Shown: positions 1-31,811 of the stretch, one piece after another
How the letters are laid out: each line of letters begins with the position of its first letter
Position numbering within the stretch: position 1 is the stretch's first letter
Virus record (IMG/VR): IMGVR_UViG_3300045107_000476
Location: 1-31,811 of that record
DNA length: 31,811 nt
DNA from: a virus
Strand: one strand, 5' to 3'
The notes under the pieces: generated by a model
Database searches by the model: none
What the model was told of the DNA's origin: nothing
Seen by the model: the letters and a program-made list of their open reading frames with translations, nothing else
Made by a program: the position numbers and the translations under genes

Positions 1-104
1 GCGAGCTGGTCGAGACGCACGTCGGCGCCGGCGGCCAGGCCGGCGGCCGCCCGGCGCGACGCGGGGTCGCGGGCTTCGAGGAGCGCGGTCGCGTGCACAG
101 CCAT
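1..104 (-). CDS. Partial head-region protein (5' end only)
   Basis: An ATG at 104-102 opens a frame that runs off the left edge, giving about 34 residues beginning MAVHATALLEARDP and continuing alanine-rich. It starts 10 bases after the portal stop codon, so it is the next gene of the same operon. In many tailed phages the gene after the portal is a maturation protease, scaffold or head morphogenesis protein, but nothing in these few residues shows which. The identity is therefore open; the frame, start and spacing are what support it. Confidence 0.6.
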   Translation of the reverse strand, partial: MAVHATALLEARDPASRRAAAGLAAGADVRLDQL

Positions 105-114
105 CGCGGGCGAC

Positions 115-1653
115 CTACGCGCCCCCGTCCGGCGCCGAGGGCACCGGCGCATTGCCACGCCCGCCGGGCCCGCGCCCACGCGCCGTCAGCGCGGCGGCGG
201 CCGCCATCACTTCGTCCTGATGCGCCTGGGTCTCCGCCGCCTCCTGGTCGGCCTCGTCCATCACGTCGGTGGCGTTGAAGTCGATGCCGGAGCCGAGGTG
301 CTTGGCGATCGCGAGCGTGATGACCGTGGCGACGCGGCGCGAGATGGTCCGGTTCGCGAGGGACGTGTCGAGGCCGGCGGTCACCTGCGCAAGCGCGGTG
401 CCGACGCGGCTGATGTCCTTCGACTGGATCTCCGGCATCGTCACGCCGTATTCCTGGCTGGCCAGGTTGCGGAAGAGGACCGGGTTCGCGGAGAGCTGCC
501 GCTCGATGCCGAACCGCACGATGATGTTGTAGAAGCTGCCGAACTCCTTCTGGCGCGCCGCCGGCGTCTTTGTGGCCATGTCGTTCTGGCCCTCGATCGT
601 GGCGCGGTTCGCGTTCTGCCAGCCGAACCAGGAGATGGGCATCCCCATCGAGCCGACGATATGCGTCGTGAGGAGCTTGGCCGTCTCCGAGCGGTCGGTC
701 GCATTCAGACTCGGAGAGAGCGCCGTCATCTTCTCGTTCTCGTTGTGCGCGAAGACCGAGCCGGCCTGCGGCGTGCCGATCTCGTTGAGACGCTGGGCCA
801 GCATGTCGGGCGTCGCGTTCTGTACCTCGAGGTCCCACACGAACGCCGACAGCAGCCGCACGCGCTCGACCTCGGCGAACATGTACTGGTCGAAGAGATC
901 GAGCCAGTCCGCAAGCGGCAGGAAGTCGGAGCGGCCGCGGCTCGAGTTCGGCAGCTTGTTGACGCCGAAGTAGAAGCACTCGCCCTCGAGGCGACCTGTC
1001 ACCGGATTTTCGTAGATGATCTTGATCGGCGGCGGCGACACGATATCGGACGGGTTCTTTTTCAGGATGACGTACTCGGGCACGAGCACGTTGTCGGGCC
1101 GCATCTCGACGCGCTCGACCTGATAAGGATCGATGAAGCCGATCGTCGGCACGCCCGTGACGTCGTTGACGGCGACGGGCAGGATCAGCTCGCCGTTGAG
1201 GCTCAGCGCGTTGTGGAGCTCGCGCGCGCGATCGCCGAGCTTGTTGATCGGGTGCTTCCAGACCTTCTCGCCGGCCTCGAGCAGCTTGGGATCCTTGGCG
1301 TCGAACCCCAGGCCCTCGCCGACGACGAGGTCCGTCATCATCGTGATGATGCGGCGCGCGAACGGATTCTGCTCGAAGAGGTACCACGCGATCTCGAGCA
1401 TCCGGTCCTGCTGCAGCGGCGTGAGATCGCGCTTCTTGAACTTCGAGCCGCTCGACAGGCGGCGGAACTGATAGTCGTCGCCGTCGATCATGCCGGCCGT
1501 CGGCGAGATCTGCAGAGACTCGGCCCGCCGTTCGGTTGCCTGCTCGCGTCGCAGCGGCAGGTCGAAGGACGGATCGCCGAGCGTCTCGAGCGCCGGCGGC
1601 ACCCGCGCCGGGCCAGCCCCCAAGAACGCCCGGACGCGATCACGCAGTCTCAT
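115..1653 (-). CDS. Phage portal protein
   Basis: This 512-residue protein would form the ring at one capsid vertex through which DNA is packaged and released. Its length fits portal proteins. The N-terminal third has the usual helical region (around residues 78-112, with ARRIITMMTDLVVGEGLGF), then the beta-rich FIDPYQVERVE segment, then a helix-rich core with SMGMPISWFGWQNANRAT, which matches the hydrophobic crown/stem order of SPP1/HK97-type portals. The C terminus is Ala/Gly/Pro-rich and probably disordered. It lies downstream of the terminase with two small genes and one longer gene between, and its start overlaps the sigma-like gene by 14 bases. The exact portal subfamily is not determined here. 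Confidence 0.88.
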   Translation of the reverse strand: MRLRDRVRAFLGAGPARVPPALETLGDPSFDLPLRREQATERRAESLQISPTAGMIDGDDYQFRRLSSGSKFKKRDLTPLQQDRMLEIAWYLFEQNPFARRIITMMTDLVVGEGLGFDAKDPKLLEAGEKVWKHPINKLGDRARELHNALSLNGELILPVAVNDVTGVPTIGFIDPYQVERVEMRPDNVLVPEYVILKKNPSDIVSPPPIKIIYENPVTGRLEGECFYFGVNKLPNSSRGRSDFLPLADWLDLFDQYMFAEVERVRLLSAFVWDLEVQNATPDMLAQRLNEIGTPQAGSVFAHNENEKMTALSPSLNATDRSETAKLLTTHIVGSMGMPISWFGWQNANRATIEGQNDMATKTPAARQKEFGSFYNIIVRFGIERQLSANPVLFRNLASQEYGVTMPEIQSKDISRVGTALAQVTAGLDTSLANRTISRRVATVITLAIAKHLGSGIDFNATDVMDEADQEAAETQAHQDEVMAAAAALTARGRGPGGRGNAPVPSAPDGGA

Positions 1654-1921
1654 GTGGCCCTTCCCCTTTCATCGCCGCGGCGAGTTTCCGAAATGCGTGG
1701 CGCTCGAGCTGGCTCACGCGCGTGTTCGAACAGCCCATCCGCCTGGCAATCTGACCGTGCGTGAGCGCGAGGTCGTTCACGATGCCGAGCCGTAGGCCGA
1801 CGACTTTGGCCTCGTCCGCCGTCAGGAGCGACTCGGTGAGGGTCTTCCAGCGTGGCAGCAGGAATCCGCGCCATCGGCGCCGGAATTCCTCGCGTTCGAT
1901 GCTCGAGCACCTCACAGCCAT
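1640..1921 (-). CDS. Sigma-70 region 4-like HTH protein
   Basis: The 93-residue product starts at ATG 1921-1919, overlapping the upstream stop by 10 bases. Residues about 43-85 (LTADEAKVVGLRLGI ... LTHGQIARRMGCSNTRVSQLE ... LRKLA-like ending FRKLAAAM) have the layout of sigma-70 region 4: a first helix ending in a glycine-containing turn, then a helix-turn-helix whose second helix reads TRVSQLE, close to the usual RVRQIE. Region 2 is absent, so it is not a full sigma factor. It may be a promoter-binding regulator of late genes or simply a DNA-binding structural-operon protein. It sits directly before the portal gene. The fold call is firm, the role is inferred. Confidence 0.7.
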   Translation of the reverse strand: MAVRCSSIEREEFRRRWRGFLLPRWKTLTESLLTADEAKVVGLRLGIVNDLALTHGQIARRMGCSNTRVSQLERHAFRKLAAAMKGEGPHETA

Positions 1922-2061
1922 CGTCCGATCGACAGGCCGAGGACGAACGCGAGGAGTAGCCACGGCCAGTGACGCCGGGGGCCCGGATGCGGCGTGACGC
2001 CGGCGATCGAGGCGCGGTAGTCGCGCAAGCCGTGCTCGTCCGTGTACGGTTCGGTCAGCAT
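1912..2061 (-). CDS. Small single-pass membrane protein
   Basis: The 49-residue protein starts at ATG 2061-2059, seven bases inside the preceding gene. The N-terminal half is polar and the C-terminal end (HWPWLLLAFVLGLSIGRWL) is one hydrophobic segment of about 15 residues closed by Arg-Trp-Leu, so it would be a tail-anchored or single-pass inner-membrane peptide. There are no cysteines and no signal cleavage site. It could be holin-like in a loose sense, but one span and its position between packaging and portal genes do not show that. No family recognised. Confidence 0.6.
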   Translation of the reverse strand: MLTEPYTDEHGLRDYRASIAGVTPHPGPRRHWPWLLLAFVLGLSIGRWL

Positions 2062-2765
2062 GACTGCAGGCGTCCCTGGCGCAGGAACCCGTGGTAATTG
2101 CCGGACAGGATCGAGCCCGCGCCGGCGCCGCACGTCACGCCCGCCTTGTCGACGGTGACGACCGGCGGCTCGCCGTGGCGTACCCAGCACTTGTGCGGAC
2201 GCGCATCGACGAAGCGGCCGCACGCGCTCCCGGCCCGCGCGTCGCCGTAGTGGTCCTTGTAGGGCACGCGGCACGTGGCGCACGGGCTATCGCAGTTCGA
2301 GGCGCGGCCGTCGATGTGCCAGGCGTGGCCGTTCGGCAGGATGACGATCAGCGCGCGGCCGTCAGGGCCGACGAGCTCGGGGACGTCGGCGTACCAGTCG
2401 GCGTAGTACATCGCGCCTGGCTCCGCCTGCCGCAGGGTCATCTCGCGGCCGTCGGCCGCCGTCCAGATCGCCTCCCAGAACACTTGGCGCTGCGCCACGT
2501 CGGAGAACATCCAGCCGCAGCGCTCGCACTGCGTCGGCCAGCGTGGGTCTGCCGCAAAGGTGGCTTCCGACCCGTCGAGCGGGTTCACGAGCTCGAGGCA
2601 GCCGCTGTCGCCTTCCCGCAGCGCCACCTCGCCGATCGGGATCGCGGCGTCGTGGTGTCCAGACGGGCACGGCGGGATGTCCGGCGTGTTCGAGTAGGTG
2701 AAGCGCCGCAGCTCCCGGCGGGCGCGCGTCGTCGGCGTGATCAGGAAGCACGCGACATCGGACAT
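2055..2765 (-). CDS. Conserved phage head-module protein, cysteine-rich
   Basis: The start is ATG 2765-2763, preceded by a strong GAGGAGG ribosome site; a longer frame upstream lacks one. The 236-residue product contains a CERCGW pair near residue 86, then the stretch GPDGRALIVILPNGHAWHID followed by a Cys-rich GRASNC-SPCATC part and WVRHGEPPVVTVDKAG. From memory this last block recurs in uncharacterised phage proteins encoded between terminase and portal. The Cys/His pattern suggests metal binding. Function is unknown; a virion or head-assembly role is inferred from position only. It is separated from the terminase stop by 88 bases, one of the few gaps in the operon. Confidence 0.75.
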   Translation of the reverse strand: MSDVACFLITPTTRARRELRRFTYSNTPDIPPCPSGHHDAAIPIGEVALREGDSGCLELVNPLDGSEATFAADPRWPTQCERCGWMFSDVAQRQVFWEAIWTAADGREMTLRQAEPGAMYYADWYADVPELVGPDGRALIVILPNGHAWHIDGRASNCDSPCATCRVPYKDHYGDARAGSACGRFVDARPHKCWVRHGEPPVVTVDKAGVTCGAGAGSILSGNYHGFLRQGRLQSC

Positions 2766-2853
2766 GAACCCTCCTCGGGTTGCTGTCGACGCCGGGTTCT
2801 TCCCTGGCGGTGTGCTGAGGGGCGGAGCGATCAGTGTAGCAGAGCTCGACCGG
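2766..2853 (-). promoter_or_regulatory. Intergenic control region with candidate promoter and ribosome-site hairpin
   Basis: This 88-base gap follows the terminase stop. On the minus strand it contains TGCTACACT, a possible extended -10 element (TACACT at 2838-2833), with no good -35. Just before the next start, positions 2781-2767 read AACCC-GAGGA-GGGTT, a 5-base stem whose loop and 3' arm contain the ribosome site, so translation of the next gene could be structure-controlled. Both are readings by eye. Confidence 0.3.
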
Positions 2854-4416
2854 TCAGGAGCCAAGGCGCCCTCCCCGGCCGAAGATGAATTGCGAGTACC
2901 GCCGGCGATCGCGATGCACGGGCGGTGGCGGCGCCGGCGCCTTGAACTTCCCGCCCGAGAGGCCGGCGGCCGACGTCGCGCCGTGATACATGATGAGCGC
3001 GGCGTGCGCGCGGTCCGGCGACACGCGGACGCCCTTCGGTAGCTCCGCGACCGGGATCGTCGGATCGTCCGGGTCGATGATCTGGATCTGGCCCTTGTTC
3101 GTGTGGCGCGTCCGGAGGTTCGAGAGCTGCCCTTTCAGTTTGTCGTCGTCCGGGAGCGCGAAGGTGCCGGCGCCGCCCTCGGCGCGCGCGCGGGCGTTCT
3201 CTTCAAGCGCCTGCTTGAATTTCCAGGCGAGGAACGCCTTGTTGTTCGCGAAGTGCTCTTTCTTGTCGGCCGTCGTCAGCTCGGACTTTGAGCCGAAGAT
3301 GACCGGCATCGTCGGGATCTGGTGGAGCTTCGCCAGGTTGTCCGTCACGCCGCCGCCGAGGCCCGTATCGTCGACCGCGATGGAGGCGACGCCGCCGCGC
3401 TTGAACTCGCCGACGAGCTCGTTGGTCGTGTAGACGAGATCGCGCTTCGCCCAGTGGCGCAGGTACCGAATCCGATGGCTGTTGCCCCGGGCGACGGCCG
3501 TCTCGTCGACGCCGTACCGCGCGACGTCGCAGCCCAGGACTTCGACCGGGCCGTCATCGATCGCCGGCACGCTCGGCGCGCCGCAGCGGCATTCCTCGAG
3601 CTTGCCGCACTTCGAGCACTTCTCCTCGAGCGCCGCGGCTTCGGCCGCCAGGATGTAGTCGAGGCGGATGAGGATGTCGTCGCCCTCGTTCGGGAACTCG
3701 CCGAGGACCTTGGCCTGGTAGATCGGCGAGTCGAGACCCCACTCCTCCGCCTTCTGCTCGCGCCAGCGCGCATTGACGCGCGGACTGAGCTCGCCGTTGA
3801 TGTGGATCTGCTTGAAGTACTTCGCGATGCGCCCGTGGTGCGATTCGTAGAACTGGCCCGCGCGCGAGCCGGGCGTGGACGTATACAGCCGCTGCCCGCC
3901 AGTCGTCAGCGCGCCGTCGATCGCGTCGTAAATCGGCTTCATCACACCCTTCGCCTCGTCGACGACGAAGAGGACGTGATCGGCGTGAAACCCTTCGATG
4001 TTCTCGGCCTTGTTCGACGCGACACCGATCGCGAACCATTCCTGCTCGCGGCCGCGGACGGCCAGCCGTGTGGTCTGGAGATCGAAGTGATCCTTGAGCC
4101 GGAAGCGCTGGTGCCACTTCGTGATCTCCGCCCAGAGGATGTCCTTGACCTGCCGGAAGGTCGGCGCGGTCGTCGGGACTTTCGAGAACGGGTGCGTGGT
4201 GAGGTACCAGTAGACGGTGAGGGCGTCGGTGGTCGTCTTGCCGCAGCCGTGGCCGCTCCGAACCGTGACGTCCTGCCCTGCGGCGACGGCCTCCATGATG
4301 GCGGCCTGGTAATCCTCGAGCTCGACGCCGAAGAGGTCGTAGACGAACCCGCGGGGATTCCAGCGGTAGCTGGCGAAGCGCTCGAGGCCGCGGGCGCGTG
4401 TCGCCGGCGTGAGCAT
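2854..4416 (-). CDS. terL: Phage terminase large subunit
   Basis: The terminase motor cuts concatemeric DNA and pumps it into the capsid through the portal. The 520-residue protein has an ATPase domain with Walker A SGHGCGKT (54-61) and Walker B VLFVVDE (148-154), followed by the coupling segment TSTPGS (179-184). A nuclease domain follows with Asp at 297 (LGCDVARYG) and the second acidic strand IAVDDTG (346-352), as in RNase H-like terminase nucleases. An unusual feature is a four-cysteine insertion at 267, 270, 276 and 278 (CSKCG, CRCG) in the linker between the two domains. It starts one base after the stop of the upstream gene. The Pro-rich C terminus may contact the portal. Confidence 0.95.
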   Translation of the reverse strand: MLTPATRARGLERFASYRWNPRGFVYDLFGVELEDYQAAIMEAVAAGQDVTVRSGHGCGKTTTDALTVYWYLTTHPFSKVPTTAPTFRQVKDILWAEITKWHQRFRLKDHFDLQTTRLAVRGREQEWFAIGVASNKAENIEGFHADHVLFVVDEAKGVMKPIYDAIDGALTTGGQRLYTSTPGSRAGQFYESHHGRIAKYFKQIHINGELSPRVNARWREQKAEEWGLDSPIYQAKVLGEFPNEGDDILIRLDYILAAEAAALEEKCSKCGKLEECRCGAPSVPAIDDGPVEVLGCDVARYGVDETAVARGNSHRIRYLRHWAKRDLVYTTNELVGEFKRGGVASIAVDDTGLGGGVTDNLAKLHQIPTMPVIFGSKSELTTADKKEHFANNKAFLAWKFKQALEENARARAEGGAGTFALPDDDKLKGQLSNLRTRHTNKGQIQIIDPDDPTIPVAELPKGVRVSPDRAHAALIMYHGATSAAGLSGGKFKAPAPPPPVHRDRRRYSQFIFGRGGRLGS

Positions 4417-4417
4417 G

Positions 4418-5338
4418 TCAAGCGCCGGGCCTCACCTGGAGCGCCGCGGCGCGCAGCTGCAGCGCGCGCCAGGTCGCGTCGGCGCGGCCGCTGACGACGT
4501 CGTAGCCGGCCCAGCGCGTGAGCCCGATCGGGCCGCCGGCGTCCACGGGCGCGTCGATCAGGAAGTGCGTCGCCTCGAGCGCCTGGGCGGCGGCGTACGC
4601 GTCGACGGTCCAGCGCTTGACCATCTCGGCGCGGACCGCCCGCCCTGGGAGCGGCGTGCCGTGCCAGAGCGCGCGGGCCGCCTCCTGGACCAGCGCCCAC
4701 CGCGTGAGCCGCCGCCCGAGCTGCCAGCGAACGCGGGTGAACGCCAGCCGGAGGCCCGTGTCGGCCGCGACGCGCAGGCTGATGTCCTCGTACCACCGGC
4801 GCGGAAACGAGCGTCCGAGCGTGACGACGTGGCAGCTGATGGCGCGAAGGCCGGTGACACCGGGCGACGGGCACATGGTGGCGATCTGGCGGATCAGGCG
4901 TCGCAGCCACTGCCGCGAGGCCGCGGAGCCGTCGACGCCGGCGCCGAGCAGAATCGGCCAGCCCTCGGTGCTCAGCGCCAGCATGAGGGCGTTCTGGAAA
5001 AAGACGCTCGGTGTGTCCGCGCCCGTGTACGCCTGTTCACCAATTTCAATCCCCTCGGTGACGCTGGCGGCGTGGGTTCGCAGCGTCTTCAGGGCGAGCC
5101 GGGCGGCGCCGACGCCGATCGCCTCCACGGGCAGGCACCAGAGAACGCGAATCCGCGCCGCGGCGGCAGCCTCGGCCCAGACGCGCGCGTTGCCGGGATC
5201 CCGGAGCACGAGCCGCACGACGGGCGGGCGCAGCGCGCGGACGGCGGCGCGGTCGAACGCAATCGTGTCCCGCGTGCCGCGGACGACGTTGACACCGAGT
5301 AGCATGGGGCGGTTGGACACCTCGAGCGCGCCCGCCAC
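4418..5338 (-). CDS. Uncharacterised protein, possible TIM-barrel/glycoside-hydrolase-like fold
   Basis: The 306-residue product from GTG 5338 shows repeated short beta strands each followed by an alanine-rich helix (MLLGVNVVRG, PPVVRLVLRD, RIRVLWCLPVE, TEGIEIGEQAYTG, WPILLGAG, GLRAISCHVVTLG), the pattern of a beta/alpha barrel. The IEIGEQ strand resembles the place where barrel glycosidases carry an Asn-Glu pair, but here Glu-Gln is found, so activity is uncertain. It lies between the cold-shock gene and the terminase. The same frame remains open and coding-like upstream of the first usable start (for example NAIDFFLNAGNEADAR at about 5386-5339), without ATG, GTG or TTG, so the true start may be non-standard. 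It could be a virion hydrolase; this is a weak inference. Confidence 0.6.
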   Translation of the reverse strand: MAGALEVSNRPMLLGVNVVRGTRDTIAFDRAAVRALRPPVVRLVLRDPGNARVWAEAAAAARIRVLWCLPVEAIGVGAARLALKTLRTHAASVTEGIEIGEQAYTGADTPSVFFQNALMLALSTEGWPILLGAGVDGSAASRQWLRRLIRQIATMCPSPGVTGLRAISCHVVTLGRSFPRRWYEDISLRVAADTGLRLAFTRVRWQLGRRLTRWALVQEAARALWHGTPLPGRAVRAEMVKRWTVDAYAAAQALEATHFLIDAPVDAGGPIGLTRWAGYDVVSGRADATWRALQLRAAALQVRPGA

Positions 5339-5429
5339 GCGGGCGTCGGCTTCGTTACCGGCGTTCAGGAAAAAATCGATCGCGTTCGAGGTCCGGAGGC
5401 GCCTGGGATGCGCCGGGCGGAGGCTCGAC

Positions 5430-5633
5430 TCAGCGACGCTCGACGGATTCGGCGCGATGGCCCTTGTCGTTCGGCCGGCCCGCGGTGAACTCGACGGCGT
5501 CGCCCTCTCGGAGCTGGTCGAAGCGCGCGGCGCCGTGAACCATCGACCGGTGGAAGAAGTACTCGACGCCCTGCTCGTCGCGGATGAACCCGAAGCCCTT
5601 GTCGCTGACCAATCGTTTGATCGTGCCGCCCAC
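5430..5633 (-). CDS. Cold-shock domain protein (CspA family)
   Basis: A 67-residue single-domain protein that would bind single-stranded RNA or DNA and relax RNA structure. The start is GTG 5633-5631, preceded by GGAGG four bases away. The RNP1 motif KGFGFI is at 12-17 and RNP2 VEYFFH at 23-28, with the usual five-strand length, and the C terminus ends ESVERR. The length fits CspA proteins. It follows a 187-base gap with palindromes, so it probably has its own promoter. Cold-shock proteins are found in some phages and prophages; its target here is unknown. Confidence 0.9.
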   Translation of the reverse strand: MGGTIKRLVSDKGFGFIRDEQGVEYFFHRSMVHGAARFDQLREGDAVEFTAGRPNDKGHRAESVERR

Positions 5634-5749
5634 GTCGCCTCCTGTCGTCACCTGAGGCCGGCCCCCGCGGCGCCCGAGCGCCTGGCGGCACGTCACTTGA
5701 CCAGTCCGCCCCGCCCACGCTCGGACAGGCGAGACCGCGGCGACCGGCC

Positions 5750-5759
5750 CACAGCTGTG
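5750..5759. repeat. 10-base perfect palindrome
   Basis: CACAGCTGTG reads identically on both strands. It directly abuts a second palindrome GCAATTGC (5759-5766), inside the gap ahead of the cold-shock gene. Confidence 0.5.
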
Positions 5760-5793
5760 CAATTGCGTTGCGCTACATCATAGCTGACCTTAT

Positions 5794-5810
5794 GGATAGT
5801 TGAGCTATCC
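5794..5810. repeat. Inverted repeat, possible operator
   Basis: GGATAG and CTATCC are perfect inverted arms separated by five bases (TTGAG). The site lies a dozen bases before the possible -10 TATGAT on the minus strand, a fitting position for a repressor or activator site. As a hairpin it lacks a T-run, so it is not a standard terminator. Confidence 0.45.
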
Positions 5811-5820
5811 CTGACACAAG

Positions 5821-6039
5821 TCAGCGGACGCGATCGATGCAGCGCGCGCACGCGCGTGACGCGTGCACGGCCTTCCAGGCCCGGCCGGCGAGCTGCTCGA
5901 GACCGCAGACGGTCCGGCGCGCGACGCCCTCGGCCTGCGGCGGCAGCCGGCCGACGACCAGGTGCGCCAGGCGGCCACGGTCCGTCGGTACGATCCAGAA
6001 GTAGCCGGCGAGATCGATGGGCGGGTTCGGAAACTCCAC
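5821..6039 (-). CDS. Small hypothetical protein
   Basis: A 72-residue protein from GTG 6039-6037, starting eight bases after the stop of the QueC-like gene. The sequence (MEFPNPPIDLAGYFWIVPTD, then LAHLVVGRLPPQ, ending in HASRACARCIDRVR) looks like a folded small domain with a CARC pair at its end; other frames over this stretch look like shadows. There is no clear ribosome site before the GTG, so translation is probably coupled to the upstream gene. No family recognised. It is the last gene before the control region at 5634-5820. Confidence 0.6.
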   Translation of the reverse strand: MEFPNPPIDLAGYFWIVPTDRGRLAHLVVGRLPPQAEGVARRTVCGLEQLAGRAWKAVHASRACARCIDRVR

Positions 6040-6047
6040 GGCGGCAA

Positions 6048-6665
6048 CTATTTCGGGTGCGGCACGAGCCGATGCCGACACGGATCGCAGCGTCCGCACG
6101 GCCACTCCGGCCAATCGGGCTCACCGGCCGGCCCTTCGCAGCTCCAGGTCAGGCGAAGCAGATCCTCGAAGCCTCGATCGCGCGCCGCGGCCCACAGTTC
6201 GAGTTTCGATGTGCGAATGAGCGGCATCTGGATGCCGCCACTCAGGAGGAGCTCGCGCGAGAGCGGCAGCTGCGCGCCGGCGGTGTCATTCGCAACGTAG
6301 GCGGCCTCGATCGGTCCGACCGCGCGGCCGACGGCGTGCAGCAGGGCGACCTGCGGAGATCGCCCGACGCCCAGCTCGATCGCGGCGGCGTCGAGTTCAG
6401 CCAGACGCGCCATGGTGTCGCGGTAGACATCCTCAAGCGTGACACGCTGGACGGGCGTGAGCCGGGCTCGGAGCCCTTCTGGTAAGGCCACGATGACCCG
6501 CGCGATCGCGGCCATTTGGTACCGGTCCTTCTTCCACCCATTATCGTGGTCGATGTAGACCGGCTCGATACGGTCGCCGCGGGCGAGTCCTTCGAGCACG
6601 AGCGCCGTGGAATCGAATCCGCCTGACCAGAGAATCCGCCGGCGCGAAGGAACGAATGCCGTCAC
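6048..6665 (-). CDS. QueC-like 7-cyano-7-deazaguanine synthase / PP-loop protein
   Basis: QueC converts 7-carboxy-7-deazaguanine to preQ0 using ATP and ammonia, feeding queuosine in tRNA and, in some phages, deazaguanine bases in DNA that resist restriction. This 205-residue protein has the PP-loop SGGFDST at 14-20, VYIDHDNGW-type strand next, and a C-terminal zinc site with Cys 176, 190, 193 and 196 (CGRCDPC), as QueC has. The middle (AAYVANDTAG, SGGIQMPLIRTSKLELWAAA) also follows the family order. Other pathway genes (queD, queE, folE, a DNA-inserting transglycosylase) are not in the window, so the product and its use are uncertain; another PP-loop enzyme is possible. ATGA overlap with the gene before. 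Confidence 0.8.
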   Translation of the reverse strand: MTAFVPSRRRILWSGGFDSTALVLEGLARGDRIEPVYIDHDNGWKKDRYQMAAIARVIVALPEGLRARLTPVQRVTLEDVYRDTMARLAELDAAAIELGVGRSPQVALLHAVGRAVGPIEAAYVANDTAGAQLPLSRELLLSGGIQMPLIRTSKLELWAAARDRGFEDLLRLTWSCEGPAGEPDWPEWPCGRCDPCRHRLVPHPK

Positions 6666-7681
6666 CGGCGCGGATCCTTGAAATCGGCGCCGACGAGCGG
6701 TGAGCCACGTCCGGCATCGTCGACTGGCCAGGGCGTCAGCGACGGCGCGTTCCGGCCGGGCCTCCAGACGGTCTCGAGCTCGGGCTCGCCGGCGCGCTTC
6801 TTCTTGAGCGGTTTCTTGAGGCAGTTGTCGCAGATGTACTGCGTCTCAGATTTCGGCCGGAACTTGTGCAGGCAGCGGCCGCAGCGGCGCTCCGGTAGCG
6901 GTGAGCCGGGTTCGATCGGCTTCACTGCCTTGCAGCGAAATTTCGTCGCCTTGCCGCTGAACACGGGACGACCGCCATCGCGATCGACCACAGCATCGGC
7001 CCCGCAGCGGCCGCAGCTGGTGAAGCAGCCTTCCTGCTCGTTGAACATGGTGTCACGTAGCTCGTGCCCGTTGGTGGCAGCCACGAGTTTTGCCGTGTTG
7101 ACGACGTCGATGAACGTCGGGAAGTCGTCGGTCGGTCCCGGCGGCGCCGCCGTGGCCGAGGCAGGTGGACTACTTGTCTCCGCACCCTCGGCGATTAGTC
7201 CACGCCGCACAGACGCCGTGAAGCACGCCCGCGAGCAGAAGCGGCCGGCGCTACCGGGTTCGGGGATGAACCGTTTGCCACACGCGGGCAGCTCGCACGT
7301 CCGCAGGTCCGCGTCCGCGACGTCGACGATGACGCCGCGGCGCCGGGCGATGTGTTCCGTCTTCCGATGGGGCGCACCTCTCCGGCAGTTCGCGCACATG
7401 CGCTGCCGGGGACTCGCCGGCACGAAGTCGTGACGGCACACCGCGCAGGTCTTCGTCATTGGACCGGCCGGCAACGCATTCGTCGACACCGGGGCAGCGG
7501 CTGCCAGGCTGGTCGCTGCCGCCGGGACGGTCGTTGGCGACTCGGCCGACAGAACCGAGGAGCCTTCCAAGCCGAGCAGTTCCCGGACGCCGGCGAGGTC
7601 CTGGTCGATCACCGCGATCTCGGCGAGGAGCTGGGCGCGGCGATCGAGCGCGGCGCGGAGCGTCACGAGCAAATCGGACAT
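6662..7681 (-). CDS. Protein with four C4 zinc-binding clusters
   Basis: The 339-residue protein starts with a helical, probably coiled-coil segment (1-38), then a low-complexity Ala/Pro linker, then four cysteine clusters: 79/82/96/99, 129/134/149/153, about 219-250 (with CGRC) and 267/270/284/287. Cluster 2 (CELPACGKRF ... FCSRAC) resembles the treble-clef type also seen in HNH-less zinc ribbons of plant and phage proteins. No catalytic residues are evident. It likely binds nucleic acid or bridges proteins. It starts five bases after the previous gene. No named family can be given; the repeated zinc sites are the reliable part. Confidence 0.75.
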   Translation of the reverse strand: MSDLLVTLRAALDRRAQLLAEIAVIDQDLAGVRELLGLEGSSVLSAESPTTVPAAATSLAAAAPVSTNALPAGPMTKTCAVCRHDFVPASPRQRMCANCRRGAPHRKTEHIARRRGVIVDVADADLRTCELPACGKRFIPEPGSAGRFCSRACFTASVRRGLIAEGAETSSPPASATAAPPGPTDDFPTFIDVVNTAKLVAATNGHELRDTMFNEQEGCFTSCGRCGADAVVDRDGGRPVFSGKATKFRCKAVKPIEPGSPLPERRCGRCLHKFRPKSETQYICDNCLKKPLKKKRAGEPELETVWRPGRNAPSLTPWPVDDAGRGSPLVGADFKDPRR

Positions 7682-7686
7682 CGTCC

Positions 7687-8202
7687 TCAGACCGGCTCTC
7701 TGTGGTTCGGGCAGCCTTCGTCATGGAAGCGACTGATTTCGTGGTCACCGGACTCACACGACGACAAGTGCGCGCGGACCTGCGGTTTGAGTGCAGCGCA
7801 GATTTCTTCGAGAGCGTCGTCGCACCATCGGATGTTCCCGAAGTCGACAATGATCGCAACCCTATGCCTGTGTGCATCCGGCACGTCGTACCGCTCGAGC
7901 GCGACCGCCAGGCGCTCCGAGGCCTCGAGCCAGCCGCACGCGCGAGCGGTCCGGATGATCTCCACGGCTTCGTCGACGAGCCAGTACGGGAGATCCAGCC
8001 GCCCAGCAATCCGCAAGAGACGTTCCCGTTCAGGGTTCTCGCGAGGTTCAAGTGGATGGGGTGGTGTCAATCGATACCACGGCAGATTGGCGCGGTCGCA
8101 CTCGACGGCCGTGTCGACGGCGGCCACGAACCAGCGCCTGAACTCGCTCCCAGTACCGAACGCGTCCATCTGCACGCGGTGCGGAATCAGTTTGATCGTC
8201 AT
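7687..8202 (-). CDS. Hypothetical protein, 171 residues
   Basis: Begins MTIKLIPHRVQMDAFGTG with an ATGA overlap with the upstream gene. The N-terminal half (GSEFRRWFVAAVDTAVECDR) and a middle helical region (RLLRIAGRLDLPYWLVDEAVEIIRTA) look folded and soluble. The C terminus is rich in Cys and His (SSCESGDHEISRFHDEGCPNH) and may bind a metal. No family recognised and no membrane segment. The frame is supported by continuous coupling on both sides and by the implausible composition of the alternatives. Confidence 0.65.
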   Translation of the reverse strand: MTIKLIPHRVQMDAFGTGSEFRRWFVAAVDTAVECDRANLPWYRLTPPHPLEPRENPERERLLRIAGRLDLPYWLVDEAVEIIRTARACGWLEASERLAVALERYDVPDAHRHRVAIIVDFGNIRWCDDALEEICAALKPQVRAHLSSCESGDHEISRFHDEGCPNHREPV

Positions 8203-8420
8203 CGGTACCCTCTCGCGTGAATCGCCGCCGAGCGGCTCGGGACCAGCAGCGTCGCGCGTTCACCGTTCTTTTCGATCCAGGCCCCGCGGACGCCGGCGGC
8301 CGCGCGCAGCGCCGACGTCAGGCCGAAGTGGTAGCTGTGCTCCTTCTGCGTCGTCTTCGTCCTCTTGAACACGAGCACGCGGACGACGAGCGACGGGGTC
8401 GCGAGCGGCTTACTGGCCAT
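8199..8420 (-). CDS. Small hypothetical protein
   Basis: A 73-residue protein starting at ATG 8420-8418 inside the last 11 bases of the HNH gene. It is basic and beta-rich (LVVRVLVFKRTKTTQKEHSY, then RGAWIEKNGERATLLVPS). Nothing identifies it. It may act with the nuclease it overlaps, but that is a guess from position. Confidence 0.6.
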   Translation of the reverse strand: MASKPLATPSLVVRVLVFKRTKTTQKEHSYHFGLTSALRAAAGVRGAWIEKNGERATLLVPSRSAAIHARGYR

Positions 8421-8817
8421 GAAAGAGCTCCCCGTTCCGCTTCTGCGCCCGCCGCGTCCAGGCTGCTGTCTGGCGATGCTGGGCGGCATCGTGTCGCAGG
8501 TGATGGAGTTGGCAGCCGGCGCGCAGGTTCTCGTCGCGACAGTCCTCCGGCTGATGATTCAGGTGCGCGATCGTCAGCACGATGACGACGCCGCGACAGG
8601 TCGGGTCGCCCTCGCCGAGGTCTGCGCCGTTCGCGGATCGCCATTCCTCGAGGTTCGCGCGCGATCGAAACACGAGCTCGCCGTCGGGCGCGTTGCAGCG
8701 CGTGCCGTCGGCACAAAGGAACTCGCACCGGCCGTCGGCGCGCTCGAGGATGCGCGCGCGGATTGCGGGCCAGTCCTTCGGGTACCGCGGCCGCTCGGAG
8801 CGCCGAATCGGGCTCAC
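8410..8817 (-). CDS. HNH endonuclease
   Basis: A 135-residue protein from GTG 8817-8815 (GTGA overlap with the upstream stop). Cys 31, 35 and 41 (CEFLC..TRC) open the zinc part and the beta-beta-alpha metal nuclease motif follows: AHLNHQPED at 84-92, Asn 97 (ENLRAGC) and QLHHLRHD at 103-110. HNH enzymes nick or cut DNA; phage versions work with terminase in packaging or as homing nucleases. Here it lies 4 kb before the terminase in transcription order, so a packaging role is possible but not shown. A Thr/Cys spacer of about 30 residues between the first Cys group and the HNH core is somewhat long. Confidence 0.85.
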   Translation of the reverse strand: MSPIRRSERPRYPKDWPAIRARILERADGRCEFLCADGTRCNAPDGELVFRSRANLEEWRSANGADLGEGDPTCRGVVIVLTIAHLNHQPEDCRDENLRAGCQLHHLRHDAAQHRQTAAWTRRAQKRNGELFHGQ

Positions 8818-9017
8818 GGCTCGATGACCGTCCCTTCGCCGAGCGTCAGCTTCGACAGTTCGCGCGGCCGCAGCGCGACAGTGCGGCGCTCGCCAGGCTC
8901 GAGCACGAAGCGCTCGAAGCGCGAGCTGTCGGCGACTTCGACGAACGAGCTTCGCCGGTCGTCCGTGTTGCGGACGTCCACGCTGGCGCGCTGGATGCCG
9001 ATCGTGCGGTTCGGCAT
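8814..9017 (-). CDS. Small hypothetical protein
   Basis: A 67-residue protein starting at ATG 9017-9015 with a TGATG one-base overlap. The sequence (TIGIQRASVDVRNTDDRRS, FERFVLEPGERRTVALRP) reads as a compact beta-rich domain. No motifs, no cysteines, no membrane segment. Function unknown. It is coupled between the conserved 147-residue gene and the HNH gene. Confidence 0.6.
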   Translation of the reverse strand: MPNRTIGIQRASVDVRNTDDRRSSFVEVADSSRFERFVLEPGERRTVALRPRELSKLTLGEGTVIEP

Positions 9018-9460
9018 CAGGGCCGCCCGATGTCCTGGAAGAACTCTTCGCGTTCGCTGGGCTCGTCCCCAACCTCGGCGTCGATCGGTTCGCCAGGCGT
9101 GAGCGCGGGCTTCGCCGGCGGCGTGACACTCATGAGTGGCCGCGGTTGCAGTTCCTCCACCGCCTCGAGCGCCGCCTCCTTCGTGCACGGTGTAATGGTG
9201 TAGATCGAGCCCGACCCGATCAGTTTCGTGTAGCCGGCGACGGCGCCTTCCTTCACCGTCGTCCCAGCCGGGAGGTAATCGCCGCCGCGATAGCCCGGGC
9301 GAGTGGTGACCCGTTCGCGCTCCTCGAGCGCCGGCACGTCGACGCGAAAGAGCACAGCCTGGCCGTACGCCTCCGTGGTCACGTAGCCGACGTACCGCTG
9401 ATGACCGAGGACGTCGACGATCCCCCAGCCCTCGAACCTGGCTTGTTGCTGCTGCTCCAT
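9017..9460 (-). CDS. Conserved phage hypothetical protein
   Basis: A 147-residue protein from ATG 9460, which has a good GGAGG site (9471-9467); the longer frame upstream has none. The N-terminal part (FEGWGIVDVLGHQRYVGYVT) and the later GSGSIYTITPCTKEAALEAV follow a pattern I recall from many uncharacterised phage and mobile-element proteins (GWG/GH..aG, then YxxaaIyxixPcTeexA). The C-terminal third is Pro/Glu-rich and likely unstructured. Its biochemical role is not known. It is the first gene after the palindrome-bearing gap, so it probably opens a transcript. Confidence 0.7.
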   Translation of the reverse strand: MEQQQQARFEGWGIVDVLGHQRYVGYVTTEAYGQAVLFRVDVPALEERERVTTRPGYRGGDYLPAGTTVKEGAVAGYTKLIGSGSIYTITPCTKEAALEAVEELQPRPLMSVTPPAKPALTPGEPIDAEVGDEPSEREEFFQDIGRP

Positions 9461-9477
9461 GTGTCGCCTCCAAATTA

Positions 9478-9495
9478 ACGAATTGCGCATTTCGT
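9478..9495. repeat. 18-base palindrome, possible operator
   Basis: ACGAATTGCGCATTTCGT is symmetric around TGCGCA with one mismatched pair. It overlaps the TTGACG -35-like hexamer and the ribosome-site flank of the 147-residue gene, a typical repressor position. Confidence 0.5.
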
Positions 9496-9520
9496 CAAAC
9501 TGACCGAACTACTTGACGAA
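9491..9520. repeat. Inverted repeat with 14-base spacing
   Basis: TTCGTCAA (9491-9498) and TTGACGAA (9513-9520) are exact inverted copies. The first arm is shared with the adjoining 18-base palindrome, so two overlapping dyads occupy the region. Confidence 0.5.
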
Positions 9521-9528
9521 CGGACGGC

Positions 9529-9556
9529 GCCGCGCGAGGCCCATTCCCCGCGCGGC
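9529..9556 (-). terminator. Possible terminator hairpin without T-run
   Basis: GCCGCGCG and CGCGCGGC form a perfect 8-base all-GC stem with a 12-base loop, starting 13 bases after the stop of the upstream gene. No run of T follows on the minus strand, so it would be at most a weak or factor-assisted terminator, or an mRNA 3' stabiliser. Confidence 0.3.
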
Positions 9557-9569
9557 CGCCGCTCGCGAC

Positions 9570-10055
9570 TTACTCCTCGCCTTCCTCGTCGCCCTCGTCG
9601 TCGCCGCCGTCGGCTTCACCCTGCGCCTCGGTTGTTGCCGGCGCCGGCGCTTCCGGCTGCGGTTCGTCGGCCACGTTCTCTTCGACCATCTCGTTCACCT
9701 CCTTTCCGTCGTTCGCGTCTCGATGTGCTGGTGGCGGAACGGCGCGCGGGCCGTCCCATAGCTTCAAATCGGGAAAGAGCTCGGTGAGCTCGGCCTTCGT
9801 GCGCGCGAAGAGCTCGAGCAGCTGCTGCTGGCGACGCAAGCTGCCGGTTGTGAGCGCCTTACGGTAGGCGGTCGGGTCCAGCACGAACCCGAAGCTCTCG
9901 GCCTGCTGCACCGCTTCGCGCGCGCGCACGACGTCGTGGTCCTCGATCTCGACGGCGAGCAGCGCGAACTGGCGGAAGGCCTGGACAATCCAGTCCATCG
10001 TGCGGGCGTGTTCGGTTCGGTCCGGCAGCGAGCACTGTCGCGCGTCGTTACGCAT
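9570..10055 (-). CDS. Hypothetical protein with acidic C-terminal tail
   Basis: A 161-residue protein overlapping the previous gene by eight bases. A helical N-terminal domain (WIVQAFRQFALLAVEIEDHD, VRAREAVQQAESFGFVLDP, RRQQQLLELFARTKAELTEL) is followed from about residue 108 by a Pro/Ala linker and a tail of Asp, Glu and Gly. Such acidic tails can mimic DNA or bind basic partners. It follows a possible small terminase gene. No family recognised. It closes a transcription segment before the control region at 9461-9569. Confidence 0.65.
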   Translation of the reverse strand: MRNDARQCSLPDRTEHARTMDWIVQAFRQFALLAVEIEDHDVVRAREAVQQAESFGFVLDPTAYRKALTTGSLRRQQQLLELFARTKAELTELFPDLKLWDGPRAVPPPAHRDANDGKEVNEMVEENVADEPQPEAPAPATTEAQGEADGGDDEGDEEGEE

Positions 10056-10644
10056 GGGACTTATCCTCTCCGCCGGCGGCCACCTTGTCGGCCTCGGCCT
10101 TGTCGAACGCCTCCTGCAGGAACTTCACGAAGTCGTCGCCCGTCTTCGCGTTGCTGTCCGCGTGGATGTGCGGCCACATGTGCGCGATCGCCGCGCGGAT
10201 GGCGACGCGCGAATCCGGGTCGTCGATCAGCTTCCCGAGCTTCCGCGCCGCGCGCGACTGGTTCGACTGGAAGATCTCGAGCGCCGAGCGGCCGGCCTCC
10301 GCGATCGCGCGCTGGAACTTCGGCGCGTTGATCCGTTCGTTGACGGCCTGACGCCCGAGGCCGACCAGGTCGCCGATCTGCTCCTGCGTCAGCCACGGCC
10401 GGAGGACCTGGTGCTGGAGAATCAGCACGTCGACCGGGTCGAGCTCGATGGCCGCCTTGGCCAGGTCACGCCGGCGCCGGGCCGCGAGCTCGTCCTCCTG
10501 GCGCTGACGCGCACGTTCGGCTTCGCGGACCGCATCCTCGCCATGTAGCCGCCGAGGGCCGAGGACTTCATGTGGCCTGTCGCCTTTTGTCGGCGTCCGT
10601 CGACGCCTGCCGCGTCGGCCCTTGCCCTTGCTGCCCCTCTTCAT
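10048..10644 (-). CDS. HTH DNA-binding protein, possible terminase small subunit
   Basis: The 198-residue protein starts with a very basic tail (KGKGRRGRRRR), followed by a helical region and a helix-turn-helix at about 85-105 (WLTQEQIGDLVGLGRQAVNE). The second half (SRAARKLGKLIDDPD, VAIRAAIAHMWPHI) resembles the regular helices of small terminase subunits that read packaging sites and of related phage HTH proteins. Small terminases usually sit just upstream of the large subunit, while here about 5.6 kb lie between, so this is a moderate inference. ATGA overlap with the upstream gene. Confidence 0.65.
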   Translation of the reverse strand: MKRGSKGKGRRGRRRRTPTKGDRPHEVLGPRRLHGEDAVREAERARQRQEDELAARRRRDLAKAAIELDPVDVLILQHQVLRPWLTQEQIGDLVGLGRQAVNERINAPKFQRAIAEAGRSALEIFQSNQSRAARKLGKLIDDPDSRVAIRAAIAHMWPHIHADSNAKTGDDFVKFLQEAFDKAEADKVAAGGEDKSHA

Positions 10645-11102
10645 CGCTTCGGCCCGTCCTCCAGGGGATCAACCTTCCCGACTTCAAACCCGACCATCAG
10701 CTCCAACAGCACAGACTCGAGCTGTGCGCGTCCCCGTAACCCCATCTCCAGAAACAACGTGCGGCCGTCCTCGAGATGGAAAAGGAACGTCCAGCCCAAC
10801 TCGCCGGACTTCGGCAGTCGGCCGTTCGCCTCCGGGTGGTCTGAGGTCCGGAACCGCAGCGTGCGAATCGCCTGCGGCTCCGATGACGGCGCCGGCTGAC
10901 GGACGGCGGCGGCCATCGGCGCCTGCGAGTTCAGCGCCGCCAGGTCCGACACGAACGAGCACGTCCGGCACACCTGGTAGCTCCCGACAGCGGTCCACGG
11001 CGGGACGCGCCGCTCGGTCGTGTGCCCGCACTCGAAGCCGAGGCGTTCCGTCCAGACGCTCGGCCGCTCCACCCGAATGACGCAGCGACGGATCTCAGGC
11101 AT
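10641..11102 (-). CDS. Hypothetical protein with zinc-ribbon-like N-terminal half
   Basis: The 153-residue product starts at ATG 11102-11100 after a GAGGGA ribosome site. It contains FECGHTTERR and QVCRTC, a likely metal-binding C-H...C-C set around residues 24-51, and a C-terminal half with beta strands (LGWTFLFHLEDGRTLFLEMG) and a hydrophobic helix (LESVLLELMVGFEVG). Function unknown. A candidate 46-residue gene lies immediately upstream and overlaps its start by eight bases. Confidence 0.65.
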   Translation of the reverse strand: MPEIRRCVIRVERPSVWTERLGFECGHTTERRVPPWTAVGSYQVCRTCSFVSDLAALNSQAPMAAAVRQPAPSSEPQAIRTLRFRTSDHPEANGRLPKSGELGWTFLFHLEDGRTLFLEMGLRGRAQLESVLLELMVGFEVGKVDPLEDGPKR

Positions 11103-11235
11103 GGCCGTCCCTCGCCTCCACGCTGCACCTGGCGGTCTGCGGCGTGCGGAGGCCTCCGCCGCGAGATTGCGGCTCCTGCCGGCTGTCCTGACCGTCAGGC
11201 AAGCCACTGTACGCGCAACGTCCACACTCCGACAC
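11095..11235 (-). CDS. Candidate 46-residue protein
   Basis: In the 136-base space between the methyltransferase and the 153-residue gene, a frame opens at GTG 11235-11233 with AAGG eight bases before it and ends at TGA 11097-11095, overlapping the next start. It begins MSECGRCAYSGLPDGQ, with a CGRC pair and a later Cys. The overlap arrangement is the same as that of its neighbours. It is short and without known relatives, so this is a tentative call. Confidence 0.35.
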   Translation of the reverse strand: MSECGRCAYSGLPDGQDSRQEPQSRGGGLRTPQTARCSVEARDGHA

Positions 11236-11238
11236 CGG

Positions 11239-11907
11239 CTAGCCCTTCTTGCGCATCCGCGCGCGCGGCGACCGGCCCGCCCGCTCGACGGTCAGCCGGG
11301 CTTTATCGGCCGGCGTCACCACGTGGAGTCGGGTCCCCTGGCCGGGCCGCGCCTCCCGATACCGCCACACGAACCAGAACGCCGGCACGGTGTCACCGCC
11401 ACCCGACCCATTGAACGAGCCGCGTTGCAGCAGAATCAGGTCGCTCGGCGGGTCGGCTTCGAGCCAGGGCGCCCGGTCCTCGGTCGGCTCGAGCGCGGTC
11501 GCCCGGAGCAGCAGCCCGAGCTTCAGGCCGGCGCCCCGGGCGAAGTTCCGGATGAGGGTCGCGAGCGAGAACGGCGGATTCGTCACGCACCACGCGGCGC
11601 GCCGGTACACGGTCTGCGACCAGAATTGCGGGTCGGTGGCATCTGCCTGCCGCGCGACGGCGGGCTCGACGACGCCGAGGAGCGGTAGCTCCACCGCGCG
11701 CGGCACCAGGTCGTAGGCGTCGACGCGACGGCCGGCCTCGCGCAGCACCCGCACGATCCCGCCGCTGCCGGCCGCCGGCGCGATGACGCCGCCACGGCCG
11801 ACGAGCGGCAGCTTCAGCAGCAGGGCCGCGGTCATCCATCGCGGCGTGTCAAACCGTTCGAGCGGATCGTCGCTCTGCCGGCGCGCGGGCACGGTCGCGT
11901 CGATCAT
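11239..11907 (-). CDS. SAM-dependent DNA methyltransferase (NPPF type)
   Basis: This 222-residue class I methyltransferase has the SAM-binding motif APAAGSGG at 43-50 followed by an acidic strand end (VDAYDL, 62-67), and catalytic NPPF at 110-113, as in N6-adenine DNA methylases. The SFN/GGGDT segment may be the target-recognition part; length is short for a full DNA methylase with a separate recognition domain. It would methylate phage DNA to avoid host restriction, or act on another substrate. No partner restriction enzyme is seen nearby. Start ATG 11907 (ATGA overlap). C terminus is basic (RSPRARMRKKG). Confidence 0.8.
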   Translation of the reverse strand: MIDATVPARRQSDDPLERFDTPRWMTAALLLKLPLVGRGGVIAPAAGSGGIVRVLREAGRRVDAYDLVPRAVELPLLGVVEPAVARQADATDPQFWSQTVYRRAAWCVTNPPFSLATLIRNFARGAGLKLGLLLRATALEPTEDRAPWLEADPPSDLILLQRGSFNGSGGGDTVPAFWFVWRYREARPGQGTRLHVVTPADKARLTVERAGRSPRARMRKKG

Positions 11908-12083
11908 CGCGCCTGCCCCGCCGTCCTGACGGTGAGCGTCTCCCGATCGAGCCGCATGCGGAGCTCGATCAAGCGCCATCGACCGCTTTCCGTGATGGTG
12001 TCGCGCTTACCGTACGCGCTGTCTGGACCGTGAATTTCGCGCTCGATCGCCTCGAGCTCTTCGACAATGGCCTCGAGCGTCAT
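11904..12083 (-). CDS. Small helical hypothetical protein
   Basis: A 59-residue protein from ATG 12083 (ATGA overlap). It is almost wholly helical: MTLEAIVEELEAIEREIHG then WRLIELRMRLDRETL, with charged heptad-like spacing, consistent with a coiled coil or a small adaptor. Coupled directly to the methyltransferase start, so it might be its partner. No family recognised. Confidence 0.6.
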   Translation of the reverse strand: MTLEAIVEELEAIEREIHGPDSAYGKRDTITESGRWRLIELRMRLDRETLTVRTAGQAR

Positions 12084-12376
12084 GCGCGCACCTCCGCGAG
12101 CTCCCGCAGCAATAGGCCGCCGCGCTCGACGTGATCGCAGAGGCCCGGATCCTCGAGCTTCTTCCGTTCGCCGGCGGACGTCGGCCGATACCACTCGTGC
12201 GTCGGCGCCTGCAATTGGTCGACTCGGTAGAAGCTCGAGAACATGTCGCCCGAGCAGCCCTCGGTTGAACGGCAGCGGACGATGAACGGGGTCGTCCCGG
12301 CGTCGCGGTTGCGCGTCGTGATGCGACCGCCGCAGGTCTGGCACACATAGACGTTGATCGCGCCTTTGGCTTCCAT
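12080..12376 (-). CDS. Zinc-ribbon hypothetical protein
   Basis: A 98-residue protein beginning MEAKGAINVYVCQTCGGRIT at ATG 12376 (one-base TGATG overlap). CQTC at 12-15 and CRSTEGC (35-41) form a four-cysteine zinc ribbon; the second half (SSFYRVDQLQAPTHEWYRPT) is a beta-rich segment followed by a helix. Small zinc ribbons of this kind are common in phage accessory genes and may bind nucleic acid. The reading frame chosen is the coupled one. Confidence 0.65.
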   Translation of the reverse strand: MEAKGAINVYVCQTCGGRITTRNRDAGTTPFIVRCRSTEGCSGDMFSSFYRVDQLQAPTHEWYRPTSAGERKKLEDPGLCDHVERGGLLLRELAEVRA

Positions 12377-12627
12377 CAGAACAAGCTCCCCTGCCGCGTG
12401 TCCTTCCGCCGTGCCGGCCGCGGGTCGGGCGCGGCGCCGGGCGGATCCGGGTTCGCCGACTCGGGCCCGATCCGGTCGCTGACTTCCGCGTTTGGTGGCA
12501 GCGCTTGGTCGGCGGCGCGCACCCCCCAGCACCCGGGCGGCCAGCCGGGAAACCGGTAGATGACGAACGCTTTCGCCGCGCGCTGTGCCTCCTCCTGCGC
12601 GACCGTGCGTGCGAGCTCGAGCGTCAT
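12376..12627 (-). CDS. Small hypothetical protein
   Basis: An 83-residue protein from ATG 12627 (ATGA overlap with the multi-HTH gene). The N-terminal helix (TLELARTVAQEEAQRAAKAF) and VIYRFPGWPPGCWGV look folded; the rest is Pro/Asp-rich and disordered, ending RQGSLF. That QGSLF ending resembles short C-terminal clamp-binding peptides (QLxLF type), which is only a resemblance. No family recognised. Confidence 0.55.
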   Translation of the reverse strand: MTLELARTVAQEEAQRAAKAFVIYRFPGWPPGCWGVRAADQALPPNAEVSDRIGPESANPDPPGAAPDPRPARRKDTRQGSLF

Positions 12628-14549
12628 GCCGCCGCGCTCCTCGAGGACGACCTCGGCGACTGTCGCTCGGCCACGAGCCACGCCGGCGGCGCCGCCCGGG
12701 TGAACCGCACTTCCCCGGCCCAGTACCGGCGCGCCCGGGCCATCACCGACGCCCGGTGATACCGCCGGTAGCGTCCAGCCTTCAGCCGCGTCTTGACCTC
12801 GCCAGCGCCGGCCCACTTCTGAATCGTCCCGCTGCACGTCCCCGCCAGGAGCGCCGCGTCGCTTACGAGCAGCCAGTCGGTCGTCCACCGCATTCGGCGG
12901 CGCCGACGCTGGAGCGCCGCCTCGTACAGGCGCTTGAACATCGGCTCCGAGATGTAGCGCCGGTTCTTCCGGAACGGCGTCCGCAGCACGCGCGCCGTGC
13001 CGTTGGCGATCTCGCGCTCGACCCAGGCGACCGGCCGGCCCAGGATCTTCGCCACCTCGGCGATCGGCACGCCGGCGGCCGACTCGAGCCGCTTGCGAAT
13101 CGTGTTGAGGACGTCGATCGTGAATCGGTCGGCGCTGCGCCAGTCCGCTTGCCGTGCGAGCGTCCGCAGGCGCGCGACGGAGATCTTCAGCCGGCGCGCC
13201 GCCTCCGCCGCGCTGAAGCCCTCGGTTTCGCGCAGCTGTCGGAGCTGCTGCTTCAGCACGTACCGCACGCCGCGCGCAGCGCCGTTGGTCCCGACCTTCG
13301 CGCGAAGGCGGCCCGCCGTGATGTGCGCCTCGAGGTCGCGCCGACGGAAGCCGTAGAGGCGACATGCGTGGTTGATGGCGATCCACGAGCGGTCGCTCGT
13401 CCCCGTCGGACACTTCCGGGCCTTCCACCGTGTGGCATCCGTCCGCGACACGATCCAGCGGCCCCCATGCCGGGTCGCCCGAAGCACGCCCGTGCGGATC
13501 GCGTAGAGCACGTTCGCGCTGGTGAGGTTGACCTGGCGCGCGACGTCCGCGATCGTCAGCCCCTCGAACCAGGGCCGCGTCAGATGCCGCTTCGCACCAA
13601 AGGCGAGCGGCGGATAGCGCTGCAGGTAGTCCTCGAACGTCGGCGGCGCGCCGGCGCGGCCCCAGATCGCGCGACACGTCTCACAATCCGCTGGATGCTG
13701 ACGCTGCTGCCACAACCGCCAGGTCACTCGGAGGTTGTCCGGCTCCGGCTTGCCCCACCAAGGCATCGGCCGGCCGGCGCGCCGATCGGCGATCAGCTTG
13801 CGGCGGACCTTGGGGTCGATGTACCACGTGCCGAACTTCGTCGACGCGGCCGGCGTACCGTACGGATTACAGCGGACCGCCGTCGGCACGTAGCCCATCC
13901 GCGCCCACTCGGAGAGCTTGTCGCTCCGAATGCCCAGCGGCCGCTTCAGCGACGCGAGCGGCACGTAGCCGGCCGGTGGGAACACGCGTGCGGCCTTCCA
14001 GCGCGCCCACTCCTCGTGCGTGATGACCAGATGCCGGCCAACCCGGGCCGCCTTTAACCGCCCTTGCCTGATGTCGTTGTAGACAATCGAGATGCAGCCG
14101 ATCGAGCGGCCGGCCTGATTCGCCGTCAGGCCGCCAACCACGTCGGTCGTCAGCAGCCCGATGCGCTGGCGCGCGGCATTCAGCGCGTTGACGTTGCGCT
14201 CCGCTGCGGGATCGCCCGTCACCTGGCGCAGCCGGGCCGTCAAGATCCGCTCGATTTCCGCCGTGCCGACACGGCCGGTCAACGACGCCAGCAGGGCCAG
14301 CTCCGGCGCCAGCCACTCGTAGCCGCCCGCGCCCCGGACGCGTGGCCGCGGCCACTCGTCGTCCCGCGGCGGTCGGCCGTGGAACACGGCAAAGAGCGCA
14401 TCGAAAGTGCGCTTCGGGCCGCGTGGCCGCCCGTCGCGCGCGCACCGCCGGAGCGCGTTGATCGCGGCCTCGGACTGCCCGACCACCGCGGCCAGGTGAT
14501 GCGCGGGCGCGTACCGGCCGTGCGTAAGCACGAACGCCTCCCAGGTCAC
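12624..14549 (-). CDS. Large protein built from tandem MerR/excisionase-like HTH units
   Basis: A 641-residue protein from GTG 14549 (GTGA overlap). At least seven repeating units of about 50 residues each carry a helix-turn-helix followed by a short wing and a helix: about 140-187, 194-258, 330-380, 388-440, 444-490, 493-546 and 558-611. Typical cores are LTIADVARQVNLTSANVLYA, FSAAEAARRLKISVARLRTL and LVSDAALLAGTCSGTIQKWA, each followed by an RxxR-type basic wing and a small TRW or EWARW-like segment. A CxxC (289/292) and a separate N-terminal HTH-like region (1-60) are also present. It would bind long or repeated DNA sites. No enzymatic motif. I know of no named family with this architecture, so its role is unknown. 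Confidence 0.75.
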   Translation of the reverse strand: MTWEAFVLTHGRYAPAHHLAAVVGQSEAAINALRRCARDGRPRGPKRTFDALFAVFHGRPPRDDEWPRPRVRGAGGYEWLAPELALLASLTGRVGTAEIERILTARLRQVTGDPAAERNVNALNAARQRIGLLTTDVVGGLTANQAGRSIGCISIVYNDIRQGRLKAARVGRHLVITHEEWARWKAARVFPPAGYVPLASLKRPLGIRSDKLSEWARMGYVPTAVRCNPYGTPAASTKFGTWYIDPKVRRKLIADRRAGRPMPWWGKPEPDNLRVTWRLWQQRQHPADCETCRAIWGRAGAPPTFEDYLQRYPPLAFGAKRHLTRPWFEGLTIADVARQVNLTSANVLYAIRTGVLRATRHGGRWIVSRTDATRWKARKCPTGTSDRSWIAINHACRLYGFRRRDLEAHITAGRLRAKVGTNGAARGVRYVLKQQLRQLRETEGFSAAEAARRLKISVARLRTLARQADWRSADRFTIDVLNTIRKRLESAAGVPIAEVAKILGRPVAWVEREIANGTARVLRTPFRKNRRYISEPMFKRLYEAALQRRRRRMRWTTDWLLVSDAALLAGTCSGTIQKWAGAGEVKTRLKAGRYRRYHRASVMARARRYWAGEVRFTRAAPPAWLVAERQSPRSSSRSAAA

Positions 14550-15493
14550 CGGCGGGCCTCCAGCTCGTCGCGCAGCGCGCGGCCGCCGGCGAACAACTGC
14601 CGTCCGGTGAGGCCGGCGACGGTTGACAGCAGGCTCACGACGGGCGGCGTCAGCGCCTGCAGGCGCGCCGTCGGGACCTCGCGCATCGCCCGGTCCCACT
14701 GGGCGAACGTCGCCGGGAGGGCCGGCTTCACCTTCGTCGCGGCGATCGCCACCGCCTTCAGCGCGTCGGCCATCGGCATCGTCACCTTCTCGACGCCGCG
14801 GCGGCTGAAGCAGAAGAACTCGCCGGGCGCAAGCGCCCCCAGCTCGCTGAAGCCGATCTTCGAGCCGCGAAACTGCGGCGCGAGCGCCGACCAGGCGGTC
14901 GGGTCCTCATGGCGGCCGACGAACGTCAGGTTCTTGTTCGTGAAGACCGACCGGTGCAGCGAGTTCGAGTAGCGGTGCGCCGTGAAGAACAGATCGAGCG
15001 CGCGCTTGCGGCCGCGCTCGACCAGGTCGTTCACCAGGTCCGAGGCCTCGCCGATCGATTCGCGGCGCCGGCGCGAGGCCGAGAACATCTGCCCCTCGTC
15101 GACCATCAGGAACACCGGCTTGCGCTCCTCGTCGACGACGCGCATGACGATCCGGCCGTAGTGGACGAACTCGTCCGCGCCGCGCACGGGCACGACGAGG
15201 AACGGGTGATGACGTCCGCGGAGGTGGCTCTCGAGCTTGTCTTCGCTCCGGAGCACGGTGTCCGGATAGAGGCTCTCGATCTCGCCTTCCGGATCCATCA
15301 GGACGCAGACCCAGCCCTGGGCGGCGAGCTGCTCGGCGATGAGGAGCCCGGCGTTCGTCTTGCCGATCCCGCTCGGTCCGACGGTCACGATCCGGAGCCC
15401 GGTCGTGGCGTAATCGGCCAGGTCTATGGCCAATGTGCCGAGGTCGAGCGACGCGGTCAGGAATTCTTCGCGACGAAGGACGGCGTGGCTCAT
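14546..15493 (-). CDS. HerA/FtsK-like ATPase, short form
   Basis: A 315-residue P-loop protein: Walker A GPSGIGKT at 39-46, a strand VCVLMDPEGEI (62-72) characteristic of HerA/FtsK-type motors, Walker B LMVDEG at 129-134, and a sensor-like LFFTAHRYSNSL (about 173-184). After the ATPase core, the C terminus (from about 250) is helical and short. Such motors translocate DNA and often work with a nuclease or a partition protein. It is a second ATPase of this type, 5 kb after the larger one, so gene duplication or division of labour is possible. It overlaps both neighbours by four bases. Confidence 0.82.
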   Translation of the reverse strand: MSHAVLRREEFLTASLDLGTLAIDLADYATTGLRIVTVGPSGIGKTNAGLLIAEQLAAQGWVCVLMDPEGEIESLYPDTVLRSEDKLESHLRGRHHPFLVVPVRGADEFVHYGRIVMRVVDEERKPVFLMVDEGQMFSASRRRRESIGEASDLVNDLVERGRKRALDLFFTAHRYSNSLHRSVFTNKNLTFVGRHEDPTAWSALAPQFRGSKIGFSELGALAPGEFFCFSRRGVEKVTMPMADALKAVAIAATKVKPALPATFAQWDRAMREVPTARLQALTPPVVSLLSTVAGLTGRQLFAGGRALRDELEARR

Positions 15494-15681
15494 CGTGTCG
15501 GCTCCGGTGCGTGTAGCCAGCGCCGAATGCGCGCGGCTTCGGCGGGGAGCTGGGCTCGATCGCAGACGACAGCCAACGCCTCCAGCTCTCCGGGCGCCGG
15601 CGTCACTTCTCCCGCCGCGATCGCCTCGGCGAGCTTCGCGACGACCGTGGCGAGGTAGCGAGGGCGGATGGGTTGCGTCAT
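15490..15681 (-). CDS. Small helical hypothetical protein
   Basis: A 63-residue protein from ATG 15681 (ATGA overlap). It is a helical repeat-like peptide (RYLATVVAKLAEAIAAGEVT, LEALAVVCDRAQLPAEAARI) ending with a short basic part. It directly precedes the short ATPase gene with which it shares four bases, so it may be a regulator or adaptor of the motor. No family recognised. Confidence 0.6.
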   Translation of the reverse strand: MTQPIRPRYLATVVAKLAEAIAAGEVTPAPGELEALAVVCDRAQLPAEAARIRRWLHAPEPTR

Positions 15682-16268
15682 CGGTCCTCCCGCGCGCTGG
15701 CGATGACGTCGCGGACGTGGAGCAGCTGCGCCGGCGTCAGCGCGAAAACGACGGCGAAGTCCTCCACGATCTGGGGCGTGACGGCCGCCAGCGTGCCTGC
15801 GCGGCGCGCATCGGCCAGGACCTGGCGAAGCCCGGCCCACTCCTTCGCATCGTCGGAATCGGCGATGGCGTCGAGCTCGACCTGTAGTTGCTCGAGCGTG
15901 TACGGCGGCACCGCGGCGCCGACGTCCGCCTGCAGGCGTTCGTTCAGAATGCGGAGGATCTCCCCCGCGGCCGTGTACGCGCGCATCGCCCGAATGAGCG
16001 ACGTGTCGGCCGGCGTGAAGGCGCGCGGCTGTGGCGGCCGCGACCGGATCGGCGCGGGCGTCTGGCCGGCCGGCGGCCGCGCGGCGACCGCGTGCGGCCG
16101 CATCGGTGGCAGCGCCTTGCCGTTCGCGTCGCGCGGCAGCCGTTTCGCTTCGGGGCGCTCCGAGCAGCTGCCGCAGAGGCCACGCGCAATCCAATACGGC
16201 GTCTCGAGCCGGCACTCGCAGAGGGCGCAGCGCTCGCCGACGGGGATCGTGGAGGGTTGCGGGGCCAT
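15678..16268 (-). CDS. Hypothetical protein with N-terminal zinc ribbon
   Basis: A 196-residue protein from ATG 16268 (a GTG at 16274 is an alternative giving a GTGA overlap). The N terminus has four cysteines (CALCEC, CGSC at about 14-36), a linker rich in Pro, Arg and Ala, and a C-terminal helical domain (LIRAMRAYTAAGEILRILNE, LEQLQVELDAIADS, IVEDFAVVFALTPAQLLHV). It lies directly after the ParB gene. No catalytic residues recognised. It might bind DNA through the ribbon and a partner through the helices. Confidence 0.65.
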   Translation of the reverse strand: MAPQPSTIPVGERCALCECRLETPYWIARGLCGSCSERPEAKRLPRDANGKALPPMRPHAVAARPPAGQTPAPIRSRPPQPRAFTPADTSLIRAMRAYTAAGEILRILNERLQADVGAAVPPYTLEQLQVELDAIADSDDAKEWAGLRQVLADARRAGTLAAVTPQIVEDFAVVFALTPAQLLHVRDVIASAREDR

Positions 16269-16270
16269 GA

Positions 16271-17800
16271 TCACCGCTTCTTCGCCGAGGCCGCGGCGGC
16301 GTTCTTCGGCTGGTGCTTGTCCCGGATCGCCTCGAGCTGCCTGATGTCGAGCCCGAGCGGCTTCGCGACGTTGTCGATGTACTGGTTGAACGAGTCTGGA
16401 TTCGGATCGTCGACCGCCAACACGAGCCAGGCTGCGGAGGGGCGTTCGAACCATTTCTTGCCGAGATGTTTCACGACAAGCCGACCGATGCCCCACGCAT
16501 CGATGTCGTTCTCTTCGATATACCGACCCTGCGCGGCGGTCAGGCGCGTGTTCTCTTTGACCTGCCGGATCGCTTCAGCGATGACGAGCGGCTGGAGCTT
16601 TTGCCAGGCCTTCCGGCGGGCCTCATCCTCGCGGCGCTTGGCTTCCGCGTCGGCGCGCTGCCGCGCCTCGTTCTGTGCGGCCCTCGCGCCCTGGCCCTTC
16701 GCGCGCAGCTTCGCGTTCTTCTCGCGCTCGGCGATCTCTTGCTTCCAATGCGTCGTGCAGCGGTCCCGCGCGATGCAGACGTGGAATGATTGCCCGTAGT
16801 GCTCGCCGGCGACGACCAGGCCGAGGACGGCGTGTTCGCATGTCGGTTGTCGGTCCTTGCCTTCTGCCTTCTTCCAGGCCGTCGATCCGTAGGTCCGCTC
16901 CGCGTCCGTTCGCGCCGCGTCTGGGCAATAGTGCTCGAAAGTGATGGAGACCACGCGTTTGCCGCGGCCCGGCACGGCCTGCGCCTGTTCGACGCGCTCG
17001 GCGACTGGTCCGAACTCGAGCGGCGCCGCGGCCGCGGCGTGCTTTACGTCGAAGCGGATGTGGCGCGCGATCCATTCCTTCAGCTCGCGCACCGACACCG
17101 GCTTGTGCCGTTCGAGGGCGGACTGCGATTCCCGATCGTCGAACGCCAGCGCACCGTCGAACGTGAACAAGCCACCGTTCGTGCGGGCGATCACCTTCCG
17201 TTGCTCGGTTCCCTTCAACTTCGCGATCACCTCAGCGTGCTCGACGCCGATGGCGCCACTCTGCAGGAGCGCTTTCGCCTCGTCGACCAGGTCGAGGAGC
17301 CTGAGCCGGTCCCACACGTATTTCTCCGTGCGGCCGATCCGCTCCGCGATCATCCTGGCCGAGTAGCCCTTCGCGAGGCCGAGCAGCTGCTTGTAGCCGG
17401 CGGCCTCCTCGAGCGGGAGCACGTCGTCCCGCTGGCCGTTCTCGATCGCCATGATCTCGACGACCTGCGCGTCGGTGTAGGTGCGGATGACCGCCGGCAG
17501 GTGCGTGAGACCAACCGCCTTGGCCGCCCGATAGCGCCTGGCGCCGGCGACGATCTCGAACTTGTCGGCGTGCTTCGACCAGGCACGCACGACGATCGGC
17601 TCGATGACGCCCTTCTCGAAGATGCTGGCCGAGAGCTCCTTGAGCTTCTCCGTGTCGAATGTCTTTCGGGGGTTGAACGGCGATTCGAGCAGCTGCGCGA
17701 TCGGCACGTGCTCGAAGCGCTCGTCGAGCGCTCGAAACGCGGCCGGCGCGCCTTCGGCCTGCTGTGTGGGTTCGGATCGTTCGGCTACCGCTGGCGTCAT
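16271..17800 (-). CDS. ParB/Spo0J-family protein
   Basis: A 509-residue ParB-like protein that would load onto a centromere-like site and slide as a clamp, or act in gene control. The N-terminal ParB core contains SPFNPRKTF (40-48), the conserved GARRYRA (86-92) and ENGQRDDVLPLEEA (around 117-130), followed by a helix-turn-helix (YSARMIAERIGRTEKYVWDR). The C-terminal half is unusual: a Cys-containing segment (HYCPDAARTDAERTYGS, ACEHAVLG, VCIARDRCTTHW) and a long Lys/Arg/Glu helix before a final domain with LEAIRDKHQ. No ParA partner is visible, so segregation of a plasmid-like prophage is possible but not shown. It sits between the small motor and other ParB-like genes. Thirteen bases separate it from the upstream gene. 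Confidence 0.85.
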   Translation of the reverse strand: MTPAVAERSEPTQQAEGAPAAFRALDERFEHVPIAQLLESPFNPRKTFDTEKLKELSASIFEKGVIEPIVVRAWSKHADKFEIVAGARRYRAAKAVGLTHLPAVIRTYTDAQVVEIMAIENGQRDDVLPLEEAAGYKQLLGLAKGYSARMIAERIGRTEKYVWDRLRLLDLVDEAKALLQSGAIGVEHAEVIAKLKGTEQRKVIARTNGGLFTFDGALAFDDRESQSALERHKPVSVRELKEWIARHIRFDVKHAAAAAPLEFGPVAERVEQAQAVPGRGKRVVSITFEHYCPDAARTDAERTYGSTAWKKAEGKDRQPTCEHAVLGLVVAGEHYGQSFHVCIARDRCTTHWKQEIAEREKNAKLRAKGQGARAAQNEARQRADAEAKRREDEARRKAWQKLQPLVIAEAIRQVKENTRLTAAQGRYIEENDIDAWGIGRLVVKHLGKKWFERPSAAWLVLAVDDPNPDSFNQYIDNVAKPLGLDIRQLEAIRDKHQPKNAAAASAKKR

Positions 17801-17813
17801 CGTCTCACCTCAT

Positions 17814-18296
17814 TCAAATCAGTCGGGCGCCGCCCTTTCGACAGTCGCACCGTGTTACGCCGCTCCCGGACGCGGCCGGTTTCCAGCCCGTGCCCTCGCA
17901 CGACTGGCAGTTCTGCGCGGCTCTGTCAGCCTCGGATTGCTGGCGGCGCCGCACCTTCGCTGCGATGGCCCGTTGCTGTCGCTCGAGCCGCCGCTTCCTA
18001 TCGGCCTCGAGCGCCTCGCGCTCGCGTTTGAGCGCTTCCCGGTACTCGACGAGCGTGAGCAGACACCAGATCGGGTCCAGCGCCAGGCCACATTCGCCGC
18101 AGTGGACCGTTCGCTGGTCGGCGTCGATGATGCGTTGCCGACGGTGGCGACACGCGGGCCGCGGCGTTCGCGCGAGCTGCTCGAGTGCGTCCGTGTCCGA
18201 GGCCTCGCGCCGGCGGAACTCGACGACGTTGTCGGCTGCCGGCTTCGGCTCCTGCCACTCCGCGAACACGCCCGGGCGCAGTTCCTCGTCGGCCAT
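17814..18296 (-). CDS. Hypothetical protein with two zinc-binding parts and coiled coil
   Basis: A 160-residue protein. The first cysteine group is CRHRRQR ... HCGEC (about 48-73), then a long Arg/Glu/Ala helix (REALKREREALEADRKRR) likely coiled, and at the C terminus CQSCEGTGW ... RCDCRKG, similar to the zinc knuckles of DnaJ. Zinc knuckles next to a coiled coil suggest a nucleic-acid or protein adaptor. It is placed directly before parB and may be coexpressed with it. No named family. Confidence 0.65.
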   Translation of the reverse strand: MADEELRPGVFAEWQEPKPAADNVVEFRRREASDTDALEQLARTPRPACRHRRQRIIDADQRTVHCGECGLALDPIWCLLTLVEYREALKREREALEADRKRRLERQQRAIAAKVRRRQQSEADRAAQNCQSCEGTGWKPAASGSGVTRCDCRKGGARLI

Positions 18297-18303
18297 CGTC
18301 CGG

Positions 18304-18543
18304 TCACCGCTGGCGTTCCAGCGTTATGACCGCTTCGAACGCCGGATGCTTCCAGCCCTCGGCGCCAAAGACAGCGCCAACGGCGTTCGCCGCCCTCGCG
18401 ATCGTGATGCGTCGGGCGTCCCGTTCCGTTTGCCGGAGCGCACGCTCCACGGACATCGTGAGCAACTCGCAGAGGTCACTCTGGTGGAGGTGCTCCGCCA
18501 GCACCCGCTTGACTGCGTTCTCGGCCCGGCGTTTGTGATTCAT
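18304..18543 (-). CDS. Small hypothetical protein
   Basis: A 79-residue protein from ATG 18543 (ATGA overlap). It has helical character (RRAENAVKRVLAEHLHQSDL, LLTMSVERALRQTERDARRI) and a C terminus LERQR. No motif identifies it. It lies between the zinc-containing small gene and the zinc-coiled-coil gene of the accessory block. Confidence 0.6.
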   Translation of the reverse strand: MNHKRRAENAVKRVLAEHLHQSDLCELLTMSVERALRQTERDARRITIARAANAVGAVFGAEGWKHPAFEAVITLERQR

Positions 18544-18842
18544 CGCGCCTCCGGCGACGCCGGCGCGAGCGCGCGATGGCGTGGACAGTAATCGACGTTC
18601 TCGCCGCCGCGCGCGCGGTGCTTTTCGCAAATCGGCATGTCGCACGTGAGCGGTTTGCCGGCGAGATCCTCGCCGGCGGGCGCGTCACACAGCGCGACAG
18701 ACAGACGCCCGCAGGCGTTGCCCCAATCCGGTTTATCGCCGGGCAGCCGAGGGGCCCGGCACGGCACCGGCCCCGCCTTTCGGCCGAAGTTCACGTGCGC
18801 GATCACGTCTTCGCCGGGCTCGCCGATGCGGTACCACGGCAT
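18540..18842 (-). CDS. Small cysteine-rich hypothetical protein
   Basis: A 100-residue protein from ATG 18842 (one-base TGATG overlap with the ACP-like gene). The N terminus is MPWYRIGEPGEDVIAHVNFG, and cysteines (VPCRAP, NACGRL, ALCDAP, LTCDMPICEKH, DYCPRH) are spread through the middle and end, likely one or two metal sites. Function unknown. Being coupled to the ACP-like gene, it might be its partner, but this is an inference. Confidence 0.65.
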   Translation of the reverse strand: MPWYRIGEPGEDVIAHVNFGRKAGPVPCRAPRLPGDKPDWGNACGRLSVALCDAPAGEDLAGKPLTCDMPICEKHRARGGENVDYCPRHRALAPASPEAR

Positions 18843-19123
18843 CAGAACTTCGCGCCCGCTTTCTCCGCGGTCTCGACGATGCTGTTGACTGTGGCGGTCG
18901 GCCACTCGTCGTACACCCGGTCCGGGATCTCGATGCCGTACTGCTCCTCGAGCGCCATCGCGATCTCGACGATGTCCAGATCGTTCGCCCCAAGGTCCTC
19001 GACGAGCCGGCTGTCTCGCGTGACCTCCCACTCGTCCAGCCCGAGGTTGTCCATCAGCACGTTGCGGACGCCTTTCGGGATCGTCTCGTCGATCGGCTTG
19101 GTCTCGATCTGTCGTTTGGCCAT
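18842..19123 (-). CDS. Acyl-carrier-protein-like protein lacking the attachment serine
   Basis: A 93-residue protein with the ACP four-helix layout. The helix-2 region reads VEDLGANDLDIVEIAMALEE, then YGIEIPD, as in bacterial AcpP, but the usual Asp-Ser-Leu that carries 4'-phosphopantetheine is Asn-Asp-Leu: Asp 48 stands where Ser is needed. The protein therefore cannot be loaded in the normal way, yet the rest of the helices and the acidic surface are kept. It directly follows the ParB-methylase fusion gene (TAGATG junction). It could be a decoy that binds host ACP-dependent enzymes or a structural module in a complex. ACP-like genes are occasional in phages. Confidence 0.8.
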   Translation of the reverse strand: MAKRQIETKPIDETIPKGVRNVLMDNLGLDEWEVTRDSRLVEDLGANDLDIVEIAMALEEQYGIEIPDRVYDEWPTATVNSIVETAEKAGAKF

Positions 19124-20368
19124 CTATCGGGTCCTCCGTGACGACGGTGTTTTCGATCGAACGCGCGGCGCGGCGACCGGCTTCGCGGGCTGGAGATCCT
19201 CAACGTCGGTGAGCGGCTCCGGCTCGAGGCCCGTGAACTGCGCCCAGCGCTCGACGCAGGCCTGGGCGCGGCGCGGGTCCGGTTCCATCGCGTAGCAGGT
19301 CCGCCCCAAGGCCTCGCACGCGATGATCGTGGCGCCGGCGCGCGCGCCCGGATCGGCCACGGTGCGTGCGATCGCCGGCGCCGTGGTGTGGAGCAGCTCC
19401 TTCGCGAGCTCGAACGGCATGTCGTCGCCGCGGCGGGCCACGCGCACGACGTCGCCGTGCGCCGGCGTTTGCGGGAACGAGACCTTGCCCTTCGTGACGC
19501 ACGCGACCAGCTGATGCTGATGAAGCCAGCCGCGGCCGCCCGTGACCGTCTCGGTGTCCCACACGATCTGGGCGCGCGTGTGGTACCCGCGGCCGGCGGC
19601 CGCCTCCGTCACGAGCGACCAGCGGTCCCACGGACCGACCACGTAGGCCAACGTCGGCCGCCAGGCGTCGAAGACGGCTGACAGCAGCGCCTGGTAGTCT
19701 CGGGCTGGCACGTCCCCGGCCAGGGGCTCGGTGAGCATCACGTCGATCGGCTCGCCCCGCAGCAGCTGATTGATGCTCGCGCGGTCCGTCGGCTGAGCAC
19801 AGAGCAGTCGATGGTCGCCGAGTGCGAAGAGATCACCGCGCTTCAACCATGGCTTCTCGGCCAGCGGCGGCGCGTCCGCAGAGCCGTGCTGCTTATCGAG
19901 ATTCGCTACCAGGTCCTCGACGTCGGACGGATCGAACCCGACGCCGCCGAGGCCGGCTTCGCTCTGGCTGCCAATCGCGAGGAGCAGATCTTTCAACTTC
20001 GGTTCGTCCCAACCGCCGGCGATGGTGGCCTGGTTGAGCGCGACGGTGGCGGCATCGAGCTCGCGGTCGTTCTTCGAGGCCCACCCGCGCGCGACCGGCA
20101 CCAGCCACATGCCGTCGGCGCGCACGCGGATCCCCTCCGGGACCGGCTCGCGGCCGAGCATCATGCCGTGCAGCGTCTTCTGACGACCGTGGCCCGCCGC
20201 AATTCGGCCGGTGCGCTCACACAGCACGATCGGGTCGACGAACCCGAAGCGCTTGATCGCGGTGTCGATCAGGCCCACATCGTGGTCCTTCGAATTGGCC
20301 GGCCAGCCGAGCAGCTCGTCGAGCGGCATGTACTCGATGCGCCGCTCGTGACGGTCATTCACGGACAC
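19124..20368 (-). CDS. ParB-domain protein fused to a degenerate DNA-methylase-like domain
   Basis: A 414-residue protein. Residues 1-65 follow the ParB/Srx core (GWPANSKDHD at 21-30, FGFVDPIVL, AGHGR at 58-62), as seen in many phage methylase fusions. Residues about 175-375 follow an N4/N6-type DNA methylase: KRGDLFALGDHRLLC (176-190), then MLTEPLAG at 211-218 where TDPPYG is expected, and VADPGARAGATIIACEALG (337-355) where the usual DPFGGSGTT motif sits, followed by GRTCYAMEPDP. So the catalytic Asp-Pro-Pro-Tyr and the SAM-binding GGSG are both changed while the surrounding frame is kept. It is probably a DNA-binding or regulatory protein rather than an active methylase. The C terminus is basic. 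Confidence 0.8.
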   Translation of the reverse strand: MSVNDRHERRIEYMPLDELLGWPANSKDHDVGLIDTAIKRFGFVDPIVLCERTGRIAAGHGRQKTLHGMMLGREPVPEGIRVRADGMWLVPVARGWASKNDRELDAATVALNQATIAGGWDEPKLKDLLLAIGSQSEAGLGGVGFDPSDVEDLVANLDKQHGSADAPPLAEKPWLKRGDLFALGDHRLLCAQPTDRASINQLLRGEPIDVMLTEPLAGDVPARDYQALLSAVFDAWRPTLAYVVGPWDRWSLVTEAAAGRGYHTRAQIVWDTETVTGGRGWLHQHQLVACVTKGKVSFPQTPAHGDVVRVARRGDDMPFELAKELLHTTAPAIARTVADPGARAGATIIACEALGRTCYAMEPDPRRAQACVERWAQFTGLEPEPLTDVEDLQPAKPVAAPRVRSKTPSSRRTR

Positions 20369-20576
20369 GGCTGTCCTTCGTGACCTCGAGGCCCGCGAGC
20401 GTCATGACCGACGCTTCCCGCACGATGGTGCTCGGGGCTTCCCGCGGACAAAACCAGCGCTCTTGCGCTTCGAAGCCCTCGGCCGCAGCGCGCAAGCGCG
20501 TCCATCCGCCATCCATGGCCGCGTCGGCCGATTCGAACCGCCCCGTGGCGCCGCATTCACAAACCATAAACAACAC
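20355..20576 (-). CDS. Small zinc-binding hypothetical protein
   Basis: A 73-residue protein from GTG 20576-20574, preceded by GGGAGGA, a better choice than the upstream ATG at 20594. It begins MLFMVCECGATGRFESADAA and has WFCPRE later, so two or three Cys residues may bind a metal. The middle is helical. It overlaps the ParB-methylase gene by 14 bases. No family recognised. Confidence 0.6.
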   Translation of the reverse strand: MLFMVCECGATGRFESADAAMDGGWTRLRAAAEGFEAQERWFCPREAPSTIVREASVMTLAGLEVTKDSRVRE

Positions 20577-20658
20577 GACGTCCTCCCTCGGCATGCTTCC
20601 TGCTCACTCGTCCGCTGACCTGCGCGACGTGCTGAAAATCCGTCTGGATTCGCGCCAC
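20557..20658 (-). CDS. Candidate 33-residue protein
   Basis: GTG at 20658-20656 overlaps the TAG of the preceding candidate gene by one base (TAGTG) and the frame ends at TGA 20559-20557, reaching 20 bases into the next gene. It reads MARIQTDFQHVAQVSGRVSR and then a basic end. The junction style matches the operon but the length makes it tentative. Confidence 0.3.
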   Translation of the reverse strand: MARIQTDFQHVAQVSGRVSRKHAEGGRRVVYGL

Positions 20659-20789
20659 TACGGAAGAACCGACGTGGTCGAATCCAACTCAGCGCCCGCG
20701 GTCATCGCATCACCCGACACCGGCCGGCTTCCTGGGAACTCGCGACCGCCATCGCGGGCGAGGCCGGCCGGCCCGCCTTCCCTCTTCAC
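20658..20789 (-). CDS. Candidate 43-residue protein
   Basis: GTG at 20789-20787 overlaps the HerA-like stop in a GTGA junction, the same junction that starts several firm genes here. The frame ends in TAG at 20660-20658 and encodes a Gly/Arg/Ala peptide beginning MKREGGPAGLARDGGR. It looks unstructured; if not translated, this 209-base stretch has no larger gene. Confidence 0.35.
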   Translation of the reverse strand: MKREGGPAGLARDGGREFPGSRPVSGDAMTAGAELDSTTSVLP

Positions 20790-22588
20790 GAAAAGAGCTC
20801 CTCGCTCGCGCGGAGCCCGCGAACCAATTCCAACGTGCGGAGCTTGCCGAGCGCGTTCGAAAAGCTGCTGCTGGTTTCGGAATAGCCGCTCTCCTGGGAC
20901 AACACGTCCTTCGGCACCTCGCTCGGGTAATGCTTGGTCAACACCTCGAGCAGCGCGCGCTCGGCTTTCCCGAGTTGCCCCATCCAGTGGGCGATGAGCG
21001 CGGCGCCCGTCGGCATCGGCTCGTAGGCCCCGAGCGCCTCGACGCCGGCCTCCGTCGCGCGGTTATCGTCCGTCGTGCCGACCATCAGGCCGCGAGAACG
21101 GAGCGCGCCGAGCGCGTTCGAGAACGAGCTGCTCTTGATCGAGTAGCCGGACAACACTGCCAACTGCGCACGCGACGAGGCTTTCGGCAGCCGCTGCACC
21201 GCGGCCGTCAGAATCGCGTGCTCGGCGCGGGCGAGTCCGCCGTCAGATACCTGGCGCGCCGGCCTCCCGCTCGTTGCCGGAGCAGAGGGAGGGGCAACCC
21301 GGCGCGCCAGTGGGCTCCGCGGTACGGCTGTCGTCGCTGTGGGGTGTATGGATGAAGGCTGAGGGCTGACCACTGCCAGTTTGTCGAGGACTTTCTGGAA
21401 ACCCTTGCCATCGACCAGCCGAGTGAAGGCGGCTGGCTGCCGATCGATCGCGGTGAGCATCGCCGTCGTGAAGTCGTCGATCCGTTCCTTGAACTCAGTC
21501 CGGATCAGGCCGCCGACGTTTCGGATGCTCTCTTCAATCCTCACAAGCAGCGCGCGATCGGCGTCGGTCAGAACCGGCTTCTCGACCGTTTGTCCTTTTT
21601 CGCGCATAAGATGCGCGCCTTTGGACAATTGCGCTTTCAGCTCGGCGATCTGCTTCCGGAGTTCGCGCGGGTCGTCGGCCTTGGCCTTCTCGATGGTGGC
21701 GGCGATCTTGACCTTCAACGCATCGAGGTCCACTTCCGCTCGCGTCTTCGGCGCCGCGATCTTGTCGCCCGCTTTCGGCGTCGCCGACGAGTCGAACGTC
21801 TCGCGCGCGCGAACGTGCACGCGCTGAAAGAGCTCGAGCCAGCCCGGCGACCAGAACCACGCCTCGCCGATCGCAAGTCCCGGCAATGACGCCATGAGCT
21901 CGTCCCGCTGCGCGGCCGTGCCGTAGACGTTCACCCACGCCTCGATCGCGTCGCGATCCTGCGGCGCGATCGTCCGGAGCACGATCAGCACTTCGACTTG
22001 CGTCAGGACGTTCTTGTTGAGGACCGCCGCACGCTGGGTGACCAGCATGAGTCCGAGGCCTCGCGCGCGACCGCGGCGGACCAGGTCCTCCATGGCGCCG
22101 AGCAGCCGCTGTTCGCCGGGCTGCGGGCGCTGCGGCGCGAATGCGTCGGCCTCGTCGACGATCAGCGTTACCGGCGCGCGGTTCTTGTGATACAGCGTCT
22201 CGGCGAAGTCGGTCATGAACCGGACCTGCTCGCCTTTGCGAAAGCGCGAGAGGTCGATAACGACGGACGCGCGTTGCTCGACGACGAACTCGGCCACCGT
22301 CGTGCCGGCGCTCACCTCGAGGGGCACGTCGCCGTGTTCGCCGCCCATCACCACGATCGGCAGCCCGGGCCGCTTGCCGTCGGCCGACGAACGCAGGCCG
22401 TGCCACACGCCGATCGGATCGACGATCACGACCTGGCGCCGGGCTTTGAGCAGTTCCTCGGCGAAGACGGCGGCGGTGTAGGTCTTGCCCACACCGCGCT
22501 TCGCCAGAACGGCGTACGTCTGCGTCTCGGGATTCGCACCAAGTGGAATCGAGAGGTCCTTCGCAAGGTGCAACGAGCGGACGGCCAT
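20786..22588 (-). CDS. HerA/FtsK-like ATPase with duplicated winged-helix C terminus
   Basis: A 600-residue protein starting at ATG 22588 (TGATG overlap). Walker A AKRGVGKT at 29-36, the HerA-type VVIVDPIGVWHG (53-64), Walker B LIVDEAD at 142-148, and a sensor segment LGLMLVTQRAAVLNKNVLTQ follow the HerA/FtsK order, so it would be a hexameric DNA translocase. The middle (about 320-430) is a helical, charged region. At the C terminus are two related winged-helix-like copies, about 452-510 and 539-597, both with SGYSIKSSSFSNALGALR or SGYSETSSSFSNALGKLR. FtsK uses a winged gamma domain to read DNA direction; this pair may do something similar. No HerA-partner nuclease NurA is seen. Confidence 0.85.
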   Translation of the reverse strand: MAVRSLHLAKDLSIPLGANPETQTYAVLAKRGVGKTYTAAVFAEELLKARRQVVIVDPIGVWHGLRSSADGKRPGLPIVVMGGEHGDVPLEVSAGTTVAEFVVEQRASVVIDLSRFRKGEQVRFMTDFAETLYHKNRAPVTLIVDEADAFAPQRPQPGEQRLLGAMEDLVRRGRARGLGLMLVTQRAAVLNKNVLTQVEVLIVLRTIAPQDRDAIEAWVNVYGTAAQRDELMASLPGLAIGEAWFWSPGWLELFQRVHVRARETFDSSATPKAGDKIAAPKTRAEVDLDALKVKIAATIEKAKADDPRELRKQIAELKAQLSKGAHLMREKGQTVEKPVLTDADRALLVRIEESIRNVGGLIRTEFKERIDDFTTAMLTAIDRQPAAFTRLVDGKGFQKVLDKLAVVSPQPSSIHPTATTAVPRSPLARRVAPPSAPATSGRPARQVSDGGLARAEHAILTAAVQRLPKASSRAQLAVLSGYSIKSSSFSNALGALRSRGLMVGTTDDNRATEAGVEALGAYEPMPTGAALIAHWMGQLGKAERALLEVLTKHYPSEVPKDVLSQESGYSETSSSFSNALGKLRTLELVRGLRASEELFS

Positions 22589-22857
22589 CAGCTCTCCTTC
22601 CGCCGAAGCGTCAGGTCGCCGGCGAGGTACGCCCGGATCTCGGTCAGATGCACGCGGCACCGTTCACGGTCCTCGCGCACGCCAGGCGTGAGCTCCGCCG
22701 CCGGCGTCTGGTCCAGCGCGCGCACGAACCGCGCGGCCCAGTATTCGGCGCGCCAGAGCAGATCGGTCGCGACGGACCGGTCAGCCGCGAGCTCGTCGAG
22801 CACCGCGGCGGCGGCGGCGTCACGCGAGACGGTCGATTCGGATGGTTGTGTAGTCAC
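22588..22857 (-). CDS. Small helical hypothetical protein
   Basis: An 89-residue protein from GTG 22857-22855 that overlaps the RusA-like gene by 38 bases and ends in a TGATG junction with the HerA-like gene. It is helical (RDAAAAAVLDELAADRSVAT, LLWRAEYWAARFVRALDQT, RVHLTEIRAYLAGDL). Its position makes it a likely partner of one of the neighbours. No motif or family recognised. Confidence 0.6.
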   Translation of the reverse strand: MTTQPSESTVSRDAAAAAVLDELAADRSVATDLLWRAEYWAARFVRALDQTPAAELTPGVREDRERCRVHLTEIRAYLAGDLTLRRKES

Positions 22858-23251
22858 GGCCTGTGGGGTCCTCCCTCAGCTCGCGCTCGACCCAACGACT
22901 CGCGTCGTCGTAAATCAGCCCCAGCGCCTTCAGGGCGTCGTAGAGCGGCTTGACGCAGAACGCCCGGTTGTCGTCGTCCTTCAACAGATTCCGCCGATGC
23001 GGCACCTCGCGGAGAATCGTGACGCGCCGGCGCTCCGGCCGCCGCTGTTCCCGGATCCGCCACTCCCCGTGGCTGTTGCGGATCGGCTCGGTCCGCTCGA
23101 TCAGGCTCCAGCTGCGCCAGTCACGCGGCGCGGCGGCGAGCAGCTCGAGCTCCCACTCGTTCCGGTCGCGGTGCCGCACGCTCCAGTGGTGCCCACGGTT
23201 CCGGTTTGGGGACTCGAGACGCCTGGGGATCCCGATGACGAGGCCCGCCTC
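22820..23251 (-). CDS. RusA-like Holliday-junction resolvase (5' end disrupted)
   Basis: The downstream frame encodes LVIGIPRRLESPNRNRGHHW near its start, a beta strand followed by the Asn-rich loop typical of RusA-like nucleases, then KDDDNRAFCVKPLYDALKAL with the three acidic residues that bind metal, and GLIYDDASRWVE. So it should cut four-way junctions during recombination. No ATG, GTG or TTG precedes the conserved strand in this frame. Adding one G to the GGG run at about 23243-23248 would join this frame to the upstream 99-residue frame, giving a 193-residue protein. An in-frame GTG at 23179 exists but would lose the conserved N-terminal strand. The listed left end is the extent of the open frame, not a proven start. 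Confidence 0.65.
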   Translation of the reverse strand, partial: EAGLVIGIPRRLESPNRNRGHHWSVRHRDRNEWELELLAAAPRDWRSWSLIERTEPIRNSHGEWRIREQRRPERRRVTILREVPHRRNLLKDDDNRAFCVKPLYDALKALGLIYDDASRWVERELREDPTGRDYTTIRIDRLA

Positions 23252-23400
23252 ACCTTCAAGGCTTCCTGAAGGAGTCGCTCTCGTTTCGCGATCGCGACGT
23301 GCGCTCGCCGCAGGCGATCCTTCGACGTCGTGCGCTTCAACACGCCGGCGTAATACGCGATCTCCCGCCGCAGCTGCTCGGGCGTCTTGATGTCGGCCAT
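23101..23400 (-). CDS. Short helical protein, probable N-terminal part of a frameshifted gene
   Basis: ATG 23400 opens a helical segment: MADIKTPEQLRREIAYYAGV, then a Lys/Arg-rich helix ending RERLLQEALKV. From about residue 50 the translation becomes Ser/Gly/Thr-rich and loses protein-like character, and here the RusA-like protein is encoded in another frame. So the real N-terminal product is about 50 residues, either a separate small protein or the N terminus of the RusA-like protein after a one-base correction. It follows the loader gene after 26 bases. Confidence 0.5.
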   Translation of the reverse strand: MADIKTPEQLRREIAYYAGVLKRTTSKDRLRRAHVAIAKRERLLQEALKVRRASSSGSPGVSSPQTGTVGTTGACGTATGTSGSSSCSPPRRVTGAAGA

Positions 23401-23426
23401 CCCTCTCCCCCTGCGACGCGCTCATC

Positions 23427-24113
23427 TCACCACCGGTCCGACAGGCGCTGATCGTCACCGCAGATCTCCGTCACTTCCCTCGCCTGGCCGGCGATCCGGC
23501 TCGCCAGGCGCTCATCGCCGTAAAACGTGGCGAGCTCCGACAGCCGCAGGTTCGACGTCCAGATCGTCCGTTTGCCCCGGTCGACGCGCTGGTCGTAGAG
23601 CGTCACCATCACGCGTCGCGAAAAATCACTCGCCGCCTCGGCGCCCGCGATGTCATCCAGACAGAGCGGGTCCGCCTCGAGGCACCGATCGATGAGGGCG
23701 TTTGCGTCGGCCCGCTTCTCCCCGTCGTCCATCCCCTGCAGCTGCAGGAGCATCAGGTACGGCACGCGGACGAACAGGCCGTTGACCTCGCCTGCATCGA
23801 AGGCTTCGTTCAGCAACGTGCACGCGAGCCGGGTCTTGCCGACGCCGACGCCGCCGACCAGGAACAGGTCCGACCGCTTGTGCGACAGCCACTCGTACGC
23901 GGCCTTGAGCGCCGGGGCATTCCCTGGCCACTCGCGGTAGTTGCCGAGGCGCGCCGCCTGAAACGTAAACGGCACACCCTCGGCCCAATTGCGTTGCTTC
24001 CGGACCCAGCAGTCGCAGCGCGTGGCGCGTGAGACGCCGTTCACCTCGATCGACTTCCAGCCGCTGCCGTCGCAGCGCTCACAGACCGGAGCCGCCGTTG
24101 CGTTTCTTCCCAT
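23427..24113 (-). CDS. DnaC/DnaI-like helicase loader
   Basis: A 228-residue AAA+ ATPase that would load the replicative helicase at the phage origin. The start ATG 24113 has a GGAGA site and lies in the last 35 bases of the initiator gene. The N terminus carries a zinc knuckle, CERC (11-14) and CDC (33-35), as DnaI and related loaders do. The ATPase core has Walker A GGVGVGKT at 87-94, Walker B LCLDDI at 150-155, the sensor-1 strand TIWTSNL, and a likely arginine finger in the ASRI stretch. Length matches the family. No replicative helicase gene is seen in the window, so it probably uses the host's. Confidence 0.9.
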   Translation of the reverse strand: MGRNATAAPVCERCDGSGWKSIEVNGVSRATRCDCWVRKQRNWAEGVPFTFQAARLGNYREWPGNAPALKAAYEWLSHKRSDLFLVGGVGVGKTRLACTLLNEAFDAGEVNGLFVRVPYLMLLQLQGMDDGEKRADANALIDRCLEADPLCLDDIAGAEAASDFSRRVMVTLYDQRVDRGKRTIWTSNLRLSELATFYGDERLASRIAGQAREVTEICGDDQRLSDRW

Positions 24114-25269
24114 CCTCGTCTCTCCTGATGAGCGCGTCGTATCGGCGCAGTTTCTCCGGCGTGGCCTGCACGCGACCGGCCGCAGCGTTCGGGCCGTTCG
24201 CCGCGCGGGCCGGTGACTTGGGCGCCGCGCTCGGGAAGGCCGCGGCGAAGTGCGCGCGCCAGAACTCGAACGGGCTATCGCCAATCGGCTGGTCGTCCGG
24301 GATCGCGTCGAGGACGCGGTCGTAAAACGCGCGCAGCGTGCGCTCGGCCGCCTGCTCGGTGCCGCCGACCTGGCGCACGAACTGGTGATGGAGCTGCAGC
24401 GGGACGCACACGCGGCCGCACGGCGCAAAGCACCGGAGGTGGTCGCGCGGCAGCTGCCCGTCGAGGGTCGAGGGGCCCAGGAGCGCCGGGTTCGTCCGCG
24501 GCCGCGGCGGGACGACGCCCATGAGCGGCAACCGGCTCGCCGGTGCCAGGCCTCGCGCGCGCGCGCGATCTGTGTGTGTGTCTTGATCGATCGAAGGAGA
24601 GATCTTGGTACTAACTACCGGATCGGTAGAAGGATCACCTAACAGTACATCGCGTTCTGTTACGTTCTGCCGTAACGTCCTGTTACGTTCTGGCTCGACG
24701 CCCTGAGAGGTTTCGCCCCGCTTGGCCTGGCGGTCGGCACGCCGTTTCCGGCCGCAGGGCACGCAGACGATCTGCAAGTTGTCGTCCTCGTCCGAGCCGC
24801 CGTCTTCCTTGGGCGTCTTCCGTTCGAGCTCCAATTGAAGGACCGAACCGCAACGGCAGCAACGAGATCCGTCTCGGTCGGCGATGCGTTGAAAGCGGCG
24901 CTCCCGGTAGTCCTGCTGGCGCTCGGCGTTCGTCTTCGCGTCGTGAAAACGTTTCGAGCGCCGGGCCAGCGACGGAAAGAGGACGAGACCTTTCGCCTGC
25001 CACAGCGTCTTGTCGATGTGACCGACTTCCGCACATTCCTGCAGCAATCGGTTCAAGTAGGTCACGGTGCTGCCCACCTGCCGTGCCATGTATTCCCGAT
25101 CGAATGGCTGTCCGCTCGTATCTACCGCCATACCCGGCTTCGCCCCCTTCCGCGCCACGAGGGCCCAGAGACGTACCAGCACGCCGACACCCCGGTTGTC
25201 GAACACCCGAACGAGTCGTTCAATCTTCGGGTCGCTGTCGAAGTAGACGTCGACCTCAATCCACCGCAC
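24079..25269 (-). CDS. Replication initiator / replisome organiser-like protein
   Basis: A 396-residue protein from GTG 25269. The first part (VDVYFDSDPKIERLVRVFDN, VGVLVRLWALVARKG, PFDREYMARQVG) follows the N-terminal winged-helix domain found in phage replisome organisers of the Lin1244/Lin1753 type. A middle segment has an HNH-like zinc pair (CCRCGS ... CVPCGRKRR at about 133-173), and a low-complexity linker separates this from a helical C-terminal part. It is followed directly by the DnaC-like loader, the classical order of an initiator gene. Within the gene (24657-24692) lie repeats that may be the origin, as in lambda O. Assignment rests on order and the N-terminal pattern; the zinc motif is unexplained. 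Confidence 0.75.
   Translation of the reverse strand: MRWIEVDVYFDSDPKIERLVRVFDNRGVGVLVRLWALVARKGAKPGMAVDTSGQPFDREYMARQVGSTVTYLNRLLQECAEVGHIDKTLWQAKGLVLFPSLARRSKRFHDAKTNAERQQDYRERRFQRIADRDGSRCCRCGSVLQLELERKTPKEDGGSDEDDNLQIVCVPCGRKRRADRQAKRGETSQGVEPERNRTLRQNVTERDVLLGDPSTDPVVSTKISPSIDQDTHTDRARARGLAPASRLPLMGVVPPRPRTNPALLGPSTLDGQLPRDHLRCFAPCGRVCVPLQLHHQFVRQVGGTEQAAERTLRAFYDRVLDAIPDDQPIGDSPFEFWRAHFAAAFPSAAPKSPARAANGPNAAAGRVQATPEKLRRYDALIRRDEDGKKRNGGSGL
24566..24653. other. AT-richer stretch beside the repeats, possible unwinding element
   Basis: Within the initiator gene this stretch is visibly less GC-rich than its surroundings, starting with a (TG)n run at 24569-24579 right after a (CG)n run, and including a 15-base palindrome CTACCG-GAT-CGGTAG at 24615-24629. 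Lying beside the repeats, it has the composition and place of a DNA-unwinding element. Inference only. Confidence 0.35.
24654..24694. repeat. Iteron-like direct repeats within the initiator gene
   Basis: CTGTTACGTTCTG occurs exactly at 24657-24669 and 24680-24692, 23 bases apart, each with near-matching flanks. Between them lies CCGTAACGTC, which contains the inverted core GTAACG, and a partial copy CGTTCTG just precedes at 24653-24659. Direct repeats inside an initiator gene are the pattern of lambda-type origins. Only two full copies are visible, so it is not certain. Confidence 0.5.
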
Positions 25270-25390
25270 GAGTCACGCCCCCTCGCTCAAGGATCCCGTC
25301 GACTCGAGGAGGGCCGGAGGGATCGCTCCCGTCCGGTTGGGGCGGCTTCACGCGCCACGCCCAGGCCTGGTCTGATCGCCGTGCTGTCAC
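25256..25390 (-). CDS. Candidate 44-residue protein
   Basis: In the space between the Rad50-like gene and the initiator, a frame opens at GTG 25390-25388, with GGAG six bases before it, and ends in TGA 25258-25256, overlapping the initiator start by 14 bases. It starts MTARRSDQAWAWRVKPPQPD and is Pro/Asp/Gly-rich. The ribosome site and overlap support it; no relatives are known to me. The remaining 86 bases (25391-25476) show nothing clear. Confidence 0.4.
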   Translation of the reverse strand: MTARRSDQAWAWRVKPPQPDGSDPSGPPRVDGILERGGVTRAVD

Positions 25391-25476
25391 CGTTCGCTCC
25401 GTTGGGGAATGCGCGCACCGCGGCGTCCTGGGTTGACGCGGCGGGCACGCGGGCCGTCGACTCGCCCCGCTCGTCT

Positions 25477-27552
25477 CTACGCGTGCGCCAGCGCCGGCTC
25501 GGCGACGCGGGTCAGTCCGTCCTTCAGTTCCAGCTTGTAAATCGCGACGTCGTCCGGCAGGCCGTCGGGCACCTCGTAACGCGCCGGTTCGGTCACCCCG
25601 AACACAATCTGCCCGGGCCAGCCCTCGACAACGTCCGACAAGACCTCGCGGTTGTCCTCGTCGAGCATATCGACCTCATCGATCGCGACGAACCAGAGGC
25701 CGGAGATCTCGGCGATCGCGAGCTGCAGGCAGAGCCCGACGCGCAACCGCTCGGATTTCGACAACTGTGTGAATTTCCGGCCGATGGCGGGCCCACCCTC
25801 GACCCGGACGCGGACCGTCCAGGGGTCGATCGTGAAGGACAAGGCGTACCCCCATTTCGAGAGCGCGGCGTTGACCTTCTGCTCGAAGGTGCCGCGGGCC
25901 TTCTCCAGCGCGTCGACGATCAGTCCCTTGGGCCCGAGCTTCGCGCAGAGCAGCTCCAGCCGGTCGACCTTCGCCTGGAGCGCCGTGCGTCCCTGGGCGC
26001 TCGCCAGATGCCGCGCCTGGTCGGCGTGCCAGGCCCGGACCTGCGCGACGAGCTGCTCGCCGCGCCTGATCCGCTCCTGCAGCGCCTCGAGGCCGACCGG
26101 CTCACTGATCTCACCGAGGTTCGCAATTTCGGTCGCGATCTCGGCGAGCTCGGCCAGGATGTTCGCCTGGCGCTCCTTGTCCTGCTGCAGGTGGCTGATG
26201 GACGCCTGGACTTCGGTCTTCCGCTTCCGGAGCTGCTCGAGCTGCCGCAGCGCGTCGCGCTCGGCGCGCAGGCGCTCCTCGGCTTCGGCCCGGCGCTCGC
26301 GCGCGCGCTGTTCGTCGGCCGACTTGGCTGCGCTGTCCTCGGCTTGGAGAAACGACAGGCGCCGGTCGTTCTCGCTGACCGACTTCTCGAGCGCCTTGAT
26401 CTCCTTCCGAATCGCCGCTAGCTTGCCGCGGAATTCCTTCGCTGGCGTCTGGCACGGGATCGAGCTGTCGAGGACGCAGCCCTTCGCGGGGTCGTGCCGG
26501 TCGATCCCGTCGACGGCCGCGGCGATCATGTTCAACCGGCCCCGTTCGTCGGCGAGCTTCACGCGCAGCGTGCCGATCTCCGTGGTGCGACCCGTCGCCA
26601 CATCATCCGCGGCCTCGGCGGCCGCTGGGGGCTCGGCGCTCGCGGGCTCCTCCACCGCGGCGCCGGCGTCGTCGCCCTCCATCAGCGCCAGCCGCTCTTC
26701 GATTTCATCGAGTGCGCTGTCGGGGTCGCCGTACCGCGCAATCCGGCCCTGCAGATCGTCGCGCTCGGTCGAGAGCGCCGCCTGGCGCTCGAGCAACGCC
26801 TCGCGCTTGCCGCGGGCCTCGGCGGTCGACGCGATCATCTCGCGCTCGGTCGCGCGCAGCGCCTCGAGATCGTGCTGCAGGTCCTCCACGGGCGGCGGCT
26901 CTTCCCCATCGAAGCCTTCCGGCGCCGGATACAGCACATGCTGATCGAGGTCGCGCTTCGCGTCCGTGCGTTCATCGAACACCCGCTTGTAGTGGCGCTC
27001 GCGCTCCTCGAGCGACAGCGGGCCGGCGATGTCGAACGGCTCCAGCTCCTCCGCCGGAATGCGCACGTCGAGCACGCCCATGATCAGATTCTTGGCGTCG
27101 CTGTGGTGCAGCTCGAGGAACGTCGGCGTGTCCAGGCACGCCGCGATCACGCCCTTCGTGGTGTGTAGCTTTTCGAAGAGCGCCGCCTGCTGTTCCTTGT
27201 TCGAACCCGTCCAGTCCTTGACCTTGAGGAAGACCTCGCGGCCGTTGGTCTGACGGACGATACGGCCGAAGTTCTCGATCTCGAGCTTCACGCCGAGGCC
27301 AACCGGCTTCGGGTCGCCCGGTCCACTGCCCTGCGTCAGGGCGGCGACGGCGCCCTCACGGACGATTTCGAGAATGTCGCGGTTGTTGCCGTCCAGGCCG
27401 CGCAGCTCGCCCGAGAGACCCCAGCGGAGCGCGTCGATCACGGTCGACTTGCCGGCATTGTTCGCACCCAGGATCTTGGTGCGCGGTTTCAGCACGAGCT
27501 TGGTGCGCTCGTGGCTGCGGAAGTTGACGAGCTCGATCGACTGGATCCTCAT
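25477..27552 (-). CDS. Rad50/SbcC-like SMC-type ATPase
   Basis: A 691-residue ABC-type ATPase with a coiled-coil arm. The N-terminal strand RIQSIELVNFRSHERTKLVL and Walker A GANNAGKST (29-37) are typical of Rad50/SbcC/RecN proteins, and the C-terminal part has the signature LSKSERL near 596 and Walker B FVAIDEVD near 620. Between are two long helical arms separated near residues 359-367 by Cys pairs (GCVLDSSIPCQ), in the place of the zinc hook but with seven rather than two residues between. Shorter than SbcC, it fits phage versions that clamp or process DNA ends. It would act with the Cas4/RecB-type nuclease encoded just upstream. Confidence 0.88.
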   Translation of the reverse strand: MRIQSIELVNFRSHERTKLVLKPRTKILGANNAGKSTVIDALRWGLSGELRGLDGNNRDILEIVREGAVAALTQGSGPGDPKPVGLGVKLEIENFGRIVRQTNGREVFLKVKDWTGSNKEQQAALFEKLHTTKGVIAACLDTPTFLELHHSDAKNLIMGVLDVRIPAEELEPFDIAGPLSLEERERHYKRVFDERTDAKRDLDQHVLYPAPEGFDGEEPPPVEDLQHDLEALRATEREMIASTAEARGKREALLERQAALSTERDDLQGRIARYGDPDSALDEIEERLALMEGDDAGAAVEEPASAEPPAAAEAADDVATGRTTEIGTLRVKLADERGRLNMIAAAVDGIDRHDPAKGCVLDSSIPCQTPAKEFRGKLAAIRKEIKALEKSVSENDRRLSFLQAEDSAAKSADEQRARERRAEAEERLRAERDALRQLEQLRKRKTEVQASISHLQQDKERQANILAELAEIATEIANLGEISEPVGLEALQERIRRGEQLVAQVRAWHADQARHLASAQGRTALQAKVDRLELLCAKLGPKGLIVDALEKARGTFEQKVNAALSKWGYALSFTIDPWTVRVRVEGGPAIGRKFTQLSKSERLRVGLCLQLAIAEISGLWFVAIDEVDMLDEDNREVLSDVVEGWPGQIVFGVTEPARYEVPDGLPDDVAIYKLELKDGLTRVAEPALAHA

Positions 27553-27782
27553 CGTCGTCCTGCCGTTTCCGGCGTCTGGATATCGGCCTTCGCCGTGATG
27601 CGATCAGCGAGATAACAACCGGTGATGCCCTTCACGAGGACCACCCAGTCACCGTGTGCCATCTGCCAGGGCGCCGACCGCGTGACCGTCTCGAGTAACG
27701 TGCCGTCGTCGCGCCGCACAAGCACCGGCGTGCCGATGGGCCACGCCGGCGCGGGCTTGGCGATGCGTCGCCGATGATTCAT
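27549..27782 (-). CDS. Small hypothetical protein
   Basis: A 77-residue protein overlapping both neighbours by four bases (ATGA). It starts with a basic patch (MNHRRRIAKPAPAWPIGTPV) and has a beta-like middle (VLVRRDDGTLLETVTR, GDWVVLVKGITG). This SH3-like pattern is found in small nucleic-acid-binding adaptors, but that is only a resemblance. It sits between the two recombination enzymes and may serve them. Confidence 0.6.
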   Translation of the reverse strand: MNHRRRIAKPAPAWPIGTPVLVRRDDGTLLETVTRSAPWQMAHGDWVVLVKGITGCYLADRITAKADIQTPETAGRR

Positions 27783-28936
27783 GACTCCTCCTCACTCTCG
27801 GTCTCTGGCCCGACGTCACCCACGCGTTTGGCGCTGAACTTGGTCGAGACCTTCGTGATGCCCAGCTGCTGGATGGCGGCCACCATCTCCGGGTTTCGCC
27901 GCTGCACGCCCTTCCGCTGCAGGACGGAGGCGAGCGCCGACTTGCTGACGGAGAGGTCGGGCGGAATCGGGAACGCGTGTTTCTGGAGGACATCGATCAC
28001 GGCGGCCGCGGGATACCGCACGCGCTCGACGCGCCGATGCGCGTATTCGATGTTCCCCTGCACGACCGGGCCTTCCGTGGTGGCGAACGCGCGGAGCATG
28101 GCGAGGTCGTTCGCCAGGAGGCGCTGCAGCACGAGCACGCGGCCGAGGACGACTGCGGCTTCCTCGTGGCTCTCGGCGCGTCGATCGAGGCACCGCGGGT
28201 CGTCGGCCGCGTCGCACGTCAGACGGCAATAGCCGCAATGGTCCCCCGGCTGCGCCGGCCAATCGCCGCGCGCGGATGCCTCCTCGATCAGGGCGATCGC
28301 GGCCTGCACCTTCCGCTCGAGGCTGTCGAGCTCGTCCGCGGTGTAGGTGACCGCCACGCGCGCGTCTGGCCCGTAGCGCACGAATTCCATTTCGAACTCG
28401 TACACGTCGAATCCGGGCCACATCTGCATGGCTTGCCAGACGTAGATCTGCGGCTGCAGGTCCGCGCGGACGGCCTCTTCGCTCAGGATGGCGAAGTACG
28501 TCTTGAGATCGCGGATGCGGAGGACGGACCCGCGGGGGGTGAGCCGATACGCGAAGACGAGATCCGGCTTCCACGACACCCGGCCGACTACCTGGCGTTC
28601 TTCGGCGAGGAGGAACGCCGCAAGATCGAGCTCGAACTCCTTCCCCCACCGAAAGACCAGGCGCTCGACCTCGTCGAGCAGGTGGGGCGGACACTGCGTG
28701 GACACCACGCCGGCACGGAAGGCCTGATCGAGCAGCTGCCGGTCGCGCGGCACGCCGGCGCGCACGAGCGCCGGCACGTACTGCTCGAGCGCGATATGGT
28801 GAAACGCGGTGCCGCGGCGGGACTCGTCCGAGTCGTCCTCGAGCCCGAGATCGTGAATCTCGTGGAACCGTTTCAGGCACGACGCCGCGGCGATCGCCGA
28901 GCGGCTGTAGACGCGGAGCGGCTGCGCGGAGTTCAC
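27779..28936 (-). CDS. Cas4/RecB-type PD-(D/E)XK exonuclease with iron-sulfur cluster
   Basis: A 385-residue nuclease from GTG 28936 (GTGA overlap); a longer upstream frame has an unlikely sequence. The nuclease core has GTAFHHIALEQ (42-52), KPDLVF with Asp 125, DLK at 143-145 (D-x-K) and the QPQIYVW motif at 161-167. One cysteine at 20 and a C-terminal group, 233, 236, 240 and 248 (HCGYCRLTC), can hold a 4Fe-4S cluster as in Cas4 and AddB. It would degrade one DNA strand to give the single-stranded substrate for RecT. No Cas1/Cas2 or CRISPR repeats are present, so a CRISPR role is unlikely. The last about 100 residues form a separate helical region with conserved character. Confidence 0.88.
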   Translation of the reverse strand: MNSAQPLRVYSRSAIAAASCLKRFHEIHDLGLEDDSDESRRGTAFHHIALEQYVPALVRAGVPRDRQLLDQAFRAGVVSTQCPPHLLDEVERLVFRWGKEFELDLAAFLLAEERQVVGRVSWKPDLVFAYRLTPRGSVLRIRDLKTYFAILSEEAVRADLQPQIYVWQAMQMWPGFDVYEFEMEFVRYGPDARVAVTYTADELDSLERKVQAAIALIEEASARGDWPAQPGDHCGYCRLTCDAADDPRCLDRRAESHEEAAVVLGRVLVLQRLLANDLAMLRAFATTEGPVVQGNIEYAHRRVERVRYPAAAVIDVLQKHAFPIPPDLSVSKSALASVLQRKGVQRRNPEMVAAIQQLGITKVSTKFSAKRVGDVGPETESEEES

Positions 28937-29223
28937 CGGAGCCTCCGCACGGCCTGGTGGACGATCACGTCGCGATCGACGGCGGACCGCTCCTGTGTCG
29001 ACGAGCGACGAAATGCGCGCAGCTCGGCCCGGGCCTGGCGACGCACGCTCAGCGGGCCGCCCACGTTCTCGAAGATCCAACGCCGTCCAAACCGCCAGAG
29101 CGGCGGCACGACGGCGTAGCCGTTCAGCAACACGACAACGGCGACGAGCCCGAGGACCGCGGCCAGGAACGGGTCCATGTGCGTGATCGCCCAGTGAATG
29201 TTGTCGAGCGCGGAGTGGTTCAC
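28933..29223 (-). CDS. Small single-pass membrane protein
   Basis: A 96-residue protein from GTG 29223 (GTGA overlap). One hydrophobic segment (FLAAVLGLVAVVVLLNGYAV at about 19-38) spans the inner membrane, followed by an aromatic turn and a very basic C-terminal part (RRQARAELRAFRRSS). By the positive-inside rule, the C terminus would be cytoplasmic. It is an odd gene within a recombination operon. No family recognised. Confidence 0.65.
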   Translation of the reverse strand: MNHSALDNIHWAITHMDPFLAAVLGLVAVVVLLNGYAVVPPLWRFGRRWIFENVGGPLSVRRQARAELRAFRRSSTQERSAVDRDVIVHQAVRRLR

Positions 29224-29459
29224 GACGCACCGCCTTTCTCGCGCTCGGCGAGCATGGCGTCGGCGAACCGATACGCCGCTTCGGCCATCTCTTGCTCCGA
29301 GAGCAGACCGGAGCCGTGGAACTCGAACAGTCCAATCAGCGCCTTCGCCGCGAAGTAGTCGCGCAGCGACATGCCTTCAGATCCGGCATCGAAGTCGTCG
29401 AAACTCGAACCGCGAAATTGCTGTCGCGGAAACGCCGGTCCGTCATCTCGCGCGCCCAT
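29220..29459 (-). CDS. Conserved small phage hypothetical protein
   Basis: A 79-residue protein from ATG 29459, two bases after the RecT stop. The middle (GMSLRDYFAAKALIGLFEF, then LSEQEMAEAAYRFADAMLAE) follows a pattern I recall from small phage proteins (IRDYFAAKAM ... YxxADAMLxAR) often found in recombination/replication operons. Function unknown; helical, soluble. Confidence 0.7.
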   Translation of the reverse strand: MGARDDGPAFPRQQFRGSSFDDFDAGSEGMSLRDYFAAKALIGLFEFHGSGLLSEQEMAEAAYRFADAMLAEREKGGAS

Positions 29460-29461
29460 GG

Positions 29462-30670
29462 CTACACCCGGAACTTCGACGACCGCGCTGGCGGCGGCGT
29501 CGAGGCCTTCTGTGTAGTGGGCTGAGATGTGGCCGCGTCGGGCGCTGACGCCTTCGTGTCGCCGGCCGCGGCGGTTGACCCTTCGCCGGCCGTTTTTGCG
29601 TTGCGGAGGACTTCAGCCTCGAGCCACTGGAGGAGTTCCGGCAGGCGACCGCGGAACTCCTGCATCTTGACGGTGCGCCGCGCCTCGGGATACCCGAGCT
29701 TCGCGAAGCCTTCATCGAGCCGCTTCACGAGCTCGGCGTCGATGCCGGCGTCGCCCTCGCCGTCGGTGCTGCCTTCCCCCTCGTCGTCGGCGGGCGTGAA
29801 CGACATCCCGAGGTCGTCGGCCACCAGCGCCCCCAGGTTCTGCGAACGCCCGGCGATCGCGCGTTCTTCGAGGCCGACGGCCGTCAGCAGCTCCACCGAG
29901 AACGGCAGGAGCTTCGCGCCGCGGCGGATCACCGTCTTCGTGAACATCGCGTCGGGATGCTCGACCCACGGCCCTGTGATCTCGCCCTGGCGATCGCGCG
30001 ACTTCGTGAACTGCTTCGCCTTCTCGAGCTCCGGACGCAGCAGCACCTGAAACTGAAACGGCGACGTGCCGGTGGCGGTCCGCGCACCGTTATAGAAGGC
30101 GATCATGTAGGCCGCGATCGTCTCCGGCTCCTTCGCGTTCTCCGGCAGCTGGAACTTGCCGTCCTTGAGCGCCATCGCCAGTGCGGGCTTGTGGCGGAGG
30201 AATTGGCTCGAGCCGTATTCGAAGTCGAAGAGATCGCCGGCCTTGACCACGCGCGCATCGAACGCCGAGATGTCCTTCGACCGGCGCGCCAGCATCATCA
30301 GGCCGCGATAGCCCGGAATCAGGTTGCATTCGAAGCGGCTGTTCTTCGAGTTCCAGAACGGGACGAGGTAGGCCGAGCCCGTGATGTTGTCCGGCTCGAG
30401 CCCGAGCTGCGCCGACTGCATGACGGCGCCGACGAGCGTGACCGGATCGCATTCGAGGAGCCGCGGCACGCGCTGCGCGGTCGTCGTGGCGACGCGGATC
30501 ATCCGCTCGGCGGTGATGAAGCGCGGCAGCGCCGCCTGCAGCTGGGCGGAGAGCTTCGCGAACATCTCGCGGAGCGTCTTGAGATTCGAGGCCTTCAGCG
30601 CCTCCTTGTCCTGGCGGCCGGGACGGGTCTGTCGTAGCTCGGTCTGCGGTTCTGCGGTTGCGGTGGCCAT
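29462..30670 (-). CDS. recT: RecT single-strand annealing recombinase
   Basis: A 402-residue RecT/Redbeta-type protein that anneals complementary single strands and promotes homologous recombination with the exonuclease encoded downstream. The N-terminal half has the typical segments: LECDPVTLVGAVMQSAQLGL, SAYLVPFWNSK, CNLIPGYRGLMMLARRS, and VVKAGDLFDFEYGSSQFLRH; later SPFQFQVLL and KTVIRRGAKLLPFS also follow the family. The C terminus (from about residue 275) is acidic and then Ala/Thr-rich, so low complexity. The start has a good GGAGAGACG site. It begins the recombination module. Confidence 0.95.
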   Translation of the reverse strand: MATATAEPQTELRQTRPGRQDKEALKASNLKTLREMFAKLSAQLQAALPRFITAERMIRVATTTAQRVPRLLECDPVTLVGAVMQSAQLGLEPDNITGSAYLVPFWNSKNSRFECNLIPGYRGLMMLARRSKDISAFDARVVKAGDLFDFEYGSSQFLRHKPALAMALKDGKFQLPENAKEPETIAAYMIAFYNGARTATGTSPFQFQVLLRPELEKAKQFTKSRDRQGEITGPWVEHPDAMFTKTVIRRGAKLLPFSVELLTAVGLEERAIAGRSQNLGALVADDLGMSFTPADDEGEGSTDGEGDAGIDAELVKRLDEGFAKLGYPEARRTVKMQEFRGRLPELLQWLEAEVLRNAKTAGEGSTAAAGDTKASAPDAATSQPTTQKASTPPPARSSKFRV

Positions 30671-30700
30671 CGTCTCTCCTTCACTACAGCGCCGATCGAC

Positions 30701-30898
30701 CTACGCGGGGCCCCACGCGCCTCTCGGCCGCGCGGCTTCGTTCCGCTGCTCTGTCGTCGGCGGTGTCTTCGGTGGGTCGACCTCGACCAGCCAGGTCGCT
30801 TCCATGCGCACGAGCAGGTCGGAGCCAACCAGCGGTTCGTGGCGGGCGCGCCATTCGCGCACGCGGGCCCGGACGCGATCGCTCAGCGTCAGAGGCAT
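30701..30898 (-). CDS. Small hypothetical protein
   Basis: A 65-residue protein from ATG 30898 overlapping the CII-like gene by ten bases. The first half is basic and helical (LTLSDRVRARVREWRARHEP), followed by SDLLVRMEATWLVEVDPPKT and a disordered Pro-rich end. No family recognised. Thirty bases separate it from recT. Confidence 0.55.
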   Translation of the reverse strand: MPLTLSDRVRARVREWRARHEPLVGSDLLVRMEATWLVEVDPPKTPPTTEQRNEAARPRGAWGPA

Positions 30899-31380
30899 CG
30901 CGCGAGCTCCGGGGCGGCGGCGGATGCCGACACGAGGTGATGCTCGAGCTGCGCGACGACGCGGTGCAGCGCGTACGCCTTTTCCTGGATGCCGATCGCT
31001 TCAGGCCCGCTCACGCGGTTGTCGGCCAAGGCGGCGCGCGCCGAGTCGATGTACGCGCCGACGTCGACGACGAGCCGCGCGGCGTAATCGAGCAGGTCTT
31101 CGCGTGTCGCCAGCTCGCCAGGCAGCTCGAGCGTGACCTGTCCGAGCTGACGGTTGATCCAGTCGACGATGACCATGCGCCCGGTGAACTCGGTGATCGG
31201 AACGATGAACTCGCCGGGAAAGCGGCGGTCGTCGTTGTAGCGACCGGACACCTTCCGCAGGTACGCCTCGCCGCACCCGAGCGCGGCGGCGATCTGCTCG
31301 ACCGACTGCTCCGAGCACAGCACCTGGCAGCTCACCGCGTCGCGGAACGTCGCGTGGGCACACCCGCAGCGCGCGGTCAT
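30889..31380 (-). CDS. CII-like phage regulatory protein
   Basis: A 163-residue protein with an N-terminal DNA-binding helix-turn-helix (about 26-45: SVEQIAAALGCGEAYLRKVS) followed by YNDDRRFPGEFIVPITEFTG and a helical C-terminal part. The YNxDRxFP and (L/I)VDWINxQL elements are those of the phage CII-like regulatory protein family (PF06892 type), which activates lysogeny-related transcription. It starts with an ATGA overlap with the excisionase-like gene. It would control early genes such as recT; target sites are not identified here. Confidence 0.78.
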   Translation of the reverse strand: MTARCGCAHATFRDAVSCQVLCSEQSVEQIAAALGCGEAYLRKVSGRYNDDRRFPGEFIVPITEFTGRMVIVDWINRQLGQVTLELPGELATREDLLDYAARLVVDVGAYIDSARAALADNRVSGPEAIGIQEKAYALHRVVAQLEHHLVSASAAAPELARCL

Positions 31381-31712
31381 CGCTGGACGCTCCGGAGTTT
31401 CGCGGACTCTTTGCTCGCGATTGTCGTGGTCGAGATCGCCTCGAGGGGATTACCTTTCGGCTCGTGGATCCGCTGAAGCGCCGCCTCGAGGTCGGCCTTC
31501 TTGAACCGCAGCGATCGACCGAGCCGATACGCGGGAATGCCGTTCCGGGCGTAGCAGAGGTGGAACGCGTGCAGCTCCGCGCGTGCAACTTTGGGATTCG
31601 GGCTGTCGGCGTGGTACCCGAGGTACACGGCCGCGGCGACGGAATCGAGATAGCCGCTCGCCTCGCGGGGCTGCTCGAGGACCGCGGCGGCCGAGGCGTT
31701 GCGGGCCTTCAC
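31377..31712 (-). CDS. Excisionase-like HTH DNA-binding protein
   Basis: A 111-residue protein from GTG 31712, whose GTGA overlaps the stop of the upstream gene. A winged helix-turn-helix of the MerR/excisionase (HTH_17) type covers about 20-80: DSVAAAVYLGYHAD, ARNGIPAYRLGRSLRFKKAD, LEAAL, where the RLGRSLRF wing is characteristic. Such proteins act as directionality factors or regulators. No integrase is in the window, so an excisionase role cannot be confirmed. Confidence 0.75.
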   Translation of the reverse strand: MKARNASAAAVLEQPREASGYLDSVAAAVYLGYHADSPNPKVARAELHAFHLCYARNGIPAYRLGRSLRFKKADLEAALQRIHEPKGNPLEAISTTTIASKESAKLRSVQR

Positions 31713-31811
31713 CGCCCTGCCGCCTTCGCCAGCCGCTCGTCGCGCATCGCGCGAAGGCCGGGCAGCGCATTGACGAGCCGATACAGCGTGCGCTCGAGCG
31801 GCGTAGTCTGC
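31709..31811 (-). CDS. Partial protein at the right edge (3' end only)
   Basis: The frame enters from the right edge and ends in TGA 31711-31709. The visible 33 residues (TTPLERTLYRLVNALPGLRA, then MRDERLAKAAGR) are helical and protein-like. Its GTGA overlap with the excisionase-like gene shows that the operon continues upstream of the window. Identity unknown. Confidence 0.6.
   Translation of the reverse strand, partial: QTTPLERTLYRLVNALPGLRAMRDERLAKAAGR

Follow-up and report, generated by a model that had tools for sequence, protein, structure and literature searches.

A putative phage replication origin with GTTAC-type iterons inside the linker-coding part of its initiator gene

Does a cluster of short DNA repeats in the middle of a predicted replication initiator gene mark the origin of a phage? 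This question is raised by the IMG/VR virus record IMGVR_UViG_3300045107_000476, which was analysed over its full length of 31,811 bases (here called the window). An earlier note on this DNA had proposed a possible origin inside an initiator gene, a proposal now supported by the repeats, their reading frames, a minimum of DNA stability, the gene order and relatives of the initiator. From sequence evidence, we consider it very probable that 24566-24694 is a phage replication origin located within its own initiator gene, in the part encoding the linker. The genes and protein domains concerned are the following:

24079..25269, minus strand: replication initiator gene, 396 amino acids, GTG start
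23427..24113, minus strand: DnaC-like helicase loader gene (phrog_50, E 2e-34; IstB, E 2e-10)
24892..25269, minus strand: N-terminal domain (residues 1-126) with a predicted winged-helix-like fold and AERQQDYRERR at its end; proposed iteron reader
24730..24891, minus strand: HNH-like zinc domain between N-domain and linker, best match at residues 137-175, below the Pfam cut-off

The loader gene, recognised as DnaC-like by its phrog_50 match, comes after the initiator gene, as had been noted before, and overlaps its end; a helicase loader encoded beside the initiator is also characteristic of lambda-type in-gene origins. Upstream of the initiator, the window encodes RecT, a PD-(D/E)XK exonuclease and an SbcC-like protein. 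As these genes and the loader flank the initiator gene, the locus can be assigned to an early replication and recombination region. A search with the whole loader protein found no close relatives in viral contigs. Elsewhere in the window (19124-20368), a ParB-like domain is fused to a DNA methyltransferase (phrog_498; phrog_620, E 3e-20).

The initiator protein is composed of the N-domain, the HNH-like insert, a linker encoded by the putative origin and a C-terminal domain. It belongs to the Lin1244_N initiators according to a Pfam match of 26.6 bits (curated cut-off 25), and it also matched the replication initiation protein family phrog_2562 (E 6e-4) and phrog_20981. Using hhalign, residues 2-126 including the AERQxxYRxRR motif were aligned to a phage initiator alignment (A6) with an E value of 2.8e-6 and a probability of 88%. 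When the N-domain was modelled with AlphaFold2 (pLDDT 82), the best structural matches were 4pql, 5kbj and 4pt7, all deposited as initiator or Rep DNA-binding domains, with middling Z values of 7.2-7.4 over 87-88 residues which may reflect a common fold only. 4PT7 and 4PTA are RepA proteins of S. aureus plasmids (PMC7145576). BFVD matches of the same model were Lin1244_N phage proteins (E 7e-4). An alignment of the N-domain matched no PDB sequence, and Foldseek against the PDB returned non-significant matches only, many of them winged-helix proteins. The Pfam scan gave Lin1244_N and HNH only; neither Phage_rep_O (PF04492) nor RepA_N was matched by the initiator, and its fold similarity to RepA_N-type initiators is the middling one given above. 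A survey of 398 genomes from the phylum of genome G003 gave no Lin1244_N match. The whole initiator protein had no close homologue in viral contigs or genome collections, so that conservation of this very site is not traceable.

The repeats, regarded here as putative iterons, are arranged as follows:

24657..24669, plus strand: iteron copy 1, CTGTTACGTTCTG, exact 13-mer
24680..24692, plus strand: iteron copy 2, CTGTTACGTTCTG, exact 13-mer
24671..24676, minus strand: inverted iteron core, CGTAAC on the plus strand
24639..24645, minus strand: degenerate iteron half-site CTAACAG (reverse complement CTGTTAG); the CP2-type genes described below also have an excess of CGTTAG
24611..24615, minus strand: second degenerate site CTAAC

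Two 13-base copies 23 bases apart with an inverted core between them had been reported in the earlier note, and all three elements were recovered, with copies starting at 24657 and 24680 and CGTAAC at 24671. No 13-mer of the window other than CTGTTACGTTCTG recurs within 60 bases, and five of the 12 GTTA[CG]/[CG]TAAC sites of the window fall within 76 bases (24611, 24639 and the three GTTAC cores). Counted by 5-mer starts, the cores are spaced by 10 and 13 bases, about one helical turn. The coding strand across the repeats reads GAA CGT AAC AGG ACG TTA CGG CAG AAC GTA ACA GAA, in which the three GTTAC/GTAAC cores encode R-N, T-L-R and V-T, one per reading frame; the two 13-mer copies likewise lie in different frames. 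With several cores at about helical-turn spacing, in more than one frame and in the linker after the N-domain, the locus belongs to the GTTAC-iteron group; its three exact cores are fewer than in most relatives.

A comparable 13-mer repeat arises with a probability of about 0.001-0.002 if synonymous codons are resampled and the protein is kept. Three GTTACG/CGTAAC sites within 30 bases occurred in 0 of 20,000 simulated genes (synonymous resampling, window codon usage), and three cores in 30 bases at a frequency of 0.00035 upon shuffling of the gene's own codons, the motif of these cluster statistics being taken from the same sequence on which it was tested. The GTTAC count of the whole gene alone is not significant (3 versus 1.2, P 0.076, gene's own codon pool); what is unusual is the clustering of GTTAC, rather than its number in the gene. 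The earlier note had named coding of a repeated peptide as an explanation that would remove the case for an origin. The cores occupy all three frames, and therefore the repeat is one of DNA and not of peptide; in addition, the motif exceeds its synonymous-codon expectation. Another explanation is a coding accident, in which an unconstrained, disordered linker has accumulated chance repeats and AT-rich codons. The linker in a model of a CP2-type initiator is indeed predicted to be disordered (pLDDT below 50), which would leave the peptide free to drift, but which is also in line with a sequence dictated by requirements of the DNA. Such an accident is at odds with the different frames, the rare codons and the cluster P value below 5e-5 (synonymous resampling).

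Next to the repeats lies a stretch of exceptional composition:

24566..24656, no strand: putative DNA unwinding element, where stability is lowest and AT content highest in the window, with rare codons
24567..24636, no strand: densest GATC cluster of the window, six sites (24567, 24585, 24589, 24601, 24621, 24633)
24615..24629, no strand: palindrome CTACCG-GAT-CGGTAG, read directly from the sequence
24554..24581, no strand: alternating purine-pyrimidine tract of CG(7), ATC and TG repeats, read directly from the sequence

The AT-richer stretch mentioned in the earlier note turned out to be the window maximum at 100 bases (24569-24668, 54% versus about 32%), and the palindrome described within it is present. 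Nearest-neighbour energies over the whole window were lowest at 24566-24685 for segments of 80, 100 and 120 bases, with a mean at 100 bases of -1.34 compared to -1.65 for the window (sd 0.068). The AT content of the segment was reached by none of 20,000 synonymous versions, which again argues against a coding accident. The codon TTA, with a frequency of 0.00 in nine other genes, is used twice in the stretch, GTA, AGG and TCT (frequency 0.03 elsewhere) occur as well, and codons 197-221 are the lowest-adapted 25 among ten genes. The six GATC sites within 70 bases have a P value of 0.001 given the protein, calculated post hoc. Clustered initiator-type repeats inside an initiator gene and an adjoining AT-rich, easily melted tract, both features of lambda-type origins, are thus found here. 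A check of GC skew, which the earlier note had suggested, gave no support, as the cumulative skew drops steadily through the region with no turn. The CG/TG tract adjoining the AT-rich stretch is potentially Z-DNA forming.

Clustered inverted and direct half-sites would also suit a regulator, and iteron-binding initiators often autoregulate. The repeats might hence be operator sites at which the initiator or another regulator controls transcription of the operon, with no origin involved. We consider this unlikely, since the sites are in the middle of a gene, about 575-610 bases inside the initiator gene, and a scan for sigma-70-like sites found nothing promoter-like in 23300-25700. Moreover, operator function predicts neither the adjoining destabilised stretch nor the link with initiator linkers across families.

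The earlier note had also stated that relatives lacking repeats at this place would speak against an origin. Relatives fetched by similarity of the N-domain protein, and not by repeats, carry clustered GTTAC/GTAAC sites in the linker. A sister group has a different repeat in this position. A search with the initiator N-domain of locus L039 yielded 19 loci, many near-identical but distant ones among them, and all 19 contain 6-17 GTTAC/GTAAC sites, which span two or three frames in all loci but one. Named phages reached from this group by tblastn were Rac(442/2) with ydaU (8 sites), the Xanthomonas phages CP2 and Olaya (5) and Pseudomonas phage VW-6S (5). In K-12, the gene called ydaU is not the same one; it is of the DUF1376 type and has only 2 GTTAC.

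An N-domain alignment on the CP2 side collected 80 loci, corresponding to 35 non-redundant genes. All 35 have 4-10 GTTAC/GTAAC sites where 0-1.8 are expected, although these genes share descent and the seeds were GTTAC-bearing, so that they do not represent 35 independent cases; kinship likewise applies within the epsilon15 family. The sites are located in the linker and the N-domain, recur around codons 50-67 and 115-136, use all frames over the set and lie 11-14 bp from their neighbours, mostly 11, 12 or 14. CGTTAC was observed 190 times compared to 40 after synonymous shuffling. The corresponding alignment on the epsilon15 side (80 loci, L207-L286) gave 42 non-redundant genes with no GTTAC clusters and 0-3 scattered sites; instead, they carry GCGGAC (300 versus 79 expected) and TCCGCA (212 versus 50; synonymous expectation, z 26-29), repeats that lie in the corresponding linker. 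In the genes compared, each N-domain type (CP2 versus epsilon15) has its own iteron type, and this covariation supports direct reading of the iterons by the N-domain. The linker also coincides with the least stable 80 bp of the gene in nearly all cases, namely in 32 of 33 CP2-type and 39 of 41 epsilon15-type genes. The same motif at the same place in initiators of other phages largely refutes a coding accident, which is highly improbable.

Two further observations concern these genes. A polypurine AGAAGAGAAGAG tract (peptide REEKRREE) follows the iterons at codons of about 130-150 and exceeds its synonymous expectation in both families (L207-L366); this AGAAGAG tract may be part of the opening element. 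Many initiators (L179-L197) have a second GTTAC cluster in a length-variable loop of the N-domain, codons 28-66. As most of 56 loci with DUF1376-type initiators of bacterial genomes lack GTTAC clusters, the motif is not universal even among initiators of this type. Linkers of the DUF1376 type (L122-L177) were seen to contain other low-complexity repeats (DTDTDT, SQSQSQ, SPSPSP, NHNHNH).

The covariation of motif and N-domain also bears on another explanation, a parS-like partition, packaging or recombination site read by another phage protein such as the ParB-like/methyltransferase fusion of 19124-20368. The window does encode a ParB-like protein (phrog_620), and parS sites are inverted repeats. 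Here, however, several short sites of mixed orientation form an array in place of a single palindrome of 14-16 bp, and the change of motif type with the initiator N-domain points to the initiator as reader, which makes a site of this kind very unlikely.

The recurrence of the motif was also found by DNA alone. A search for a GTTACG/CGTAAC/GTTACG triplet with loose spacing gave at least 119 loci in viral contigs, compared to 49 loci in the whole collection for a scrambled control pattern. Among the matches listed, 35 of 93 covering ORFs belong to phrog_9474 (replication initiation) alone and replication families make up most of the named ones within the 25 commonest; one closely related family accounts for about a third of the listed set. 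Initiators of DUF1376, Phage_rep_O, DnaD-like and other kinds are found among these matches. The control set comprised 36 ORFs; head and portal families were commonest there, and a handful of replication proteins was present. With lambda O as positive control, the top k-mers included parts of its known iteron. Lambda O also has an excess of scattered GTTAC (6), and consequently an unclustered GTTAC excess alone means little. Three matches of the control pattern (L378, L386, L396) encode a protein with IDIDTKSIDIDTK repeats; the six GTATC/GATAC sites there, spread over two frames, may represent a further iteron type.

The sequences themselves establish the repeats and the frames they occupy, a constraint at the level of the DNA, the minimum of stability, the order of the genes, and both the place of the initiator in a phage initiator group and the recurrence of the motif among members of that group; binding, opening, helicase loading and replication at 24566-24694 are what we infer. 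In the proposed mechanism, the winged-helix-like N-domain would bind the CTGTTAC(G) iterons (24639-24692), which follow each other at intervals of about one helical turn. Once bound, the initiator would strain and open the adjacent AT-rich, GATC-rich stretch (24566-24656), and its C-terminal part together with the DnaC-like loader would deliver the host's replicative helicase to the single strands thus exposed.

The HNH-like domain in the same protein raises the question whether the site is a target of an origin-directed nuclease activity, instead of or besides an initiator site. A precedent is Odn of ICP1, a protein with both a RepA_N domain and a nuclease that cleaves at iterons (PMC8263062). 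In a BLASTP alignment to the initiator of Pseudomonas phage P27, which has an intact-looking HNH at the same place and is without GTTAC sites, the four cysteines are kept but the catalytic Asp-His is replaced by Glu-Arg. The protein thus lacks the catalytic His of HNH endonucleases, and because of this replacement the insert is probably not a nuclease; it may be structural or DNA-contacting. Furthermore, the C-terminal part is alignable to the P27 initiator and the loader gene follows. A nuclease target is accordingly extremely improbable, and an initiator-bound origin remains our preferred reading.

Origins inside genes are of an already known kind. As far as the literature searched shows, the GTTAC iteron in several phage initiator families, the TCCGCA alternative in a sister family and the HNH-bearing variant are apparently new; a GTTAC phage iteron was not found in that literature, an absence which does not prove that none exists. 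One can speculate that GTTAC is a common iteron core kept across Lin1244_N, DUF1376, Phage_rep_O, DnaD-like and CP2-type families, its specificity being either very old or set by a shared non-initiator factor, and that in-gene origins come in a few exchangeable iteron types (GTTAC, TCCGCA, others) which decide replicon cross-reaction. We regard this idea as tentative and give it a low but appreciable probability. Most phage origins are unmapped, and if the rule holds that the linker of an initiator gene contains a short DNA motif above synonymous expectation, in several frames and beside the least stable stretch, the origin would be readable from sequence. Sister families with either GTTAC or TCCGCA provide a natural set-up for tests of co-evolution of initiator and origin specificity.

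Among the systems compared, the CP2-, Rac(442/2) YdaU- and L039-type initiators share with the window a related N-domain, an R-rich helix and a multi-frame GTTAC/GTAAC array followed by a destabilised tract. They have 4-17 cores, often a second N-domain cluster and mostly the polypurine AGAAGAG tract, whereas three exact cores, an AT stretch rich in GATC and the HNH-like insert distinguish the window. OriJ of the Rac prophage was reported as an active origin (PMC3945230), which is not counted as evidence here. Epsilon15-type genes have the same gene position, architecture and DNA-constrained linker, but TCCGCA/GCGGAC instead of GTTAC clusters. In plasmid pSK41, an N-domain of about 120 residues binds Rep boxes located centrally in rep, and the ori-encoded peptide is a dispensable linker (PMC5703833). 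RepA_N plasmids of this type share the central boxes in the initiator gene, and the N-domain model matches such initiators best, at a middling Z of 7.2-7.4; the window differs by having no RepA_N sequence match, a phage context with a DnaC-like loader, the HNH-like insert and a different repeat. In lambda and Stx phages, iterons lie in the middle of gene O with an AT-rich tract beside them and the helicase-loader gene next (PMC7466680), an arrangement shared by the window. In lambda, each iteron is an inverted-repeat unit of about 18 bp and the initiator is of the Phage_rep_O family, whereas the window has cores of 5-7 bp in mixed orientation, 10-13 bp apart, and a Lin1244_N initiator. The earlier description of the arrangement as lambda-like holds, as it does for the proposed mechanism; the initiator family and the iterons differ from those of lambda.
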